64,000 nucleotides of DNA from NCBI RefSeq assembly GCF_013267195.1, contig NZ_CP053941.1, forward strand, positions 930,001 through 994,000, in the 5' to 3' direction. Both the position numbers and the translations under genes were made by a program. This stretch comes from Halorubrum salinarum (GTDB taxonomy: Archaea > Halobacteriota > Halobacteria > Halobacteriales > Haloferacaceae). The number at the start of each line of letters is the position of its first letter. Positions within the stretch are counted from its first letter, which is position 1. Shown piece by piece: positions 1 through 64,000 of the stretch. The notes under the pieces were generated by a model. It was not told where the DNA came from, did no database searches, and saw only the letters and a program-made list of their open reading frames with translations.

Positions 1-43
1 CGTCGCACGGCGCCGCGGCTCGTCGGGAGCGCGGACCGCGAGG

Positions 44-50
44 AAAAACG
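44..50 (-). terminator. possible oligo-T terminator of rpl15e
   Basis: About 20 bases past the L15e stop, the minus strand has a short T-run (gtttttcc) after a G+C-rich stretch. Archaeal transcription often ends at such T-runs. No strong hairpin is evident and the window edge is close. Confidence 0.3.
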
Positions 51-68
51 TCGATTTCGTCGAGGGCG

Positions 69-659
69 TTACTTGCCCTGCCGGTCGTTCGAGGTGACGC
101 TCGGGCGCGTCTTCTCGGTGCCCTTGCCGCGCTTGCGCTGGCCGCGGCCCTTGGTGCCGGCGGAGGTGAGGCCGCGGTACGCGCGGCCCTTGTGGTCGTC
201 CGAGCAGATCCAGTTCAGGTCGTCGTCGTTCTCGATCGCGGGGTGGGCGGGGTCCACGAGGATGACCTCGTGCCACTTCTGGGAGCCGTCCTCACCGACC
301 CAGTAGGAGTTGAGCACGCGGAGGTTGCGGTACTTCCGCGAGGCGCGCTCCTCGGCGATGCGCTGGATCGACTTGCGCCGCGAGACGCGGTTGACGCCCT
401 GGCGCTTCGAGCGGCGGCCCGCCTTGAAGCGCTGCTTGCGCGAGCCGCCCTTCCGGACGCTCACGCGGGCGACGATGACGCCCTGCTTGGCCTTGTAGCC
501 CAGTTCGCGGGCCTTGTCCAGCCGGGTGGGGCGCTCGATGCGCTCGATGGCGCCCTGGTCGCGCCACTCCTGTTTGCGCTGCCACTGCAGCTCGGCCAGT
601 TTCCCCTCCTTGGGGGACCGCCACGCCTCCTTGATGTGCGAGTAGAAGCTTCGTGCCAT
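69..659 (-). CDS. rpl15e: 50S ribosomal protein L15e
   Basis: This 196-residue, strongly basic protein is a structural component of the archaeal/eukaryotic large ribosomal subunit. It begins MARSFYSHIKEAW and carries the family's Arg/Lys-rich rRNA-binding stretches (KGGSRKQRFKAGRRSKRQG around residues 70-88), then the conserved YRNLRVLNSYWVGEDG segment, and ends in a basic tail. Length is normal for haloarchaeal L15e. It is transcribed away from the cobalamin operon, so the two share the upstream intergenic region. Identification is by clear full-length family resemblance. Confidence 0.97.
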   Translation of the reverse strand: MARSFYSHIKEAWRSPKEGKLAELQWQRKQEWRDQGAIERIERPTRLDKARELGYKAKQGVIVARVSVRKGGSRKQRFKAGRRSKRQGVNRVSRRKSIQRIAEERASRKYRNLRVLNSYWVGEDGSQKWHEVILVDPAHPAIENDDDLNWICSDDHKGRAYRGLTSAGTKGRGQRKRGKGTEKTRPSVTSNDRQGK

Positions 660-972
660 TGTGTGTCCGCGGACGGTTGCGATTCAGCCGCGAGGGGCTA
701 CATGTCGTCTCGTCCCGGGCGCGCGTCGGCCGACCCGACGTTCCCGGCGGCGAGTGCCCGCTGTGTCCGCACCAGCGAGTTGGCGGATTTATCCGCGGTC
801 CGCCCTTAACCGCTTCGCTCCGCGGGTCGCGTGCGGAGGAGTGACAGGGAGGCTCGGCCGCGCTCCCGGCACCCCGCGTCGATCGATTAAAGTTCACTTG
901 TATCGATTAACCGCCAGTGGTACACATCGACGCCGCGCCGGGGCGACGCGGCCTCGACGGAGGGGGTGTCCG
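660..972. other. divergent intergenic region, rpl15e / cobalamin operon
   Basis: No gene is supported here. Directly repeated TCGATTAA octamers lie at 883-890 and 903-910, exactly two helical turns apart, about 65-90 bases before the first cobalamin gene. They could be a TATA-like or operator element for the operon. No B12-box or cobalamin-riboswitch-like core was recognised by eye. A reading frame open through this region in frame with the first cob gene lacks family resemblance. Confidence 0.4.
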
Positions 973-2070
973 GTGGGGGACGTGACCCTCGTCGTCGTCG
1001 CCGGGACGACCGAGACGGCCGCGATCGACGGAATTAGCGCCGCGGGCGCCGACCCCGACCTGCGCGTCCACACGCCGAGCGCCGACCTCGAGATCGTCGC
1101 GTCCGGGCGCCCGGCCCCGGGCTCGCCCGTGCCGGTGAGCCCGGGCGGCTGTCCGACCCCCGCGGTCGTCACCCGCGCCGTCCGCGAGCTGCTCGGCCCC
1201 GAGTCGCTCCCAGCCGAGTTCATTGACGCCGGCCTGGGAGCGCCCACCGCGGCCGCCACGCGCGGCGTCGGCGCGGCGCCGGGCGGCGACGTGCGCGACC
1301 CGGAACCGGTCCCGGCGGCGGCGACCGTCTTCGAGCGCGCGCGGTCGCTGGCGCCGGACCTCGCCGCGTCCGGAGGCGGCGACGACGCGGGCGGCGACGG
1401 GGCGACCGAACTCCTCGTCGCGGAGACGATCCCGGGCGGAACGACGACGGCGCTCGGGGTCCTGACGGCGCTCGGCGAGCGCGCCGCGGTCTCCTCGTCG
1501 CTCCCGGCGAACCCGATCGAGCGCAAGCGCCGCGTCGTCGCCGAGGGGCTGGCGGCGAGCGGCCTCGACCCGGGCGGCGCGGCGGGCGACCCGATCGAGG
1601 CGGTCCGGCTGGCCGGCGACCCGGTCCTCGCCGCGGTCGCCGGGCTGCTCGTCGGCTGCGCGGACGAGGAGGTCGACGTCACGCTCGCGGGCGGCACCCA
1701 GCTCGCCGCCGCCGCGGCGCTCGCGCGACACGCCGGGGTCGACCGCCGGCTCCCGCTGGCGACCACGTCGCTCGTCGCCGACGACCCCACGGCGGACCTC
1801 CCGGCGCTCGCCGCCGACCTCGACCTGACGCTCGCGGCGGCCGACCCCGGGTTCGCCGAGGGCGACCACCCCGCGCTGGCGGCGTACGCCCGGGGCGAGG
1901 CGAAGGAGGGCGTCGGAATGGGCGGGACGCTCGCGCTCGCGGAGCGCGCGGGTGTCGCCGACGCCGCCGTCCGCGATCGGATCGCCGCCGTGACCGACCG
2001 GCTTCTCGCCGAGCGCGCGCCGCGCGACCCGGACGGCTCGACGCCGACGAGCGGGGGCGACCCGCCGTGA
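973..2070 (+). CDS. cobT: archaeal CobT-like nicotinate-nucleotide--dimethylbenzimidazole phosphoribosyltransferase family protein
   Basis: First gene of the cobalamin operon, 365 residues from the GTG at 973. It belongs to the archaeal CobT-like family (UPF0284), expected to activate the lower-ligand base for nucleotide-loop assembly. Family features are the opening TLVVVAGTTETA strand, PGGTTTALGVL near the middle, the SSSLPANPIERKRRVV segment and the glycine-rich LAGGTQLAAAAAL. The frame is open further upstream, but resemblance starts only at this GTG; another GTG at 982 is possible. The stop overlaps the GTG of cbiA. The exact substrate in archaea is less certain than for bacterial CobT. 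Confidence 0.8.
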   Translation: MGDVTLVVVAGTTETAAIDGISAAGADPDLRVHTPSADLEIVASGRPAPGSPVPVSPGGCPTPAVVTRAVRELLGPESLPAEFIDAGLGAPTAAATRGVGAAPGGDVRDPEPVPAAATVFERARSLAPDLAASGGGDDAGGDGATELLVAETIPGGTTTALGVLTALGERAAVSSSLPANPIERKRRVVAEGLAASGLDPGGAAGDPIEAVRLAGDPVLAAVAGLLVGCADEEVDVTLAGGTQLAAAAALARHAGVDRRLPLATTSLVADDPTADLPALAADLDLTLAAADPGFAEGDHPALAAYARGEAKEGVGMGGTLALAERAGVADAAVRDRIAAVTDRLLAERAPRDPDGSTPTSGGDPP

Positions 2071-3404
2071 AGGGGCTCGTCCTCGCCGGCACCGCCTCCG
2101 GCGTCGGCAAGACCGTGGCGACGCTCGCGGCGCTGCGCGCGTTCGAGGCCGCGGGACGGACGGTTCAGCCCGCGAAGGCGGGCCCGGACTTCATCGACCC
2201 GAGCCACCACGCCCGGGTCGCGGGCCGGCCCTCGCGGACGCTCGACCCGTGGCTCCAGGGGCCCGGTGGGCTCCGCCGGAACTACGCCCGCGGCGAGGGC
2301 GACGTGTGCGTGATCGAGGGGATGATGGGGCTGTACGACGGCGACGCGGCGAGCACCGCCGGCGTCGCGGCCGCGCTCGACCTGCCGGTCGTCCTCGTCG
2401 TGGACGCGAGCGCGGGGATGGAGAGCGTCGCGGCGACCGCGCTCGGCTTCGCGGCGTACGCCGACCGGACGCCCCACGACCTCGACGTGGCGGGCGTGAT
2501 CGCCCAGAAGGCCCACGGCGGCCGCCACGAGGACGGGATCCGCGAGGCGCTCCCCGACGGGCTCGACTACTGCGGCCGGGTCCCGCCGCGCGAGGACCTG
2601 GAGGTCCCCGACCGGCACCTCGGGCTCCGGATGGCCGAGGAGGCCCCGCTCGACGACGCGGCGCTCGACGCCGCCGCCGAGGCGCTCCGGACCGACCGGC
2701 TGCTCGACCTCGCGCGCGAGCCGACGCCCCGCGCGGAGGCGACCTCGGACGCGGGCGTCAGAGACGCCGCCGCGAGCCGCGGCGACGGCGACCCTCCGCG
2801 GATCGCGGTCGCCGACGACGCAGCGTTCCGGTTCGTGTACCCGGCCACCCGCGAGCGCCTCGCGGAGCGCGCGACGGTGGTCCCGTTCGCGCCGGCGGCC
2901 GGCGACGACCTCCCGCTCTGCGACGGGGTCTACCTCCCCGGCGGCTACCCGGAGCTCCACGCGGCGGCGCTCGCCGAGGGGCCGGCGCTCGACTCGGTCG
3001 CGGACGCCGCGGCCGAGGGGACCCCGGTACTCGGCGAGTGCGGCGGGCTGATGGCGCTCGCGGAGACGCTGACGACTGTCGAGGGCGACGCCCACGAGAT
3101 GGCCGGCGTCCTCCCCGCGAGCGTCGAGATGCGGGAGCGGTACCAGGGGCTCGACCACGTCGAACTGCGCGCGCGGACCGAGACGCTCACCGCGGGCGCG
3201 GGCGACCGGCTCCGCGGCCACGAGTTCCACTACTCCGCGGCCGACATCGCCGACGACGCTCGGTTCGCGTTCGACGTGGAGCGCGGTACGGGCATCGACG
3301 GCGACCGCGAGGGGCTCGTCGAGCACCGGACCCTCGGCACGTACTGCCACGTCCACGCCGCGAGCGGGGCGTTCGACGCGTTCCTCGACGAGGTGGAGCG
3401 GTGA
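2067..3404 (+). CDS. cbiA: cobyrinate a,c-diamide synthase
   Basis: Amidates carboxylates a and c of cobyrinate using glutamine and ATP. The N-terminal half is a dethiobiotin-synthetase-like ATPase domain with the P-loop GTASGVGKT (residues 8-16), the AKAGPDFIDPSHH substrate segment and EGMMGLYDG. The C-terminal half is a class I glutamine amidotransferase-like domain with the nucleophile segment GECGGLMAL and a C-terminal GTYCHVH. Length (445 residues) is normal. Starts with GTG overlapping the cobT stop by 4 bases and overlaps cbiB the same way, consistent with translational coupling. Confidence 0.95.
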   Translation: MKGLVLAGTASGVGKTVATLAALRAFEAAGRTVQPAKAGPDFIDPSHHARVAGRPSRTLDPWLQGPGGLRRNYARGEGDVCVIEGMMGLYDGDAASTAGVAAALDLPVVLVVDASAGMESVAATALGFAAYADRTPHDLDVAGVIAQKAHGGRHEDGIREALPDGLDYCGRVPPREDLEVPDRHLGLRMAEEAPLDDAALDAAAEALRTDRLLDLAREPTPRAEATSDAGVRDAAASRGDGDPPRIAVADDAAFRFVYPATRERLAERATVVPFAPAAGDDLPLCDGVYLPGGYPELHAAALAEGPALDSVADAAAEGTPVLGECGGLMALAETLTTVEGDAHEMAGVLPASVEMRERYQGLDHVELRARTETLTAGAGDRLRGHEFHYSAADIADDARFAFDVERGTGIDGDREGLVEHRTLGTYCHVHAASGAFDAFLDEVER

Positions 3405-4420
3405 CGGGGAGCGGTGTCCTCCCGGCCGCGGCGGTCACGCTGCTCGCCCCGCTCGCCGTCGCCGTCGCGCTCGACCTCGCGGTCGCGGAGCCGCCCCGGC
3501 GGGTCCACCCGGTCGCGCTGTTCGGGCGCCTCATCGGGCCCTTCGACCGCGAGTGGGGGCGTCCGGGACTCGTCGGCGCCGCGGTCGCGGTCGCGCTCCC
3601 GCTGGCCGCGGCGGCGGCCTGCGGCGGAGCGGTCCGCCTCGCGGCCGTCTACGGCCCCCGGCTCGGGGGGGTCCCGGTCCTCGCCGTCCCCGTCGCGGCC
3701 GCCGTCTGCTTCTCGACCGCGAGCCTGCGCATGCTGCTCGACGTGACGGGCGAGGTGGTCGCGGAGAGCGAGGCCGACCCCGACGCGGCCCGGGAGTCCG
3801 TCCGAGCGCTCGTCGGCCGCGACCCCGCCGCCCTCTCGCCGGCCGACCTCCGCAGCGCCGCGGTCGAGAGCGCCGCCGAGAACCTCGCGGACGGGTTCGT
3901 CGCGCCCCTCGCCTGGTTCGTCGCGGGCGCGACCGTCGCCGTCGCGCTCGCCGCGGCGGCGGGGGGCGCCGCCGTCCCGTCAGTCGCGCTCGCCGCCGGC
4001 GTCGCGGCCGCCGCCTGGGCGAAGGCCGTGAACACGCTCGACTCGATGCTCGGCTACCGCTCGAAGCCGGTCGGCCGGGCGAGCGCCCGCCTCGACGACG
4101 CCGCCATGTTCCTACCCGCGCGAGCCGCCGCGGGCTGTCTCGCGGTCGCCGCTCGGTCGCCCGGGAGCCTGCGACGGGCGCGGTCGCTGGCCCGCGAGCC
4201 CGCCTCGCCGAACTCGGGGTGGCCGATGGCGACGGCCGCGGTCGCGCTCGGCGTCCGCTTGGAGAAGCCGGGCGCGTACGCGCTCCCCGGGGGGCCCGAG
4301 CCGCCGACGCCCGCGGCCGCCCGTGACGCCGTGCGCCTCGTCGGCGCCGCCGGCGGGATCGCGGTCGCGGCCGCGGCCGGGTGGCTCCTCGCGCTCGCGG
4401 GGGTGATCGCGTGGTCCTGA
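3401..4420 (+). CDS. cbiB: adenosylcobinamide-phosphate synthase CbiB (membrane protein)
   Basis: Attaches the aminopropanol (phosphate) arm to cobyric acid. The 339-residue protein has several hydrophobic segments and the CbiB signature stretches RRVHPVALFGRLIGPFDRE near the N-terminus, ESAAENLADGFVAPLAWF in the middle, and KAVNTLDSMLGYRS. The GTG start at 3401 overlaps the cbiA stop (GTGA). It acts with CobD, which supplies aminopropanol phosphate, and CobS, also a membrane enzyme. Confidence 0.93.
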   Translation: MTGSGVLPAAAVTLLAPLAVAVALDLAVAEPPRRVHPVALFGRLIGPFDREWGRPGLVGAAVAVALPLAAAAACGGAVRLAAVYGPRLGGVPVLAVPVAAAVCFSTASLRMLLDVTGEVVAESEADPDAARESVRALVGRDPAALSPADLRSAAVESAAENLADGFVAPLAWFVAGATVAVALAAAAGGAAVPSVALAAGVAAAAWAKAVNTLDSMLGYRSKPVGRASARLDDAAMFLPARAAAGCLAVAARSPGSLRRARSLAREPASPNSGWPMATAAVALGVRLEKPGAYALPGGPEPPTPAAARDAVRLVGAAGGIAVAAAAGWLLALAGVIAWS

Positions 4421-5220
4421 CGGTCGCCGCGCTCCGCGGCGCGCTCGGGTTCTGCTCGCGGGTCCCCGTCGGCCGCGACGAGGCGGCCTGGGAGGCGTTC
4501 CGGCGGACGCCCGCGGCCATGCCGGCGGTCGCCTACGCGCTCGGCACCTTGGTCGCGCTCCCGGTCGTCGCCGCGACGCTGCTCCCCGTCCCGGTCCCGT
4601 CCCCCACGGTCGCGGCGGCGGTCCCCGCGTGGCTGTACCTCGTCAGCGGGATCACCCACCTCGACGGCGTCGCCGACCTCGGCGACGCGGCGGTCGTCCA
4701 CGGGGACGCCGAGGGCCGCCGCGAGGTGATGAAGGACTCGGCGCTCGGCGTCGGCGGCGCGCTCGCGGTGGCGCTCGTCGTCTTCGGCCTCGCGACGGCG
4801 GCGACGGTGGCGGTGGACCTCGCCCGGCTCTCGCTCGTCGACGCCGTCGCACTCGTCGTCGCCGCCGAGGTCGGCGCGAGGGGCGCCGCAGCCGCGCTCG
4901 TCTGCGTCGGCGAGGCCGCCCACGAGGGGCTCGGGTCGGCGCTGACCGCCGAGTCCGGCCCGCGGGACCTGACCTGGGTCGCGCTCGCGGCGGCCCCCGC
5001 CGCGCTGCTGGGCCCCGCCGCGGCCGCGGCGGGCGTCGGGTTCAACGCCGCGTTCGTCCCCGGCGCGGCGCTGGCCGCCGCGGGCGCCGTCGCCATCGTC
5101 GGCCTGGCGTGGGCGAACGTGCGCCTCGGCGGGGTCAGCGGCGACGTGCTCGGCGCGGCGACCGAGGTCGCCCGGGTCGTCGGGGTTCACGCGGGGGTGA
5201 TCGCGTGGACGCTCTCGTGA
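4411..5220 (+). CDS. cobS: adenosylcobinamide-GDP ribazoletransferase (cobalamin synthase)
   Basis: Integral-membrane enzyme of 269 residues that joins adenosylcobinamide-GDP with alpha-ribazole (phosphate) in the last step of B12 assembly. It shows FCSRVPVG at the N-terminus, the conserved GITHLDGVADLGDA metal-binding acidic motif around residues 80-93, REVMKDSALGVGGAL, and several Ala/Val-rich membrane segments. The GTG at 4411 lies inside the cbiB 3' end (10-base overlap). An ATG-less extension upstream in the same frame is not family-like. Confidence 0.93.
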   Translation: MVLTVAALRGALGFCSRVPVGRDEAAWEAFRRTPAAMPAVAYALGTLVALPVVAATLLPVPVPSPTVAAAVPAWLYLVSGITHLDGVADLGDAAVVHGDAEGRREVMKDSALGVGGALAVALVVFGLATAATVAVDLARLSLVDAVALVVAAEVGARGAAAALVCVGEAAHEGLGSALTAESGPRDLTWVALAAAPAALLGPAAAAAGVGFNAAFVPGAALAAAGAVAIVGLAWANVRLGGVSGDVLGAATEVARVVGVHAGVIAWTLS

Positions 5221-5969
5221 TGTGCGGCGGCCGGGGCACCCGGCTCGGCAAGGGCGAGAAGCCGCTCGCGGCGGTCGCCGGGCGGTCGATGGTCGACCGC
5301 GCGCTCGACGCGCTCGCCGCGAGCCGGGTCGAGACGGCGTACGCCGCCGTCTCCCCGCACACGCCGCGGACGCGCGAGCGACTGGTTGCGCGGCGGGACG
5401 GCGGTTCCGACGACCCGGACGCGGGTTCGGTCGACCTCCGGGTGCTCGACACGCCGGGCGACGGGTACGTCGCGGACCTCCGGGCGGCCCTCGAAGCCGG
5501 GCCGGACGCGCCGACGCTCACCCTCGCGGTCGACCTGCCGCTGCTCGACGGCCCGGCGGTCGACGCGGTCCTCGACGCGCACGCCGCCGCCGACGCCGAC
5601 GCGCTCTCGGTCCGCGTGCCCGCGGCGCGCAAGCGGGAACTCGGCGCGAGCGCCGACGCCGCGACGCGGTACGACGAGGCGGACGGCGGTGGCGAGGCGA
5701 GCGACGAGGCGAACGGCGGCGAGGCGAGCGGGGAAGCCGCCGACGACCGCGTGCCCGCCGGGATCAACGTCGTCGGAGCGCTGGGCGACGCGGGCGACGA
5801 GGCCGTCCGGGCGACCCGCGACGCGCGTCTCGCCGTCAACGTCAACCGCCCTGGAGACCGCCGGCTCGCGGAGCGGCTGCTCACCGGCGACGGACCCGAC
5901 TCGCTCCCGACCGGCGGGATCGACTGGCTCGACGCGACGGCGGCGCGCGGGGGAGGTGGGCGGTCGTGA
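5205..5969 (+). CDS. cobY: adenosylcobinamide-phosphate guanylyltransferase CobY
   Basis: The archaeal (non-orthologous) replacement of CobU guanylyltransferase activity; it transfers GMP from GTP to adenosylcobinamide phosphate. The 254-residue nucleotidyltransferase opens with VDALVMCGGRGTRLGKGEKPL, the Rossmann-like signature loop and catalytic Lys, followed later by LAVDLPLLDGPAV. Around 5670-5750 there is a Gly/Ala/Glu/Asp-rich insert (repeated EASDEANGGEAS-type units), likely a disordered acidic loop. GTG start at 5205 inside cobS, 16-base overlap; a downstream GTG/ATG would cut into the signature. Confidence 0.92.
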   Translation: MDALVMCGGRGTRLGKGEKPLAAVAGRSMVDRALDALAASRVETAYAAVSPHTPRTRERLVARRDGGSDDPDAGSVDLRVLDTPGDGYVADLRAALEAGPDAPTLTLAVDLPLLDGPAVDAVLDAHAAADADALSVRVPAARKRELGASADAATRYDEADGGGEASDEANGGEASGEAADDRVPAGINVVGALGDAGDEAVRATRDARLAVNVNRPGDRRLAERLLTGDGPDSLPTGGIDWLDATAARGGGGRS

Positions 5970-7015
5970 ACCGCGAGCGCGCCGCGGCGCTCGGCCGCGA
6001 GCCGCACGGGAGCAGCGACGACCCCGACCTGCTGGACTTCAGCGCGAACGCGAACCCCGAGGTCCCCGACGGCGTCGAGCGCGTCTACCGGGCGGCGTTC
6101 GAGCGGGCGCGGACGTACCCGCCCGAGCCGCCGGCGGCGTTCCGGCGGGCGGCCGCCGACTACGTGGGCTGCGACCCCGAGGACGTGGTCCCGGCCCCGG
6201 GCGGGCTGGCGGCGATCCGGGCCGCGGTCGCGCTCGCGGTCGACGAGGGCGACACCGCCCTGCTCCCGGCGCCGAGCTTCGGCGAGTACGCCCGCGAGGT
6301 CCGGCTCCGGGGCGGCGAGCCGTCGTTCGTCGACGCCGACCGCGTCCTCGACGCCGACCCGAGCGGCCACGCGCTGGCGGTCGTCTGTACCCCGAACAAC
6401 CCCACTGGCACCGGCTACGACCGCGACGCGCTGCTCGCGTTCGCGGAGCTCTGTCGGGCGGCGGGAACCGTCCTGCTCGTCGACGAGGCGTTCCTCGGGT
6501 TCACCGAGCGCGCGTCGCTCGCGGGGACCGACGGCGTCCTCGTCGCGCGGGCGCTCACGAAACTGTTCGGGCTCCCCGGGATCCGGGCCGGCTTCGCGGT
6601 CGCGACGGGCGACCTCGGCGCGGCGCTGCGGGGCGCCCGCCGGACGTGGAACCTGGGCGCGCCGGCGCTCGCGACCGGCGAGTACTGCCTCCGACAGGAC
6701 GAGTTCGTCGGCGAGACCCGCGAGCGCGTCCGGCGCGAGCGCGAGCGGCTGCGGGCCGCGCTCGGCGAGCGCTACGCGGTTGCCCCCTCGGAGGCGCCGT
6801 TCCTGCTCGTCGACGTCGGCGACCGCGACGTGGACGGCGTGATCGAGCGCGCCCGCGACCGGGGGGTCGCCGTCCGCGACGCGCGGTCCTTCCGCGGCCT
6901 CGACTCGCACGTCCGGGTCGCGGTGCGCCGCCCGGCCGAGAACGACCGGCTCCTCGCGGCGCTCGGCGTCGGCGACGGGAGCCGCGGTGACGGAGGTGTG
7001 GACGGCGATGTTTGA
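5966..7015 (+). CDS. cobD: L-threonine-O-3-phosphate decarboxylase CobD-like PLP enzyme
   Basis: Class I/II aminotransferase-fold protein of 349 residues, resembling histidinol-phosphate aminotransferase. In this operon it is most likely CobD, making aminopropanol O-2-phosphate for the nucleotide loop. Visible are LDFSANANPEVP near the N-terminus, CTPNNPTGTGYDRD, LLVDEAFLGFTE and the PLP lysine in LTKLFGLPGIRAGF. GTG start overlaps the cobY stop. Sequence alone does not separate it fully from HisC; context decides. Confidence 0.88.
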   Translation: MNRERAAALGREPHGSSDDPDLLDFSANANPEVPDGVERVYRAAFERARTYPPEPPAAFRRAAADYVGCDPEDVVPAPGGLAAIRAAVALAVDEGDTALLPAPSFGEYAREVRLRGGEPSFVDADRVLDADPSGHALAVVCTPNNPTGTGYDRDALLAFAELCRAAGTVLLVDEAFLGFTERASLAGTDGVLVARALTKLFGLPGIRAGFAVATGDLGAALRGARRTWNLGAPALATGEYCLRQDEFVGETRERVRRERERLRAALGERYAVAPSEAPFLLVDVGDRDVDGVIERARDRGVAVRDARSFRGLDSHVRVAVRRPAENDRLLAALGVGDGSRGDGGVDGDV

Positions 7016-7766
7016 GGCGACCGTCAGCGAGGGCGTCCTCCGGCTCCGCCGACCGGGGACGCGCTGGCTCTCGACCGGGTGGGACGGCGGCCGGTCGCGG
7101 GCGGCGGCCGCGTACAACGTCACCGTCCCGGAGGGGTTCGACCGGACGGACCTCGCAGCCTACCGCGACGAGCGGCTGGCGCGGGCCGGATTCGCCGGTG
7201 AGGCCGACGACCCCGCCGGCGAGGGGGCGGACGCCGCCGCCGACGCGCCGCCGACGCTGTTTACCGGCGTCTCGATGGAGCACGCCCGGGCCGCTCGGCT
7301 CGGGCCCGCCGTCGCGTACGCGACCGTCGGTCTGTCGAACCCCGCGATGCTGCCGACGGCGCCCGCGGACGCGGCCGAGTCGCGAGAGGTGACGGAGGCC
7401 GCGGAGGGCCCGCCCGGCCCCGGGACGGTCAACCTGGTCGTCGGGACGACGCGGCGGCTGGCGCCCGGGGCCGCGGCGAACCTCGTCGCGGTCGCGGCCG
7501 AGGCGAAGGCGGCGACGCTGCTCGCGACCGCGGGGGTGCCCGGGACGACGAGCGACGCGGTCGTCGTCGCCGACGACTCCGGCGGGGAGCCGACCGAGTT
7601 CTCCGGGAGCGCCACGGCGGTCGGCGGCGCGGCCCGCGCCTGCGTCCGGGACGCGGTCCGCGCGAGCCTGCGGTCGCGGTACCCGGACGGCGACGTGCCC
7701 GGTCCGGCGGCCGACGCCGAACACGGCGTCGTCACCGACGAACGGGCGGAGGTCTTCGACCCATGA
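7008..7766 (+). CDS. cbiZ: adenosylcobinamide amidohydrolase CbiZ
   Basis: Removes the aminopropanol side chain from adenosylcobinamide so that scavenged corrinoids re-enter the archaeal pathway as cobyric acid. Family segments are [22 protein letters not shown] and the glycine/threonine-rich [30 protein letters not shown]. The ATG at 7008 is chosen because GGAGG at 6992-6996 sits at good spacing before it; a GTG at 6987 would add seven residues. The 252-residue protein overlaps cobD slightly and the next gene by ATGA. Co-operonic cbiZ and cbiP fit a salvage loop. Confidence 0.87.
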
Positions 7767-8509
7767 CACCGAACGACGACACCACCGACGAGGCATCGAC
7801 CGACGAGAACGGCGAGAGCAGCGAGAACGACGCGACACCGACCGCCGACCGGAGCCGCACCCCGGGCGGCGGCGAGGCCCCCGAGCCCGAGCCGATCGAG
7901 CCCGCCGCCCCCGAGGAGTTCGGGCTCGTTCAGGCCTGGTGGGGCGACGGCAAGGGGAAGACGACGGCGGCGATGGGGATGGGGTTCCGCGCCGCGGGGC
8001 ACGGCTACCGCGTCCACATGCTCCAGCTGATGAAGGGCGGCGCCGACAGCGTCGAGGGCGTCCGCGGCGAGTACAACGCCATCGCCGCCGTCCCCGGGTT
8101 CAGCTACGAGAACGCCGGTCACTACGGCTGGCACGGCCTGCTCGACGGATCGGCCGACGACGAGCACGAGGCGAAGGCGGCGGCCGCCTTCGAGCGCGCG
8201 GAGGAACTCGTCGCGGGCGCGGCCGACGCGGCCCTGACCGAGCCGCTCCCGCTCGACGGCGACCCCGAGGACGGCGTCCACATGCTGATCGTCGACGAGC
8301 TGCTGTACGCGGCCGACCGCGGGCTCGTCGCCCCCGACGACGTCGTCGCCCTCGCCGAGTCGAAGCCCGACGACCTCGAACTCGTCCTCACCGGGAGCCA
8401 CGCCGAGCCGGAGTACCTCGACGGCGTCGCCGACCTGATAACGAACGTCCGCAAGGTCGCGCACCCGTTCGACGACGGCCAGCGCGCCCGGCGCGGGACG
8501 GAGTACTGA
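7763..8509 (+). CDS. cobA: cob(I)alamin adenosyltransferase (CobA/BtuR family)
   Basis: ATP:corrinoid adenosyltransferase that forms the Co-C bond. After an acidic, probably disordered N-terminal extension of about 50 residues come the P-loop [19 protein letters not shown], the MLQLMKGG segment, the Walker-B-like [15 protein letters not shown] and [13 protein letters not shown], all typical of the CobA/CobO group. At 248 residues it is longer than bacterial BtuR because of the acidic leader. ATG overlaps the cbiZ stop (ATGA). It supplies adenosylated substrate to the other enzymes of the operon. Confidence 0.93.
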
Positions 8510-8520
8510 GTGCCAAAGAG

Positions 8521-10095
8521 ATGGCCGCTCCCGACGCCGACACCGTCCTGATCGCGGGGACCGCGAGCCACGTCGGCAAGAGCACGCTGGCGGCCGGGCT
8601 CTGTCGCCTGCTCGCGCGGCGGGGCGTCTCGGTCGCCCCGTACAAGGCCCAGAACATGAGCAACAACGCCCGGGTCGCGCTGACCCCGGACGGCGAGTGG
8701 GGCGAGGTCGGCGTCTCCCAGCACGTCCAGGCGCGGGCGGCCGAAGTCCCGGCGACGACGGACATGAACCCCGTGCTGCTCAAGCCCCGCGGCGGCGGCG
8801 AGAGCCAGGTCGTGATCGACGGCGAGGCGGTCGCGAACGCCCCGGCGAGGGAGTACTACGACGACCGCTGGGAGGAGGCGCGCGCGGCCGCGGTCGCGGC
8901 CCACGAGCGCCTCGCGGCCGCCCACGACGTGATCGTCGCCGAGGGCGCGGGGAGCGTCGCCGAGATCAACCTCCGCGACCGCGACCTCCCGAACGTCGAG
9001 TGCGCCCGGTTCGCGGACGCCGACATCCTGATCGCGGTCGACATCGAGCGGGGCGGGGCGTTCGCGAGCCTCTACGGGACCCTCGAACTGCTCCCCGACG
9101 ACCTCCGCGAGCGCGTCCGCGGCGCCGTGATCACGAAGTTCCGCGGCGACCCGAGCCTCCTCGACCCCGGCATCGAGGGGATAGAGGCGCGGACGGGCGT
9201 GCCGGTGATCGGCGTCGTCCCGCACGACGACCCCGGGCTCCCGGCCGAGGACAGCCTCTCGCTGCCGGACGCGGGGGAGGACGGACCGAGCGAGGGCGAC
9301 CGCGGCAGGGGCGTCCTCGGGGCCGACGACGGCGTCCCCGACGCGGCGGCCGTCCGGATCGGGGTCCCGCGGCTCCCGCGCATCTCCAACTTCACCGACC
9401 TGGAGCCGCTGGCGCGCGAGCCGGGGGTCCGCGTCGCCTACCTCCCGCTCGACGCCGCGCTCGACGGGGTCGACGCGGTCGTCCTCCCCGGGTCGAAGAA
9501 CACGGTCGACGACCTGCTGGCGCTCCGCGACGCCGGCTTCGACGCGGCGCTGCGCGCGTTCGACGGCCCCGTGGTCGGCGTCTGCGGCGGGTACCAGATC
9601 CTCGGCGAGCGGCTCGTCGACGCGGCCGTCGAGGGCCTCGGCGACCGCGAGGCGGTGCCGGGGGTCGGACTCCTCCCCGTCGAGACCGAGTTCTCGACGG
9701 AGAAGCGCGTCGAGCGCGTCACGTGCGCCGTCGACGGCGTCGGCCCCATCGCGGGCGCCGCGGGGCGCGCGACCGGGTACGAGATCCACGCCGGGCGGAC
9801 CCGGCTCCTCGGCGACGCGGCCGGCGAGGGGGCGGAGACCGCTGTCGCGACCGGGCCGCTCGGCGCGGGGAGCGTCGCGACCGACCGCGTCCTCGGGACG
9901 TACCTCCACGGGCTCTTCGAGACGGCGGCCGTGCGCGACGCCTTCGTTGAGCGGGTCTTCGCGCACGCGGACCGGGAGCGCCCGCGGGCCGAGGCGGCCG
10001 ACCGCTCGCCGTACGAGCGCGCTGCCGACCTCGTCGCGGACCACGTGGACCTGCGCGCGGCCGGACTCGACGGCCTCTTCGGGCCGACGGAGTGA
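8521..10095 (+). CDS. cbiP: cobyric acid synthase CbiP/CobQ
   Basis: Amidates the b, d, e and g carboxylates of adenosylcobyrinate diamide. The 524-residue protein has the DTBS-like ATPase domain with P-loop GTASHVGKS, the strongly conserved [14 protein letters not shown] stretch, MNPVLLKP and [15 protein letters not shown], then a class I glutaminase-like domain with [11 protein letters not shown], the nucleophile region [11 protein letters not shown] and a C-terminal GTYLHGLFE. Acidic inserts near residues 245-275 fit halophilic adaptation. Last gene of the operon; an 11-base gap separates it from cobA. Confidence 0.96.
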
Positions 10096-10121
10096 CGCGG
10101 GGGCGGATTCGGCGGCGGAAG

Positions 10122-10129
10122 GTATATTG
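10122..10129 (+). promoter_or_regulatory. TATA box of the thioredoxin gene
   Basis: GTATATTG is centred about 28 bases before the ATG at 10153, the spacing expected for a leaderless haloarchaeal transcript. Confidence 0.6.
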
Positions 10130-10134
10130 TTCCA

Positions 10135-10147
10135 AGTATCCAATACT
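10135..10147. promoter_or_regulatory. possible operator palindrome AGTAT-CCA-ATACT
   Basis: A perfect 5-bp inverted repeat with a 3-bp centre lies between the TATA box and the thioredoxin start, overlapping the expected transcription start. That is the position of a repressor operator. No regulator can be assigned. Confidence 0.4.
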
Positions 10148-10152
10148 GTGGC

Positions 10153-10638
10153 ATGAGCGACGCAGCCGACGCGGACGAACCGGCGGGCGACGACGCGAAG
10201 ACCGAGCGCGAGCGCATCCGCGAACGGAAGCGGCGGGAGCTCGAGGCGCGCCTCGGCGACGGCGAGGCGGTCGACGGGAGCGCCGAACCCGACGCCGGCG
10301 GCGAGTCGACGGCGACCCCGAGCGAGCCGATCCACGTGAACGGAATGGACGAGCTCCGGCGCGCGGTCGACGAGCACGACGTGGTCTTGGTGGACTGTTA
10401 CGCCGACTGGTGCGGGCCGTGCCAGATGATGGAGCCGGCGATCGAGGCGCTCGCCGCCGAGACCGACGCGGCGGTCGCGAAGGTGGACGTGGACGCGAAC
10501 CAGGCGGTCGCCCAGCAGCTGGGCGCGCGCAGCATCCCGACGCTCGTCCTGTACGCCGACGGCGAGGCGGTCGACCGCTTCGTCGGCGCGCAGGACCGCG
10601 CGACGCTTGAGTCCGCGATCGCCGAACACGCCGCCTGA
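10153..10638 (+). CDS. thioredoxin with charged N-terminal extension
   Basis: Thiol-disulfide oxidoreductase, cytosolic (no signal peptide). The thioredoxin domain occupies about residues 62-161, with the active site DWCGPCQMM (Cys87, Cys90) and the cis-proline segment RSIPTLVLYADGE. The first 60 residues form a highly charged region (ERERIRERKRRELEARL) that is probably helical or coiled, followed by an acidic linker; this is unusual for a plain thioredoxin. It has its own TATA box, so it is probably not in the cob operon. Confidence 0.93.
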   Translation: MSDAADADEPAGDDAKTERERIRERKRRELEARLGDGEAVDGSAEPDAGGESTATPSEPIHVNGMDELRRAVDEHDVVLVDCYADWCGPCQMMEPAIEALAAETDAAVAKVDVDANQAVAQQLGARSIPTLVLYADGEAVDRFVGAQDRATLESAIAEHAA

Positions 10639-10665
10639 GGCGAGTCGTCAGTTCCCGGCGGGCCG

Positions 10666-11361
10666 TCAGTTCCCGGCGAGCGTCTCCTCCAACAGCTTCC
10701 GCTGCGCCGTCGCGAGGTGCTCGGCGAACGTCGACGGAGAGATGTCGAGCGCGCCGGCGACCTCGCTCGCGTTGGCGTCGCGCGGGCGCTCGAAGTAGCC
10801 CATGCGGTAGGCGGTCCGCAGCACCTCGCACTGGCGGTCGGTGAGGCGGCCGCGGTCGACGAGCGTCCGGTCCGACGCCCCGTCGCCGCGCGCCGCGCCC
10901 TCGACGAGGTAGCGGACCTCGACGCGCTCCGCCGTCCCGTCGAGGGCGGAAACGATGTCGCGCAGGCGTTCGAGGTCGGGGAGGTGGAGCGTCAGGAGGA
11001 GGACGCCGTCCTCGGCGCGGGCGTCCGCGATCGGACAGTCGAGCTCCTCGATGATCCGGCAGGCGCACGCCCCGTCGCGGGGGCGCTCGTACCGGTACAC
11101 GCGCTCGTCGCCGAGGTCGACGACGGAGGCGGGCTCCGGGACGCCCTCCGCGCCGTCGACCGCGTCCGGGTCGCGGGCGCGGAACTCCTCGGTGTGCGTG
11201 TCGCCCGCGTGCGTCCAGGTGACGCCCGTGATCGGGCCCTCGTGGGCGGTCGAGGCGGCGACGACCGGGCAGTTCCCCGTCCCGTGGATCGCGACGCCCG
11301 CGCGGACGCCGTCGGGCGTCGCGCCCGCGCCGCCGTCGGCCGGCTTCCCTCCGGTTCCCAT
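10666..11361 (-). CDS. bacterio-opsin activator-type HTH-10 transcriptional regulator
   Basis: A 231-residue regulator of the haloarchaeal Bat/HTH-10 group. The C-terminal 55 residues (LTDRQCEVLRTAYRMGYFERPR ... SEVAGALDISPSTFAEHLATAQRKLLEE) are the HTH-10 DNA-binding domain. The upstream part is a ligand- or redox-sensor-like domain with several cysteines (NCPVVAAS; CACRIIEELDCPIAD). The ATG at 11361 is chosen because resemblance begins there, although the frame stays open much further as antisense to the membrane protein. It is divergent from that membrane-protein gene and may regulate it. Confidence 0.85.
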   Translation of the reverse strand: MGTGGKPADGGAGATPDGVRAGVAIHGTGNCPVVAASTAHEGPITGVTWTHAGDTHTEEFRARDPDAVDGAEGVPEPASVVDLGDERVYRYERPRDGACACRIIEELDCPIADARAEDGVLLLTLHLPDLERLRDIVSALDGTAERVEVRYLVEGAARGDGASDRTLVDRGRLTDRQCEVLRTAYRMGYFERPRDANASEVAGALDISPSTFAEHLATAQRKLLEETLAGN

Positions 11362-11491
11362 CGGGTCGGGGTTAGTGCGACGGGCACAAAGGCCTGATCC
11401 CCGACGCGCGGACCGCTCCGGGGGGTCACACCGAGAACACCCGCAATACTGAGGGCCGGTCGGTATCGGTCCGCGGCCCGGAGTCGCGGCC

Positions 11492-12475
11492 GTGAACCGA
11501 GCGATCCACGTGGTCGGAGCGGTCGCCCTGACCGGCGCCGGCGCCGGGATGAGCGCCGCGGCGGCCGCGGGCCTTGCGGGCGGAACCGTCGGCGGACCGG
11601 AGCTACCGATCGGGGCGGCCGTCTTCGCGGTCGCCGCGGTGAGCCTCGGGCACACCGCCGCGAGGGAGACGCGGGACGCGCTGCGGACGGACGGCTTCGG
11701 CGTCACGCGGGTCGACCTCGGCAACGCGACCGCGGTGGCCGTCGCGGCGCCGGTCACGTACGCGCTCTCCGTGCGGGTCGGCGTCGGCGCGGTCGTGGCG
11801 TCCGCGCTCGTCGGGCTCTGCGCGCACCTCCTGACCGAGACGTACGGCGCCCCCGCGTACTGCGGCTCGTTCGTCGGGATGGCCACGCCCGCCGCCGACG
11901 CAGACCTCGCGTCGGTGGCCGCAGCCGGGCTCGCCGCCGCCGTCGCCTTCGTCGCCGCCAAGCGCGCGTTCAACGGGTTCGGCGGGAAGCTCGGGACGAC
12001 GGCGTTCGTCGGCTGCCTGTCGGTGGCGGCGCTCGGCGGGCTGACGCCGGGCACCGGGACCGTCCCGGACCCGGCCGTCGCGGCGGGGCTTGTCGCCGCG
12101 GCCGCGGTCGCCGCGCCCGTCACGTTCCTCGTGAGCGTCCGGCTCGGCCACGGCCCGGTCGTCGCGAGCGCGGTCGTCGGGCTCGTCGCCGGCGTCGTCT
12201 GCCCGCCGCTGTTCGCCGCGGGCGACGCGGTCGCGGCGGTCGCCTTCTGCGCGTCGTTCGCCGGGATGGCCACGCCGGAGCGGATCCCCGGCCCAGGCGC
12301 GATGCTGCTTGCCGGCGCGACCGCGGGCGTCGGGTTCGTCGGCGCGGCGCCGTACGTCGTCGGCTTCGGCGGGAAGCTCGGCACCATCGCGTTCGCCGCC
12401 TGCCTCGTGACCACCGGCGCCCTGTCGCTCGGGCGCCAGGTCGCGCCGGTCGGCGGCGACGCCGTGACGGGGTGA
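11492..12475 (+). CDS. polytopic membrane protein with internal duplication, function unknown
   Basis: Not recognised as a known transporter. This 327-residue hydrophobic protein has roughly eight to ten candidate membrane segments rich in Ala/Val/Gly. Two halves carry the same landmarks: YCGSFVGMATP followed by FNGFGGKLGTTAF (about residues 126-175), and FCASFAGMATP followed by VVGFGGKLGTIAF (about residues 252-308). Each half also has an APVTxxLSVRxG motif. This looks like an ancient internal gene duplication. GTG start at 11492; divergent to the HTH-10 regulator and 92 bases before the molybdoenzyme gene. Confidence 0.75.
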   Translation: MNRAIHVVGAVALTGAGAGMSAAAAAGLAGGTVGGPELPIGAAVFAVAAVSLGHTAARETRDALRTDGFGVTRVDLGNATAVAVAAPVTYALSVRVGVGAVVASALVGLCAHLLTETYGAPAYCGSFVGMATPAADADLASVAAAGLAAAVAFVAAKRAFNGFGGKLGTTAFVGCLSVAALGGLTPGTGTVPDPAVAAGLVAAAAVAAPVTFLVSVRLGHGPVVASAVVGLVAGVVCPPLFAAGDAVAAVAFCASFAGMATPERIPGPGAMLLAGATAGVGFVGAAPYVVGFGGKLGTIAFAACLVTTGALSLGRQVAPVGGDAVTG

Positions 12476-12567
12476 CGCGCAGCGGTCGGCGGTCGCGGGA
12501 TTGCTACTTAAAACACCACGCAGTTCCGGCCGCATCGGGAGGGTCGTGGAGGCCCTACGTCGACCCG

Positions 12568-14664
12568 ATGACCGATCCGACCGAGACGGCCGAGCGGCGC
12601 TTCGATTCGAACCCCACCGTCTGTCCGTTCTGTGGGGTCGGCTGCAGCGTCGAGTACGCCGGGCGCGGCAGCGCGACCGGCGTCGAGGGACCGGTGAACG
12701 ACCGCGGCGAGATCTGTCCGAAGGGGGCGGCCGCGTTCGACGTGGTCGACAACGACGACCGCCTGACCGAGCCGCTGGTGCGTCACGACGGGACCTTCGT
12801 CACGGCGCCGTGGGAGGAGGCGCTCGACCGCGCGGTCGAGGGGATCGGCCGCGTCGTCGACGAGCACGGGCCGGACGCGGTCCAGTTCTTCGCGTCGTCG
12901 AACTGTACGAACGAGGAGAACTACGTCCTCCAGAAGCTCGCGCGGGTGCTCGGGACGAACAACGTCGACAACTGCGCGCGGCTCTGCCACGCCTCGACGG
13001 TCGCCGCGATGAGCGAGCGGTTCGGCGCGGGCGCGATGACGAACACCTTAGACGACCTCGGGGAGGCGGATTGCATCTTCGTCAACGGGGCGAACCCGGC
13101 CGAGCAGCACCCCGTCGCGTTCCGGTCGTACGTCCTCCCGGCGGTCCGCGACGGCGCGACGCTGGTCCACGTCGACCCGCGCGCGAACGACACGACCGAG
13201 GCCGCGGACGTCCACCTCCCGCTGCGGCCCGGCACCGACATCGAGGTGGCGAACGCGGTCGCCGCGGTGCTCGTCGAGGAGGACCTCGTCGACGAGTCGT
13301 TCCTCGCGGAGCGTACGACCGGCTTCGACCGCCTGCGCGAGCACCTCGCCGGCGTCGACGTAGCGGCCAACGCCGCGGCGGCCGGCGTGGAGCCCGAGGC
13401 GATCCGCGAGGCCGCCCGGGCGTACGGCGAGGCCGACCGCGCAGCGATCGTGACGGGGATGGGGACGAGCCAGCACCGCTGCGGCACCGACAACGTCCAC
13501 GCCCTGCTCAACCTCGCGCTGCTGACCGGCAACGTCGGGCGGCCCGGGACCGGCGTGAACCCGCTCCGCGGGCAGAACAACGTCCAAGGCGCCAGCGACG
13601 TGGGCGGGCTCCCGAGCGTCCTCCCCGGCTACGAGCCCGTGACGGACCCGGAGGCCCGCGAGCGCGTCGCGGCGGAGTGGGGCATCGAGCCGCCGGCGGA
13701 GCCCGGGCTGACCGAGGTCGAGGCGACGCACCGCTTCGGCGACGAGGTGCGCGCGGCGGTCGTCTTCGGCGAGAACCCCGCGGTCACCGAGCCGAACGCG
13801 ACCGCGGTCGCGTCGGCGTTCGACGACCTCGACTTCTGCGTCGTCATCGACCTCTTCGAGACGCGGACGGCGGCGCACGCGGACGTGGTCCTCCCCGGCA
13901 GCGCGTGGGCCGAGAAGTCCGGCACGGTGACGAACACCGACCGGCGCGTGCTGCGGATGCGCCCCAACGCCGACCTCCCGGGGAACGCCCGGCGCGACTT
14001 CGAGATCCTGACCGCGCTCGGCCGGCGGCTGACCGACCGTCCCGAGGCGTTCGACTACGACGGCCCGGAGGCGGCCTTCGACGAGCTGACACGCGTCGCG
14101 CCGATCTACGAGGGGATGAGCTACGCGGGGATCGGCGACGGCTACCAGCGGTGGCCGTTCGACGCCGACGAGGGGCGCGGCACGGAGGTGCTACACGCGG
14201 AGGCGTTCGCGACGGGCGAGCGCACCGCCCCCCTCGCGGTCGTCGACCCGGTCCCGCCCGCCGACGACCTCGACGCGGACGAACTGACCCTCACGACCGG
14301 GCGCGTGCTCCAGCACTTCAACAGCGGCGCGCTCAGCCGCCGCTCAGACCGGCTCACGGCGATGCGGGGCGAGGACGCCCTCCAGATCCACCCGAGCGAC
14401 GCCGCCGACCGGGGCATCGAGGACGGCGACCGGGTGACCGTCTCGAACGAGCGCGGGAGCGTCGCGGTCGCGGCCGAGGTCACGCCGGCGGTGCGCGAGG
14501 GCGTCGCGTTCTGCACGTTCCACTACGCGGAGCCGCTCGCGAACGCGCTCACCGGCGACGCGCTCGACCCGGAGGCGAAGATCCCCGAGTTCAAACACTC
14601 GGCCGTCGCGGTCGAGCCCGCCGCCGATGCGGCCGACGGAGGCGAGGCGGCCGGCGACGACTGA
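12568..14664 (+). CDS. formate dehydrogenase alpha subunit-like molybdopterin oxidoreductase
   Basis: Mo/W-bis-MGD oxidoreductase of 698 residues. The N-terminal [4Fe-4S] site is seen as VCPFCGVGCSVEY plus EICPKG. The active-site segment is NNVDNCARLCHAST, where Cys140 occupies the position that is selenocysteine-140 in E. coli FdhF. Further family features are FVNGANPAEQHPVAF, MGTSQHRCGTDN, LRGQNNVQGASDVG, LPGSAWAEKSGTVTNTDRR and the C-terminal molybdopterin-binding domain with TTGRVLQHFNSG. No Tat signal, so it is cytoplasmic. No iron-sulfur, NAD- or quinone-reactive partner subunit is adjacent. The ATG at 12568 follows a TATA-like CTACTTAAAAC about 60 bases upstream. Confidence 0.85.
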   Translation: MTDPTETAERRFDSNPTVCPFCGVGCSVEYAGRGSATGVEGPVNDRGEICPKGAAAFDVVDNDDRLTEPLVRHDGTFVTAPWEEALDRAVEGIGRVVDEHGPDAVQFFASSNCTNEENYVLQKLARVLGTNNVDNCARLCHASTVAAMSERFGAGAMTNTLDDLGEADCIFVNGANPAEQHPVAFRSYVLPAVRDGATLVHVDPRANDTTEAADVHLPLRPGTDIEVANAVAAVLVEEDLVDESFLAERTTGFDRLREHLAGVDVAANAAAAGVEPEAIREAARAYGEADRAAIVTGMGTSQHRCGTDNVHALLNLALLTGNVGRPGTGVNPLRGQNNVQGASDVGGLPSVLPGYEPVTDPEARERVAAEWGIEPPAEPGLTEVEATHRFGDEVRAAVVFGENPAVTEPNATAVASAFDDLDFCVVIDLFETRTAAHADVVLPGSAWAEKSGTVTNTDRRVLRMRPNADLPGNARRDFEILTALGRRLTDRPEAFDYDGPEAAFDELTRVAPIYEGMSYAGIGDGYQRWPFDADEGRGTEVLHAEAFATGERTAPLAVVDPVPPADDLDADELTLTTGRVLQHFNSGALSRRSDRLTAMRGEDALQIHPSDAADRGIEDGDRVTVSNERGSVAVAAEVTPAVREGVAFCTFHYAEPLANALTGDALDPEAKIPEFKHSAVAVEPAADAADGGEAAGDD

Positions 14665-14749
14665 GCTCGCCGACGCCGCGTTCCCGGCCGTCCGTCCCCG
14701 GTACTCGCCGCTGAGCCCGAGTATCGCCGGTGAGAAGCACGGGTTATCA

Positions 14750-14758
14750 TTTATATAA
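14750..14758 (+). promoter_or_regulatory. TATA box of hemAT
   Basis: TTTATATAA is centred 26 bases before the ATG at 14780, so the mRNA is probably leaderless. GGTTAT and ATAACC form 6-bp inverted arms (14742-14747 and 14755-14760) across the TATA box. Confidence 0.65.
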
Positions 14759-14779
14759 CCCAGGCGGAGAAGCCTCAGT

Positions 14780-16501
14780 ATGGCTACATCTGGAGAGTAC
14801 GGCCGGGACGACTTCGGCCAGGGCGGCCTGAACGAGGGGCTCGACGCGTCAGAGCTCGTCGACGAGATTGGGCTCAACGCGGACGAGATCGCGTGGCGGA
14901 AGGAGTTCGTCGGCTTCGACGCGGAGGACGAGCGCCGACTGAGCCGGTACGAGGACGCGTTCGCGGAGAACGCCGACCAGATAGCGGACGACTTCTACGA
15001 GAACCTCACCGGCCACCAGCAGACGGTCGACGTGATCGGTCGATCCGAGAAGGGGATCGAACAGCTCAAGCGGACGCAGTCGGCGTACCTCGTGACCCTC
15101 GCCGGGGGCGAGTACGGCGAGGAGTACTTCGAGGACCGGGCGCGGATCGGGAAGATCCACGACATGCTCGAGATGCCGATGAAACACTACCTCGGCCAGT
15201 ACGGCGTGTACTACGACCTCATCCTGCCGATCGTCGGCGACCGGCTCGTGGACTCGCTCACCGACCGGCTGGCCCCCGACGCCGCCGGTGAGACGGTCGA
15301 CGACGCGACCGCGGCGGCGGTCGAGGAGGAGGTCGACGACGCGATCGAGGACCTGCTCTCGATCCTCCGGATCGTCAACCTCGACATGCAGGTCGTCACG
15401 GACACGTATATCCACTCGTACAGCGAGAAGCTCTCGGCGGCGGTCGAGCAGAACGAGCGGCTGATGGCGGACGTGGAAGCGGAGGTCGAAGAGCCGATCG
15501 CCGACCTGCGCGAGTCGGCGAGCGACGTCGCCGACAGCGCCGCCGAGGTCGGCGACGCGGCCGAGGACCAGTCGCAGCAGGTCGCCGAGGTCTCCTCGGA
15601 GGTGGCGAACCTCTCGGCGACGGTCGAGGAGGTGGCGTCGACCGCCGACGAGGTCGAGCGGACCAGCGGCCGGGCGGAGACGCTCGCGGAGGACGGGGCG
15701 GACGCGGCCGACGACGCCGCGGCGGCCATGGACGACATCGGCGCCGCGGTCGACGAGGTGGCGGAGGACGTCGAGACGCTCCAGCAGCGGGTCGAGGAGA
15801 TCGACGAGTTCGTCGACGCGATCAACGGCATCGCCGACCAGACGAACCTCCTCGCGCTGAACGCCTCGATCGAGGCGGCGCGCGCCGGGGACGCCGGCGC
15901 CGGCTTCGGCGTGGTCGCGGACGAGATCAAGTCGCTCGCGGAGGAGTCACAGGGCCACGCGAGCGACATCGAGGCGATGGTCGAGGGCATCCGCACCGAC
16001 ACGGAGGAGACCGTCGAGAGCCTCTCGGAGACGACGATCCGGGTCAACGAGGGGAGCGAGCGCGTCGACGACGCGACCGAGAGCCTCGCGGCCATCGCCG
16101 AGGCGGTGACGGAGACGGCGAACGGGATCGACGAGGTCTCGGACGTGACCGACGAGCAGGCCGCCGCGGCCGAGGAGATCGCCGCGACGGTCGACGGGGT
16201 GGTCGAGCAGTCGAACCGGATCAGCGAGCGGATGCGGGAGGTGGCCGAAGAGAGCGAGCGGCAGTCGGCGTCGGTCGAGACCGTCGAGCGGGCCGTTCGC
16301 CGGTTGACCGCGAACGACGGCGGATCGTCCGCGGCGTCTCACGCGGACGGCGGCCCTTCGGCGGCGTCTCGCACGGACGGCGGGCGGTCGGTGCCGGCCG
16401 GGCTCCCGGAGGGGATGCCGCAGTTCGTGATCGACCGCCTCTCCGACGAGGAGCTGCGGGCGATCGCGGCCGGAGAGCTGGAGATGGACGACCTGCGGTG
16501 A
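14780..16501 (+). CDS. hemAT: globin-coupled aerotaxis transducer HemAT
   Basis: Soluble methyl-accepting chemotaxis protein of 573 residues that senses oxygen by a heme-binding globin domain and signals to CheA. The globin domain covers about residues 25-195, with the likely proximal His127 in ARIGKIHDMLEMPMKHYLGQYG. A long coiled coil follows, then the highly conserved MCP hairpin tip (NGIADQTNLLALNASIEAARAG, about residues 350-371; GFGVVADEIKSLAEES). No membrane segment is present. A Ser/Gly/Asp linker with repeated ASHADGGPS-type units precedes a short conserved C-terminus (MPQFVIDRLSDEELRAIAAGE). Confidence 0.95.
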   Translation: MATSGEYGRDDFGQGGLNEGLDASELVDEIGLNADEIAWRKEFVGFDAEDERRLSRYEDAFAENADQIADDFYENLTGHQQTVDVIGRSEKGIEQLKRTQSAYLVTLAGGEYGEEYFEDRARIGKIHDMLEMPMKHYLGQYGVYYDLILPIVGDRLVDSLTDRLAPDAAGETVDDATAAAVEEEVDDAIEDLLSILRIVNLDMQVVTDTYIHSYSEKLSAAVEQNERLMADVEAEVEEPIADLRESASDVADSAAEVGDAAEDQSQQVAEVSSEVANLSATVEEVASTADEVERTSGRAETLAEDGADAADDAAAAMDDIGAAVDEVAEDVETLQQRVEEIDEFVDAINGIADQTNLLALNASIEAARAGDAGAGFGVVADEIKSLAEESQGHASDIEAMVEGIRTDTEETVESLSETTIRVNEGSERVDDATESLAAIAEAVTETANGIDEVSDVTDEQAAAAEEIAATVDGVVEQSNRISERMREVAEESERQSASVETVERAVRRLTANDGGSSAASHADGGPSAASRTDGGRSVPAGLPEGMPQFVIDRLSDEELRAIAAGELEMDDLR

Positions 16502-16562
16502 GCCGGCGGCAGTGAGCCGGCGGCGGTGATCCCCCGGTAGCGCCCCCGCCAGCGAGCCGGGG

Positions 16563-16733
16563 TCAGGGCGAGAAGTACGCGTCCGGGCCCCGAATCCCCG
16601 AGATCTCGCGGAGCGGACGGGCGCCGCACCGGCCGCAGGCGGCGGGCTCGTCGGGGTCGTCGGGGCGCGCGAACACCGTGCCGCAGGCGTCGCAGGCGAC
16701 GTAGCGCAGCGCGAGCGACGGGGCGTCGGGCAT
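16563..16733 (-). CDS. small two-CxxC zinc-ribbon protein
   Basis: A 56-residue protein with two zinc-knuckle pairs, CDACGTVF and CGRCGARP, the usual form of haloarchaeal small zinc-finger proteins. The ATG at 16733 is chosen because the frame upstream has no resemblance to anything. Function unknown; nucleic-acid or protein binding is a reasonable guess. It lies just upstream of the MazG-like gene's stop on the same strand. Confidence 0.7.
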   Translation of the reverse strand: MPDAPSLALRYVACDACGTVFARPDDPDEPAACGRCGARPLREISGIRGPDAYFSP

Positions 16734-16816
16734 GGGCCCCGTAGGCGGGCGACGCACTTGAACCGGCGCCTCGCGCGCGGTCCTCCCTTTCAGATTCGGC
16801 GTCGCCGCCCGGGCCG

Positions 16817-17122
16817 CTATTGCCCGGACCCGGCGTCGCCGGACGACTCGATCCGCGACTCGTACTTCGCCAGCGACTCGTCGAGCGCGGCGTCGGGGTC
16901 GATATCGGCCGCGTCGGCGAGCGCGAGCAGCGCGAACAGCGCGTCGCCGACCTCGTCGGTCGCGATCGCGGCGGCGTCCGGGTCCTCCCCGTAGTCGGTC
17001 GAGGTCGCCACCTCCTTCGCGACCTCGCCGACCTCGCTCTCCAAGTCGAGGACGCGGTACGCGAGGTCGGTCTCTAACCCGTGCTCGGCGACGAACGCGG
17101 CGACGCGGTCCTGCTCGTCCAT
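16817..17122 (-). CDS. MazG-like nucleotide pyrophosphohydrolase
   Basis: A compact 101-residue all-alpha NTP pyrophosphatase of the MazG/dUTPase-like fold. Metal-binding acidic residues are in the helices LDLESEVGEVAKEVA and TDEVGDALFALLALAD, matching the ExxE and ExxD patterns of the family. Probably a house-cleaning hydrolase of non-canonical nucleotides; substrate not evident. The ATG at 17122 gives the expected length; the frame remains open upstream without resemblance. Confidence 0.8.
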   Translation of the reverse strand: MDEQDRVAAFVAEHGLETDLAYRVLDLESEVGEVAKEVATSTDYGEDPDAAAIATDEVGDALFALLALADAADIDPDAALDESLAKYESRIESSGDAGSGQ

Positions 17123-17235
17123 GGGCGTCGCCTCCGCGCGATCGGGCAAAAGTCCCCCGCTGTCCGGTCGCCTTCGGTCGTGGCGAGGACGGCCGGTCGC
17201 GCAACCCCTAAGACGCGAGCGACCCCACGGACCGT

Positions 17236-17904
17236 ATGAAAATCGCCATCTTGGGCGGCACGGGTGACATCGGCGAGGGGCTCGCGCTCCGGCTGGCGGC
17301 GGACACGCCCCACCGGATCGCGGTCGGCTCCCGAGAGGCCGAGAAGGCCGAGACCAAGGCCGAGGAGTACACGACCGAACTGGAGAGCCGCGGCCTCGAC
17401 GCCGCGGTGACCGGCGGCGACAACGCCGCGGTCGCCGCCGACGCCCGGATCGTCGTCCTCGCGGTCCCGCCGTACCACGTCGGCGACACCGTCGAGGCGG
17501 TCGCGGGGTCGTTAGACGACGGCGACGTGCTGGTCTCGCCCGCCACGGGGATGAAACGCGACGAAGAGGGGTTCCACTACCACAAGCCCGGGGCCGGCTC
17601 GGTGACGCGGATCGTCGCGGACGCGGCGCCCGACGGCGTCGCCGTCGTCGGCGCGTTCCACAACCTCGCGGCCGCGCGGCTCGCGAACCTCGACGCCGAG
17701 CTGGGCGTCGACACGCTCGTGATCGGCGACGACGGGGACGCCAAGCGGACGGTCGCGGACGTCGCCGAGGGGATCGAGGGGCTGCGCGCGCTCGACGCCG
17801 GCGGGATCGCCAACGCACCCGAAATCGAGGGGCTCACGCCGCTTTTAATCAACGTCGCCGCGAACAACGACGGGCTCGACGACCTCGGCGTGCGGTTCCG
17901 GTAG
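17236..17904 (+). CDS. npdG: NADPH-dependent F420 reductase
   Basis: Transfers hydride between NADPH and coenzyme F420 in the cytoplasm. The 222-residue Rossmann protein starts MKIAILGGTGDIGEGLALRL (dinucleotide loop), then GSREAEKAETKAEEY, where the residues after the second strand fit NADP 2'-phosphate recognition, VLAVPPYHV, and the VGAFHNLAAARL segment typical of the Fno/NpdG family. Size is normal. Divergent from the MazG-like gene. Confidence 0.92.
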   Translation: MKIAILGGTGDIGEGLALRLAADTPHRIAVGSREAEKAETKAEEYTTELESRGLDAAVTGGDNAAVAADARIVVLAVPPYHVGDTVEAVAGSLDDGDVLVSPATGMKRDEEGFHYHKPGAGSVTRIVADAAPDGVAVVGAFHNLAAARLANLDAELGVDTLVIGDDGDAKRTVADVAEGIEGLRALDAGGIANAPEIEGLTPLLINVAANNDGLDDLGVRFR

Positions 17905-17992
17905 CGCGGCTGGCGCGCCGCCGCCGTCGTCCGAATCGCGGCCGGACGGCGTTCCGTTAGGCCTTTGCGCGCCGGGGCCCTCCGGGCGGTAG

Positions 17993-18835
17993 ATGGAGTA
18001 CCTGGAGCGTCGGGTCGGGCTCGTCGAAGACCGGATCGAGTCGGTCATCGACGGCGTCGAGCCCGAGGAGCTGTCCGACGAGGTCGGGCACGTCGTCCTC
18101 GCGGGCGGCAAGCGCGTCCGGCCCGCGGTGACCGTCCTCGCCTGCGAGGCGTTCGACGGCGACCCCGAGGAGGCGGTCGACTTCGCGGCCGGCATCGAGT
18201 TCGTCCACAACGCCTCGCTCGTGATCGACGACATCATCGACCGCTCGGAGGTCCGCCGCGGCACCGACGCCGCCTGGGCCGAGTTCGGCTACGGGCCCGC
18301 GATCATCGCCAGCGACGGCCTGCTCGGCGAGGCGTTCGCGCTGTTCTCGACGGACCCGCGCGCGATGCGCACCGTCGCCGAGGCGATGGTCGAACTCGGC
18401 GAGGGCGAGGCGACGGAGCTGGCGGCGCGCCCGACGAACGAAGACGAGTACATGGAGCTCGCGCGCCGGAAGACGGGCGCGCTGTTCCGGGCCGCCGCCG
18501 AGCTGGGCGCGGTCGCCGGCGGCGCCGAGCCGCACGCGATCGACTCGTTCGGCGAGTACGCCGAGCGCGTCGGCGTCGCCTTCCAGATGCGCGACGACGT
18601 GTTAGACGCCACCGCCGACGCCGACGACCTCGGCAAGCCGACCGGGCAGGACGCCGAGATGGACCGCCCGTCGGTGCTCCAGGTCACGTCGCTGTCGCCC
18701 GAGGAGATCAACGAGCGCGCCCGGGCGGAGTCGGAGCGCGCGCTGGCCGCGCTCGACGACGCCGACCCGCCCGAGACGGAGGCGATCGAGTACCTCCGCG
18801 ACCTCGCGGAGTTCGTCGTCGTCCGCGAGCGGTAA
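17993..18835 (+). CDS. short-form polyprenyl (geranylgeranyl-type) diphosphate synthase
   Basis: Trans-prenyltransferase that condenses IPP with allylic diphosphates, expected to feed isoprenoid lipids or quinones. The first Asp-rich motif is DDIID (residues 79-83) after GGKRVRP and FVHNASLVI; the second is DDVLD (around 203). At 280 residues it is shorter than the usual haloarchaeal GGPP synthase (about 350), so it may be a second paralogue with a different chain length. The MEYLERR start lies 88 bases after the F420 reductase, probably the same transcript. Confidence 0.87.
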   Translation: MEYLERRVGLVEDRIESVIDGVEPEELSDEVGHVVLAGGKRVRPAVTVLACEAFDGDPEEAVDFAAGIEFVHNASLVIDDIIDRSEVRRGTDAAWAEFGYGPAIIASDGLLGEAFALFSTDPRAMRTVAEAMVELGEGEATELAARPTNEDEYMELARRKTGALFRAAAELGAVAGGAEPHAIDSFGEYAERVGVAFQMRDDVLDATADADDLGKPTGQDAEMDRPSVLQVTSLSPEEINERARAESERALAALDDADPPETEAIEYLRDLAEFVVVRER

Positions 18836-18870
18836 GCGGAACAGGGGTTTCGGGCCGCGCTGCTCGGCGT

Positions 18871-20025
18871 TCAGAGCTCGTAGCCCGCCTTCTCCATGAG
18901 GTCCGCGAACACGTCGGTCCCCATCGCCTGCTCGTAGACGATGGCGGTGAGCATCCCGCCGGGGTAGACCCCGCCGTTCCGGACGTGGTCGACCTTGTGG
19001 CAGTGCATCGGGTAGATGCCGGGGTCCGCGTCGGCCTCGAACTCGACGGTGTACCGCTCCGCGGGCGCGACGTTCACCACGTCCTCCGGGAGCTGCATCA
19101 CCTCGGGGTACGCGGCGCCGTCCTTCTCGACGGTGCGGAACCGGTGGTTGTGCGTGTGCATCGGGTGCGACATGAACCCGGCGTTGACCATGTGGAGCCG
19201 CACCGTGTCGCCCTCGCTGACGACGATCGGCGAGCCGCGGTCGGGGTTGAACGTGTACGGCGCGACGCGGCCGTTGATCGTGAACGCGTCCGGCCGCCGG
19301 TTCTCGATGTCGTAGGTCGCGTCCTCGCCGCCGTACGACCGGGAGAGCCGCGTGTCCCAGTCTTTCAGCGTCATGAACCGCTCCACGTCGGCTTCGTCGT
19401 ACCCCTCGGGGTCGATACGGAGGATCCCGTACATCCCCATGTCCATGTGCATCGGGGTGTTGAAGTGGCAGTGGTAGAGGTGGGTGCCGGGCACGTCGGC
19501 GCCGATCTCGTAGGTGTGTTTCTCGCCGGGCATCACCGTGATCCCGGTCGTCGACGGGACGCCGTCGTCCTTCCACGACTTCGAGACGCCGTGGAAGTGG
19601 AGCGTGTGGGGCATCTCCCCGTCGGTGTTGTCGAGCGTGATCGACAGGTCGTCGCCCTCGGTCGCGCGGAGGACCGGCCCGGGGACGCTCGGCGTGCCGT
19701 CGTCGGCCTGGAACGCCCACGTCACCGGCATCTCGACCGGCCCCCCGAGCGAGCCGCCGGGGTGGGCCGCGTGTCGGGCGTGGACCGAGCGCAGCGTCAC
19801 CTCGCGGCCGCGCTCGTCGAGGTCGACGACCTCCGGCGACCCCGTCTCGGGGAGCGCGGGCCCGTCGTCGTCCGTCTGCGTCGGCTCCGCGCCGTCGCCG
19901 GTCGCGGCGGTGGAGACCGTCTGGCTCATACAGCCCGCCAGCCCGGCGACGCCCGAGAGCCCCGCCGCCTGGAGGATCGTTCGCCGCGCGAAGCCGCCGT
20001 CGGAGTCGGAACCAGCGTGGGTCAT
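18871..20025 (-). CDS. two-domain multicopper oxidase, Tat-exported lipoprotein
   Basis: Extracellular copper oxidase of 384 residues with two cupredoxin domains. Residues about 10-33 form a Tat signal with twin arginine and the lipobox LAGC. Domain 1 has PHTLHFHG and LYHCHFNTPMHMDMGMYG; domain 2 has SHPMHTHNHRF and MHCHKVDHVRNGGVYPGGM. Each domain has a His-Cys-His triad and a downstream Met, so both may hold a type 1 copper, with a trinuclear cluster between subunits as in two-domain laccases; this is an inference. Resemblance to copper nitrite reductase is weaker because of the HCH motifs. An alternative ATG lies at 20052. Possible TATA (TTTTATATA, minus strand) near 20112-20120. Confidence 0.85.
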   Translation of the reverse strand: MTHAGSDSDGGFARRTILQAAGLSGVAGLAGCMSQTVSTAATGDGAEPTQTDDDGPALPETGSPEVVDLDERGREVTLRSVHARHAAHPGGSLGGPVEMPVTWAFQADDGTPSVPGPVLRATEGDDLSITLDNTDGEMPHTLHFHGVSKSWKDDGVPSTTGITVMPGEKHTYEIGADVPGTHLYHCHFNTPMHMDMGMYGILRIDPEGYDEADVERFMTLKDWDTRLSRSYGGEDATYDIENRRPDAFTINGRVAPYTFNPDRGSPIVVSEGDTVRLHMVNAGFMSHPMHTHNHRFRTVEKDGAAYPEVMQLPEDVVNVAPAERYTVEFEADADPGIYPMHCHKVDHVRNGGVYPGGMLTAIVYEQAMGTDVFADLMEKAGYEL

Positions 20026-20147
20026 GTCTGGACCGAAGGGAAGCGGGACCATAACCGGGTCGCGGCTTCCCGATCGGAGGTACGACCGACGAACCTGTTC
20101 GGCCCGTAGTATATAAAAGAATCAGCCGCGGCGGGAGCGGGCGCGGA

Positions 20148-21224
20148 TCAGTCGTCCGCCGGCTCCCCGGCGGGCGCGTCCGACTCGTCGCCGGCCGCCG
20201 CGTTCTCGCCGATCGGCTCGCTGTCCCAGTAGGCGTGGCCGTCGTCCGCGCGGAAGCAGGTCGCCGTCCGGCCGTCGCCCACGTCGTACCCCGGCGGCGC
20301 CGACTCGCGGCAGGCCGCGCGCGCCTCCGGGCAGCGGGTGTGGAACCGGCAGCCCGCCGGCGGGTTCCGCGGCGAGGGCACGTCGCCGCGGAGCGTCTCG
20401 AACTCCTCGTCGCGCGCCTCCGTGCTCGCGCGCGGGACGCTCGACAGCAGCGCCTTCGTGTACGGGTGCGCGGGGTCGTCGAAGATCTCCTCCACCGGCC
20501 CGATCTCGACGATCTCGCCGAGGTACATCACCGCGACGCGGTCGCAGACGTGCCGCACCACGCCGAGGTTGTGCGCGATGAACAGGAACGTGAGCCCGAA
20601 GTCGTCCTGGAGGTCTTCGAGCAGGTTCAGGATCTGCGCCTGAACGCTCACGTCCAGCGCCGACACCGGCTCGTCGAGGACGACGAAGTCGGGGTCCAGG
20701 GCGAGCGCCCGGGCGATCCCGATGCGCTGGCGCTGCCCGCCCGAGAACTCGTGCGGGTACCGGTCCATCTGGTCGGCGGAGAGGCCGACCCGTTCGAGCA
20801 GTTCGCGGGCCGTCTCGCGGCGCTGTTCCCGATCGGCGACGTCGTGGATGCGGAGCCCCTCCGTGATGATGTCGCCGGTGGTCATCCGCGGGTCGAGGCT
20901 GGAGAACGGGTCCTGGAACACGATCTGGGCGCGCCGGCGGAACTCGTTCAGGTCGCGGTCGGTCATCGCCCGAACGTCGGTCCCGTCGAAGGTGATCTCG
21001 CCGGCGGTCGGCTCGCGCAGGCGCAGCACCGTCTCGCCGGTCGTCGACTTCCCGCAGCCGGACTCGCCGACGAGCCCCAGCGTCTCACCCTCGCGCACGT
21101 CGAAGGAGACGCCGTCGACCGCCTTCACGCTCGACGATTCCTGCCCGAGCAGGCGGTCGACGATCGACGAGTCGTCCGCGTAGTACTTCTTCAGCCCGTC
21201 GACGGAGAGCAGCGGGTCGCTCAT
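20148..21224 (-). CDS. oligopeptide/dipeptide ABC transporter ATP-binding protein (DppF/OppF)
   Basis: Second ATPase of the peptide importer, 358 residues. Walker [11 protein letters not shown]-loop [12 protein letters not shown], signature [15 protein letters not shown], Walker [13 protein letters not shown] and H-loop FIAHNLG are all intact. The C-terminal oligopeptide/dipeptide-type extension carries [14 protein letters not shown], the cysteine cluster seen in many Opp/Dpp ATPases. The ATG overlaps the dppD stop by four bases. Last gene of the five-gene operon. Confidence 0.93.
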
Positions 21225-22525
21225 TCGCCCTCACCCCCGGGGCCGCCGAAGTGGTCGTCCGGGAGCGCGTCCGCCGGGTCGTACTCCCGCTCGGCGAGGA
21301 CGCACTTGGCGCCGTGGTCGGCGGCGGCGTCGACGGTCGCCTCCGCGGGCTTGTCGAGGCACGCCTCCATCGCCTTCGGGCACCGGTCCGCGAAGTAGCA
21401 CCGGTCGCCCATCTCGGCGTCGACCAGGCTCGGGACGTTGCCCGCGATCGGTTCGAGCCGCGGCCGCGGGTCGTCCACGTCGGGGATCGAGCCGAGCAGC
21501 CCCTGCGTGTACGGGTGGACGGTGTCCTCGAACACGGAGTCGAGCGTGCCGCGCTCGACGACCTCGCCGGCGTACATCACGCAGACGCGGTCGCACATCT
21601 CCGCGATCACGCCGAGGTCGTGGGTGATGAGCACGATGCTCATCCCGCGCTCGGCCTGGATCTCCTTCAGCAGGTTCAGGATCTGCGCCTGGATCGTCAC
21701 GTCGAGCGCGGTCGTCGGCTCGTCGGCGATCAGCACGTCCGGCTCGCCGGCGAGCGCCTGCGCGATCATCGCGCGCTGGAGCATCCCGCCGGAGAACTGG
21801 CCGGGGTACTCGTCGACGCGGTCCTCGGGGTCGGGGATCCCGACCTGCCCGAGCAGCTCGACCGCCCGCTCCATGCTCTCCTCGCTCGTGTAGTCGCGGC
21901 CGGGGACGAGCCCGTCGAGGAGGTACTTGCCGAGCCCGTACCCCTGCGTCCGCGAGCGCGTCGAGCGGGGGTTCGCCCGCGCCCGGCGCTGCACCTCGAC
22001 CGCCTCGGCGATCTGCTCGCCGACCGTGATCGAGGGGTTGAAGCTGCTCATCGGGTCCTGGAAGATGACGCTGAACGAGGGGCCGCGCAGCGACCGGCGC
22101 ACGCTCGGCGGCACCGTCCGGAGGTCGACGTGGTCGCCGTCGACGTGGACCGCCTCCGTCCCGCGGAACTCCTCCGCGAGGTCGGGGTCGCGGTACCAGA
22201 CCTCGCCGGCCGTGATACGGCCGGGCGTCTCGACGAGGTCGACGAGCGACAGCGCGGTCACGGACTTGCCGGACCCGGACTCGCCGACGACGCCGAGGAT
22301 CTCGTCTTCCCGGAGGTCGAACGACACCGACTCCACCGCGTTGATCTGCCCCTCCTCGGTGAAGAAGCGCGTCGAGAGGTCCCGGACCGACAGCACGTCG
22401 TCGGCCGCGGGCAGCCCGGTCGGGGCCGCGCCGGCAGCGCCGACGGCGTCGGCCGTCGCGGCGTCGCTCGCGCCGCCGTCGGTCGCCGCGGCGAGGTCGT
22501 CGGGCGACCGCTCGGCGTCGCTCAT
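21221..22525 (-). CDS. peptide ABC transporter ATP-binding protein (DppD/OppD)
   Basis: First ATPase of the importer, 434 residues, preceded by a low-complexity Ala/Gly/Asp leader of about 45 residues. Walker [10 protein letters not shown]-loop [11 protein letters not shown], signature [15 protein letters not shown], Walker [12 protein letters not shown] and H-loop LITHDLG are present. The C-terminal cysteine cluster [14 protein letters not shown] is typical of OppD/DppD. An insert near residues 170-205 with basic and Ser/Arg residues lies before the signature. Overlaps dppC by ATGA. Confidence 0.93.
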
Positions 22526-23541
22526 GCGGCACCCCCTTCGCCCTCGATACCGGGGTCTAAGGCGTCACGCAGCCAGTCGCCGAGCAGGTTGATCCCGATC
22601 ACCGACAGCATGATCGCGAGCCCGGGGATGGAGGCGATCCACCACTGCCCGGAGGAGACGTAGTCGCGCCCCTGCGCGATGTCGAAGCCCCACGACAGCG
22701 TCGTCCCCGAGAAGCCGAGGAACGACAGCGAGCTCTCCAGGAGGATGATCGCCGCCACCTGTACGGTCCCGAGGACGATGATCGGCGTGATCGCGTTCGG
22801 GAGGATGTGGCGGACGATGATCGTGTTGTCGTCGGCCCCGAGGGCGCGCGACGCCTTCACGTACTCCTGCCCGCGCAAGGAGAGCGCCTCCCCGCGGGCG
22901 ACGCGGGCGAACCACACCCAGTTGACGAGGCCGACGACGATCACCACCGTTATCGGCAACACGAAGCTCTCGGGCATCTCCGGCGCGAGCCCGGCGACGA
23001 CGAACGGGTCGGGGACGTTCACCGCCGCGCGCCCCCACAGCCCGATGAGCGCGACCGCCAGCACGAGCGAGGGGAACGCGAGGCTCACGTCCGCGATCCG
23101 CATCAGCGCGTCGTCGACGCGCCCGCGGTGGTAGCCGGCGAGCAGCCCGACCGGCACGCCGATCGACGCCGCCAGGAGCGTGCCGAGGACGCCGACGACG
23201 AGCGACGTGCGAGCGCCGTACACCACCCGCGAGAACATGTCGCGGCCGAGCCCGTCGGTCCCGAACACGTGGTCCGGGTCGGCCGTGATCTCGACCTCCT
23301 CGGTGACGGTCTGGATCTCGCCGTCGACCATCTGCGAGGAGGTCCGCTCGGCCGTCTGCGAGAAGCCGAGCGGCGGTAGCTCGCTCTCGTTGAGCTGTTG
23401 GTCGGTCGGGTTGTGGGGCGCGACGAACGGGGCGAACACGGCGGTCAACACGATGACCACCACGAGCGCCAGCCCGAGTTTCGCGAGCCCGCTCTGTCTG
23501 AACTCCTTCTTGAGATTGCGTATGACACGTGAAGAGACCAT
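22522..23541 (-). CDS. peptide ABC transporter permease DppC
   Basis: Inner-membrane permease of 339 residues with an N-terminal DppC-type leader (KKEFRQSGLAKLGLALVVVIVL) and the binding-protein-dependent permease loop EYVKASRALGADDNTIIVRHILPN that contacts the ATPase coupling groove. A hydrophilic insert of about 35 residues (with RTSSQMVDGEIQTVTEE) follows the first membrane segment. Six membrane segments are expected. Starts one base after dppB ends. Confidence 0.92.
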   Translation of the reverse strand: MVSSRVIRNLKKEFRQSGLAKLGLALVVVIVLTAVFAPFVAPHNPTDQQLNESELPPLGFSQTAERTSSQMVDGEIQTVTEEVEITADPDHVFGTDGLGRDMFSRVVYGARTSLVVGVLGTLLAASIGVPVGLLAGYHRGRVDDALMRIADVSLAFPSLVLAVALIGLWGRAAVNVPDPFVVAGLAPEMPESFVLPITVVIVVGLVNWVWFARVARGEALSLRGQEYVKASRALGADDNTIIVRHILPNAITPIIVLGTVQVAAIILLESSLSFLGFSGTTLSWGFDIAQGRDYVSSGQWWIASIPGLAIMLSVIGINLLGDWLRDALDPGIEGEGGAA

Positions 23542-23542
23542 G

Positions 23543-24535
23543 TTAGTCGGTCACCACCTCCGGGTCGAGGTAGGCGTACACCACGTCGACGAGGATGTTG
23601 ACGAGGACGAAGCTCGTCCCGATGACGATCAGGCTGCCCTGGAGCGCGGGCCAGTCGCGCTGGTTGATGCTCTCGATGACCAGCGTGCCGAGCCCCGGCC
23701 ACGAGAACACCGCCTCCGTGATCACGGCGCCGCCGATCAGCGTCCCGAGCTGGAGCCCGAGGACGGTGATAACGGGGATCAGCGTGTTCCGGAGCGCGTG
23801 CTTGTACCGGATCAGAGTCCGCGGGAGCCCCTTGGCCCGCGCGGCCTGGACGTAGCCCTTGCTGAGCTCGTCGAGCATGCCCGACCGCGTCAGCCGGGTG
23901 ATGAGCGCCATGAAGTAGGTCCCCAAGGCGATGGACGGCAGGGTGATGTACGCGAGCCACGTCAACAGCGTCCCGACGAACGGCTCGGCGTTGACCACCG
24001 ACAGCGCCACGTCGCCGACGTCGGCGCCGCGGCCGCTGGTGTTGAAGATGTTGAACTCCACGGCGAAGATCAGGATGAGCATGATCCCGAGCCAGAAGTT
24101 CGGCGTCGAGATGCCGCCGAGCGACAGCAGGGTCGCGCCGTAGTCGACCGGCTCGTTGCGGCGGGTCGCGCTGATCACGCCGAGCGGGATGGCGAGGACG
24201 ATGGCGACGATGCTGGCGGCGACGGCGAGCTCGATCGTCGCGGGCAGGCGCTCGAAGACGAGCGTCGTGACCTCCTGGCCGCGGATGTACGACCGGCCCA
24301 TGTCGCCCTGAAGCAGTTCGAAGACGTACCGCCCGTACTGGATGTACAGCGGCTGGTCGAGGCCGAGCTCGGCCGCGATCGCCTGTCGCGTCTCCTGTGA
24401 CGCGTCGAGCGGTGCCACCGCGTTGATCGGGCTGCCGGGGGTGACGAACCGGAGCGCGAACACGACGGTGACGACGCCCCAGACGACCCCGATCCCCTGG
24501 AGGCTTCTTTTGAGTACGAATCTTCCGAATGACAT
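23543..24535 (-). CDS. peptide ABC transporter permease DppB
   Basis: The other permease, 330 residues. It has the DppB N-terminus (FVLKRSLQGIGVVWGVVTVVFALRFVTPGSP), the LGLDQPLYIQYGRYV segment and the EAA-type coupling loop KGYVQAARAKGLPRTLIRYKHALRN. An extra loop with SGRGADVGDVALSVVNAEP lies between the third and fourth membrane segments. It follows the substrate-binding gene by a 30-base gap. Confidence 0.93.
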   Translation of the reverse strand: MSFGRFVLKRSLQGIGVVWGVVTVVFALRFVTPGSPINAVAPLDASQETRQAIAAELGLDQPLYIQYGRYVFELLQGDMGRSYIRGQEVTTLVFERLPATIELAVAASIVAIVLAIPLGVISATRRNEPVDYGATLLSLGGISTPNFWLGIMLILIFAVEFNIFNTSGRGADVGDVALSVVNAEPFVGTLLTWLAYITLPSIALGTYFMALITRLTRSGMLDELSKGYVQAARAKGLPRTLIRYKHALRNTLIPVITVLGLQLGTLIGGAVITEAVFSWPGLGTLVIESINQRDWPALQGSLIVIGTSFVLVNILVDVVYAYLDPEVVTD

Positions 24536-24565
24536 TAATAACGATATTGGGAGATGGCGGAGGCG

Positions 24566-26209
24566 TTACTGCCGGGTGGCGGTGTCCGGGTCGATGAACT
24601 CGTCGGCCCGCGGCTCCCACGAGATCTCGTTCGAGACGCCGTAGACGCTGAACTGCTGGTGCATGAACACCCACGGCGCGAGGTCGTGGGCGAGCTGGTT
24701 CGCCTCCTGGAGGATGTCGACGCGCTCCTCGGTGTCCTGCGTCGTCTCGGCCTCGTTGAGCAGCGCGTCGAGGTCGTCGTTCTTCAGGATCGTCAGCGCC
24801 CCCTCGGAGGACATCAGCGGCGTCATGGTCTGACTGCCGTCGAACTCGCCGTTCCCCCAGCCGAGGAGGTTGAAGTGCGGCTTGTCCTCGATGTTGCCCG
24901 TCGTGATGTCCTGGACGAGCGAGGAGAACTCGCGCTGTTGGACCTCACAGGAGACGTTCGACAGCGAGTCGATCTGGTTCGCCGCGGCCTGCGCGATCTC
25001 CACGTCGCGGAGGTAGCGACCGATCGGGGTCTGGAGCGTGATCTCGACGCCCGCGTGGCCGGACTCCTCGACGAGCCGCTCCGCCTCGTCGGGGTCGTAC
25101 GGGTACGGGTCGATGTCGGGGTTGTAGCCGACGTGGCCCTCCAGCGTCGGCTGGCCGGTGATGTTCCCGAAGCCGTTGAGCACGTTCTCGATGATGCTCT
25201 CGACGTCGACGGCGTAGTTCATCGCCTGCCGGAACTGCTGGCTGGAGAACGGCTCCACGTCGTACCGCATCTGGAGGAAGATGATCCGCGCGCTGGGCAC
25301 GGAGTTGATCGTCGCCACGTCCGAGCTGTTCACCCGGGAGACCTCGTTCGGCGGCACGTTGGTCACGATGTCCGTCTCCTCGGCGAGCAGCTGGTTGACC
25401 CGCGTGCTCGACTCGCTGGAGGCGGTCATGGTGAGCTCGTCGACCTCGGGCGCGCCGTCCCAGTACTCCTCGTTCGGCTCGTAGACGACCTGGTTGCCCG
25501 ACTCGTAGTTCGTGAGGCGGAACGGCCCCGTCCCGTTGGCGTTCCGGTTGATGTAGTCGCTGCCGTTCTCCTCGATCCACGACTGCTGGACGATCGGGCC
25601 GTTCGTCGCGAACAGCTGGAAGGCGATCGGGTTGTAGCCGTCGAAGGAGACGGTCACCTGCCCGTCGCCGGTGGCGACCTCAGTGACCGGCCCGAGGTCG
25701 TTCGACTGCGGGCTGGCGATGCCGACGTCCTCGAACACGATCCGCCGGATGCTGTACCGGACGTCCTGCGGCGTGACCTCGTCGCCGTTGTGGAACGTGA
25801 GGCCGTCGCGCAGCATGAAGCGGACGTCGCCGTCCTCGGTGCGCTCCCACTCGTCCGCGAGGCCGGCGATGATGCCGCCCTGCTTGTCGCGGTCGAGGAG
25901 CCCCTCGTACAGCTGGCCGACGATGATCTCGGTGTTCGTCTCGGCGTGGTCCTGCGGGTCGAGCCCGGAGTCCATCTGCCCCATGGTGACGCCGAGTTCG
26001 AACGTGTCGTCGCCGCCGTCGCCGCCGTCGGATCCGTCCGACCCGTCGGAGCCGTCCCCGCCGTCCATACCGTCGCCGCCGTCGGACCCGTCGCCGCCGT
26101 CGCCGCCGTCGCCGCCGCCGGCGCAGCCCGCGAGACCGACAGCACCGGCCGTTCCGGCGTACTTGAGCACCGTCCGCCTGTCGACATGATCGTCGTTGTC
26201 AGTAGGCAT
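24566..26209 (-). CDS. peptide ABC transporter substrate-binding lipoprotein (DppA/OppA type)
   Basis: First gene of the operon, 547 residues; captures the peptide (or related) ligand outside the cell. It starts with a Tat lipoprotein signal (VDRRTVLKYAGTAGAVGLAGC), followed by a long Gly/Asp/Ser linker of repeated GGDGSDG units (residues about 31-67). The SBP family 5 fold follows, with LADEWERTEDGDVRFMLRDGLTFHNGDEVTPQDV, NYESGNQVVYEPNEEYWDG, and ADEFIDPDT near the end. The ATG at 26209 is preferred over 26221 because a TTCATAA box sits about 26 bases before it on the minus strand. Confidence 0.92.
   Translation of the reverse strand: MPTDNDDHVDRRTVLKYAGTAGAVGLAGCAGGGDGGDGGDGSDGGDGMDGGDGSDGSDGSDGGDGGDDTFELGVTMGQMDSGLDPQDHAETNTEIIVGQLYEGLLDRDKQGGIIAGLADEWERTEDGDVRFMLRDGLTFHNGDEVTPQDVRYSIRRIVFEDVGIASPQSNDLGPVTEVATGDGQVTVSFDGYNPIAFQLFATNGPIVQQSWIEENGSDYINRNANGTGPFRLTNYESGNQVVYEPNEEYWDGAPEVDELTMTASSESSTRVNQLLAEETDIVTNVPPNEVSRVNSSDVATINSVPSARIIFLQMRYDVEPFSSQQFRQAMNYAVDVESIIENVLNGFGNITGQPTLEGHVGYNPDIDPYPYDPDEAERLVEESGHAGVEITLQTPIGRYLRDVEIAQAAANQIDSLSNVSCEVQQREFSSLVQDITTGNIEDKPHFNLLGWGNGEFDGSQTMTPLMSSEGALTILKNDDLDALLNEAETTQDTEERVDILQEANQLAHDLAPWVFMHQQFSVYGVSNEISWEPRADEFIDPDTATRQ
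26000..26122. repeat. in-gene GGC/GAC/TCC low-complexity repeat (Gly-Asp-Ser linker)
   Basis: The 5' part of the substrate-binding gene is a degenerate tandem of about 9-bp units coding Gly-Gly-Asp and Gly-Ser-Asp. It is a flexible surface tether between the lipidated cysteine and the binding domain. The units are imperfect and without spacers, so this is not a CRISPR. Confidence 0.7.
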
Positions 26210-26394
26210 AGGCGATCCCATACGATAGAGAGTTATGAACCTACCGGCAGACACGGCCCCTTTCGGGACCGACTGCTCGCGATGGGCTGACAGTAGTGGG
26301 GCCGAGTCGGCGGGGTGAGCGCCGCCGAACTCGGCTCATCGGGCGCGAGCGGAAACCGACGGGTATGTAGGGCCCCCGGCGGTAGGCGGACGGT

Positions 26395-26850
26395 ATGGAC
26401 GGACCCGATCCCGGACCCCAGTGGGACGCGGTCGAGGCGGACGCGGAGTCGACGGCGGCGGCGTACGGCGAGCGCGGCTGGACCGCGATCGCGGGCCACC
26501 CCGGGCAGGTGAACCCCGTCGCGGACGCCGCCCGGATCGACGTGCTGTTGCCCGGCTCGGAGTTCGACGACGCGCTCGCCGCGGTCGAGGGCGCCGCGAT
26601 CGACGGCGTCGACGTGTACGCGGGCGCCGCCGAGGGGGTCGCGTACCGGCTGGTGGTCGCCACCGACGAGTCCGCGCAGGTGGCGCTGTGCGTGCCCACG
26701 TACCTCGGAAGCGACGACCTCGCCGCGCTGCGCGCGGCCGCGGAGGCGGCTGGCGCGCTCACCGTGCGGCTGCGCCCCCTCGACGACCGCGACCACGTCG
26801 AGATCGCGATCGACGAGCCGGCGGTCTTCTTCGACGCGCCCGAGGCGTGA
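26395..26850 (+). CDS. haloarchaeal conserved hypothetical protein (DUF7529-like)
   Basis: A 151-residue acidic, cytosolic protein without signal or membrane segment. It has alternating helix and strand segments (ADAARIDVLLPGSEFDDAL; GVDVYAGAAEGVAYRLVVATDE; AQVALCVPTYLGSDDLAALRAAAEAAG) ending in IDEPAVFFDAPEA. I place it in a haloarchaea-specific family of unknown function; the DUF number is from memory. It stands between the divergent dpp operon and the PRTase-fold regulator. Confidence 0.7.
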   Translation: MDGPDPGPQWDAVEADAESTAAAYGERGWTAIAGHPGQVNPVADAARIDVLLPGSEFDDALAAVEGAAIDGVDVYAGAAEGVAYRLVVATDESAQVALCVPTYLGSDDLAALRAAAEAAGALTVRLRPLDDRDHVEIAIDEPAVFFDAPEA

Positions 26851-26893
26851 GACCCACGCACGTGGGTATCCGCTTGGCGTCTGACTTCGACGT

Positions 26894-26903
26894 ATTCATA
26901 GTT
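26894..26903 (+). promoter_or_regulatory. TATA-like box of the PRTase-fold regulator
   Basis: ATTCATAGTT is centred about 26 bases before the ATG at 26924, consistent with a leaderless start. Confidence 0.5.
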
Positions 26904-26923
26904 GTGCGATCTCGATCATCCGT

Positions 26924-27637
26924 ATGAACCGCGCAGAGAAGGCGGCCCTCCAGCTACAGGCGGTCGCCGTGTTGCGGATGCTGAAGGAGACGCGAACGTA
27001 CGAGGAGCTGTCCGACGTGACGGGGCTGCCAGCGGGCGACCTGAACCGCTACGTGAACGGGCACGTGCTGCCCGGCACCGACCGCGCGAGCGAGGTCGTC
27101 GAGTCGGTCGGCCGCGAGGCGCTCGCCGACGAGCTGGTCGCGCGCGTCGAGTTCGACGACGAGGGGTACGTCGACAACTCCGGGGTCGTCTTCGACCAGT
27201 CGTTCCTCGACCTCGTGGCGCCGGTGGCGGCGGAGACGTTCGAGTTCGAGTCGCCCGACGTGGTGTTGACGGCCGCGACCGACGGCATCACGCTCGGCGC
27301 GGCGATGGCCTCCTTTTTCGACGCGCGCCTGGCGTACGCGAAGAAGTCGAAGGAGACGGCGGTCGAGGAGTTCATCGAGTCGCGCCAGCGGCTCGCCTCC
27401 GGCATCGAGCTCACCTACTACCTCCCCGCGAGCGCCATCGACGCCGGCGACACCGTCCTCGTCGTCGACGACCTGATCCGCTCGGGCGAGACCCAGGAGC
27501 TCCTCTTGGACATCGCGCTCCAGGGCGACGCCGACGTCACCGGCGTGTTCGCGCTTATCGCCGTCGGCGACGAGGGGATGGACCGCGCGCGAGCGATCAC
27601 GGACGCCCCGGTCGGGGCGCTGACGACGTTCGAGTAG
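26924..27637 (+). CDS. gfcR: PRTase-fold transcriptional regulator (GfcR / PyrE-like)
   Basis: A 237-residue protein joining an N-terminal HTH (LRMLKETRTYEELSDVTGLPAGDLNRYVNG, about residues 18-47) to a type I phosphoribosyltransferase domain with the PRPP loop VLVVDDLIRSGETQ (about residues 179-192). Haloarchaeal proteins of this build, annotated as orotate-PRTase-like, include GfcR, a regulator of sugar-catabolic genes. Here the next gene is a nucleobase permease, so a purine/pyrimidine regulator is an alternative. A true pyrE exists separately at 41.8 kb, so this is unlikely to be the biosynthetic enzyme. Confidence 0.75.
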   Translation: MNRAEKAALQLQAVAVLRMLKETRTYEELSDVTGLPAGDLNRYVNGHVLPGTDRASEVVESVGREALADELVARVEFDDEGYVDNSGVVFDQSFLDLVAPVAAETFEFESPDVVLTAATDGITLGAAMASFFDARLAYAKKSKETAVEEFIESRQRLASGIELTYYLPASAIDAGDTVLVVDDLIRSGETQELLLDIALQGDADVTGVFALIAVGDEGMDRARAITDAPVGALTTFE

Positions 27638-27763
27638 CCACGTTCACGCATACTCTCTGAGAAAAAATCGGCTGTGGCGGCTTTTTGATCCACACATGCG
27701 GATCGATACTCGGACCGTTCAGCAAGGCTTATCACCCGATCCCGGGGAACACTCACCCGTTCA

Positions 27764-29143
27764 ATGGGGATCACAGACACGCTCGCTGCGCGGTTCGACG
27801 TAGAGGAGCACGACTCCGACGTCCGGACGGAGCTGATCGCGGGGCTCACGACGTTCCTCGCGATGTCGTACATCATCGTGGTGAATCCCGCGATCCTCTC
27901 GGAGGCGATCCAGATCGAGGGGTACGGGCAGGGCGAGGTGTTCCAGATGATCGCCATCGCGACGATCCTCTCGGCGGCCATCGGGACGGCCGTGATGGCG
28001 CTGTACGCGAACCGGCCGTTCGGGCTCGCGCCGGGGCTCGGGCTCAACGCCTTCTTCGCGTACACGGTCGTGCTCGGGCTCGGGATCCCGTGGCAGACGG
28101 CGCTGGCGGCCGTCTTCGTGGAGGGCGTCGTGTTCATGGCGCTCACCGCGGTCGGCGCGCGCGAGTACGTCATCCGGCTGTTCCCCGAGCCGGTGAAGCG
28201 CTCGGTCGGGGCCGGCATCGGGCTGTTCCTGCTGTTCATCGGCCTCCAGGAGCTCCAGGTCGTCGTCAACGACGAGGCGACGCTCGTCGCGCTCGGGAAC
28301 GTCTTCGCGAACCCGTGGGCGATCCTCGGCGTGCTCGGGCTCGTGTTCACGTTCGTGCTGTGGGCCCGGAACGTCACCGGCGCCATCATCGTCGGCGTCC
28401 TCACCACCGCGATCGCGGGCTGGTCGCTCACCCTCGGCGGGTTCTTCGCGCGCGGCGCCGTGACCCCCGAGTCCCTTCCCTCGGCGCAGTACGACATCAC
28501 GCCGCTCGCGGGCGCGTTCGTCGACGGGCTCTCCGGGATCGACCCGCTCACGTTCGTGCTGGTCGTGTTCACGTTCTTCTTCGTCGACTTCTTCGACACC
28601 GCCGGGACGCTCATCGGCGTCTCGCAGTTCGGTGACTTCCTCGACGACAACGGCGACCTCCCCGACATGGACAAGCCGCTGATGGCCGACGCGGTGGGGA
28701 CGACCGCCGGCGCGGTGCTCGGGACCTCCACCGTGACGACGTACATCGAGTCGTCGACGGGCGTCGAGGAGGGCGGCCGCACCGGGCTGACCGCGCTCGT
28801 CGTCGCCGCGCTCTTCCTCGCGTCGCTCGTCGTGATCCCCGTCGTCGCCGCCATCCCGGCGTACGCCTCCTTCATCGCGCTGATCGTCGTCGGCGTGATG
28901 ATGCTCCAAGGGCTCGTCGAGGTCGACTGGAGCGAGCCCGCGTGGGCCGTCTCCGCCGGACTCACGGTCACCGTGATGCCGTTCGCCTACTCCATCGCCG
29001 ACGGGCTGGCGGCCGGCATCGTCGCGTACCCGCTGATCAAGCTCGCGATCGGCGAGGGCCGCGACGTCGCGCTCGGCCAGTACGTCATCGCGGCGCTGCT
29101 CGCGGCGTACTACGTCCTCTCGACCGCCGGCTACATCCTCTGA
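27764..29143 (+). CDS. NCS2 family nucleobase permease (AzgA/PbuG type)
   Basis: Polytopic membrane transporter of 459 residues, 12-14 predicted segments, of the NCS2 AzgA-like branch that imports hypoxanthine, adenine or guanine with protons. Signatures are GLTTFLAMSYIIVVNPAIL near the N-terminus, NRPFGLAPGLGLNAFFAYTVV, VKRSVGAGIGLFLLFIGLQ, FFFVDFFDTAGTLIGV and LGTSTVTTYIESSTGVEEGGRTGLTALV. Substrate cannot be fixed from sequence. A TATA-like GGCTTATCAC lies about 36 bases before the ATG. Confidence 0.9.
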   Translation: MGITDTLAARFDVEEHDSDVRTELIAGLTTFLAMSYIIVVNPAILSEAIQIEGYGQGEVFQMIAIATILSAAIGTAVMALYANRPFGLAPGLGLNAFFAYTVVLGLGIPWQTALAAVFVEGVVFMALTAVGAREYVIRLFPEPVKRSVGAGIGLFLLFIGLQELQVVVNDEATLVALGNVFANPWAILGVLGLVFTFVLWARNVTGAIIVGVLTTAIAGWSLTLGGFFARGAVTPESLPSAQYDITPLAGAFVDGLSGIDPLTFVLVVFTFFFVDFFDTAGTLIGVSQFGDFLDDNGDLPDMDKPLMADAVGTTAGAVLGTSTVTTYIESSTGVEEGGRTGLTALVVAALFLASLVVIPVVAAIPAYASFIALIVVGVMMLQGLVEVDWSEPAWAVSAGLTVTVMPFAYSIADGLAAGIVAYPLIKLAIGEGRDVALGQYVIAALLAAYYVLSTAGYIL

Positions 29144-29211
29144 GCCGGACCGCTCGGTGGTCGCGCCGACCGAACCCTCTTGTCGCGACGGGCCGCATAC
29201 CGACCGAGACG

Positions 29212-30687
29212 ATGTCCGACCCGCTCGACGCCGCCGCTTCCTCCGTGACCGTCGCCGACCGCGAGCGACACGCGAGCGACCCGCCCCGCGAGGTCGCGCT
29301 CGACTGCGTCGTCGCGGGGATCGAGGCGGCGCACCCCGCCGCGGTCGTCGCCGACGCGCTCGCGCTCGACGGCGACGTGCTGACCGTCGCGGCCGCCGGC
29401 GGGACGACGACCGCCCGCGACCTCGCCGCGTACGACCGCGTGCTGGTCGTCGGCGCGGGCAACGCGGCGGGCCACTTCGCGGCCGCGGTCGAGCGGCTGC
29501 TCGGCGACCGGATCGACGGCGGGGCGGTCGTCACGGACGACCCGGTCGAGACCGAGCGGGTCGCGGTCCTCCCCGGCGACCACCCGACGCCGAGCGAGGC
29601 GGGCGTCGAGAGCGCCCGGCGGGTGCGGGAGGTCGCGGCCGACGCCGGCGAGTCCGACCTCGTGCTCGGGCTGATCACCGGCGGCGGGAGCGCGCTGCTG
29701 GCCGCGCCGGCCGAGGGAGTCGGCCTCGACGGCCTCCGCGAGACGACCGAGGCGCTGCTGGCGAGCGGGGCGACCATCTCGGAGATCAACGCGGTCCGCA
29801 AGCACCTCTCGGCGGTGAAGGGCGGGCGGCTGGCGCGGACGGCCGCCCCCGCCGACGCGCTCGCGCTGGCGGTCAGCGACGTGACCGGCGACGACCCGGC
29901 CGTGATCGCGAGCGGCCCACTCTCGCCGGACCCGACGACGTTCGGGGACGCGCTCGCCGTCCTCGACCGATACGGGATCGACGCGCCCGCCGCCGTCGCG
30001 GACCGCCTCGAACGCGGCGCCGCGGGCGAGGTCGCGGAGACCCCGACCGCGGGGGATCCCGCCTTCGACGGCGTCGCCGTTCGGATCGTCGCGAACGCGC
30101 GCACGGCCCTGACCGCCGCCCGCGAGGTCGCCGCCGAGCGGGGGTACGAGCCGCTCGTGCTCGCCGCGCGGATGCGCGGCGAGGCGCGGGAGGCGGCGAA
30201 GGCGCACGCGGCGGTCGCCGAGGAGTGCCGGGCGGTCGGGGAGCCGGTCGAGCCCCCGGCGGTCCTCCTCTCGGCCGGCGAGGTGACGGTGACGCTCGGC
30301 GACGACCCCGGCGAGGGCGGGCCGAACGGGGAGTTCGCCCTGTCGGCGGCGGCCGAACTCGACGCGGCGGGGCCCGACGGCGAGGGGATCGCCGTCGCGA
30401 GCGTCGACACCGACGGGATCGACGGCGCCACGGACGCCGCGGGGGCGCTGGTCGACGACCGCCTCGTCGGCGAGGGAGAAACGATCGACCGCGAGGCGGC
30501 CGCGGACGCGCTCGACGCGCACGACGCGTACCCGGTCCTCGACGACGCGGGGGCGCTGCTCCGCACCGGGCCGACGGGGACGAACGCCAACGACCTGCGC
30601 GCGGTCGTGGTCCCGGAGCGCGGCGCGCGCCCTGACGGCGGCGACCGACCGGGGGGACGCGGCGCGCGTTCGGAAGGGACTAAGTAG
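29212..30687 (+). CDS. gckA: glycerate 2-kinase (type 2, MOFRL domain)
   Basis: Phosphorylates D-glycerate to 2-phosphoglycerate in sugar-acid or serine catabolism. The 491-residue protein has the glycerate kinase N-terminal domain (RVLVVGAGNAAGHFAAAVE; VLPGDHPTPSEAGVESARR; LGLITGGGSALLAAPAEGV; EINAVRKHLSAVKGGRLA) and the C-terminal MOFRL domain (AGEVTVTLGDDPGEGGPNGEFALSAA; VASVDTDGIDGATDAAGALVD; TGPTGTNANDLRAVV). A disordered Gly/Asp/Arg tail follows. The ATG at 29212 starts the recognisable protein; the frame continues upstream without resemblance. Confidence 0.9.
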   Translation: MSDPLDAAASSVTVADRERHASDPPREVALDCVVAGIEAAHPAAVVADALALDGDVLTVAAAGGTTTARDLAAYDRVLVVGAGNAAGHFAAAVERLLGDRIDGGAVVTDDPVETERVAVLPGDHPTPSEAGVESARRVREVAADAGESDLVLGLITGGGSALLAAPAEGVGLDGLRETTEALLASGATISEINAVRKHLSAVKGGRLARTAAPADALALAVSDVTGDDPAVIASGPLSPDPTTFGDALAVLDRYGIDAPAAVADRLERGAAGEVAETPTAGDPAFDGVAVRIVANARTALTAAREVAAERGYEPLVLAARMRGEAREAAKAHAAVAEECRAVGEPVEPPAVLLSAGEVTVTLGDDPGEGGPNGEFALSAAAELDAAGPDGEGIAVASVDTDGIDGATDAAGALVDDRLVGEGETIDREAAADALDAHDAYPVLDDAGALLRTGPTGTNANDLRAVVVPERGARPDGGDRPGGRGARSEGTK

Positions 30688-30707
30688 CGGCCGGCAAATT
30701 CTGCGAC

Positions 30708-31766
30708 ATGCAGACGCTGCTCCTCAACGCTGACGACGTGGACGAGAACGCCGAGATGGACCGCGTGATCGACGCGGTCCGCGGCGCGTTCACGGCCTAC
30801 GAGCGCGGCGACGCGAAGATGCCGGCGAAGTCGTACATCGACCTCCCCGAGTACAACGGCGACTTCCGCTCGATGCCGGCCTACCTCGACGTGCGCGAGG
30901 AGGACGTGGCCGAGGAGACCGAGGAGGGCGACGGCTGGGACGCCGCCGGGATCAAGTGGGTGAACGTCCACACCGACAACCCCGACCACCACGACCTCCC
31001 GACCGTGATGGGGACGATGATCTACTCCGACCCGGAGACGGCGTTCCCGCTCGCGGTCCTCGACGGGACGACGCTGACGATGAAACGCACCGGGGCGGCC
31101 GCCGCGGTCGCGACCGACCACCTCGCGGTCCCGGACGCGACCTCGCTCGGCATCGTCGGCGCCGGCGTCCAGTCGTACACCCAGCTCGAAGCGATCGCGG
31201 CGGTCCGGGACATCGAGGAGGTCGTCGTGAGCGACCTCGACGAGGCGCGCGTCGCCGACTTCGTCGACGCCTTCGAGGACCGGTTCGACGTGCGCGCGGG
31301 CTCGATCGCCGAGGCCGGCCACTGCGACGTGCTCTCGACGGTCACCCCCGTCGAGGACCCGATCGTCGGCCCGGACGACGTGGGCGACCACACCCACGTC
31401 AACGCCATGGGCGCGGACGCCGAGGGCAAACACGAACTGGCGGACGACCTCCTCTTGGACGCCACCGTCGTCATCGACGACCACGAGCAGTGCACCCACT
31501 CCGGCGAGATCAACGTCCCGTACGCCGCGGGGACGCTCACCGACGACGACATCTACGGCGAGATCGGCGAGATCGTCGTCGGCCGCCGCGCGGGCCGCCC
31601 CGGCACGCCCGGCACGCCGGCCGACGCCGACGGCGTGCGCGGCGTCAGCGTCTTCGACTCGACGGGGCTCGCGATCCAGGACGTGGCGGCCGCCCGCGTC
31701 GTCTACGAGCGCGCCGACGAACTGGACAACGGCTACCCGTTCGACCTGCTCGGCCTCGACGGCTGA
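30708..31766 (+). CDS. ornithine cyclodeaminase / alanine dehydrogenase family protein
   Basis: NAD(P)-dependent enzyme of the OCD/mu-crystallin family, 352 residues; haloarchaeal members are usually called alanine dehydrogenase. Seen are [40 protein letters not shown], the substrate lysine region [15 protein letters not shown], the Rossmann loop [29 protein letters not shown] and a C-terminal [12 protein letters not shown]. Function (Ala dehydrogenase or Orn cyclodeaminase) is not resolved. The 3' end is tandemly duplicated just after the stop. Confidence 0.87.
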
Positions 31767-31802
31767 GTCCGGCCGACCTGCTCGGCCTCGACGGCTGAGT
31801 CC
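31743..31802 (+). repeat. 28-bp direct repeat (32-bp period) at the 3' end of the OCD-family gene
   Basis: Positions 31743-31770 and 31775-31802 are identical over 28 bases, separated by 4 bases. Copy 1 encodes the last residues (DLLGLDG), the stop and a few following bases; copy 2 repeats this outside the gene. It looks like a recent slippage or unequal-exchange duplication that does not alter the protein. Confidence 0.85.
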
Positions 31803-31872
31803 TTCTACCTCGTTCGACCCCGACGACCCCGGCCGACGCGCCGCTTTTGCCCCTCCGTCCCCTACCACGTCC

Positions 31873-32370
31873 GTGAAACTCGTCAGCGTCGCCGCGCTCG
31901 CGGAGAACCGGGTGATCGGGAGGGACGGCGAGGTGCCGTGGCCCCACATCGAGGCGGACGTCAGGCAGTACCGCGAGCGCGTCGCGGGCTCGCCGGTGAT
32001 TCTGGGCCGGCGCACCTTCGACTCGATGCGCGACGACCTCCCCGGCAGCCGTCAGATCGTCGTGAGCCGGAGCGTCGAGGCGGTGGACGTGCCGACCGCG
32101 AGCGTCGCGAACGGCGACGAGGCGGCGATCGAACTGGCCCGCGAGGCCGCGACCGAGGTCGGCGTCGACACGGCGTACGTCCTCGGCGGGGGCGGCATCT
32201 ACGACCTGTTCCAGCCGCACCTCGACGGGATGGCCCTCAGCCACGTCGACGGCGCCTACGAGGGCGACACGTACTACCCCGAGTGGGACGACGACGAGTG
32301 GGAGGTCGCCGCGGAGACGGCGTACGACCGGTTCACGCTCCGCGAGTGGGTCAGGCGCGCCGCGAACTGA
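31873..32370 (+). CDS. folA: dihydrofolate reductase
   Basis: Reduces dihydrofolate with NADPH for thymidylate and C1 metabolism. The 165-residue protein shows [20 protein letters not shown], with the conserved Trp loop, [22 protein letters not shown] and [26 protein letters not shown], the standard DHFR landmarks. GTG start at 31873. Length normal. Haloarchaea often carry two DHFR paralogues (HdrA, HdrB); which one this is cannot be told. Confidence 0.92.
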
Positions 32371-32458
32371 CCGCCGCGCTCGGGCGGGGCGGCCGAACCG
32401 GCAACACATACGCAGAGATATATTTCTCGTCCGACGTTCCGTCCCCGAGTGAGCGACC

Positions 32459-32467
32459 AAATTAAGT
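32459..32467 (+). promoter_or_regulatory. TATA-like box of the 7TM histidine kinase
   Basis: AAATTAAGTT-type sequence about 26 bases before the GTG at 32489. A second AT-rich stretch (GAGATATATTTC) lies at about 32413-32424. Confidence 0.45.
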
Positions 32468-32488
32468 TATTTCCCTCCGATACTCGGT

Positions 32489-34153
32489 GTGTCCGTGACA
32501 GCCCTGTGGTGGCTCGTCGGGCTGTTCGCCCTCTCGGGAGCCGCCTGCTTCGCGGCCGCGTTCCACGGATCGCGCCTGCGGAACGGCGACGGCCGGCGGG
32601 GACTCCGCTGGCTCCTGATACTCGTCGGCGTCTGGGGGTTCCTCCAGGCGGGCGTGCTGCTCGCCGGCGAGGAGTCGACGGCGGTGGCGCTGTACGTCCT
32701 CGCGCTGATCGTCGGGTTCGCCACGCCGTTCGCGTGGCTGTACTTCGCCTCGGCGTACGCCGGCCGCGACTACCACCGGCGGCCGGGCTACCGGCGGGCC
32801 GGGGTCGCGCTCTACGTCGCGGTCGTCGCGCTGAAGCTCACGAACCCGATCCACGGCCGGTACTTCGAGGCGTCGCTCCGGACGGAGCCGGTCCGTCGGC
32901 TCGTCGTCGAGGAGGGGGCGCTGTACTGGGGGTCGCTCGCGGTCGCGTACCTCCTCTCCGGGGTCGGCTTCTACCTCCTGTACCGGCTGTTCGAGCGGTC
33001 CGAAGGGTCGTCGTGGACGCTGGCCGGGGTGTTCGCGGCGACCGGGCTCGCGGTCGTGCCGAACGCGGTCGCCCTCGCGGATCCGAGCCTCCTCCCCCAA
33101 CTGAGCTACGAGCCGCTCGGCGTCGCCGTCTTCGCGGTCGGCGCCGTCTACCTCGTCGAGGACACCTTCCTCGCGGTCGAACAGACGACGACGCGGGCGT
33201 TCGTCGAGCGCACCGCCGGGGCCGTCCTCGTCCTCGACACCGAGGGGCGGCTCCGCGACCACAACGATCGGGCGGCCGACCTGTTCCCCGCGATCCCCGA
33301 CGGAGAGGAGCGCATCGAGGAGTTCGCCCCGGGCGTCGCCGAGCGGTACCGGACGGAGGCGCCCGCGCTCGTCGACGTCGACGGCCCAGCGGGTCGGAGC
33401 CGGACCTACTGCGTCACGAGCGAGCCGCTCGCGGTCGGCGGCGCGGCGTTCGGGTGGGCGCTGCTGGTCCAGGACGTGACCGCCATCGAGCGGCAGCGCG
33501 AGCAGCTCGACCGCCACGAGGAGCAGCTGAGGGACATGGCCGGCGCGATCGCCCACGAGCTGCGGAACTCCGTCGCGGTCGCCGACGGCCACCTCGCGGA
33601 GGCGGAAGACCGGCTCGACGGGGGCGACGCGGCGGCCGCCGCCGAGTCGGTGGACGTGGCGCGGCGCCGCGTCGCCCGGATCGGCGGGGTCGTCGAGGAC
33701 CTCCACACCCTCGCGCGGTACGCGCGCGACGTCGACGAGTCGACGTTCGTCGACTTCGAGGCCGCGGTGACCGACGCCGCGGCCGCGTCCGAGGCGGACG
33801 TGGAGGTGGCCGTCGAGGGCGACGGGCGGATACGCGCGGCGCCGACCCGCCTCAAACAGCTGTTCAAGAACGCGTTCGAGTTCGCCGCCTTCAACGAGGC
33901 GACCGCCGTGACCGTGACCCTGACCGACGACGGGTTCGCGGTCGCGGACGACGGTCGGTTCACGGGCGACGACGGCGGGGAGCTCCTGTTCGAGTACGAG
34001 AGCGCCGAGCCGAGCGCGGAGGCGGGCATGGCGCTGCCGAACGTCCGCGCGCTCGGGCGGGTGGAGGGCTGGAGCGTCGAGCCGGACCGCGGCTACGACG
34101 CCGGCGTCAGGTACGCGCTGCGCGGCGCGACCGTCGAGCGGGACGGCGAGTGA
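32489..34153 (+). CDS. membrane sensor histidine kinase with N-terminal 7TM domain and PAS-like domain
   Basis: A 554-residue kinase. Residues 1-225 form about seven membrane helices of the histidine-kinase 7TM type. A PAS-like domain (about 232-335) starts VERTAGAVLVLDTEGRLRDHNDRAADLF. The HisKA segment has the phospho-acceptor His356 in AIAHELRNSVAVADGHL, and an ATPase domain follows. The ATPase boxes are degenerate: KNAFEFAAF at the N-box and DDGRF where DxGxG is expected, so catalytic strength is uncertain. GTG start fits leaderless spacing. No cognate receiver gene is adjacent, which is common in haloarchaea. Confidence 0.87.
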   Translation: MSVTALWWLVGLFALSGAACFAAAFHGSRLRNGDGRRGLRWLLILVGVWGFLQAGVLLAGEESTAVALYVLALIVGFATPFAWLYFASAYAGRDYHRRPGYRRAGVALYVAVVALKLTNPIHGRYFEASLRTEPVRRLVVEEGALYWGSLAVAYLLSGVGFYLLYRLFERSEGSSWTLAGVFAATGLAVVPNAVALADPSLLPQLSYEPLGVAVFAVGAVYLVEDTFLAVEQTTTRAFVERTAGAVLVLDTEGRLRDHNDRAADLFPAIPDGEERIEEFAPGVAERYRTEAPALVDVDGPAGRSRTYCVTSEPLAVGGAAFGWALLVQDVTAIERQREQLDRHEEQLRDMAGAIAHELRNSVAVADGHLAEAEDRLDGGDAAAAAESVDVARRRVARIGGVVEDLHTLARYARDVDESTFVDFEAAVTDAAAASEADVEVAVEGDGRIRAAPTRLKQLFKNAFEFAAFNEATAVTVTLTDDGFAVADDGRFTGDDGGELLFEYESAEPSAEAGMALPNVRALGRVEGWSVEPDRGYDAGVRYALRGATVERDGE

Positions 34154-34183
34154 GGGGCGCTCGTCCCCGGACCGGGGGGCGAG

Positions 34184-34954
34184 TCAGTCGTCGACCGGAT
34201 CGGCGAACCCGAACCGGGGCTTCACGTCCGTGACCTCGACCGTGAGCGTCTCGCCCACGTCAGCGTCGACGAACAGCGTGTATCCCTCGACGTAGGCGAT
34301 CCCGTCGCCCTCGTCGCCCTCCTCTTCCACCGTCACCTCGACGCGGTCGCCCTCGGCGACCGGCGAGGTCGTGTACCCCTTCGCGACGAGGTACACCTCA
34401 GAGGACGAGTCCCGGGAGGCGGGCGGCGAGACGGTCCGCACGTACTGGAACGACTCGCTCACGTCGTCGCGGAAGTCGTCGAGGTCCCGGCCCTGGAACA
34501 CCTTCACGACGAAGTCGCCGCCGGGCGCGAGCAGCTCGTCCGCGGTGTCGAGCGCCTGCCGCGCGAGGTGGACCGACCGGGCGTGGTCGAGGGAGTACTC
34601 GCCGGTCATGTTCGGCGCCATGTCGGAGAGGACCGCGTCGGCGCCGCCCTCGCCGACCGCCTCGCGCAGGTAGTGGCGGGTGCGCTCCTCGGTCATGTCG
34701 CCGCGGATCGTCTCCACGTCGTGGTCGTCGAACTCGTCGATGCGCTGGAGGTCGACGCCGACCACGGTGCCGCCCTCGCCGACTTCCTCGGCCGCGACCT
34801 GGAGCCAGCCGCCGGGCGCGGCGCCGAGGTCGACCACGGTGTCGCCGTGGCCGAGGAGGTCGGCCTCCTCGTCGAGCTGTTTCAGCTTGTAGGCGGACCG
34901 GGCGCGGTACCCCTGCTGTTTGGACCGGTTGTAGTAGTCGTCTTTCCCGCTCAT
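34184..34954 (-). CDS. rlmE: 23S rRNA (uridine-2'-O) methyltransferase RlmE/FtsJ with C-terminal TRAM domain
   Basis: SAM-dependent 2'-O-methyltransferase of 256 residues. The FtsJ core shows RSAYKLKQLDEE (first Lys of the K-D-K-E tetrad), SAM loop VDLGAAPGGWLQVA, VLSDMAPNMTG (catalytic Asp), GGDFVVKVFQG (Lys) and SSEVYLVAKG (Glu). Residues about 195-250 form a TRAM RNA-binding domain (VAEGDRVEVTVEEEGDEGDGIAYVEG; GETLTVEVTDVKPRFGFA), the usual haloarchaeal fusion. Confidence 0.94.
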   Translation of the reverse strand: MSGKDDYYNRSKQQGYRARSAYKLKQLDEEADLLGHGDTVVDLGAAPGGWLQVAAEEVGEGGTVVGVDLQRIDEFDDHDVETIRGDMTEERTRHYLREAVGEGGADAVLSDMAPNMTGEYSLDHARSVHLARQALDTADELLAPGGDFVVKVFQGRDLDDFRDDVSESFQYVRTVSPPASRDSSSEVYLVAKGYTTSPVAEGDRVEVTVEEEGDEGDGIAYVEGYTLFVDADVGETLTVEVTDVKPRFGFADPVDD

Positions 34955-35110
34955 GCGTCGGTCACCGCGGCCCGGGAAGGGGCCGCCGAACCCGCGGGCG
35001 AATTCGCGCTCATACCCGTAACGACGGGGGCGACCGGGAAATGAACGTCGAATGCGTGCGCGCCGGGGAGACGGCGCGGAGCGCTTCGGCGACGTGCGGT
35101 GGCGGAAGGG

Positions 35111-35557
35111 CTACTCGCGCCCTCGCAGCCACGTCGCGACCCGCCCGAGGCGAGACGCGAGCGCGGCGAGCGGCCGCCGCCCGTCGCTCCCGGTCGACAG
35201 GTCGGGCGTCGGCTCGGTCGATTCGGTGGGCGTCCGTTGCGCCGCGACGATCGACTCGTAGGTGTCGATCACCTGCTGGCGCTCCCGCTCCTTCGACGCG
35301 AGTTCCGCTTCGAGCGCCTCGACCTCGGCTTCGAGCGCCGCCACCTCGTCCGCGAGCCGCTCGACTCTGTCCGCCGGCAGGTCGCGCTCGGCCGCGCGGG
35401 CCTCGTCGCGGCCGCGTCGGTCGGGGACCGGCCGCCCGTCGCCGGTCGAGCGGTCGTCCGCGGACGCGACCGGGCGGAGCCTGGGGCCGTCGATCGAGTC
35501 CACCGCCTCGCCGTCGGTGCCATCGGGATCGAGGGTTCCGGACGCTGAGGGCATCAT
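35111..35557 (-). CDS. hypothetical coiled-coil protein
   Basis: Not recognised. A 148-residue protein (ATG at 35557, second ATG at 35554) with an acidic disordered N-terminus, a strong heptad-rich coiled coil (VERLADEVAALEAEVEALEAEL, then ASKERERQQVIDTYESIVA, residues about 75-115) and a basic C-terminus (SRLGRVATWLRGRE). The start is set by an oligo-T/A box (TTTTTTAGT on the minus strand at 35585-35592) about 30 bases upstream; a frame-compatible ATG at 35587 would lie on that box. Possibly a scaffold protein. Confidence 0.65.
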   Translation of the reverse strand: MMPSASGTLDPDGTDGEAVDSIDGPRLRPVASADDRSTGDGRPVPDRRGRDEARAAERDLPADRVERLADEVAALEAEVEALEAELASKERERQQVIDTYESIVAAQRTPTESTEPTPDLSTGSDGRRPLAALASRLGRVATWLRGRE

Positions 35558-35635
35558 CCGTGGGAGGCGTGCGTACGCGTACCACACTAAAAAATCTCAG
35601 TCAGCCGCGAGTCCGACGCACCGCTTGCGCGGGGT

Positions 35636-36148
35636 TCACGACCGCTCGCGACCGGTCACGGACGCCCGGCCCGCGAGCCGGTCCGAACTTCCGCTGGCGT
35701 CGTCGCCCGCCGCCCCCTCAGCGGCGTCGCCCCGCGCTCCCGCCGGGCGGACCGCGAACCCGAGGCGCTCGTAGAACCCCCGCAGGTCGGCGTCGAACGT
35801 CGCGGTGACGGCCGCGACCGCGGGGTCAGACGCGCCCCGGTCGAGCGCGGCCGCGACGAGCGCGGCGCCGATCCCTTCCCCTCGGCGCGCCCGCCTGACC
35901 GCGACGGCGTCGACGTGGAGTCGGTCCGGGTCGGGTCGCACGGCGACCAGCGCGCCGACGACTCCGCCGGTCCGGGCGGAGCGGGCGACGAGCGCGTCGC
36001 CCGCGTCGATCCGGTCGTCGACGGTCGCCGCGTCGGTCGAGAGCATCGCGGCGTCGAGGACCCGGAGGACGTCGAGGCGGTCGCCGGGCGTCGCCGGCTC
36101 GACGGTCACGTCCGCGGGCGGGTCGGGGCGGGCCTCCTCGGCGGTCAC
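35636..36148 (-). CDS. GNAT family N-acetyltransferase
   Basis: Acetyl-CoA-dependent acyltransferase of 170 residues. The GNAT core has VGALVAVRPDPDRLHVDAVAVRRARRGEGIGAALVAAALDRG, where RxGxGxA-like RRGEGIGAAL binds acetyl-CoA, and the terminal FYERLGFAVRP motif. A poorly ordered C-terminal tail of about 35 residues follows. Substrate unknown. The GTG start overlaps the stop of the SAMP2-like gene (GTGA), so the two are translationally coupled; the enzyme might act on the same pathway, but this is speculation. Confidence 0.85.
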   Translation of the reverse strand: MTAEEARPDPPADVTVEPATPGDRLDVLRVLDAAMLSTDAATVDDRIDAGDALVARSARTGGVVGALVAVRPDPDRLHVDAVAVRRARRGEGIGAALVAAALDRGASDPAVAAVTATFDADLRGFYERLGFAVRPAGARGDAAEGAAGDDASGSSDRLAGRASVTGRERS

Positions 36149-36366
36149 GGCGGGGCGCTCGCGCCCGTCCCGCCCTTGATCAGCCGCAGGACCCGCACCT
36201 CCGGGGCGTCGACGACGCGGTCGCCCGGGACCGGCGAGCCGTCGACCAGCGCGGACGCCTCCTGCGGGTGGTAGCCCGCCTCGCGGATCAGGTCGTCGTA
36301 CGTCGCGTCGGCAGCGAGGCTGTACTCGGCGGTCCCCTCGCCGACGACCTCGACGGTCACGTCCAT
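36145..36366 (-). CDS. samp2: SAMP2-like ubiquitin-like small archaeal modifier with C-terminal extension
   Basis: A 73-residue beta-grasp protein (MDVTVEVVGEGTAEYSL ... VRVLRLIKGG). The N-terminus and the LRLIKGG end match, from memory, the haloarchaeal SAMP2 modifier, which is joined to lysines and also serves tRNA thiolation after adenylation of its C-terminal Gly by UbaA. Here Gly65-Gly66 are not terminal: seven residues, TGASAPP, follow before a stop that overlaps the GTG of the GNAT gene. Use as a modifier would require trimming, for example by a JAMM/MPN+ protease. A sequencing error or a truly different tail are alternatives. Confidence 0.85.
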   Translation of the reverse strand: MDVTVEVVGEGTAEYSLAADATYDDLIREAGYHPQEASALVDGSPVPGDRVVDAPEVRVLRLIKGGTGASAPP

Positions 36367-36418
36367 GGGCGCGGTAGCGGGCGCGGCGGCGTCAATCGCA
36401 CGGTTCCGGCGGCTCGGC

Positions 36419-36733
36419 TCAGCCGTCGGCCGGCTCGCGGACGTTCCACGTGTAGAGGAACCACGCGACCGCGGCGCCGACGGCGACCGCCGCCAGCGCG
36501 CCGGGCCGCGGGACCGCGCCGGTCCACGCGTCGACGACGAGGAGGCCGGTCGCGGCCGCGGCGACGACGAGCACGCGCGCCGCGTCGCGGGCGAGCGCCG
36601 CCTCGCGCTCTGGCGGTAGGTCGCCGTCGTAGCCGGCGATCAGGTCGGCCGCGTCGCCGCGGCGGATCGCCCACGCGAGAAGGAGACAGAACCCGCTGAC
36701 GTGGCCGATCAGGACGGTTTCGACGATCGCCAT
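36419..36733 (-). CDS. small membrane protein, DUF3784-like
   Basis: A 104-residue protein with about three hydrophobic segments (ETVLIGHVSGFCLLLAWAI; LVVAAAATGLLVVDAW; ALAAVAVGAAVAWFLYTW) and a soluble loop GDAADLIAGYDGDLPPERE. The LIAGY motif followed by acidic residues recalls DUF3784 membrane proteins; function unknown. It sits between gatB and the SAMP2-like gene on the same strand. Confidence 0.72.
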   Translation of the reverse strand: MAIVETVLIGHVSGFCLLLAWAIRRGDAADLIAGYDGDLPPEREAALARDAARVLVVAAAATGLLVVDAWTGAVPRPGALAAVAVGAAVAWFLYTWNVREPADG

Positions 36734-36761
36734 GGTTGCTCTCGGTCGCGTCGGCCGCGGC

Positions 36762-38249
36762 TCAGCCGTCCAGCTCCTCGCGGAGCAGGCCGTTCACCTG
36801 GCCGGGGTCGGCGCTGCCGCCGGTCGCCTGCATCACCTGCCCGACGAGGAAGTTGATCGCGCCCTCGTCGCCGTCGTGGTAGTCAGCGACCGCGTCGGGG
36901 TTCTCGTCGATGGCGGCCGCGACCGCGGCCTCGACCTCGCCGCTCTCGGCCTTGCCGAGGTCCTCGCGCTCGATGATCGTCTCGGGGTCGTCGCCCTCGT
37001 CGAGCATCTCGCGGAGGACGGTCTCCTCGGCGTTCTTCACGGTCAGCTCGTCGGCGGCGACGAGCTCGATCAGGCGCGTGAACTCGTCGAGCCGGCCCTC
37101 GACGTCGGTGATCGCCATCTCGCGGTAGTTGAGCTCGCCGAGTAAGTTGTCGGCGACCCACGTCGCCGCGAGGTCGGGGTCGAACTCGCTGGCCACGTCC
37201 TCGAAGAAGTCCGCGACCGCCTTCGTGGAGGTGAGCTTCGAGGCCGCCTCGCGGTCGAGCCCGTACTCGTCGCGGAAGCGCTCGCGGCGGGCGTCGGGGA
37301 GCTCCGGGATCGCGATCTGCTCTTTCCAGTCGGCCACCTCCAGCGCGGGGAGGTCGCCCTCGCGGAAGTAGCGGTAGTCCTTCTCGGCCTCCTTCGAGCG
37401 CATGCCGACGGTGACGCCGCGGTCCTCGTCCCAGTGGCGGGTCTCCTGTTCGATCTCGCGGCCGCGGCGGAGGACGTTCTCCTGGCGGGTGACCTCGTAG
37501 GCGAGCGCCTGCTCCGCGCCCTTGTGGCTGGAGATGTTCTTCACCTCGGCGCGGTTCACGTCGTCGAGCGCGTCCGCGTCGATCGTCCCGTCGTCGGCGA
37601 CGTGTTCGGCGGGGACTAAGGAGACGTTGGCGTCGACGCGCAGGCTCCCGTCGCGGCCGGGGTCGAACACGCCGAGGTACTCCAAGACCTCCTCCAGCTT
37701 CGCGAGGAACGCCCGCGTCTCGGCCGGCGAGCGGAAGTCCGGCTCCGTGACGATCTCCATGAGGGGAGTGCCGGCGCGGTTGTAGTTGACGAGGGTGTGG
37801 CTCGCCGACTCGATGGAGCCGCCGGCGTGCTGGAGGCTGCCGGGGTCCTCTTCGAGGTGCGCGCGGGTGATCCCGATGGTGCGCGGGTCGCCGTCGACGC
37901 GGACCTCCAGTTCGCCCTCGGCGCAGATCGGCGCGTCGTACTGGGTGAGCTGGAAGTTCTTCGGGAGGTCGGGGTAGTAGTAGTTCTTCCGGTGGAACGT
38001 GGTCGTCTCGGGGATGTCGGCGTCGATCGCCTTCCCGACCTTCACGGCGGCCTCGACGGCGGCCTCGTTGAGGACGGGGAGCGCGCCCGGCAGCCCGAGG
38101 CAGGTCGGGCAGGTGCGCGTGTTCGGCGCCTCGTCCTCGGCGGGCTCCGTCGAGCAGCCGCAGAAGATCTTCGTGTCGGTCTCGAGCTGGACGTGGACCT
38201 CCAGCCCGATCACGACTGTCCGGTCCGCCGTCGCGGCCTGCGTGCTCAT
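36762..38249 (-). CDS. gatB: aspartyl/glutamyl-tRNA(Asn/Gln) amidotransferase subunit B
   Basis: Kinase/transamidase subunit of GatCAB, which converts mischarged Asp-tRNA(Asn) (and Glu-tRNA(Gln) in bacteria) to the amide. The 495-residue protein carries VIGLEVHVQLETDTKIFCGC, CPTCLGLPGALPVLN (a zinc-binding cysteine pattern with the preceding FCGC), RKNYYYPDLPKNFQLTQYD, EEDPGSLQHAGGSI and YNRAGTPLMEIVTEPD. The C-terminal Yqey-like helical tRNA-binding domain ends NFLVGQVMQATGGSADPGQVNGLL. The ATG at 38249 starts conserved sequence; gatA and gatC are not nearby. Confidence 0.96.
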   Translation of the reverse strand: MSTQAATADRTVVIGLEVHVQLETDTKIFCGCSTEPAEDEAPNTRTCPTCLGLPGALPVLNEAAVEAAVKVGKAIDADIPETTTFHRKNYYYPDLPKNFQLTQYDAPICAEGELEVRVDGDPRTIGITRAHLEEDPGSLQHAGGSIESASHTLVNYNRAGTPLMEIVTEPDFRSPAETRAFLAKLEEVLEYLGVFDPGRDGSLRVDANVSLVPAEHVADDGTIDADALDDVNRAEVKNISSHKGAEQALAYEVTRQENVLRRGREIEQETRHWDEDRGVTVGMRSKEAEKDYRYFREGDLPALEVADWKEQIAIPELPDARRERFRDEYGLDREAASKLTSTKAVADFFEDVASEFDPDLAATWVADNLLGELNYREMAITDVEGRLDEFTRLIELVAADELTVKNAEETVLREMLDEGDDPETIIEREDLGKAESGEVEAAVAAAIDENPDAVADYHDGDEGAINFLVGQVMQATGGSADPGQVNGLLREELDG

Positions 38250-38562
38250 TACCGGAGCGTTGTGAGCGGGCCGCCTAAATCGTGTCGGGACCGTCGCCGC
38301 CGACGCGGACCGGTCGGCCGCGGTCGCGACGCCGCGAGGCACCGCCGCTATCGATTCCGAAAACGCGGAGGGAACGATTATGTGGGGGACGTTCGTAGCA
38401 GAGCCGATGACCGACGCGACGAGCCGGGAGGGTACCGAGCCGAACGGGGGCGGCGAGTCGACCGTCTCCCCGGCCCGGCGACGAGAGGCGAGAGGGCCGC
38501 GGCCGAGATGACGGCCGCCGACCGCCCCCGCCGCGGACGACCGCGACGCACGCCCCCAACAG
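38250..38562. other. divergent intergenic region, gatB / large histidine kinase
   Basis: No gene is firmly supported. A TATA-like GATTATGTG lies near 38376. Two short frames chained by ATGA overlaps (38407-38511, 34 residues, and 38508-38573, 21 residues) are basic, low-complexity and end in or near the kinase start. They may be leader peptides or chance frames. Confidence 0.4.
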
Positions 38563-41500
38563 ATGCCCGGTGAGTCGACCCTTCACCTCGGGGAGCCGGT
38601 CGACGCCGCGTGGGGGGCCCTCCCGGAGGGGACCCGGACGGTCCCGCACGGCGGCCGGGAGAGCGACGGCGACGGCGTCGGGTGCCCGGACGCGGTGATC
38701 GTCCGGCTGCGCGACGGGGCGGCGGGCGAGCGCGGCCGCGCCGTGCGGGACCGCCTGCGGGCGGTCCGCGACCGCTACCCCGACGCGACGACGCTCGCGT
38801 ACACCGTCGAAGACGACCCGGACGCGGCGATCGACGCGAGCCGGATCGGGGTCGAGTACGCCTCCGGGCGCCGGCTGGCGGCCGACGGCGAGACGCTCGC
38901 GGACCGCCTCGGCGCCGGGAGCGAGGACCGTCGACCCGACGACACGCTGCGTCGGGAGCGCGAGGCCGCCCTGGAACCGTTCATTCGGATCGTCTCGGAC
39001 CGGACCACCGACCTCGACGAGAAGCTCGACGAGCTGTTGGCGCTGGGCCGCGACCGGCTCGACCTCTCCATCGGCTACTCCTCGCGGGTCGAGGGCGACC
39101 GCATCGAACTCCGACAGTACAGCGACGGGACCGGGACGGTGGCGTCGCTCGCCGAGGACGCGCTCGACGACGACGGGACGCTGCCGCTGGACCTGACCTA
39201 CTGCAAGCGGACGGTCCGGAGCGACGACGTGGTCGCGTTCACCGACCCCGAGGCCGCGGGCCTCGGCGACGACCCGTCCTACGAGGCGTTCGGCTTCGGC
39301 AGCTACGTCGGCGGCCGTGTCGTCGTCGACGGCGAGACGTTCGGGACGCTCTGTTTCCTCGACCCGGAGCGACGCGACCGACCGTTCGACGAGCGCGAGC
39401 GGCTGTTCGTCGAGCTGCTCGCAGACTGGCTGGGGCGGGCGCTCGAACGGCGGGTCGCCCGCGAGGAGCGCGAGGCGGCCGTCGACCGATTCGAGGAGAC
39501 CCTCGAACGGATCGACGACGCCTTCTTCGCGCTCGACGACGACTGGCGGTTCACCTACGTCAACGAGCGGGCCGCGGCGCTGTTAGAGCGCGAGCCGGAC
39601 GAGCTGCTCGGCGCCGACGTCTGGGCGGAGTTCCCGGCGGCGATAGGCGAGGAGTACGAGACGAACTACCGGCGGGCGATGGAGACGCAGGAGTCCGTCT
39701 CCTTCGAGAGCTACTACGAGCCGCTGGACCTGTGGACCGAGGTGACCGCGTATCCCTCGCCCGACGGGCTCTCCGTGTTCTTCGCGGACATCACGGACCG
39801 GAAGCGCCGCGAGCGGATCCTCGAACGGCTCCTCGGCACCGTGGAGGGCATCCAGCGGGCCGACGGGAGGGAGGCCGTCGCGGACCGGCTGATCGAGGCC
39901 GCCGACGAGGTGCTGGGCTACGAGATCAGCGGCGTGCGGCTGTACGACGCCGACGCGGACCGGCTCCGGCTGGTCGCGACGAGCGACGGGGTCGGCGACC
40001 GGTTCGCCGACAGCCGCGGGCCGCGTCGTCCCGGCGAGGGGTTCACCGGCGGGGTGTTCGAGGCGGGCGACCCGCGGGTGATGGACGACATCGAGGCGCT
40101 CGGCGACGGGCGCTCGTACCACGGGATGCGCTCCGTCGCGGCGGTCCCGCTCGGCGCTCACGGCGTGGTCATCGTCGGCGCCGTCGAACCGGACGCCTTC
40201 GGCGAGGACGACGTCGCCGTGCTCGAACTGCTGGCGACGAACGCGGTCGCGGCGATGGACGCCGCGGACCGCCGCCGCCGGCTCCGGACCTACGAGGACG
40301 CGCTGAAGAACGTCGACGACATGGTGTGCGTGCTCGACGGCGACGGCGCCGTCACGTACGCCACCGCGCCGTTCGTCGCGTGGTTCGGGGCCGACGACCG
40401 CGACGAGGTCGTCGGGGAGCGGCTCGACGCGCTCGTCGACGCGGCCGACGCGCCGCTGGTGGCCGACGCGGTCGGGGCGCTCACCGACTCGACGGCCGAC
40501 GCCGGCGGGGGTCCCGAGCCGGCCCGGACGATCGAACTGACCGCCGAGCGCGAGGGCGACCCGCGGCCGCGGCACGGCCAGTTGCGGCTGTCGCGGCTCT
40601 CCGACCACGGGGGCGGCGTCGTCGGGTCGCTGAGCGACACGACGGACCTCCGGCGGACGCAGACCGAGCTGTCGACGGAGCGTGACCGCTTCCGGCGGCT
40701 GTTCGACCGGATCCCCGACCCGGTGATGGAGGTCGTCTTGGAGGACGACGAGACGGTGATAGACGGGGTCAACCCCGCGTTCGAGCAGCAGTTCGGCGCG
40801 GACGAGGCGTCGCTCCGCGGCCGGACGATCGGCGCGTTGGACATCCAGGACGACCGGCTGGGGGACAGCGATCGCGGCGGCGACGAGGAGGCGGACCTCG
40901 ACGCGATGGTCCGCGAGCGCGGGTTCGCGACGCGCGAGGTCCGCCGGCAGACCGTGGACGGCCCGCGGGAGTTCCTCTTCCGCGGGTTCAGCTACGAGAC
41001 GGAGGGGACCCGTCGGGCGTTCGGGATCTACACGGACATCACCGACCGGAAGCGCCGCGAGCGGTACGTGCGGATCGTCAACCGGATCCTCAGACACAAC
41101 GTCCGGAACGAGCTGAACGTCGTGTTCGGCTTCGCCGGCGAGATCGCCGACCGCAGCGACGACGAGCAGGTCAGCGACTTCGCGGAGCGGATCGAGGCCA
41201 CGGGCAAGCGGCTGGCGGGCGTCGCCGACGGCGCCACCACGCTCCGCCGCGTCGTGGAGGAGGGGTACGTGACCGACCCGGACGCGGTCGACGTGGCCGA
41301 GGTCGTCGAGGCGGTCGCGTCGAAGCACGCGGCCGAGCGGCCCGACGCGCGGATCACCACCGACGTGCCGGCTGGGACCGCGGTGCGGGGCGACGACCGC
41401 CTCTCGGTCGCGGTCGACCACCTCGTGGAGAACGCCGTCGAGCACGGCGGGGACGCCCCGCGCGTCGCGGTGACCGCCGAGCGCGACCCGGACGACGGCG

Positions 41501-41757
41501 TCGTGGCAGTGCGCGTCGCCGACGACGGCCCCGGGATCGCGGCCGCGGTCCGGGACGTGATCACCGGCGACAGCGAGGTGACGCAGCTACAGCACAACAC
41601 CGGCGTCGGGCTGTGGATCGCCGCCTGGGTCGTGGAGGCGTACGGCGGCGAGATCCGGTTCGGCCCCGGGCTCGACGGCGAGGGGACGACGGTGACGCTC
41701 GTGCTCCCGGCGGCGGAGCGGAGCGGTCCCGGGCTCGACGGCGGGGACGAGCGGTAG
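38563..41757 (+). CDS. multi-domain PAS/GAF sensor histidine kinase (soluble)
   Basis: A 1064-residue cytosolic kinase. Order by eye: degenerate receiver-like N-terminus (residues about 40-115); GAF (about 130-305, with CKRTV and [18 protein letters not shown]); PAS (about 310-420, ending [12 protein letters not shown]); GAF (about 430-570); PAS (about 580-705); PAS (about 710-835, ending [11 protein letters not shown]); histidine phosphotransfer region with His845 in [15 protein letters not shown]; and an ATPase domain with [12 protein letters not shown] and VADDGPGIA. The RHNxRNE form of the H-box is common in haloarchaeal kinases. No membrane segment, so the signal is probably intracellular redox, light or a small molecule. 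Confidence 0.92.
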
Positions 41758-41779
41758 CCGCCCTCCGCGTTCCGACCCG

Positions 41780-41785
41780 TTTATT
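41780..41785 (+). promoter_or_regulatory. TATA-like box of pyrE
   Basis: TTTATT lies about 27 bases before the ATG at 41810, consistent with a leaderless transcript. Confidence 0.45.
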
Positions 41786-41809
41786 GTCGGCGGCGGTCCG
41801 TCTCCGTGT

Positions 41810-42358
41810 ATGACCGACGACGACCGACGACGCGAGCTGATCGCCGCGCTCACCGCGGCCGACGCCGTCCGGTTCGGCGAGTTCGAGCTGTCCCACGGCG
41901 GCACGAGCGACTACTACGTCGACAAGTACCTCTTCGAGACCGACCCGGACGCCCTGACGCTCGTCGCCGAGGCGTTCGCCGACCGGCTCGCCGAGACGGA
42001 CGCGAAGCTGGCGGGCGTCGCGCTCGGCGCGGTCCCGCTGGTGGCCGTCACGGCCGCGGAGCTCGGCCGCCCGTACGTCATCGCGCGCAAGCAGGCGAAG
42101 GAGTACGGGACGGGCAACCGGATCGAGGGCCGGCTCGACGACGGCGAAGAGGTCGTCGTGATCGAGGACATCGCCACGACGGGGCAGTCCGCGGTCGACG
42201 CGGTGGAGGCGCTCCGCGAGGCGGGCGCGACCGTGGACCGCGTGCTGGTCGTCGTCGACCGCGAGGAGGGCGCCGCGGAGCTGCTCGAAGAACACGACGC
42301 GGAGCTGGAGTCGCTGCTCACGGCGACGGAGCTGCTGGCGGAGCGGGACGCGGAGTAA
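41810..42358 (+). CDS. pyrE: orotate phosphoribosyltransferase
   Basis: Converts orotate and PRPP to OMP in pyrimidine synthesis. The 182-residue enzyme has the [19 protein letters not shown] segment, [26 protein letters not shown] (catalytic loop lysines) and the PRPP motif [22 protein letters not shown]. Length normal for archaeal PyrE. Convergent with moxR. Confidence 0.94.
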
Positions 42359-42384
42359 CCTAGGCGCCGCGGCGCCGAGGCGCC

Positions 42385-43347
42385 TCAGGCCTCCGGCGGC
42401 TCGACCGTCGGCACCGCGACGCGGTCGAGCACGTCGGCGATCACGTCGCGCTCGTCGACGTCGTTGACGGCGGCGTCGGGCGTCAACACGAGCCGGTGGG
42501 CGAGCGTCGGCTCCGCGACCCGCTTCACGTCGTCCGGCGTGACGAACTCGCGGCCGGCGAGGACGGCGGCCGCGCGGGCGGTCTCGAAGAGCCGCTGGGT
42601 GCCGCGGGGGGAGACGCCAGCCTCGACGCGGCGGTCCTCGCGGGTCGCCCGCGCGAGCGCCGCCGCGTAGCGCAGCAGGTCGTCCTCGACGCGGACCGAC
42701 TCGGGGACCTCCCGCAGCGCCGCCACGGCGTCGGGGTCGAGCACGCGGTCGACGGTCGGCGACTGCTCGACGCGCCCGGCGCGGCGCCGGAGCAGCTCCA
42801 GCTCGCCGTCCTCGTCGGGGTAGCCGATGGAGGTCTTGATCGTGAAGCGGTCGAGCTGGGCCTCCGGCAGCGGGAACGCGCCCTCGCTCTCGACCGGGTT
42901 CTGGGTCGCGATGACGTAGAACGGGCTCGGCAGCTCGTGGGTGTCGCCGTCGACGGTCACCTGGCCCTCCTCCATCGCCTCCAGCAGCGCCGCCTGCGTC
43001 TTCGGCGGTGCGCGGTTGATCTCGTCGGCGAGGACGACGTTCGCGAAGATCGGCCCCGGCGAGAACGAGAAGGAGCCGTCGCGCTCGTCGAACACGTTGG
43101 TGCCGGTGACGTCGGCCGGGAGGAGGTCGGGGGTGAACTGGATCCGGGAGAACTCCAGGCCGAGCGCGGTCGCGAACGAGCGCGCAGAGAGGGTCTTGCC
43201 GGTGCCGGGCACGTCCTCCAGGAGGACGTGGCCGCGGGCGAGGATGCCGAGCGTGACGCGGTCGAGGAACTCGCGGTCGGCGACGACGGCGCCGCCGACC
43301 TCGTCGACGACGCGGGAGCAGGCGTCGGCCGCTTCGGGGACGTCCAT
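42385..43347 (-). CDS. MoxR family AAA+ ATPase
   Basis: A 320-residue AAA+ protein thought to act as a chaperone-like assembly factor. Walker A DVPGTGKTLSARSF, Walker B VVLADEINRAPPKTQAALLEAMEEGQVT, sensor region IATQNPVESEGAFPLPEAQLDRF, and the lid with VSPRGTQRLFETARAAA are typical of MoxR. The ATG at 43347 begins the conserved protein. The DUF58 and transglutaminase-like genes often found with moxR are absent here; its upstream neighbour is a tRNA gene and pyrE is convergent. Confidence 0.92.
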   Translation of the reverse strand: MDVPEAADACSRVVDEVGGAVVADREFLDRVTLGILARGHVLLEDVPGTGKTLSARSFATALGLEFSRIQFTPDLLPADVTGTNVFDERDGSFSFSPGPIFANVVLADEINRAPPKTQAALLEAMEEGQVTVDGDTHELPSPFYVIATQNPVESEGAFPLPEAQLDRFTIKTSIGYPDEDGELELLRRRAGRVEQSPTVDRVLDPDAVAALREVPESVRVEDDLLRYAAALARATREDRRVEAGVSPRGTQRLFETARAAAVLAGREFVTPDDVKRVAEPTLAHRLVLTPDAAVNDVDERDVIADVLDRVAVPTVEPPEA

Positions 43348-43505
43348 ACCGACCGCACGGGAGCCGGGCCGAAAAGCGTTGCCGGAACCGGAGACCGCGG
43401 GGGGACGGGGACGCCAGGACCCCGGCGCGGTCGGCGGCGATCGGGGCACCGCGCCGCGGGCGCGATCGAAACGCATAACAGCGGAACCGGCCAACCGGAG
43501 AGTGA

Positions 43506-43590
43506 GCCGAGGTAGCCTAGCCTGGCCAAGGCGGTAGATTCGAAATCTACTGTCCATTCGGACACCGGAGTTCAAATCTCCGCCTCGGCG
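43506..43590 (+). tRNA. tRNA-Ser (anticodon CGA)
   Basis: An 85-base class II tRNA. Acceptor arms GCCGAGG (43506-43512) and CCTCGGC (43583-43589) pair fully, with G at the discriminator position. The anticodon stem GTAGA/TCTAC encloses the loop TTCGAAA, giving anticodon CGA, which reads UCG serine codons. A long variable arm (TGTCC ATTC GGACA) and the T-arm GGAGTTCAAATCTCC complete it. No intron and no encoded CCA. Confidence 0.96.
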
Positions 43591-43682
43591 CTTCTCTCAG
43601 CCCAATTCGGCGAGCGACGGCGCCGTCACCTCAGAACCGAGCGGGACCGAGCGACCGCGCTACGCGGTCTCCGTCGACCGCG

Positions 43683-44306
43683 CTACGCGATCAGCGCCGC
43701 CGCGAGGAACATTCCGCCGGCGGCCGCGGGCGGGATGGTGAGGTTGTCGTCGACGGCGACGCCGCGGATGAGCGGCGGGAGTCCGTCGGCGATCGCGGCG
43801 GGGATCGCGCCGGCGAGCGCGACGATCACGCCGGGGTCGGGCCCGAACTCGGGGATCGCGTACGGGACGGCGATCCCGAAGCAGACGAACACCATCGCCG
43901 CCACCACCGAGAGGCGCTTCGGCTCCGTCGCCGCGTTCTCGCCGAGGCCGCCGCTTATCGGGTCGCCGACCGAGAGCATCCACATCGCGGGCACGGCGAA
44001 CACCGGCGCGAAGAGGAACGCGGTGCCCGCCATGCTCACCTGGTACAGCGCGTAGCCGGCGACGCTGTCGGACTCGTACTCCCTGACCAAGGCGTCGTAC
44101 AGCGGGTCGAGCGGGCCGACCGACCCCGAGAGTCGGAGCGTTTCGAGGACGGCCGCGACGGCGACGCTCACGAGGAGCAGCCGGCCGGTCGTCCGCCACG
44201 AGATCCAGCCCAGCAGGTACGGGACCGGGTAGAGGGTGCCGCTCGCGTGGACCAGCCGCCGCTCGAACTCCACGCGCTCGCGCCACGCCGCGGCCGGGAG
44301 CGTCAC
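43683..44306 (-). CDS. dolichol kinase / CTP-dependent polyprenol kinase-like membrane protein
   Basis: A 207-residue membrane protein with about six hydrophobic segments. It has the ERRLVHASGTLYPVPYLLG N-terminal motif (R-R-x-x-H type) and the SVGDPISGGLGENAA catalytic-type loop with an acidic glycine-rich motif, both seen in SEC59/dolichol kinases and related CTP-dependent kinases. It likely phosphorylates polyprenol for S-layer glycoprotein N-glycosylation; that role is inferred from the family. It lies 4 bases after glyS and is probably cotranscribed. Confidence 0.8.
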   Translation of the reverse strand: MTLPAAAWRERVEFERRLVHASGTLYPVPYLLGWISWRTTGRLLLVSVAVAAVLETLRLSGSVGPLDPLYDALVREYESDSVAGYALYQVSMAGTAFLFAPVFAVPAMWMLSVGDPISGGLGENAATEPKRLSVVAAMVFVCFGIAVPYAIPEFGPDPGVIVALAGAIPAAIADGLPPLIRGVAVDDNLTIPPAAAGGMFLAAALIA

Positions 44307-44310
44307 GCCC

Positions 44311-46101
44311 TCAGTTCCCCGCGGTCTCGATGTCGGTGTCGACCGCGTCGTACCGGTCCGCGACAGCGGCGAACGGCTCGCCCTCGCGCAGCGCGGTCAG
44401 CTCGTTGGCGAGGTCCGCGACGGGGATCCGGACCTGCGCCGCGGAGTCGCGCTCGCGGAGCGTGACGGTGTCGGGGCCGTCGCCCTCGATGCCGTCGCGG
44501 TCGACCGTGACGCAGAACGGCGTGCCGACCTCGTCCTGCCGCCGGTACCGGCGGCCGATCGAGCCGGAGTCGTCGTACGCGACCGCGAGCCCCGCCGCGC
44601 GGAGGTCGGCCGCGACCTCGTCGGCGAGCGCCGTGAGGCGGTCGTCGTTGGTGACGAGTGGGAAGACCGCGGCGTCCTGCGGCGCGACCTCGGGCGCTAA
44701 GGAGAGGTACGTCCGCTCCTCCCCGTCGACCTCGTCGGTCTCGTAGGCGTGCGCGAGCAGCGTCTGGACGGTCCGCCCGACGCCGAACGACGGCTCGACG
44801 ACGTGGGGCGTGATGTGCTCGCCGCTCTCGGTCACCTCCTCGACCGAGAAGTCCGCGACGTCGGCGTCGACCTCGCGCGGTTCGCCGTCCACGTCGACGG
44901 TCACCGTCTCGCCGTCGAAGGCGTCGGGGTCGCGCTCGGCGAGCGCCTCCAGCGCCTCGGCGACCGCGGCGGCGTCGCCGCCGAACTCGGGCCCCAGCAC
45001 GGACATGTCGGGGTCGACCGTCGCGCGCTCGACCGTCTTCGGCTCGTCGTAGCGCTTGAAGACGGTGAACGCGTCGTCGCCGTACTCGTCGTGCTTCGAG
45101 AGGTCGTAGTCGCCGCGGTACGCGAAGCCGGCGATCTCGATCCAGTCGCCGTCGACCTCGCTCTCCGCGTCCCAGCAGTCGGCCGCGTAGTGGGCGCGCT
45201 CGCCCGCGAGGTGCTGGCGGAACCGGAAGCGGTCGAGGTCGACGCCGACGCGCTCGTACCACTCCTGGGCGACGCCGAGGTAGTAGCCGACCCACGGGGA
45301 GCCGATGACGCCCTCGTCGACCGCCTCGCCGACCGTCGTGTCGAGGTAGTCGCCGTCGTCCGCCTCCTGCTCGCTTGCCGGGTACAGCCGGACCTCCACG
45401 TCGCGGACGCGGTCGAGCGGCGGCTCGTCCTCCTCGGGGTCGATGAACTGCTCTAACTCGGCCTGCGTGAACTCGCGGAGCCGGAGGAGCCCGCCGCGCG
45501 GCGAGATCTCGTTGCGGTAGGCGGGGCCGATCTGGGTGATGCCGAACGGGAGGTTCCCGCGGGCGTACTCCTTCAGCCGCGGGAACTCGACGAAGATCCC
45601 CTGCGCGGTCTCCGGGCGGAGGTAGCCGGGCTGGGCGTCGCCGGGACCGATGTCGGTCGCGAACATGAGGTTGAACGCCTCGACCGGCTGGCCGGCGAGC
45701 TCGGTGCCGCAGGCCGGGCAGGCGATGCCGGCGTCGGCGATCAGCTCGGCGACCTCCTCGCCGGGGAGCGCCTCGGCGTCCTCGACGTCGGTGGCGTCCT
45801 CGACGAGGTGGTCGGCGCGGTGGGACTCGCCGCACTCGGGGCACTCGACGAGCATGTCGTCGAACCCCTCCAGGTGGCCGGAGGCCTCGAAGACGGCCTC
45901 TGGCATCACCGTCGGCGCCTCGATCTCGCGGTTCCCCTCGCGGATGGTGAACCGGTCGCGCCACGCGTCCTCGACGTTCCGCTTGAGGGCGGCGCCCTGC
46001 GGGCCAAACGTGTAGAAGCCGGCGGTGCCGCCGTACGCGCCGTTCGAGCCGAAGAAGAACCCGCGGCGCTTCGCGAGTTCGGCGAGCGCGTCCGCGGCCA
46101 T
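44311..46101 (-). CDS. glyS: glycyl-tRNA synthetase
   Basis: Class II synthetase of the archaeal/eukaryotic alpha2 type, 596 residues. Motifs are KRRGFFFGSNGAYGGTAGFYTFGPQGAALKRN near the N-terminus, a zinc-like insert (VECPECGESHRAD and GIACPACGTEL), MFATDIGPGDAQPGYLRPETAQGIFV, YRNEISPRGGLLRLREFTQAE (motif 2), HVVEPSFGVGRTVQTLLAHAY (motif 3) and a C-terminal anticodon-binding domain (YDDSGSIGRRYRRQDEVGTPFCVT). It starts immediately after the CBS gene's stop. Confidence 0.96.
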   Translation of the reverse strand: MAADALAELAKRRGFFFGSNGAYGGTAGFYTFGPQGAALKRNVEDAWRDRFTIREGNREIEAPTVMPEAVFEASGHLEGFDDMLVECPECGESHRADHLVEDATDVEDAEALPGEEVAELIADAGIACPACGTELAGQPVEAFNLMFATDIGPGDAQPGYLRPETAQGIFVEFPRLKEYARGNLPFGITQIGPAYRNEISPRGGLLRLREFTQAELEQFIDPEEDEPPLDRVRDVEVRLYPASEQEADDGDYLDTTVGEAVDEGVIGSPWVGYYLGVAQEWYERVGVDLDRFRFRQHLAGERAHYAADCWDAESEVDGDWIEIAGFAYRGDYDLSKHDEYGDDAFTVFKRYDEPKTVERATVDPDMSVLGPEFGGDAAAVAEALEALAERDPDAFDGETVTVDVDGEPREVDADVADFSVEEVTESGEHITPHVVEPSFGVGRTVQTLLAHAYETDEVDGEERTYLSLAPEVAPQDAAVFPLVTNDDRLTALADEVAADLRAAGLAVAYDDSGSIGRRYRRQDEVGTPFCVTVDRDGIEGDGPDTVTLRERDSAAQVRIPVADLANELTALREGEPFAAVADRYDAVDTDIETAGN

Positions 46102-46959
46102 CTACAGCCCCTCCAGCAGGTCCACGTCCCGGACGATCCCGTCGAGGTCCGTGCCGGAGACGAGCGGGACCTGCTCGATGTCGTTGCTGATGAGCTCCTG
46201 GGCGACCTCCCGGGCCGTCCGCGTGGCGTTGACCGTGATCAGGTCCTCGGTCATGAAGTGGCGGACCGCCTCGGCCGGGATCTCGACGTTCCGGGTGGGG
46301 AGGTAGCGCGCGCCGGTCGCCTTGATCCCCTCCCAGGACCACTCGGAGTCCTCCTCGGCGATCGAGTCGCCGGTGCTCGCCTCCCCCTCGACCACGCGGG
46401 CGACCTCGAGGATGTCGACCTCGGTGAGCATCCCCGCGACCGCGGCCTCGTCGTCGAGGACGACCGCGTACGGGACCCCGGAGAGCCCGATCTCGCGCTC
46501 GGCGACCGGCAGCGGCGTGCCGGCGTGGGTCGCGTTGACCGCGCGCGTCGCGAGCTCGCCGACCTGGGTCTCCCCGTCGACCTCGCCGCGGGCGATCGCC
46601 CGCACCACGTCGGTGACGGTGAGGATGCCGACGAGCTCGTCGCCGTCGACGACGGGGAGGCGCCGGGACTCCTCCGCGACCATCGTCCGGGCGGCCTCGA
46701 CCATGTCGTCGTCGGCCGCGACGGTCGGCACCTCGCGCATCAGCAGCGCGAGCTGGTCCTCGTCCGGCTGCTCGATCAGGTCGTCGCGCGTGACGAGCCC
46801 GCGGTACACCTCGTCGCCGTCGACGTCTTTCACGACCGGCACCGATGAGAAGCCGTGCTCCTGGATGTACTCCAACACGTCGTTGCGGCTCCCGGGGATC
46901 TCGACGACGACGAGCTCCGACCGGGGCGTCATGGCGTCTGCGACGTTCATGCCCGTCAT
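46102..46959 (-). CDS. protein with four CBS domains
   Basis: A 285-residue cytosolic protein made of two CBS pairs: residues about 6-70, 75-130, 140-195 and 220-285, each with a typical core such as GFSSVPVVKDVDGDEVYRGLVT or RRLPVVDGDELVGILTVTDVVRAIA. CBS pairs bind adenine nucleotides and sense energy state. It ends directly against the glyS ATG (stop then start without gap), so it may tune translation or simply share its promoter. TATA-like GTATAC about 21 bases before the ATG on the minus strand. ATG at 46950 is an alternative start. Confidence 0.88.
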   Translation of the reverse strand: MTGMNVADAMTPRSELVVVEIPGSRNDVLEYIQEHGFSSVPVVKDVDGDEVYRGLVTRDDLIEQPDEDQLALLMREVPTVAADDDMVEAARTMVAEESRRLPVVDGDELVGILTVTDVVRAIARGEVDGETQVGELATRAVNATHAGTPLPVAEREIGLSGVPYAVVLDDEAAVAGMLTEVDILEVARVVEGEASTGDSIAEEDSEWSWEGIKATGARYLPTRNVEIPAEAVRHFMTEDLITVNATRTAREVAQELISNDIEQVPLVSGTDLDGIVRDVDLLEGL

Positions 46960-47220
46960 TCAGCGTGACACCTCTTGTATACTGCGAAGGTGGGCGGAGA
47001 CGGACCGCGTGGCGCACAGCGGAAAGGCCGGCCGCGCGGAGACGCGCAGAGCCGGAATCCCGGCGCGGAAGCCCCCGGCGCGGGAGCCCCCGGTGAGCCG
47101 ATGAGAAACTCGACACGTTCGAGCACATCGTCGGCCGAGGGGCCGGGTATCGGGAGATACGTCGGCCGGCGGTCCCGGGAAACTCGGATCTGACGGCGGA
47201 TTCCGGTCGGGTTCGCAACT

Positions 47221-47230
47221 CTTATACGTA
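47221..47230 (+). promoter_or_regulatory. TATA box of the 73-residue protein gene
   Basis: CTTATACGTA lies about 25 bases before the ATG at 47250, so the transcript is likely leaderless. Confidence 0.6.
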
Positions 47231-47232
47231 CT

Positions 47233-47245
47233 GTGAACTATTCAC
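47233..47245. promoter_or_regulatory. possible operator palindrome GTGAA-CTA-TTCAC
   Basis: A perfect 5-bp inverted repeat with 3-bp centre lies between the TATA box and the start codon, over the expected transcription start. A dimeric repressor could bind here. Same 5-3-5 geometry as the element before the thioredoxin gene. Confidence 0.5.
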
Positions 47246-47249
47246 AACC

Positions 47250-47471
47250 ATGTCACGGAGTTCCACTCCTTGGGACGACCCGGACCCCGACCGCCGTCGG
47301 ACGGCGCTGCCGACGGACCCGGCGCTCGACGCCGCCGAGGCGCCGGACGTGATGGCGTCCATCGACTCCTCGTCGTCGCGACCGGAGCTCGTCATCGCGG
47401 ACGTCTCGCGGGAGGACGCGTGGGTGTCGGTCGACGAGACCGACGCGACCGTCCTCGAAGAGTGGTGTTGA
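47250..47471 (+). CDS. small acidic haloarchaeal protein, function unknown
   Basis: A 73-residue protein without membrane segment. After a disordered Asp/Arg/Pro leader comes a compact C-terminal half (APDVMASIDSSSSRPELVIADVSREDAWVSVDETDATVLEEWC), a pattern I associate with small haloarchaeal proteins ending in WxC or WQ. Strong TATA and palindrome immediately upstream support it being a real, regulated gene. No specific function can be given. Confidence 0.72.
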   Translation: MSRSSTPWDDPDPDRRRTALPTDPALDAAEAPDVMASIDSSSSRPELVIADVSREDAWVSVDETDATVLEEWC

Positions 47472-47528
47472 GCGCGTAGCGGCCGCGGACGCCGCCGGCG
47501 CCGGACCCTTTTCGCAGTTCGTCTACCC

Positions 47529-48425
47529 CTACCGGAGCCCCCGCGCCGCCTCCCAGCCGCGGATCAGCGACCCGACGGTCCGGCACGTCGGAACCGCCAC
47601 GGCGTGACGCTCCGCTCGGTCGGCGATCGCCCCGTAGACGGCGTCGACCTCGGTCCGGCGGCCGTTCGCCACGTCCTCGCACATCGACGACCGGTTCGCG
47701 GCGGTGCGATCGGCGACGCGCTCGACGGCCGCGACCGCCCGGTCGTCGGCGAGGTCGACCCCGACCGCCCGGGCCGTCGCGGCCGTCTCGCGGGCGGCCT
47801 CGCGGGCGACCTCGCCCGCCGGGCCGTCCAGCGTCGGCCCGTTCTCGGTCCGCGCGAGCGCGGAGGGGCCGTTGATCCCGGCGTTGACCGCGAGCTTCTC
47901 GAAGCGGCGGACCGGCATGTCCTCGGCGACGACCGCCTCGATCCCGGCCGCCTCGAAGGCCGCGCCGACCCGCGCGGCCGCCGGGCTCGGGCCCCCGGAG
48001 AGCGCGCCGACCACCACCTCGCCGACGCCGGTACAGGTGACCCGGCCCGGCTCCGCGAACCGGGCGCCGTAGGTCGCGGTGCCGGCGAGGACCGTCGCGT
48101 CGAGCGCGGCGACCAGTCGCTCCTCGGTGAGCCCGTTCTGGAGCGAGCAGACCGCCTCGTACTCCCCCGTGGCGAGCGCCCGGGCGGCCGCGTCGGTGTC
48201 GTACGCCTTCGTCGTGACGAGGGCGAGGTCGGCGGCGCGGTGCCGCCCGTCGGTGAGCGCGCGAGGGGCGACGCGGGCGTCGATCTCGCCGTCGATCCGG
48301 AGGCCGTCCTCCCGGATCGTCCGCATGTGCGGGTCGCGGCCGACGAGCGTCACGTCGTGTTCGCGCGCCAGCAGCCCGCCCACGAGGCTCCCGAGCGCGC
48401 CGGCGCCGTAGACGAGCACCTCCAT
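47529..48425 (-). CDS. panE: 2-dehydropantoate 2-reductase (ketopantoate reductase)
   Basis: Reduces ketopantoate to pantoate for coenzyme A synthesis. The 298-residue protein starts MEVLVYGAGALGSLVGGLLA (dinucleotide loop), then VTLVGRDPHMRTIREDGLRI, LALVTTKAYDTDAAARAL, VCSLQNGLTEERLV, RRFEKLAVNAGINGPSALA (catalytic Lys and Asn) and SSMCEDVANGRRTEVDAVYG near the end, all family landmarks. The ATG at 48425 fits; the antisense-like upstream extension does not resemble the family. Confidence 0.93.
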   Translation of the reverse strand: MEVLVYGAGALGSLVGGLLAREHDVTLVGRDPHMRTIREDGLRIDGEIDARVAPRALTDGRHRAADLALVTTKAYDTDAAARALATGEYEAVCSLQNGLTEERLVAALDATVLAGTATYGARFAEPGRVTCTGVGEVVVGALSGGPSPAAARVGAAFEAAGIEAVVAEDMPVRRFEKLAVNAGINGPSALARTENGPTLDGPAGEVAREAARETAATARAVGVDLADDRAVAAVERVADRTAANRSSMCEDVANGRRTEVDAVYGAIADRAERHAVAVPTCRTVGSLIRGWEAARGLR

Positions 48426-48496
48426 ACCGACGGCGACGGGCGCCGGCTGAATAGTGGTGACGGTGGGGCGGGTCGGTGCCGACCGCGCCGTCCGCC

Positions 48497-49726
48497 TCAG
48501 CCCTTCAGCCCGCTGCCGGTCAGCGGCACGACCACGTCCTCGTCGGGATCGATCTCCCCGCGGTCGCGGAGGGTCCGCAGCGCGGCGGGCGCGACCGCGC
48601 AGGTCGGCTCCGTGTAGAACCCGGCGGCGTGGAGCCGGTCGAGTTCGCGGGTCGCGGCCGCCTCGGTGACCGCGACCGCGTCGCCGTCCGTCGCGTCGAC
48701 GGCAGACAGGATCTCGCGGTCCCGGACCGGCTCGGCGATCTGGATCCCGTCGGCCGCGGCGTTGACGACGCCCTCCGGATCGGCGGCATCCGGGCCGTGG
48801 AGCGCCCGGACGATGGGCGCGACGCCGGCCGCCTGCGCGCCGTAGAGCCGGGGGACGGAGTCGGTCCAGCCGGCCCGTTCGAGCCGCCGGAACCCGCGGT
48901 AGGCGCCGAGGAACAGCGTCCCGTGGCCGAGCGGCGTCACGACCGCGTCGGGGGCGTCCCAGCCGCTCTGGTACGCGATCTCGTACGCGACCGTGGCGGT
49001 TCCCTCGAAGAACGCCGGGTTCCAGGCGTGGCTGGCGTACCAGGCCGGGTCGTCGTCCCCGTCGGCGGCCGGGCCGCCGGCGTCGCCCGCGGGGTCGTCT
49101 CCGCTTCCGTCGAGCGCCGCGACGCACGCCTCGGTCACGTCCCGCCGACTCCCCTCGATCCGGACCGGCTCGGCGCCGGCGCGACGGATCGCCGCGAGCT
49201 TCGACTCCTTCGCGTCGGCGGGGACGTAGATCTCGGCCGCCATTCCGGCGCGGGCGGCGTAGGTCGCGACCGCGGCGCCGGCGTTGCCGGAGGAGTCCTC
49301 GACGACGCGCTCGACGCCCAGCTCGCGGGCCCGCGTCAGCGTCGTCGTCGCGCCGCGGTCCTTGAACGAGCCGGTCGGGAAGACGTACTCCAGCTTGAAC
49401 GACGCGTTCCACGGCGCGGCGTCGCCGCCGTCCGCGTTCTCCGCGGATCCGCGGCCCCGGTCGGCGTCGACGAGCGGCGTCAGCCCCTCGCCCAGCGTCA
49501 CCCGGTCAGCGGGGTCGTCGCCGACGGCGAGGAAGCCGTCGAACGCCCACAGACCGTCGCGCGCGTCGAACGACTGGGGGTCGGGCGCGGGACCGTCCGG
49601 AACCGGAGGCTCGGCGAAGTCGAGGGGGGCGCCGCACCGGCAGCGCCAGCGGTCGCGGTACGTCTCGCCGCAGTCCGGACAGCGGAGGGCGCGCACTCCT
49701 CCGCTCGATCCGTCGGGGGAACCCAT
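48497..49726 (-). CDS. thrC: threonine synthase
   Basis: PLP enzyme converting O-phosphohomoserine to threonine, 409 residues. The N-terminal zinc-ribbon-like LRCPDCGETYRDRWRCRCGAPLDF is common in archaeal ThrC. PLP lysine lies in EYVFPTGSFKDRGATTTL; EDSSGNAGAAVATYAARAGM is the phosphate/substrate loop, and the C-terminal glycine loop is PLTGSGLKG. A Gly/Asp-rich insert lies around residues 205-230. The ATG overlaps the stop of the aspartoacylase-like gene. Related dehydratase-type enzymes are a weaker alternative. Confidence 0.9.
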   Translation of the reverse strand: MGSPDGSSGGVRALRCPDCGETYRDRWRCRCGAPLDFAEPPVPDGPAPDPQSFDARDGLWAFDGFLAVGDDPADRVTLGEGLTPLVDADRGRGSAENADGGDAAPWNASFKLEYVFPTGSFKDRGATTTLTRARELGVERVVEDSSGNAGAAVATYAARAGMAAEIYVPADAKESKLAAIRRAGAEPVRIEGSRRDVTEACVAALDGSGDDPAGDAGGPAADGDDDPAWYASHAWNPAFFEGTATVAYEIAYQSGWDAPDAVVTPLGHGTLFLGAYRGFRRLERAGWTDSVPRLYGAQAAGVAPIVRALHGPDAADPEGVVNAAADGIQIAEPVRDREILSAVDATDGDAVAVTEAAATRELDRLHAAGFYTEPTCAVAPAALRTLRDRGEIDPDEDVVVPLTGSGLKG

Positions 49727-50682
49727 CAGTACTCGTCGACGTTGGTACCGATCGAGCAGACGTACTCGCCTGCGGCCACCTGCGGGAGCCGACGCGTCCG
49801 CCAGAATATCCCGTCCGTGTCGGCGGTGACGCGGCCCTCCAAGGCGCCGAAGGTGTCGGTCACCTCGAAGAGGACGTCGCCGGCCGAGACGCGCTCGCCG
49901 AGTTCGCGCTCGAAGCGGACCAAGCCGCCGGCGGGCGAGCCGTACTGGTCGAAGCCGCGGGCGCGCGTCTGCGAGTCGAGGGCGGCGTCGCCGTCGAGGA
50001 ACCCGTAGTGCCGGAGCACGTTGAACACGCCCTCGACGCCGTACCGGATCGACTCCTCGTCCCAGCCGACGCAGCCGCCGAGCTCGGGGTCGACGGTGGG
50101 GATCCCGTGTTCCGGACCGGCCCGGGCGAGCTGGCCGTCCGGGCCCTTGATGTCGAGGACGTGCCCGCAGCCGAACGCCTTCGCGAGCTCTAAGCAGTCG
50201 CCGTGGAGGCGGTGGCGGACGCCGCAGCGGACGCGCGTCTCGTTTATCATCCGGCTCGTCGACCCCTGGTGGAGGTCGAGGATGTAGTCGGCGCGCTTGG
50301 CGACCTGGAACGTCTCGTGGGCGATCCGCTCGCTCGTCGTCCCGTCGGCGTCGCCGGGGTAGCCGCGGTTCATCTTCCGGTCGTCGACCGGGTTCCGGTG
50401 TTCCGCCGCCTGGAACGCGAAGTGGTTCACGATGCCGACGACGAGGACCGACCCGGACAGCTCGGCCGGGTCGAGGCGCGGGACGACGCGGTTGACGACG
50501 CCGAGCCCGTTCAGCTCGTCGCCGTCGCTCACCGCCTGGACGTACAGCGTCGGCCCGTCGGCCGCGCCGTTGACCGCGGCGACCGGCAGCCGGACGGGGC
50601 TCCCGTCCCGCATCTCCCCCACCTCGAGACGGCCCGTGTCCGTCTCGCCCGGAGCGGCGCGGGCCGTTCCCAGCGTTATCAT
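49726..50682 (-). CDS. succinylglutamate desuccinylase / aspartoacylase family zinc hydrolase
   Basis: M14-type zinc deacylase of 318 residues. Catalytic landmarks: GIVNHFAFQAAEHRNPVDDRKMNRGYPGDA (Arg-binding NRGYPG), YILDLHQGSTSRM (zinc His in DLHQG) and VDPELGG (Glu). The C-terminal beta-barrel has a lipoyl-like turn (AGDVLFEVTDTFGALEG). True substrate unknown; N-acyl amino acids or ectoine-type compounds are possibilities in this family. The ATG at 50682 starts the resemblance. Overlaps thrC (ATGA). Confidence 0.87.
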   Translation of the reverse strand: MITLGTARAAPGETDTGRLEVGEMRDGSPVRLPVAAVNGAADGPTLYVQAVSDGDELNGLGVVNRVVPRLDPAELSGSVLVVGIVNHFAFQAAEHRNPVDDRKMNRGYPGDADGTTSERIAHETFQVAKRADYILDLHQGSTSRMINETRVRCGVRHRLHGDCLELAKAFGCGHVLDIKGPDGQLARAGPEHGIPTVDPELGGCVGWDEESIRYGVEGVFNVLRHYGFLDGDAALDSQTRARGFDQYGSPAGGLVRFERELGERVSAGDVLFEVTDTFGALEGRVTADTDGIFWRTRRLPQVAAGEYVCSIGTNVDEY

Positions 50683-50831
50683 TACGCGGAGGTGGGGCGG
50701 CCGGGACTTTATCCGTTCGGTCCGCGGCGATCCGACCGACGCAAGCTTTATCGCCGCTTTCGCCCAACCGGACGGTACCAACCCCCGCGGCGTCCGTCCT
50801 CATCGGCCCGAACGACGGCCGCGGAGCCCCC

Positions 50832-52994
50832 ATGAGCATCGACATCGACCCGCTGCGCGAGGCCGACGGGATCACCGTCACGGACCACATCGAGAACACC
50901 CAGTTCGACGTGTACACCGACCGGCCGGTCGAGCCGCGACGACGGCCCGAATCGGACCACTACTTCCCGGTCGACGCCAGCGTCGCCGTCGAGACCGGGG
51001 CGATCGAGATCCCGCGCGTCGCGGTCGTCGAGACGCGCGCCGGCGACGGGACGCTGCTCACCCACGGCGACTGCTACACGATGCCGGACGGGACGTACCA
51101 CGTCGGGATCAACCCGGCGCCGACGAAGCTGTACCTCACCTTCGACGCCGGCTTCTCCGTCTCGACGACCGACCGGACCACCCGGATCGACCTCGACGCG
51201 CCGGGGACCGTCGGGCTCGGCTTCCGGTCGCTCCACCAGACGCCGGCGGGGACGATCACCGCCCCGACCGACCCCGAGTCGCTGATGGACGCCGTCTCGC
51301 TGCTCGGCTCCGCGCTCCAGACGACCAGTCCCGAGCGGTCGTTCCCCACCTTGCGGGGGCATCCTCCGCTGATCGAACCCGGCGACGAGTTCCGGGTCCC
51401 CGAGCGGGTTGAGCCCGTCGACAGCGGCGTTCGGATCGTCGTCCCGCCCGAGTACCGCTACCTCTACCCAGTCGTCTCGCTGGCGTACTACTTCGCGGCC
51501 GACGTGGTGCCGGGCGACGACCCGCGGATCGAGGGCGACGGGTGGACGTACCCGCTCGAACCCGGCTTCGAGGCGCGGACCGCCCAGGTGCTCAGGCAGT
51601 CGTTCCACATGGACTGTCTCGCCCGCACGGAGGGGTTCTACCCGGTCGACCTCCACGAGCGCGAGACGACCGGCCTCGACCTCGACTGGGGGCGGCTGTA
51701 CGACCTCCCGCTCGCGGAGCGGCTCGGCGAGTACCTCGACGTGCCCTTCGAGGCGGTCGAGCCAGAGCTGCCGCAGTGGACTCTGACGACGGACGTCCGA
51801 CCCGACCCGGAGAACGTGGAGATGCTCCCGTTCGTCGCGGGCGAGCTGTCCATCGTTCGCTCGCCGGAGACCGTCACGCCGGTGGAGGATGACGGAGGAG
51901 TCGGCGTCGGCTTCCTGGGCGGCGCGGACCGGAGTTCCGCGCGGGCGACGAGGCGGGAGGCCCCGGCCGGCGGCATCGGCCTCGGAGACGACGAGTTCGT
52001 GCGCGGCGGCGCGAGCGCGGCGGCCACCCGCGGCGCGGACGCCTCCGCGGAGCGCGGCGCCGTCGCCGCCCAGACCGACTTCGTCCGCCCGGAGCCGGTC
52101 GACACCGTCGAGCACGCGTGGGTCGGCGACGGCGTCCCGCTCGACGCGAACAAGGCGACGCTCGACGCGTACCACCGTCGGCTCGAAGCGGGTCAGGTCG
52201 AGCAGTCGCGCATCTCCGTCCTCGTCGTCTGTAACGACGAGCAGATGCGCGAGGAGGGCAACGTCGCCGACCTCTACGGGCTCCGCGACATGGTCCAGTT
52301 CGACATCGAGGTGCGCCACGACCTCACGCGCGCGGAGATGCGCGAGACCCTCGAATCCGACGTGGACTTCCTCCACTACATCGGACACGTCGACGACCGC
52401 GGGATGCAGTGCGCGGACAGCTACCTCGACCTGACCGACGAGGACCTCGAGATCGGCGTCAGCGCCTTCCTTCTCAACGCCTGCCAGTCCTACCAGCAGG
52501 GCGAGGCCCTGGTCCACCGCGGCTCGCGCGGCGGCATCGTCACGCTCTCCGACGTGGCGAACTCGCCCGCGACGACGCTCGGCCGGATCATCGCCCGCCT
52601 GATGAACAGCGGGTTCAACCTCCGCACCGCGCTTCACGTGGCGAAGCGCGAACTGATTACCGGCCACCAGTACATCGTGGTGGGCGACGGGGGGACGACC
52701 GTTTGTCAGAGCAGGAGCGGTGTAGCATTAGTAATCAATCTAAGAAATGAGAACAAATCAGGCTGGGATGTGAATGTTGGAACGTTCCCAAATGGCCCAT
52801 ATGGGGTAGGGACCATGACAACACTGAATTTAAACCAAGATGGCTCTAATCATATTGTTCCATCGACAATAAACATAACCTCAATAGACGATGAGGAGGT
52901 TGCTTCCTTCCTTGACCTGGAAAATACACCGATTTTTTACAACGGCGAATTAACTTGGAATGATAAGATTGAGACGATTAAGGACCGGGATTAG
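50832..52994 (+). CDS. CHAT-domain (caspase-like) protein with AT-rich 3' end
   Basis: A 720-residue protein. Residues about 1-370 are a beta-rich, haloarchaea-type domain of unknown role; about 375-430 is a Gly/Ala/Arg linker; about 450-620 resembles a CHAT clan-CD peptidase, with candidate His519 in LHYIGHVDD and Cys551 in LLNACQSYQQGEA, followed by GIVTLSDVANSPATTLGRIIA. From about base 52,705 (residue about 625) composition drops abruptly: 72 G/C in 180 bases counted at 52741-52800 and 52861-52980, against a strongly G+C-rich upstream. Amino-acid use turns to Asn/Ile/Lys/Thr. The reading frame is intact to the stop. Substrate unknown; CHAT proteases elsewhere take part in regulated proteolysis and cell-death defence. 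Confidence 0.78.
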   Translation: MSIDIDPLREADGITVTDHIENTQFDVYTDRPVEPRRRPESDHYFPVDASVAVETGAIEIPRVAVVETRAGDGTLLTHGDCYTMPDGTYHVGINPAPTKLYLTFDAGFSVSTTDRTTRIDLDAPGTVGLGFRSLHQTPAGTITAPTDPESLMDAVSLLGSALQTTSPERSFPTLRGHPPLIEPGDEFRVPERVEPVDSGVRIVVPPEYRYLYPVVSLAYYFAADVVPGDDPRIEGDGWTYPLEPGFEARTAQVLRQSFHMDCLARTEGFYPVDLHERETTGLDLDWGRLYDLPLAERLGEYLDVPFEAVEPELPQWTLTTDVRPDPENVEMLPFVAGELSIVRSPETVTPVEDDGGVGVGFLGGADRSSARATRREAPAGGIGLGDDEFVRGGASAAATRGADASAERGAVAAQTDFVRPEPVDTVEHAWVGDGVPLDANKATLDAYHRRLEAGQVEQSRISVLVVCNDEQMREEGNVADLYGLRDMVQFDIEVRHDLTRAEMRETLESDVDFLHYIGHVDDRGMQCADSYLDLTDEDLEIGVSAFLLNACQSYQQGEALVHRGSRGGIVTLSDVANSPATTLGRIIARLMNSGFNLRTALHVAKRELITGHQYIVVGDGGTTVCQSRSGVALVINLRNENKSGWDVNVGTFPNGPYGVGTMTTLNLNQDGSNHIVPSTINITSIDDEEVASFLDLENTPIFYNGELTWNDKIETIKDRD

Positions 52995-53109
52995 AAGCTG
53001 CCTGATTCGCCACCGCAGGCGCCGCCTGCGTTAACAGCAGCAGCGCGGTGAACAGGACGCCGGCCATTTTTGGGTGCTCTGCCAGGTAATCTGCGACACT
53101 TTCGTGCAT
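52978..53109 (-). CDS. 43-residue single-membrane-segment peptide, convergent with and overlapping the CHAT gene
   Basis: A short frame read from the minus strand: it begins MHESVADYLAEHPKMAGV, continues through the hydrophobic LFTALLLLTQAAPAVA and ends ASNPGP. It has one membrane-spanning stretch, a charged N-terminus and a short polar tail. I recall similar about 45-residue haloarchaeal peptides with a LAExPxMxGxLFT core (possibly called DUF7503), but this is from memory. It is G+C-rich within an AT-rich surround, has an AT-rich TATA-like box about 23 bases before the ATG, and its stop overlaps the CHAT 3' end by 17 bases. Likely a real small gene; function unknown. Confidence 0.65.
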   Translation of the reverse strand: MHESVADYLAEHPKMAGVLFTALLLLTQAAPAVANQAASNPGP

Positions 53110-53126
53110 ATTCGAAAAGTATCAGG

Positions 53127-53138
53127 ATAAATAAATAT
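53127..53138 (-). promoter_or_regulatory. TATA-like box of the 43-residue peptide gene
   Basis: The minus strand reads ATATTTATTTAT here, centred about 23 bases before the ATG at 53109. The surrounding 53110-53210 stretch is AT-rich and otherwise empty. Confidence 0.5.
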
Positions 53139-53326
53139 TGAGATTGTTCTGCGGTTGGATTATAGAGATGTTTGAACTATAAATTATCTGTATTAAATAA
53201 ACATGGCCGCTAAACTTCGAGAAATTGCCCGTTCTACCCCGATCGACAACGACCGAAAACCGCCGCTCTCGCGACCGTCACTGAAGACCGCGTTTTTTCA
53301 CCGCCCAGCGCGCAACGGACCGTGCC

Positions 53327-53575
53327 ATGACCGACATCGAAGCGGCGATCCGGGAGGCGTTCGAGCACACGGAGTACGACCTCGGCGACGTCGCGGTCAA
53401 CCGCCGACAGGTCCGCGTGCCGGTGAGACAGGAAGGCGCCGACCCCGACGCGCTGCGGGCGGTGATCGAGGAGGCGCTCGGCGCGGACGCGCTCGCGGCC
53501 GTGACCGTGACCACGGAGCGCATCGCCGGCGAGGACACCGTCGGCACCGTCGTCTCGTTCCGCTACCGGGACTGA
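53327..53575 (+). CDS. small conserved haloarchaeal protein, function unknown
   Basis: An 82-residue acidic alpha/beta protein (TDIEAAIREAFEHTEYDLGDVAVNRRQVRVPVRQEG; LRAVIEEALGADALAAVTVTTERI), without signal peptide or membrane segment. The even helix-strand alternation and normal G+C and codon use support a real gene. The frame overlapping it from 53203 is rejected. Function not recognised. Confidence 0.7.
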   Translation: MTDIEAAIREAFEHTEYDLGDVAVNRRQVRVPVRQEGADPDALRAVIEEALGADALAAVTVTTERIAGEDTVGTVVSFRYRD

Positions 53576-53659
53576 GCGACGGGAGCGCGCGGGTCGCGGC
53601 GACCGCCGCGAGGACGCGGTACGGTTAACACGGCGGTACCCGTACACACGGATCGTACG

Positions 53660-54457
53660 ATGACGGCCGAGGACGGACACGACGGCGCACAGTACCTCGC
53701 CGGCTCGCCCGTTCGGGTCGCGATACTCCGGGCGCTGCGCGAGGAGCCGCGGCGTCCGGCCGAACTGACCGACGCGGTCGACGCGACCCGAACGACGGTT
53801 CAGCGGATCCTCGGGGGGTTCCGCGAGCGGAACTGGGTCGTGAAACGCGACGCCGACTACCGGGTGACGCCGACCGGAGTACGCGTTCACGACGCGTACG
53901 AGGCGCTCCTGACCGAGGTGGAACGCGGCGAGCGCTACGGGCGGTTCGCCGAGACCGTCGAGCGTGTCGGCGTCGACTTCCCGCCGGAGGGGATCCCCGA
54001 CAGCGACCTCACGGTGGCGTCCGATCAGAACCCGCTGGCGGTGGTCGACCGGCTCACGGACCTCCTCCGCGAGAGCCGCGGCGCCGAGATCCGGGCCGTC
54101 TCCCCGGTCGTCCTCCAGCAGTTCAACGACGCGGCGGCCGCGGCGCTGGACGGCGGCGCGGACGTGGAGCTGATCATCGACCGCGACGTCGCCGACGCGT
54201 CGGTCGCGGAGTTCGGTCCGGCGACGGACCGCGCCCTGTACGACGACGACGCGACGGTGTACGTGAGCGCCGAGCCGATAGAGTACGGGCTCGTCCGGTG
54301 CGGCGACGTCGCGTGCGTGGCCGCGTACGACGAGCGGAACAACCCGCGATGCGTGCTCGAATCGACGGACGAGACCGTCGTCGACTGGGTCGACGAGGCG
54401 TTCGCGTCGCTTCGGGACGAGGCGACGCCGCTCTCCGCCGTCGTCGAACGCGTCTGA
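53660..54457 (+). CDS. winged-HTH regulator with DUF1724-like C-terminal domain
   Basis: A 265-residue regulator. Residues about 12-75 form a winged HTH (SPVRVAILRALREEPRRPAELTDAVDATRTTVQRILGGFRERNWVVKRDADYRVTPTGV). Residues about 125-255 match the haloarchaeal/methanogen regulator output domain (LLRESRGAEIRAVSPVVLQQFNDAAAAALDGGADVELIIDRDV; LVRCGDVACVAAYDERNNPRCVLES). Ligand and targets are not evident. Confidence 0.85.
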   Translation: MTAEDGHDGAQYLAGSPVRVAILRALREEPRRPAELTDAVDATRTTVQRILGGFRERNWVVKRDADYRVTPTGVRVHDAYEALLTEVERGERYGRFAETVERVGVDFPPEGIPDSDLTVASDQNPLAVVDRLTDLLRESRGAEIRAVSPVVLQQFNDAAAAALDGGADVELIIDRDVADASVAEFGPATDRALYDDDATVYVSAEPIEYGLVRCGDVACVAAYDERNNPRCVLESTDETVVDWVDEAFASLRDEATPLSAVVERV

Positions 54458-54465
54458 GGAGTCGG

Positions 54466-54588
54466 CTACGCGTCGTCGGTCGTCGCGGTCTCCTCGGCCG
54501 CCGCGTCGGCCGCGTCGTCGTCCGGGTCGAAGTTCGCAGGAACGACCGTCGGGTGATCGATGCCGACGGAAGGCGTGGTGGCGCTCAT
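54466..54588 (-). CDS. possible 40-residue acidic peptide
   Basis: A short minus-strand frame beginning MSATTPSVGIDHPTVVPANF and followed by an Asp/Ala/Glu/Thr-rich tail. It has haloarchaeal codon use and an AT-rich stretch (TAATTTTTAGAAT on the minus strand) about 40-50 bases upstream. No membrane segment. May be a genuine small acidic protein or a chance frame convergent with the regulator. Confidence 0.4.
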   Translation of the reverse strand: MSATTPSVGIDHPTVVPANFDPDDDAADAAAEETATTDDA

Positions 54589-54685
54589 GGCTCTACGCGA
54601 GGGTACGCGACTCACATTCTAAAAATTACCCATAGGCATAACGCATCCGGCCGCGGGCGGCGGATGCGTCCAGGTTATCGGTCCG

Positions 54686-55219
54686 TTACGCGAAGTGCTC
54701 GTCGTACAGGTCCTGCGCGTGCTCGATGGCGTCCTTCGCGGCGGCCTTGTCCTCCCAGCCGAGCGTTTCGACCTCCTTGCCGGCCTCGAGGTTCTTGTAG
54801 GTCGCGAAGAACTCGTCTATCTCGTCGAGGGTCTGCTGCGGGATGTCATCGAGGTCCTCGATGTGGTCGAACCGCGGGTCCTCGGTCGGCACCGCGATCA
54901 CCTTGTCGTCCTGCTCGCCGTCGTCGTCCATCTTCATCAGCGCGACGGGGCGGGCCTCGACGACGCAGCCGGGGAACGTCTGGTCCTCGACGAGCACCAT
55001 CACGTCGAAGGGGTCCTCGTCGTCGTAGTACGACTGCGGGATGAACCCGTAGTCGTACGGGTAGTGGACGTTCGAGTGGAGCACGCGGTCCAAGACGACG
55101 CCGGGGATGTCCTTGTCGTACTCGTACTTGTTGCGCTCGCCTTTGAGACACTCGACGACGGCGTAGATCTCGTCCGGCGTGTTCGGTCCCGTCTCGAGAT
55201 CCTCCCAGAGGTTGACCAT
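54686..55219 (-). CDS. ppa: inorganic pyrophosphatase (family I)
   Basis: Hydrolyses PPi, pulling biosynthetic reactions forward. The 177-residue enzyme has VVECLKGERNKYEYDKDIPGVVLDRVLHSNVHYPYDYGFIP, DPFDVMVLVEDQTFPGCVVEARPVALMKMDDDGEQDDKVIAVP (metal-binding Asp cluster) and a C-terminal AGKEVETLGWEDKAAAKDAIEHA, the complete family I pattern. Length normal. The ATG at 55219 begins MVNLWEDLETGPNTPD, the usual archaeal start. Confidence 0.96.
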   Translation of the reverse strand: MVNLWEDLETGPNTPDEIYAVVECLKGERNKYEYDKDIPGVVLDRVLHSNVHYPYDYGFIPQSYYDDEDPFDVMVLVEDQTFPGCVVEARPVALMKMDDDGEQDDKVIAVPTEDPRFDHIEDLDDIPQQTLDEIDEFFATYKNLEAGKEVETLGWEDKAAAKDAIEHAQDLYDEHFA

Positions 55220-55561
55220 GTGCCCGAAGATGCGTCGAAGCCGGGCAAAGTCCTTTCGGGATCGCCTGAGCCGGTGGACGCGCGGCGCGACGGGGACGGC
55301 GAACCGCAGCGCCGATTCGCCCCGTCAGGGGTCGAACCCCGGGTTTCGATCGCGAACCGAAACGGCGATGCGACCGACGGATCGTCGGCGCACTCGGCGC
55401 GAACGGAATCGATCGGTCGAACGCAGTCCGCCGGCGGATCGCACGGATGTCCGCGAAGAGACCGTCGATACCGAGGGATCCGGACAACCGTTCGAGGTTA
55501 CGCATCGCAACGATCGTGAATGTTGAGAAAGACTATAAGTTCGGGCCCCTTTCCACTACGC
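55220..55561. other. divergent intergenic region, ppa / PadR-like regulator
   Basis: About 340 bases without a supported gene. Apart from the TATA box of the PadR-like gene, nothing clear is seen. Short frames in it are low-complexity Arg/Ser/Thr shadows. Confidence 0.4.
55532..55539 (+). promoter_or_regulatory. TATA box of the PadR-like regulator
   Basis: ACTATAAG is centred about 26 bases before the ATG at 55562, consistent with a leaderless mRNA. Confidence 0.6.
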
Positions 55562-55912
55562 ATGTCAGAGGCACAAACAGTCACTGATGAATCGAGGGCG
55601 GCGAGCGATCTCACGGCGTTCCAGCAGAACATCCTCACCATCCTGGCCGAGGAGCCGATGTACGGTCTCGCGATCAAGCGGGAGCTGGAGGCGTACTACG
55701 GCTCCGAAGTGAACCACGGCCGCCTGTACCCCAACCTCGACGATCTCGTCGACGACGGGCTCGTCGAAAAGAGCGAACTCGACAAGCGGACGAACCAGTA
55801 CGAGCTCACCGAGGAGGGCCACGACGTGGTCCTCGGGCAGATCGAGTGGGTCCTCGACCGGTTCGTCACCGACGAGGAGCGCGCGGACGAGGTCCGCGCG
55901 CTGCTGGAGTAG
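55562..55912 (+). CDS. PadR family winged-helix transcriptional regulator
   Basis: A 116-residue regulator with the PadR core: LTAFQQNILTILAEEPMYGLAIKRELEAYYGSEVNHGRLYPNLDDLVDDGLVEKSELDKRTNQYELTEEGHDVV, that is, the winged helix with a YGLxIKxxLE and a GRLYPxLxxLxxxGL recognition helix. A short C-terminal helix probably makes the dimer. The ATG at 55562 is set by the TATA box. Target genes unknown. Confidence 0.9.
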   Translation: MSEAQTVTDESRAASDLTAFQQNILTILAEEPMYGLAIKRELEAYYGSEVNHGRLYPNLDDLVDDGLVEKSELDKRTNQYELTEEGHDVVLGQIEWVLDRFVTDEERADEVRALLE

Positions 55913-56009
55913 TCGAGCGCGCCCCGCGGGGCCGTCCGGCATCGAACGCTAACCGACCCTTTTGGCACACGGCGCGGCGAAAGCCGCGTTTTTCTCCGCC
56001 GAGCGGCCG

Positions 56010-56825
56010 CTACGCCGAGTCGCTCGTGTCGGGTGAGTCCGCGGCGTCGGGGGATTCGTCGGCGGCGGACCCGCCGGCGTCGCCTGATTCGTCGGCAGCG
56101 GGATCGTCCACGTCGTCGACCGCCACGTCGTCGACGTCCACGTCGGCGGCGACGGACTCGATCACGGACAGCGACTCGTCGACGGCGTCGAGCTGCTCGT
56201 CGGTCGGCCACCCGTTCCGGACCAGGTACTCCTCGCGGAACTCCGCCCGCATCTCCGGGGTCGCGTCGTCGACCGTGCGGACGTAGTGGTTGCTCATGAA
56301 CGTCGCGAACGTCTCCGCGGTGCGCGCGTGGACCGCGGCCTCGCGCTCGGCGACCGCCGCGGCCACCGCCTCGTTGTACGCGGCCACCTCGCGGTAGCGG
56401 TCGGCGTCGCCGGGACCGGACAGCGACACCTCGACCGCGCGGTCGGTGTCCTCGACGCGGTCGAGTTGAACCGTCCCCTCGTCCATCCACTCGTCGGGGT
56501 ACAGGACGAGCGCGTCGTCCTCCTCGCGGACGCGCGCGGTGTAGCCGTACTCGGCCGCGAGGGCGTCGCGCCGCTCGCGGTACTGCGCGGCCGCCTGCTC
56601 GATCTCCGGGGTCGGCTCCGCGGATTCGGCCTCGCGGGCGAGCCGCGTGAGCCGCTCCGCCTCCTCGACCGCCTCGACCGGCACGTCCGGGACGCGCTCG
56701 TCGTCGGGATCGGGCGAGTCCACGGCGTCCGCGGGGTCGTCGGCCGCCTCCTCGTCTCCCGCCGCCATCATCTCGCGCGCCCGCTCCTTGGCCCACTCGG
56801 GCGGGTCGTCGTCAGTTCGCGTCAT
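56010..56825 (-). CDS. rnhA operon protein (DUF7108-like), function unknown
   Basis: A 271-residue acidic protein found, from memory, beside RNase HI in haloarchaea. It is helical and highly charged (RLTREAE-rich first half; RYREVAAYNEAVAAAVAEREAAVHARTAETFATFMSNHYVRTVDDATPEMRAEFREEYLVRNGWPTDEQ), with acidic, low-complexity Asp/Ala/Ser ends. The ATG at 56825 overlaps the rnhA stop by 14 bases, so it is translationally coupled. No enzymatic motif is visible. Confidence 0.8.
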   Translation of the reverse strand: MTRTDDDPPEWAKERAREMMAAGDEEAADDPADAVDSPDPDDERVPDVPVEAVEEAERLTRLAREAESAEPTPEIEQAAAQYRERRDALAAEYGYTARVREEDDALVLYPDEWMDEGTVQLDRVEDTDRAVEVSLSGPGDADRYREVAAYNEAVAAAVAEREAAVHARTAETFATFMSNHYVRTVDDATPEMRAEFREEYLVRNGWPTDEQLDAVDESLSVIESVAADVDVDDVAVDDVDDPAADESGDAGGSAADESPDAADSPDTSDSA

Positions 56826-57408
56826 CGAGTGCCTCGTTCGCCAAGTCGTCGGCGCGCTCGTTTATCTCCCGCGGTACGTGGGCGATCGACCAGCGGTCGA
56901 ACCGCTCCAGCAGCTCCCGGGCGCGGACCCGCCGCTCGCGCAGCTCCGGGTCGTTGGCGTTCCACTCGCCGCGGACTTGCTTGACGGTCAGCTGGGAGTC
57001 GCCGCGGACGTCGACCGCGTCGAAGCCGTACTCGTCGGCCGCCTCCAGCGCGCGGATCAGCGCCGCGTACTCGGCCTGGTTGTTCGTCGCGCGGCCGATG
57101 CGCTCGCCGCCCTCGGCGACGACGCCGTCGGACGTGACCAGGCACCAGCCCACCGCGGCCGGGCCCGGGTTCCCGCGGGAGGCCCCGTCGAAGTAGACGT
57201 GCGCGCGGCCGCCGCCGTCGCGAAGCAGGGCGGTCAGGCGGGTGGGGTCGCTCCCCTGGACGACGACCTTGTCGTCGTACGCGACCGCGACGGCCCCGTC
57301 GCGGTCGGCGCGCCACCGCTCGTGGGGCGTGTTCCCCTCGTCGATCCGGACGCCGGCGTCCGCGAGCCGCTCGCGCGCGGCCGTCGGGTCGCAGTCGATC
57401 GTCGGCAT
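56812..57408 (-). CDS. rnhA: ribonuclease HI family protein
   Basis: Degrades the RNA of RNA-DNA hybrids. The 198-residue protein has an N-terminal domain of about 65 residues, then the RNase H fold. Acidic catalytic residues lie in VYFDGASRGNPGPAAVG (Asp), NNQAEYAALIRALEAA (Glu), VDVRGDSQLTVKQVRGEW (Asp) and HVPREINERADDLANEA (Asp), as in archaeal type 1 RNase HI. Upstream of and overlapping the rnhA-operon protein gene. The ATG at 57408 begins the recognised N-domain. Confidence 0.92.
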   Translation of the reverse strand: MPTIDCDPTAARERLADAGVRIDEGNTPHERWRADRDGAVAVAYDDKVVVQGSDPTRLTALLRDGGGRAHVYFDGASRGNPGPAAVGWCLVTSDGVVAEGGERIGRATNNQAEYAALIRALEAADEYGFDAVDVRGDSQLTVKQVRGEWNANDPELRERRVRARELLERFDRWSIAHVPREINERADDLANEALDDAN

Positions 57409-57594
57409 TCGTCCGGGTTCCGCGCCGGGCGGACAAAGGGCTGTCCGTCCGCCGACTGAAAAGGGGCCGAAATCGGAGGCGCCGCCGACGCGGGCGGCGT
57501 GTCCCGCGGTTCCGACGCAGCGACCGCGCCGACCGTCGGCCCGAACCGGTTTGAGGCCGCGAAAGACCGTGCTACTCACCCGCACGGTAACGAA

Positions 57595-57604
57595 CTTTTA
57601 AGTT
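57595..57604 (+). promoter_or_regulatory. TATA-like box of the TFB gene
   Basis: CTTTTAAGTT is centred about 32 bases before the ATG at 57632. A second, stronger AT-rich site (CATATAAAT) lies at about 57620-57628, too near the ATG to serve it; it might drive an internal start. Confidence 0.45.
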
Positions 57605-57631
57605 AAACCGATTGGATAGCATATAAATGCG

Positions 57632-58618
57632 ATGACACGGCCCACCCGGCAACGGGATCACGACCGGCAGCGCGTGGGGGACGAGGACGCCGAGGAAGCG
57701 GAGATAGACATCGAGGACGTCGACGAGTTGGACCCCGAGGACTTCGATCCGGAGGACCTCACCCGGACGGCCGACGGGGAGCTGATACACGAGGAGACGG
57801 GGATGATCATCGAGGACGAGCAGATCGATCCCGGCCCGGAGTGGCGCGCGTTCAACCACTCGGAGCGGCAGGAGAAGTCGCGCGTCGGCGCCCCGACGAC
57901 GAAGACGATGCACGACAAGGGGCTGACGACGACCATCGACTGGAAGGACAAGGACGCCTACGGCCGCTCCATCTCCTCGAAGAAGCGGTCGCAGATGCAC
58001 CGCTTACGGAAGTGGCAGGAGCGAATTCGGACGAAGGACGCGGGCGAGCGAAACCTCCAGTTCGCGCTCTCCGAGATCGACCGAATGGCCAGCGCGCTCG
58101 GCGTGCCGCGCTCGGTACGCGAGGTGGCGTCGGTGATCTATCGACGGGCCCTGAACGAGGACCTCATCCGGGGGCGCTCGATAGAGGGCGTCTCCACCGC
58201 CGCGCTGTACGCCGCCTGCCGCAAGGAGGGGATCCCCCGCAGCCTCGAGGAGATTTCGGAGGTCTCGCGGGTCGACCGCAAGGAGATCGGCCGGACGTAC
58301 CGCTACATCTCCCAGGAGCTCGGCTTAGAGATGCGGCCGGTCGACCCGAAGAAGTACGTCCCGCGCTTCTCCTCGGAGCTGGAGCTCTCCGAGGAGGTCC
58401 AGTCGAAGGCCAACGAGATCATCGAGACGACGGCCGAGCAGGGCCTCCTCTCCGGGAAGTCGCCCACCGGCTACGCCGCCGCCGCCATCTACGCCGCGTC
58501 GCTGCTCTGTAACGAGAAGAAGACCCAGCGCGAGGTCGCCGACGTGGCGCAGGTCACCGAGGTCACCATCCGCAACCGGTACCAAGAGCAGATCGAAGCG
58601 ATGGGCATCCACAGTTAG
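57632..58618 (+). CDS. tfb: transcription initiation factor TFB lacking the zinc-ribbon cysteines
   Basis: A 328-residue archaeal TFIIB homologue that binds the TBP-promoter complex and recruits RNA polymerase. The linker/reader region ([58 protein letters not shown]) and both cyclin-like repeats (about residues 125-225 and 226-325, with a final [23 protein letters not shown]) are well kept. The N-terminal zinc ribbon, which should have four cysteines, is instead acidic, with [10 protein letters not shown] and [15 protein letters not shown] at the aligned places and no cysteine before residue 190. It may be a paralogue with altered polymerase contact. Confidence 0.95.
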
Positions 58619-58720
58619 GCGGCCTCGGTCCCGCGGTCTCTCACCTTTCCCCTCTCTGCCGTTCTGACGGGCGCCCGCGCCGGAAACGTTCAAGCCGGTG
58701 CGCCGCCAACGCCGATCCGA

Positions 58721-60049
58721 ATGCGGCTCGACGAGTTCATCGAGTTCGAGGCGAACGAGCGCGCCGAGCGGCGGCGCCTCGCCGCGGAGAAGGACTACGG
58801 CATCCTCGATCACCTCGACTCCTTCGAGCGGCGCTTCGACGAACACGTCTCCGACGACGCCGTGGTCGGCAGCGTCTCGCCCTCCATCTTCGTCGGCCGC
58901 GCGGACTACCCGAACGTCTCGACGGGCCTGCTCTCGCCGGTCGGCCGCGAGGAGCGCGCGGAAGCGTTCGAGACCTCCGCGGCGTGGTACGACGAGGGCG
59001 TCTCGATTTCGGACGTGTTCGACCGCCGGACCAGCCTGCTCAACTCGACCCGCGGCGTCGACGTCGCGGACGCGGGCGCGACGGGCGGGGCGAAGTCGGT
59101 CGGAGGCGGCAGGGGGCCCGCCGAGAGCGTCCACGACGCGTGGGACGGCTGGCTGGGCGTCCAACGCGAGGTCGCGATCGCGGACCGCCCGGTCGACGTG
59201 GAGATCGGGCTCGACGGCCGCCCGGACCTCGACTTCGACGTGGGGACGGAGGACATCAAGACGCCGACGGGGCCGCGCGCCGCGGCGCAGCGCGCCGACC
59301 TCGGCGAGAACCCGCACGTGCCGCGCCCGGTGAAGAAGACGCTCGAAGACGACGACTGGCGCGCCGAGGGCGCGATGACCTACCTCTACCGCCGCGGGTT
59401 CGACGTGTACGAGATCAACACGATCCTCTCGGCGGGCGCGCTGGGGCGCGGCGAGAACCGCCGGCTCGTCCCGACGCGCTGGTCGATCACGGCCGTCGAC
59501 GACACGGTCGGCCAGTTCCTCCGCGGCTCGATCCGCGACAACCCGACCGTCGATCGGATCGAGGTCCACCGCAACGAGTACCTCGGCAACGCGTTCTGGG
59601 TAATCTTGGTCCCGGGGCGCTGGGAGTACGAGCTCGTCGAGATGAAGTCGCCCGGCTCCATCTGGAACCCCGACCCCGAGGCGGGGGTATACCTCGCGGC
59701 CGCCAGCGAGGGGCGCGAGGGCCGGACCGGCTACGTCGAGGAGACGGCGGGCGCCTACTACGCGGCCCGGCTCGGCGTCTTAGAACACCTCGACGAGCGC
59801 GGCCGGCAGGCGAAGGCGCTCGTCCTCCGCCACGTCTCCGACGACTACTGGGGCCCGGTCGGCGTCTGGCAGGTGCGCGAGGCCGTCCGGAACGCCTTCG
59901 ACGGCGAGTTCGGGGCCGCCGAGACGTTCGGCGAGGCGGTCCGCGGCGTCGCCGACCACCTCCCCGTCTCGCTGGGGCGCCTGCGCCGGAAGTCGACGCT
60001 CGCGGCCGGGCTCCAGGCGAACCTCGCGGACTTCGTCGACGCGGACTGA
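58721..60049 (+). CDS. nreA: NreA-type DNA repair protein with C-terminal PIP-like motif
   Basis: A 442-residue archaeal Nre family protein, linked to repair of alkylation or crosslink damage and to PCNA. Family segments include SVSPSIFVGRADYPNVSTGLLSP, SLLNSTRGVD, KKTLEDDDWRAEGAMTYLYRRGFDVYEINTILSAGALGRGENRRLVPTRWSITAVDD and YLGNAFWVILVPGRWEYELVEMKSPGSIWN. The tail ends QANLADFVDAD, a plausible PCNA-interacting motif (Q-x-x-L-x-x-F). The expected N-terminal zinc-finger cysteines of some members are not present here. Confidence 0.92.
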   Translation: MRLDEFIEFEANERAERRRLAAEKDYGILDHLDSFERRFDEHVSDDAVVGSVSPSIFVGRADYPNVSTGLLSPVGREERAEAFETSAAWYDEGVSISDVFDRRTSLLNSTRGVDVADAGATGGAKSVGGGRGPAESVHDAWDGWLGVQREVAIADRPVDVEIGLDGRPDLDFDVGTEDIKTPTGPRAAAQRADLGENPHVPRPVKKTLEDDDWRAEGAMTYLYRRGFDVYEINTILSAGALGRGENRRLVPTRWSITAVDDTVGQFLRGSIRDNPTVDRIEVHRNEYLGNAFWVILVPGRWEYELVEMKSPGSIWNPDPEAGVYLAAASEGREGRTGYVEETAGAYYAARLGVLEHLDERGRQAKALVLRHVSDDYWGPVGVWQVREAVRNAFDGEFGAAETFGEAVRGVADHLPVSLGRLRRKSTLAAGLQANLADFVDAD

Positions 60050-60102
60050 GCCGCGGACCCCTCGCCCCGATCGCTTTAGTCGCGCCGTCGAGTGGACGGC
60101 AC

Positions 60103-60357
60103 ATGGTCTCTCTCGTCCCCGCGTTCGGCGGCGTGCCCGGCGGTCCGGAGCTGATAATCATCATGATCATCGCCGTGCTCCTCTTCGGCGTGCCGCTCGT
60201 CCTCGTCGCGGGCGCGGTGGTGTACCTCACGACGCGCTCCGACGACGGAGGGGCGGACGCCGACCGAATCGCCGAACTGGAGGCGGAGGTCGAGCGCCTC
60301 CGCGAGCAGGTGGGCGACGAGGGGGACGAACTTGAGGAGGAAGAGGAGAGCTCATAA
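60103..60357 (+). CDS. small membrane protein, TatA-like with coiled-coil tail
   Basis: An 84-residue protein with one long hydrophobic segment (GGPELIIIMIIAVLLFGVPLVLVAGAVVYL), preceded by GGVPGG, followed by a charged helix with heptad spacing (ADRIAELEAEVERLREQVGDEGDEL). GGPEL plus a hydrophobic run ending in FG recalls TatA/TatE, but the hinge-proline region and amphipathic helix are not typical, so it may only be a TatA-like haloarchaeal family. Start ATG at 60103. A copy of the structured repeat begins about 10 bases after its stop. Confidence 0.65.
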   Translation: MVSLVPAFGGVPGGPELIIIMIIAVLLFGVPLVLVAGAVVYLTTRSDDGGADADRIAELEAEVERLREQVGDEGDELEEEEESS

Positions 60358-60366
60358 TTGCTCGAA

Positions 60367-60625
60367 GCGGTCGGCGCGTGCCTGCGAGGTCGCCTTGCGG
60401 CCGAGCAGCACGCGCGAGGGAGTCAGTCGCCCGGAGCAACGCGGAGGGCGACTGACGAGGCTGGGGAGGCGTGAGGTGCCGTGCGGTTGCGGTGGGGAGG
60501 AGTCGAAGGGGCAGCCGCGAGGCGGCCGCAGACGAAGTAAGCACCGTAGGGAGCGAGTGAAACGAGCGACCGAGGAGCGCAGCGAGTGTGCGGCCGCCTC
60601 GCGGCTGGGGCTTCGGGGGCGTCAA
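60367..60625 (+). repeat. structured dispersed repeat, copy A (sense to the upstream small membrane gene)
   Basis: About 259 bases, starting about 10 bases after the stop of the 84-residue gene. A hairpin CAGTCGCC/GGCGACTG pairs 60424-60431 with 60447-60454. A long-range stem of 18 perfect pairs joins AGCCGCGAGGCGGCCGCA (60513-60530) with its complement at 60589-60606. The inter-arm region contains GTAAGCACCG (60537-60546). Copy B at 61076-61327 is homologous in inverted orientation. The short frames in it are not considered genes. Confidence 0.85.
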
Positions 60626-60695
60626 CAGTAGCTACACGGTCAGCCGCTCACAAGAAGACGGTATAAACGCGAGACCGCTTCTCACGGTAATCGTG

Positions 60696-60992
60696 TCAAT
60701 CCTCGGCCCAGTAGTACAGCTCCTCGCGGGGCGCGTCGCAGCTCGGGCAGTTCGCGGGGAGCTGGTCGCCGATCTCGCCCATCTCGCCGCACTCCCAGCA
60801 GCGCCACATCACGTACGCGGTGCCGAACACGTCGCGCGCGTCGGTGAGCGTCAGTGTGTCCGTGCCCGACGGCGACGCGACGTAGAAGCCGTCGTCGTCG
60901 ACCCCGCGGATCGAGCCGAGCCGCTCCCCGTCCTCGTTGTACACCGCCTGTCCGATGCTCACGTCGGCGAATACGGGTTCTTCGGAGGCCAT
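60696..60992 (-). CDS. rubredoxin-like zinc-ribbon protein (DUF7130-like)
   Basis: A 98-residue protein. The first half is a beta-rich domain (DVSIGQAVYNEDGERLGSIRGVDDDGFYVASPSG), the second a zinc/iron ribbon with WRCWECGEMGEIGD and CPSCDAPREELYYWAED, two CxxC pairs as in rubredoxin-like knuckles. From memory it belongs to a haloarchaeal DUF7130 rubredoxin-like family; role unknown, possibly redox or metal-linked. The ATG at 60992 is chosen because of the TATA box 24 bases upstream; a longer frame goes on to 61064 without support. Confidence 0.85.
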   Translation of the reverse strand: MASEEPVFADVSIGQAVYNEDGERLGSIRGVDDDGFYVASPSGTDTLTLTDARDVFGTAYVMWRCWECGEMGEIGDQLPANCPSCDAPREELYYWAED

Positions 60993-61010
60993 ACGCGACC
61001 GTACGTGTTT

Positions 61011-61020
61011 ATCACTTATA
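61011..61020 (-). promoter_or_regulatory. TATA box of the rubredoxin-like gene
   Basis: The minus strand reads TATAAGTGAT, centred about 24 bases before the ATG at 60992, consistent with a leaderless mRNA. Confidence 0.6.
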
Positions 61021-61075
61021 ATTGTGACAGTGAGTGGCACGACACAGGCGGAGTGTTCGGCCACGGATCTGCGGC

Positions 61076-61327
61076 CAACACCGCCAAAGCCCCAGCCGGG
61101 AGGACTCGCGCGGCTTGTTGCGCTCCTCGTTACTCGCTCCGCTCGTTCCTGCGGTGCTTACTGCGCCGTGCTTCGTCCTCCCGACTGCCCCTTTGAGTCC
61201 CGCCCCGCACAGCACCGCGGCCTCACGCCTCCCCAGCCTCGTCAGTCGCCGTCGCTCCGCTCGGCGACTGACTCCCTCGCGCGCGCTGCTCGGCCGCGGT
61301 GCGGCCTCGCAGGCGCGCGCCACCGCC
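61076..61327 (-). repeat. structured dispersed repeat, copy B (sense to the upstream radical SAM gene)
   Basis: Inverted homologue of copy A. On the minus strand it begins about 55 bases after the stop of the radical SAM gene. The conserved hairpin is GTCAGTCGCC/GGCGACTGAC (61241-61250 with 61263-61272). The long-range stem pairs AGCCGGGAGGAC (61094-61105) with GTCCTCCCGACT (61175-61186): 12 pairs including one G-U-type pair, with bases that differ from copy A's stem yet still pair. GTAAGCACCG is conserved between the arms. Confidence 0.85.
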
Positions 61328-61381
61328 GTTCCTGCGGGTAAGCACCGGGAATCTTCGTCAGAAGAATCGGACCGCGCCCGC

Positions 61382-62380
61382 TCAGGCGACCGGGGTGCGC
61401 TCGACGACCGTCCCGTCGACGGTCGGGTACTGCTCGACGATCTCGCCCTCGTCGAGGTCGCCGTCCTCGACCATCTCTTCGAGCAGCCACCACGCCACCT
61501 CGACGTGGTTCGATTTCACGGTGTAGAACTCCTCGGGGACGCCGAGCGCCTCGAACCGCTCGGGGTCGGCGAACGCCTTCCCGTAGACCAGAGTCCCGTC
61601 GTCGGTCACCTCGTCGAACTCGCGGCGGATGTTCCGCGCCATCCGCTTGAGGCGGTTCCGGTGCTGGGCGGCGTCTTTGAACACCGACGTACAGAAGTAC
61701 ACCTTCTCGTGGCTCGCCATCTCCTCGAGGATGGCGTCGTCCTTCGACCCCTCGACGGCGGACATGTGGCCCTCCTGGAGCTCGAACCCCTCCGCTTGCA
61801 TCCGGCGGTAGTTCCCGTCGGACATCTCGAACTCGTTGATGTTACAGAACTCCGCGGCGCCCTCGTCTAAGAACTCCAAGAACTCCGGTTCCGCGCGGAT
61901 GCCGGGGATCTCGAAGGCGGGCGTGAGCCCCTCCTCGCGGGCGATGTGGAGGATCTCCTCCCACTCGGTGCCGTGCATGTCGCCCCACATCTCCAGCGGC
62001 GGGTGGAAGCGGATCTCGTCGAGGCCCGCCTCCGAGAGGCGACGCATGTTCTCGCGGCCGCCCGTGATCCCGGTGTAGAGGTGGGTGTGGTGGTCCTCGC
62101 CGAACTCGTCTTTCAGGAGTTCGAGGTACCGGGTCGTCTTCGCCATCGCCTCCTGCGGCTCGCCGCCGGTGATCGAGGTGCCGAGCGCGCTCATGCGCTT
62201 TGCCTCCTCGATCACGTCTTCGTCCGACTCGACTTTCCGCTCGTTGGCGTACACGTCGGTGACGTTCTTCCGGTTCTCTCCGAGGGGGCAGTAGAAGCAG
62301 TCCCGCTGGTCGCAGTACCCGTAGACGAAAAGTACCATCTTCCCGCCCTTGGCGCACTGTTCACAGCCCTTGGAGATCAT
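61382..62380 (-). CDS. radical SAM protein with CX4CX2C motif
   Basis: A 332-residue protein of the radical SAM fold, haloarchaeal branch. The cluster motif is YCDQRDCFYCPLGE (Cys23, Cys28, Cys31), that is CX4CX2C rather than the usual CX3CX2C. GTSITGGEPQEAM is the glycine-rich SAM-binding strand; LYTGITGGRENMRRLSEAGLDEIRFHPPLEMWG and EFCNINEFEMSDGNYRRM follow. N-terminal CEQC (Cys6, Cys9) may bind another metal. Substrate unknown; it resembles pyruvate-formate-lyase-activase-like radical enzymes. The frame is intact. Confidence 0.88.
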   Translation of the reverse strand: MISKGCEQCAKGGKMVLFVYGYCDQRDCFYCPLGENRKNVTDVYANERKVESDEDVIEEAKRMSALGTSITGGEPQEAMAKTTRYLELLKDEFGEDHHTHLYTGITGGRENMRRLSEAGLDEIRFHPPLEMWGDMHGTEWEEILHIAREEGLTPAFEIPGIRAEPEFLEFLDEGAAEFCNINEFEMSDGNYRRMQAEGFELQEGHMSAVEGSKDDAILEEMASHEKVYFCTSVFKDAAQHRNRLKRMARNIRREFDEVTDDGTLVYGKAFADPERFEALGVPEEFYTVKSNHVEVAWWLLEEMVEDGDLDEGEIVEQYPTVDGTVVERTPVA

Positions 62381-62535
62381 CTACCCCCCTCTACCGGCCG
62401 CGACGTGAAAAAGCGTGCGAAGCGCGGAGTCGGGCGAGAGCGGTTGTCACGGCGGCGTGACGGGACGACCGAACGGGCGGCCGTCCGACCCGCCCGAACA
62501 CAAAGTATGTACCCCCGCCGCCGTCAGTGACGGCC

Positions 62536-63258
62536 ATGAACCGAGACCCGACCGCCGAGCACGACGCCGAGAACAGCGACGCGAGCGACGCCGTCACCCG
62601 TCGCCGGGCGCTCGCGGCGGGCGGGGCGGTCGGTCTCGCGAGCCTCGCCGGCTGTACCGCGTTCGAGGTCGCCACCGGCGAGGGGCCGGCGGAGTTCGCG
62701 GCCGGCACGGCCACGGTCGCCGACGCCACGCTCTCGGAGAGCGGGTACGAGCTCAACGAGGTCTCGGAGGAGACCCTCTCCCGGGAGGTCGAGGCGGCCG
62801 GGCAGACCCGCGAGGTCCGGGTGACGAACACGGTCGCCGAGTACGACAAGGCCGTCGAGCTGTTCGGCGAGCGCTACCAGGCCGCCGTCTTCGCCGCGGT
62901 GACGACGCCGCAGATCGAGGTACTGGGCCGGGCGCTGAACCCGATCGCCGAGTTCAGCACCCGCGAGCGCGCCGAGCTCATCCTGAGCCGCTTCGAGGGC
63001 GTCGGGGACCTCGAACGCGGCTCGGAGTACTCGACCGAGGTCCTCGGCTCGGACGCCGGGGTCGTCGTGTACACGGCCGACGCGGAGATCGAGGGCACCG
63101 GCGTGACCACCGAGCTGGAGCTCCACATCGGCGAGCCGGTCGGCGTCGGGAGCGACTTCGTCCTCCCGCTCGCGGCGTACCCGGCCGCGTTCAGCGACGG
63201 CGAGAACGTCCGCCGGATGATGAACGGGATCGAACACGAGCCGAACGAGGAGAACTGA
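62536..63258 (+). CDS. Tat lipoprotein, DUF6517-like, function unknown
   Basis: A 240-residue exported protein. After an acidic leader comes a Tat signal (TRRRALAAGGAVGLASLAGC, lipobox Cys at about residue 40). The mature part is an alpha/beta haloarchaeal domain (AEFAAGTATVADATLSESGYELNEVSEETLSREVEAAG, EVRVTNTVAEYDKAVELFGERYQAAVFAAVTTPQIEVLGRALNPIAEF, TELELHIGEPVGVGSDFVLPLAAYP). From memory it matches DUF6517. The ATG at 62536 is chosen over GTG at 62527; an AAGTATGTA box lies about 32 bases upstream. Confidence 0.8.
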   Translation: MNRDPTAEHDAENSDASDAVTRRRALAAGGAVGLASLAGCTAFEVATGEGPAEFAAGTATVADATLSESGYELNEVSEETLSREVEAAGQTREVRVTNTVAEYDKAVELFGERYQAAVFAAVTTPQIEVLGRALNPIAEFSTRERAELILSRFEGVGDLERGSEYSTEVLGSDAGVVVYTADAEIEGTGVTTELELHIGEPVGVGSDFVLPLAAYPAAFSDGENVRRMMNGIEHEPNEEN

Positions 63259-63366
63259 CGGACGCGGCGGCGCGGGGCGACGCGCACGAACGCGGCCGCG
63301 CGCGCAAACTCGGCCGCGCGGGCCGACGCGGTCGCCGGGTTCGACGGACCCGAGCGCTCCGAGCCG

Positions 63367-63376
63367 AAAACATATG
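63367..63376 (+). promoter_or_regulatory. TATA-like box of the DUF373 gene
   Basis: AAAACATATG lies about 30 bases before the ATG at 63402. Confidence 0.45.
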
Positions 63377-63401
63377 CCGTCCCCCCGCGTAGCCTCGACC
63401 G

Positions 63402-64000
63402 ATGCTGCTCGTCCTCTGCGTCGACCTCGACGACGACCTCGGCCGCAAGACGGGGATCCCTACCCCCGTCATCGGCGACGAGGACGTCACGGAGGCCGCG
63501 GTCGCGCTCGCGACCGCCGACCCGGAGGACTCCGACGTGAACGTCCTCTTCCAGGGCGTCAACGTCCACGACGAGCTCGCCGCGGAGGGCGAGGCCGTCG
63601 AGGTCGCGGCCGTCACCGGCGTCGACGGCCCCGACGTGAAGGCGAATCGCGCGGTCGGTCAGGAGGTCGACCGCGTGCTCGCCGAGCTGTCGACCGGCGA
63701 GGAGGTGTCGGCGGTCGTGATCACCGACGGCGCCCAAGACGAGTCCGTCCTCCCCGTGATCCGGTCGCGGATGCCGATCGACGGGATGCGCCGCGTCGTC
63801 GTCCGCCAGGCGCAGGACCTCGAGTCGCTGTACTACACGATCAAGCAGGTCCTCGCGGACCCGGAGACCCGCGGGACGATCCTCATCCCGCTGGGCGTGC
63901 TCCTCCTCATCTACCCGCTCGTCGTCGTCGCGAACCTCTTCGACGTCGCCGGCGCGGCCGTGCTGGGGATCCTCTCGGGCGCCGTCGGCCTCTACTCGCT
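63402..64000 (+). CDS. DUF373 family membrane protein (partial, runs off the window)
   Basis: The first 199 residues are visible without a stop. They begin MLLVLCVDLDDDLGRKTGIPTPVIGDEDVTEAAVALATADPEDSDVNVLFQGVNVHDEL, then VVITDGAQDESVLPVIRSRMPIDGMRRVVVRQAQDLESLYYTIKQVL and membrane segments (TILIPLGVLLLIYPLVVVANLF; AGAAVLGILSGAVGLYSL). This is the archaeal DUF373 protein, an N-terminal nucleotide-binding-like domain fused to several membrane helices. Function unknown. Confidence 0.85.
   Translation, partial: MLLVLCVDLDDDLGRKTGIPTPVIGDEDVTEAAVALATADPEDSDVNVLFQGVNVHDELAAEGEAVEVAAVTGVDGPDVKANRAVGQEVDRVLAELSTGEEVSAVVITDGAQDESVLPVIRSRMPIDGMRRVVVRQAQDLESLYYTIKQVLADPETRGTILIPLGVLLLIYPLVVVANLFDVAGAAVLGILSGAVGLYS

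Follow-up and report, generated by a model that had tools for sequence, protein, structure and literature searches.

The window, that is the whole stretch of 64,000 nucleotides which we analysed, belongs to the chromosome of a Halorubrum species and carries on its forward strand, at 50832..52994, a gene for a protein of 720 amino acids which is kept across Halobacteriales. The Pfam CHAT score of the protein is 16.6 bits for a cut-off of 24 (its relatives reach 19). Its AlphaFold model (mean pLDDT 87.7, pTM 0.88) has a caspase-like fold with a His and a Cys at the strand ends and matches, over residues ~316-626, gingipain R (Z 19.9), separase (17.2), SAVED-CHAT (16.3) and Craspase (14.6). By this predicted fold the protein is a cysteine protease of the CHAT family in clan CD and, given the fold match, the score below the cut-off reads as that of a divergent member. 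A CHAT-like domain with His519 (codon at 52386..52388, forward strand) and Cys551 (codon at 52482..52484, forward strand) had been proposed in an earlier, sequence-only reading of this DNA; the fold agrees with it, and both residues are invariant in 30 Halorubrum orthologues and in 100 wider homologues. We saw no signal peptide on the protease, which is presumably cytoplasmic.

The gene falls into two parts. Its N-terminal domains and its protease domain, down to a GDGG motif (50832..52721, forward strand), are conserved, while the last ~90 amino acids (52722..52991, forward strand) form a hypervariable domain, our proposed specificity domain. The AT-rich 3' end noticed earlier is real: the GC content is 0.41 at 52722-53004 and 0.71 in the remainder of the gene. 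Folded alone, this C-terminal domain reaches a predicted pLDDT of 87; compared with the PDB it gave no clear match (best Z 4.6), which does not by itself prove a new fold. We rejected a recent gene fusion or insertion at this end, since the folded domain is present in all homologues.

On the reverse strand, at 52978..53109, lies a gene for a signal-peptide-like product of 43 amino acids. It matches the Pfam family DUF7503 (PF24335) with an E-value of 1.4e-20 and 73.1 bits for a cut-off of 27, far beyond chance, so that the small gene suspected from the letters alone is genuine. The TATA-like A/T element upstream of its start codon (53127..53139, reverse strand), also suspected earlier, recurs over 92 loci as a peak of A/T between about -25 and -35 relative to the ATG. 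In the same 92 loci a conserved [HN]-P-[RK] precedes the hydrophobic stretch, position -3 is always A or V (92/92), position -1 is A in 89 cases and G in 3, and a tail of about 8-9 residues follows, of which 1.2% are charged; 88 of the 92 tails end in Gly-Pro and 87 are distinct. In the window the n-region, the hydrophobic span and the A-x-A site occupy 53008..53109 and the nine-residue tail, NQAASNPGP, which we propose as a recognition ligand, 52981..53007 (both on the reverse strand). Judged by residue pattern and not by a trained predictor, this product looks like a Sec signal peptide that carries a very small passenger, and its processing is putative.

The family DUF7503 is present in 249 of 293 Halobacteriales genomes, and Haloferax volcanii has it too (control match); in a phylum-wide sample, all 44 DUF7503-positive genomes were Halobacteriales. 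The peptide gene is convergent with the CHAT gene in 30/30 of the Halorubrum orthologues first examined, and an adjacent convergent CHAT gene was found at 59 of 60 further DUF7503 loci from many genera, the exception being a contig end. Among 35 Halorubrum genomes, no complete CHAT orthologue is present in the four which lack the peptide, in one of these probably because of a contig edge. The Halorubrum pair sits in one fixed chromosomal place between housekeeping genes, with the same upstream gene in 47/47 loci and the same downstream region in 41/47, duplicates of one genome being counted among these 47. The CHAT-peptide pair is real and ancient. Partnership between the two products, as the sequence-only reading had supposed, is strongly supported by the conserved convergent order, by the invariant catalytic residues and by the joint exchange of the two 3' ends described below. 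Two results that would have refuted that reading, a peptide frame not kept beside CHAT and variable catalytic residues, were looked for and not obtained. The "two-part effector system" which it had put forward thus stands as far as the conserved pair and the partnership go; toxicity of the peptide finds no support, nor does functional antisense pairing of the two mRNAs: the two reading frames do overlap tail to tail by 17 bases in the window, but the stop-to-stop distance varies from -23 to +88 or more among orthologues and wider homologues and an overlap is often absent. With an overlap so variable and no match in Rfam, we rejected antisense RNA regulation.

Several related arrangements were met on the way. 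The genome of the window has only two CHAT genes, a count on which the search for silent cassettes in this species rests; the second (L161, 3257-5419) has an unrelated C-terminus and no DUF7503, and L171 is similar. Members of another CHAT subfamily (L162-L170) are in most cases followed by a conserved gene whose product starts xSNLLDxxIDDIL..., mostly with no recognised peptide; at L163 (13611-15986) a hydrophobic, unrecognised peptide that ends in GP comes directly after the CHAT gene, and L097 is likewise. A distant CHAT relative on a haloarchaeal plasmid, at L191, is annotated "caspase family protein" and has a convergent small hypothetical gene. The CHAT frames at L086/L187, L185, L068/L177, L144 and L212 are broken or altered and are either pseudogenes or assembly errors. 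Genome G207 has five dispersed, near-identical copies of a short element in which a DUF7503-like peptide (MARKALQNAVAQHPKAVGALFTSAVALSQVQSTLAVWGCGSLGP) is accompanied by the region upstream of it; no CHAT gene lies near the four copies examined (L199, L200, L201 and L202, at ~3450-3690). Finally, L208 and L209 carry diverged GP-ending peptides without recognisable CHAT neighbour.

Up to 12 copies occur per genome, with differing tails. These copies, and the vicinity of a small hydrophobic peptide and a protease, suit a system of the toxin-antitoxin type, in which a toxic peptide would be degraded by its cognate CHAT protease and diversity would insulate the paralogues from each other. However, exactly one copy is found in 46 of 52 Halorubrum genomes, which are equally diverse; hence the diversity can be explained without any insulation of paralogues. 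Since, moreover, solo peptides exist without CHAT (L199-L202) and the pair is near-core instead of patchy, we hold this explanation to be distinctly unlikely.

The main feature of the locus, which the sequence-only reading had missed, appears when loci are compared. In 34 close pairs of Halorubrum loci, the nucleotide identity remains at 0.87-0.98 through the CHAT domain, falls at window position 52722 to 0.42-0.67, and returns at ~53022, in the core of the peptide gene, to 0.93-0.99. The island so bounded (~52722..53007, spanning the 3' ends of genes on both strands) contains the codons of the C-terminal domain of CHAT (~90 amino acids) and the final 9 codons of the peptide gene, a cassette of ~300 bases whose left and right homology arms are the conserved parts of the two genes. 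The AT-rich end of CHAT and the peptide tail are therefore one hypervariable exchangeable block. Halorubrum pairs whose N-parts are 95% identical have C-parts which are only 33-46% identical; the dS of the N-part is ~0.2 in many pairs while the synonymous sites of the C-part are saturated (pS ~0.6-0.85). This means that whole alleles were replaced, and not simply that amino acids changed fast. We did not see positive selection in the form of dN>dS, the C-part being under purifying selection within allele lineages (pN well under pS) and dS being saturated between them.

The block is exchanged between species without its flanks, and trees of the gene parts before and after the boundary disagree. 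L001, L004, L012, L013 and L015, whose tails all begin with NQ, form a C-part clade with a bootstrap of 100. The N-part rejects this clade with an AU p-value of 2e-70 and a second C-part clade with 2e-63, while the C-part rejects two N-part clades (1e-5 and 4e-51) and does not reject one N-part clade of seven; these p-values are overstated, as the clades were named after the trees had been seen, though the log-likelihood gaps are large (119-343). The trees were built without L086, L185 and L068, whose frames are broken or altered. The alleles form supported trans-species clades (bootstrap 98-100), in a sample of one genome per species. The tail follows the CHAT allele: its residues need 62 changes on the C-part tree, 74 on the N-part tree and 92 +/- 3 when shuffled. 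A second family behaves in the same way, L159/L160 (C-part identity 0.83) and L108/L109 (0.74) each sharing one tail, whereas L159/L109, at 0.86 in the N-part but 0.36 in the C-part, have different tails.

One locus carries the cassette twice. In L207 (3433-7719) a truncated 3' fragment of CHAT, with a peptide of its own, lies behind a complete CHAT-peptide unit. Between the two copies the identity is 95% for 413 bp, up to and including the GDGG codons; in the ~325 bp that follow no nucleotide similarity can be detected, and from the peptide's AAA-N codons onwards the identity is 89% for 220 bp. L207 holds a displaced spare cassette, with the same borders as those seen between species; it is the one case, a scan of the other loci collected having given no second. 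Its flanks may act as natural homology arms for exchange, by analogy with orphan CDI/Rhs modules (PMC3150448) or silent cassettes.

Does this joint travel require any recognition between the tail and the domain? The two are adjacent, so that linkage alone would move both together, and the matching of distances between tail and C-part beyond linkage was not significant, either in a partial Mantel test (0.05, p 0.22) or in a nearest-neighbour comparison (22 vs 10, Wilcoxon p 0.17), both being crude tests on distance matrices. One could then suppose that the CHAT C-terminus and the tail are weakly constrained and diverge through a local recombination hotspot or a mutation bias, to which the AT-rich composition would also lend itself. 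The purifying selection on the C-part within allele lineages, the well-supported clades of alleles shared across species, and the retention of the Gly-Pro end and of the fold residues G660, P700 and W709 all argue against this, as does L192 (3008-3300), where two tandem duplicated peptide genes beside a single CHAT gene have retained the same tail: they differ by 12 synonymous and 0 non-synonymous sense-codon changes, 5 of the 12 lying in the tail. Since these differences are all synonymous, the tail is constrained within a genome, though hypervariable between genomes. This could also be a duplication under ordinary purifying selection, which counts against recognition; on balance we find divergence without recognition very improbable. 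At L128 two peptides share a GAGVTID tail, which is only suggestive, as the genome is incomplete and the locus lies where a contig ends.

We favour, as the probable reading, a two-gene specificity locus: a CHAT protease with an exchangeable C-terminal recognition domain, and a mini-gene for a peptide whose tail would be the matching ligand or substrate. Recombination in the conserved stretches on either side would bring about the exchange, the C-terminal domain would read the tail of 8-9 residues ending in Gly-Pro, and a matching or mismatching tail would turn the protease on or off. Physical recognition and an effect on proteolysis would thus be added to the pairing, the co-exchange, the constraint and the protease fold reported above. 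Two points speak against the proposal: once exported, the tail would stay apart from a cytoplasmic protease of its own cell unless it were re-imported or cells fused, and some diverged peptides have no adjoining CHAT gene (L199-L202, L208, L209).

As to the use of such a locus, allorecognition, pheromone and phage-sensing roles are all candidates, a released pheromone and a phage sensor being serious rivals. Hypervariable sensors are typical of defence proteins, and a C-terminal domain which tracks phage proteins would vary in this way; once triggered, CHAT would cut the membrane peptide, which would then damage the membrane, in a gasdermin-like abortive infection. CHAT proteases of matching fold do act in the Craspase and SAVED-CHAT systems, and fungal CHAT/gasdermin pairs as well as bacterial and archaeal gasdermin-protease clusters have been reported (PMC12881547). 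Yet a sensor of phages or elements leaves by itself unexplained that the peptide's 9 final residues vary together with it, the peptide has no inhibitory domain to be removed, the locus is fixed between housekeeping genes, and a search for known anti-phage systems gave no PADLOC match up to E 1; this role therefore seems to us unlikely. We found no phage or viral homologue of the locus and, the synteny being fixed, rejected a mobile or viral origin, though distant relatives of CHAT occur in 25 PLSDB plasmid records (from Halorussus, Haladaptatus and others).

Stronger, though still rather doubtful in our judgement, is the case for a peptide pheromone: signal peptidase would free an uncharged peptide of 8-9 residues ending in Gly-Pro, which would re-enter, or be read by, cells of the same pherotype, with CHAT as an intracellular receptor-protease. 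The textbook signal-peptide pattern, the scarcity of charges in a short C-terminal tail and its near-invariant end would suit such a role, as would the resemblance to the pherotype loci agr and comQXP, where a hypervariable island likewise lies between conserved flanks. Against it, the cleavage is putative, a non-systematic look beside the locus revealed no importer or downstream regulator as conserved partner, and the literature searched contained no archaeal precedent.

For the two-gene specificity locus itself, the most likely use would be self/non-self or kin sensing, either at haloarchaeal cell contact and fusion or through a released peptide. Allorecognition is attractive because mating by cell fusion has been reported for haloarchaea (PMC10085750, PMC7838353) and because in the fungus Aspergillus a CHAT protease gene, hetB, whose idiomorphic alleles are ancient, has a part in incompatibility at fusion (PMC11138114). 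That the locus serves archaea as a self/non-self or pherotype system, in which a swappable CHAT C-terminal domain reads a co-swapped tail and sets cell compatibility across haloarchaea, has in our estimation not quite an even chance.

The comparison with known systems is instructive. In agr and comQXP, a hypervariable island extends over the ends of neighbouring genes with matched specificities, between stretches of conserved DNA. The CHAT locus has such an island between conserved flanks, but neither a histidine kinase nor a peptide-modifying enzyme, and the protease would be the receptor. With the fungal het loci (Aspergillus hetB, Podospora het-Q1/het-Q2) it shares a protease-based locus and ancient trans-species alleles with a narrow footprint of divergence (PMC11138114, PMC12881547); the fungal alleles are however whole-gene idiomorphs, the fungal partner is a gasdermin or an uncharacterised protein instead of a signal-like peptide of 43 residues, and incompatibility is demonstrated there while the haloarchaeal locus is known from sequences. 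As in CDI/Rhs toxin-immunity systems, an exchangeable C-terminal domain is swapped as a module with its adjacent partner, and orphan modules occur downstream (PMC3150448, PMC3482391); unlike them, the CHAT locus has no large secreted or repeat scaffold, no toxin C-terminus and no immunity protein, its protein being compact and of protease type with a constant catalytic domain, and its partner a short convergent peptide of which only the tail varies. Craspase (TPR-CHAT/Csx30) and SAVED-CHAT have the same protease fold and His-Cys dyad, but no CRISPR genes lie at our locus and the tiny hydrophobic peptide is no Csx30-like substrate. In CHAT/caspase-gasdermin pairs a caspase-like protease gene also adjoins a membrane-protein gene, but our peptide has 43 residues with one hydrophobic span and no gasdermin-sized pore-forming domain with an inhibitory tail. 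The logic resembles that of known polymorphic recognition loci, and this combination of parts fits none of them. In the literature searched we found no mention of DUF7503, nor of "CHAT domain" together with "haloarchaea", an absence which is not proof. High caspase-like activity has been reported in Haloferax volcanii, a genetic model (PMC3615174).

What the locus offers is a possible function for DUF7503, a near-core Pfam family of unknown function. If our reading is true, we know of no earlier allorecognition or peptide-pheromone system in archaea, and cell-cell recognition outside eukaryotes would gain a link to a caspase-type protease. Cells of haloarchaea fuse, and DNA passes from one species to another. 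With its near-universal fixed place, its polymorphism of the recognition type and its caspase-like protease, the CHAT-peptide locus is a concrete candidate, ready for knock-out, for what may limit or guide this fusion and this interspecies exchange of DNA.

Follow-up and report, generated by a model that had tools for sequence, protein, structure and literature searches.

The two inverted repeats, copies A and B, that flank the rubredoxin-like gene of Halorubrum salinarum in the 64,000-nucleotide stretch analyzed here (the window) belong to a real, class-wide, structure-conserving mobile repeat family. We consider it likely that both derive from a non-autonomous mobile element that was dispersed by transposition and whose copies diverged in sequence while the fold was kept; this likelihood covers the mobile behavior of the family and the RNA-fold explanation jointly. 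The sequence drifts but an RNA-like fold persists, which points to selection on the fold itself. The original prediction of a dispersed haloarchaeal structured element with selection on pairing was borne out by the copy number, by the presence of the element in all 51 congeners sampled, by a class-wide core, and by covariation; mobility did not form part of that prediction.

Copy A, at full length, occupies 60367–60622 on the plus strand and consists of two 5′ domains (P1 and P2), a linker, the conserved core (P3), and the 3′ end GGGGCTTCGGGGGCGT. Copy B, also full length, lies inverted at 61078–61326 on the minus strand. A repeat search confirmed that the two are homologous in inverted orientation, with 59-nt arms that are 90% complementary, 33-nt arms that are 97% complementary, and 45-nt arms that are 71% complementary. 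In copy A, hairpin P1 (60374–60415, plus strand) is closed by the outer arms GCGCGTGC (60374–60381) and GCACGCGC (60408–60415), and its inner arms covary. Hairpin P2 (60422–60456, plus strand) pairs GTCAGTCGCCC (60422–60432) with GGGCGACTGAC (60446–60456) and is followed by the G-rich linker CGAGGCTGGGGAGGCGTGAGG (60456–60476, plus strand), which is nearly invariant, as seen in the invariant alignment columns. The class-wide core of this copy (60495–60615, plus strand) has an outer CGAAG/CTTCG pairing (60504–60508 with 60611–60615), a GGG/GGG internal loop, a long stem, and the internal loop strands GACGAAGTAAGCACCG and GAGGAGCGCAGCGAG, all on the same strand. The long stem (60513–60530 with 60589–60606) forms 18 perfect pairs, as had been claimed. 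Copy B, on the minus strand, has the corresponding parts: hairpin P1 at 61279–61320 (arms 61279–61286 and 61313–61320), hairpin P2 at 61241–61272 (arms 61241–61250 and 61263–61272), and the core stem at 61085–61195 (arms 61085–61105 and 61175–61195). Its arm pair 61094–61105/61175–61186 forms 12 pairs, one of them G-U, again in agreement with the earlier description. Compared with dinucleotide shuffles, the folding energy has a z-score of −4.9 for A and −3.5 for B, and none of 200 shuffles folded as well.

The check for further copies returned at least 60 intergenic copies in the H. salinarum genome, A and B included. With A as the query, blastn hit the 2.94-Mb chromosome 44 times, at about 42 sites and mostly with 73–83% identity. 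The 3′ end GGGGCTTTGGCGGTGT was matched 60 times with at most two mismatches, against two matches for the reversed pattern. Almost every one of these hits marks either another copy, in many cases shortened by internal deletions or enlarged by added hairpins, or one of the tandem repeats of the 3′ tail (57 bp), many carrying TTTATAAA. All classified copies in this genome lie between predicted genes, none inside one. Beyond the genus, weaker relatives of the full element were found in other families of the same order, and a covariance model of the ~120-nt core detected it in 124 of 145 sampled haloarchaeal genomes and in 50 of 58 genera. A scan of GTDB genomes with the core pattern gave at least 120 stretches, all haloarchaeal among the matches listed, in genera that include Haloarcula, Natrinema, Halonotius, Natronococcus, Haladaptatus, Haloterrigena, and many more. 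In a phylum-wide sample, the core covariance model was positive in 28 genomes, all of this order, with none outside it among the matches listed. Thirty-six haloarchaeal plasmids also matched, by the core stretch only among the matches listed. The exact core pattern was present in 0 of 2.9 million viral contigs, and phage records held no match to the element. In genomes with few copies, these adjoin unrelated genes, which speaks against a conserved ancestral locus.

Several copies show further peculiarities. The tandem repeats of the 3′ tail have a unit of 57 bp in Halorubrum and of about 45–50 bp in Haloarcula, and always run in the orientation of the element where seen (loci L009, L012, and L040 of this genome, L082 and L106 of congeners, and L208 of Haloarcula rara). 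The 57-bp tail had no credible match in phages, and the 58-bp promoter repeats of halovirus HF2, considered as a counterpart of the tail unit with its TATA, proved to have a different sequence. Extra perfect hairpins such as GCCGGCGGCTTCGCCGCCGGC sit at the variable loops in L049, L051, L047, L056, L110, and L117, possibly representing a second, very small hairpin repeat. In one copy (L118), expansion of the G-rich linker has produced about ten decamers in tandem (GTGCGGGTCA/GTACGGGTCG). The hypothetical protein annotated as Halar_0093 (L121, CP002989.1, 2587–3120, minus strand) lies antisense across a copy of the element and is probably a spurious gene call.

The conserved unit of the family is the ~120-nt core, which reads GGGYGGGACTSAAAGGGGC, the first arm of the stem, GACGYAAGSACYGCAG, a variable hairpin, CGAGGASCGCAGCGAG, the second arm, and GGGGCTTTS; in Halorubrum, two more hairpins and the G-rich linker precede it. 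Pairing was followed in two alignments, A1 with 90 full-length copies and the three-hairpin structure, and A2 with 77 cores from many genera. In A1, 92.9% of the cells are paired and 44 of 65 pairs have double changes, with 593 double-change cells, compared with 167 ± 13 after shuffling and at most 86 in slid controls. The values for A2 are similar: 92.3% of the cells are paired, 21 of 31 pairs have double changes, and there are 437 double-change cells against 152 ± 11 shuffled and at most 129 in slid controls. Covariation is beyond chance in both A1 and the class-wide A2, and neither of two refuting outcomes named beforehand, an absence of other copies or of covariation, came about. Since A2 was gathered by an exact pattern, its columns 24–38 and 64–74 are conserved by construction; columns 117–118, 124, and 149–151, which are unpaired and outside the search pattern, are nevertheless at least 99% conserved. 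G-U is more frequent than A-C: in A1 by 156 cells to 77 and, counted by pair, by 26 to 11 (p 0.02), and in A2 by 72 cells to 38. This excess counts related sequences, and its nominal p-value of 2.5e-7 is a guide only, not a true probability. In a DNA hairpin the two would be expected at roughly the same frequency, so the excess favors pairing in the sense-strand RNA. Judged from the alignments, pairing appears to matter at the RNA level on the sense strand.

The evidence for mobility comes from the rubredoxin-like locus of congeners and from other related genomes. When this orthologous locus was compared across 30 congeners, A and B proved to be in place in some and missing, truncated, or reversed in others; a clean empty site could not be recovered, as the intergenic sequence of the congeners is too diverged. 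At one of these loci (L100 in genome G003, compare 60696–61010 of the window), the rubredoxin-like gene is flipped relative to its conserved neighbors, a change that recombination between inverted copies of the element would be expected to produce. In the metagenome-assembled genomes (MAGs) QH_7_66_36 and QS_9_67_17 and in Halonotius, elements with 15-bp inverted ends GGTNGTGTTCAGMTA carry the core, and single-core elements with these ends measure ~218 bp. Terminal inverted repeats (TIRs) were found in G116, G117, and G118, and GGTNGTGTTCAGMTA occurs 98 and 131 times in two related MAG genomes, compared to 0–1 times for the reversed pattern. Target duplications of 8 bp are present in these relatives, exact in L194, L234, and L260, seen by eye in L185, and matching at seven of eight positions in L226, L243, and L245. 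Together, the 15-bp TIRs and the duplications indicate that the core moves, or moved, as MITE-like cargo. At least one type of MITE-like element thus carries the core, in the lineages that have both features.

No autonomous partner was recognized: the 1.7-kb GGTNGTGTTCAGMTA TIR pairs in G116 enclose no recognizable transposase, none of the loci examined has a TIR pair that encloses a transposase, and an IS1595-type transposase is absent from three carrier genomes. A pattern scan never found the GGTNGTGTTCAGMTA TIR in the genome of the window, and a systematic offset scan of the Halorubrum copies gave no target duplication and returned only TTTATAAA, which often flanks these copies, on a single side or on both, near −14 and +25. 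Class-wide, 33 of 107 cores are arranged as head-to-head inverted pairs with a spacer of 24–35 nt.

The explanation that we favor builds on the observed copy number, dispersal, insertion polymorphism, and covariation, and on the ends and target duplications of the relatives. The core would be mobilized in trans, in a MITE-like manner, by a putative DDE-type transposase, and the element would be transcribed mainly by read-through from neighboring genes. The folded sense-strand RNA would then be at work, which is most likely why the fold is kept. Such an RNA might bind a protein or serve in processing, and might thereby render insertions tolerable or useful, although this function is a guess. 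Some function at the RNA level would be plausible. We hold only tentatively the broader proposal that this is a class-wide functional RNA family, spread as cargo of short transposable elements, whose ~120-nt core would be selected wherever it lands.

The compensating arms could also belong to a purely selfish palindromic DNA repeat, in which template switching (quasi-palindrome correction) or conversion between copies, and not selection on an RNA, changes both arms. Over all pairs, double changes exceed tolerated one-sided ones by 34736 to 9658, so that template switching or conversion may contribute, and the head-to-head pairs and many hairpin inserts show that palindromic DNA is readily made. 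However, non-complementary internal loops are conserved in mid-stem: a GGG/GGG loop and, within GSACC/GGASC, an A.A mismatch. Copying of one arm from the other would remove them, so their conservation counts against a selfish palindrome and against template switching or conversion as the whole explanation. The conserved A2 columns that the search pattern did not fix and the roughly two-to-one excess of G-U over A-C point the same way, as do the closest copies, where most double changes involve isolated pairs dispersed along the helices, with moderate clustering (188 adjacent doubles, 100 expected). We regard a purely selfish repeat as improbable. A family of autonomous small-RNA genes, individually driven by TATA promoters and spread by recombination, seems to us less probable again. 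Of the 88 Halorubrum copies, 36 do have a TATA-like motif in the 30 nt upstream, usually between −15 and −12, with a background of 0, and a metatranscriptome contains 22 conserved intergenic RNAs of Halobacteria with no explained function, which are candidates for comparison only (PMC7002113). Outside the genus, however, such a motif was found in the 80 nt upstream of 1 of 107 cores, which is the background rate; a T5 tract downstream was likewise found in 1 of 107. In addition, the haloarchaeal TATA box lies at −26 (PMC8707807), so the Halorubrum box would put the start inside the P1 stem, and TTTATAAA of the same kind also stands downstream, at ~+25, in 40 of the 88 copies.

The gene context bears on the proposal that A and B form a 3′-UTR or small-RNA element in the sense of a gene. 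Both do start past the stop of a same-sense gene, by 10 or 55 bases, and convergent spaces are frequent in this genome (of 59 copies, 20 lie in convergent, 28 in tandem, and 10 in divergent spaces). This arrangement does not hold for the family, since the upstream gene is sense for 31 and antisense for 27 of the same 59 copies. The 48 cores placed in other genera occupy 5 convergent, 26 tandem, and 17 divergent spaces, and the same site is empty or holds the opposite orientation in congeners. Contexts this mixed make the position inconsistent with a cis element of one gene, and the proposal was not upheld in either set of genomes. A cis-acting 3′-end or regulatory element of the adjacent gene is in our view very unlikely, being contradicted as a general role, although single copies could act in this way. 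We give the least credence of all to an origin as a PATE, that is, a terminal remnant of an IS200/IS605 transposon moved by TnpA, perhaps an omega-RNA derivative. The Halorubrum copies would fit such a remnant in their subterminal hairpins and in having neither TIR nor target duplication, and the type is abundant in Haloquadratum (PMC3119063). Against it, the element is found at the ends of none of the 4 TnpA and 13 TnpB loci of this genome, one of which has an unrelated copy nearby, and the relatives have TIRs with 8-bp duplications. As the ends of the TnpA and TnpB loci do not match, a PATE or omega-RNA origin was rejected for this genome.

If the fold acts as RNA, as in the explanation that we favor, most haloarchaea would have a large unannotated set of related intergenic RNA modules, possibly a class-wide regulatory or processing layer missed by standard annotation. 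Should the RNA indeed be the cargo, many genomes would contain a single RNA fold several dozen times over, at dispersed sites. If the repeat is only selfish, it would be an unusually ancient structure-conserving mobile repeat, a driver of local rearrangement such as the inversion in G003, and a test case for template switching that mimics RNA covariation. Either way, the covariance model and the list of carrier loci make the question testable.

The earlier description could not name a known family. This agrees with Rfam, where no credible match was found by gathering score or at E-values up to 10. Separately, the edge of one locus sequence (L062, 3256–3294, plus strand) has a partial match to the leuA-Halobacteria RNA. 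A literature search, with most subscription papers beyond reach, gave no description of the family either. As far as the material searched shows, the element family is previously undescribed. Among known systems, the REP/BIME-type extragenic palindromic repeats of bacteria are dispersed intergenic palindromic units that form inverted pairs. Our element resembles them, by description only, in being dispersed, intergenic, palindromic, and present in inverted pairs, but it is longer (115–260 nt), is found in haloarchaea only, and conserves its internal loops. MITEs, including the haloarchaeal ones of Haloquadratum (PMC3119063), are likewise short, non-coding, and present in many intergenic copies, and the likeness is closest in the related genomes with the 15-bp TIR and the 8-bp target duplication. 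Unlike MITEs, the element has a class-wide multi-loop fold with covariation and no parent transposon was found for it; its Halorubrum copies, those of the window included, showed neither TIR nor target duplication when these were looked for. In Halorubrum, the element also resembles the PATEs and SMRs of Haloquadratum (PMC3119063): its copies have no TIR or target duplication, carry palindromic hairpins near their ends, and include terminal-only derivatives and hairpin inserts. It differs from them in that its ends are not common to IS605-type elements and its core is conserved across 50 genera. The transposon-derived regulatory RNAs of Sulfolobus (PMC3674436), which belong to another phylum and act antisense, offer a precedent for archaeal mobile elements that yield functional RNA.
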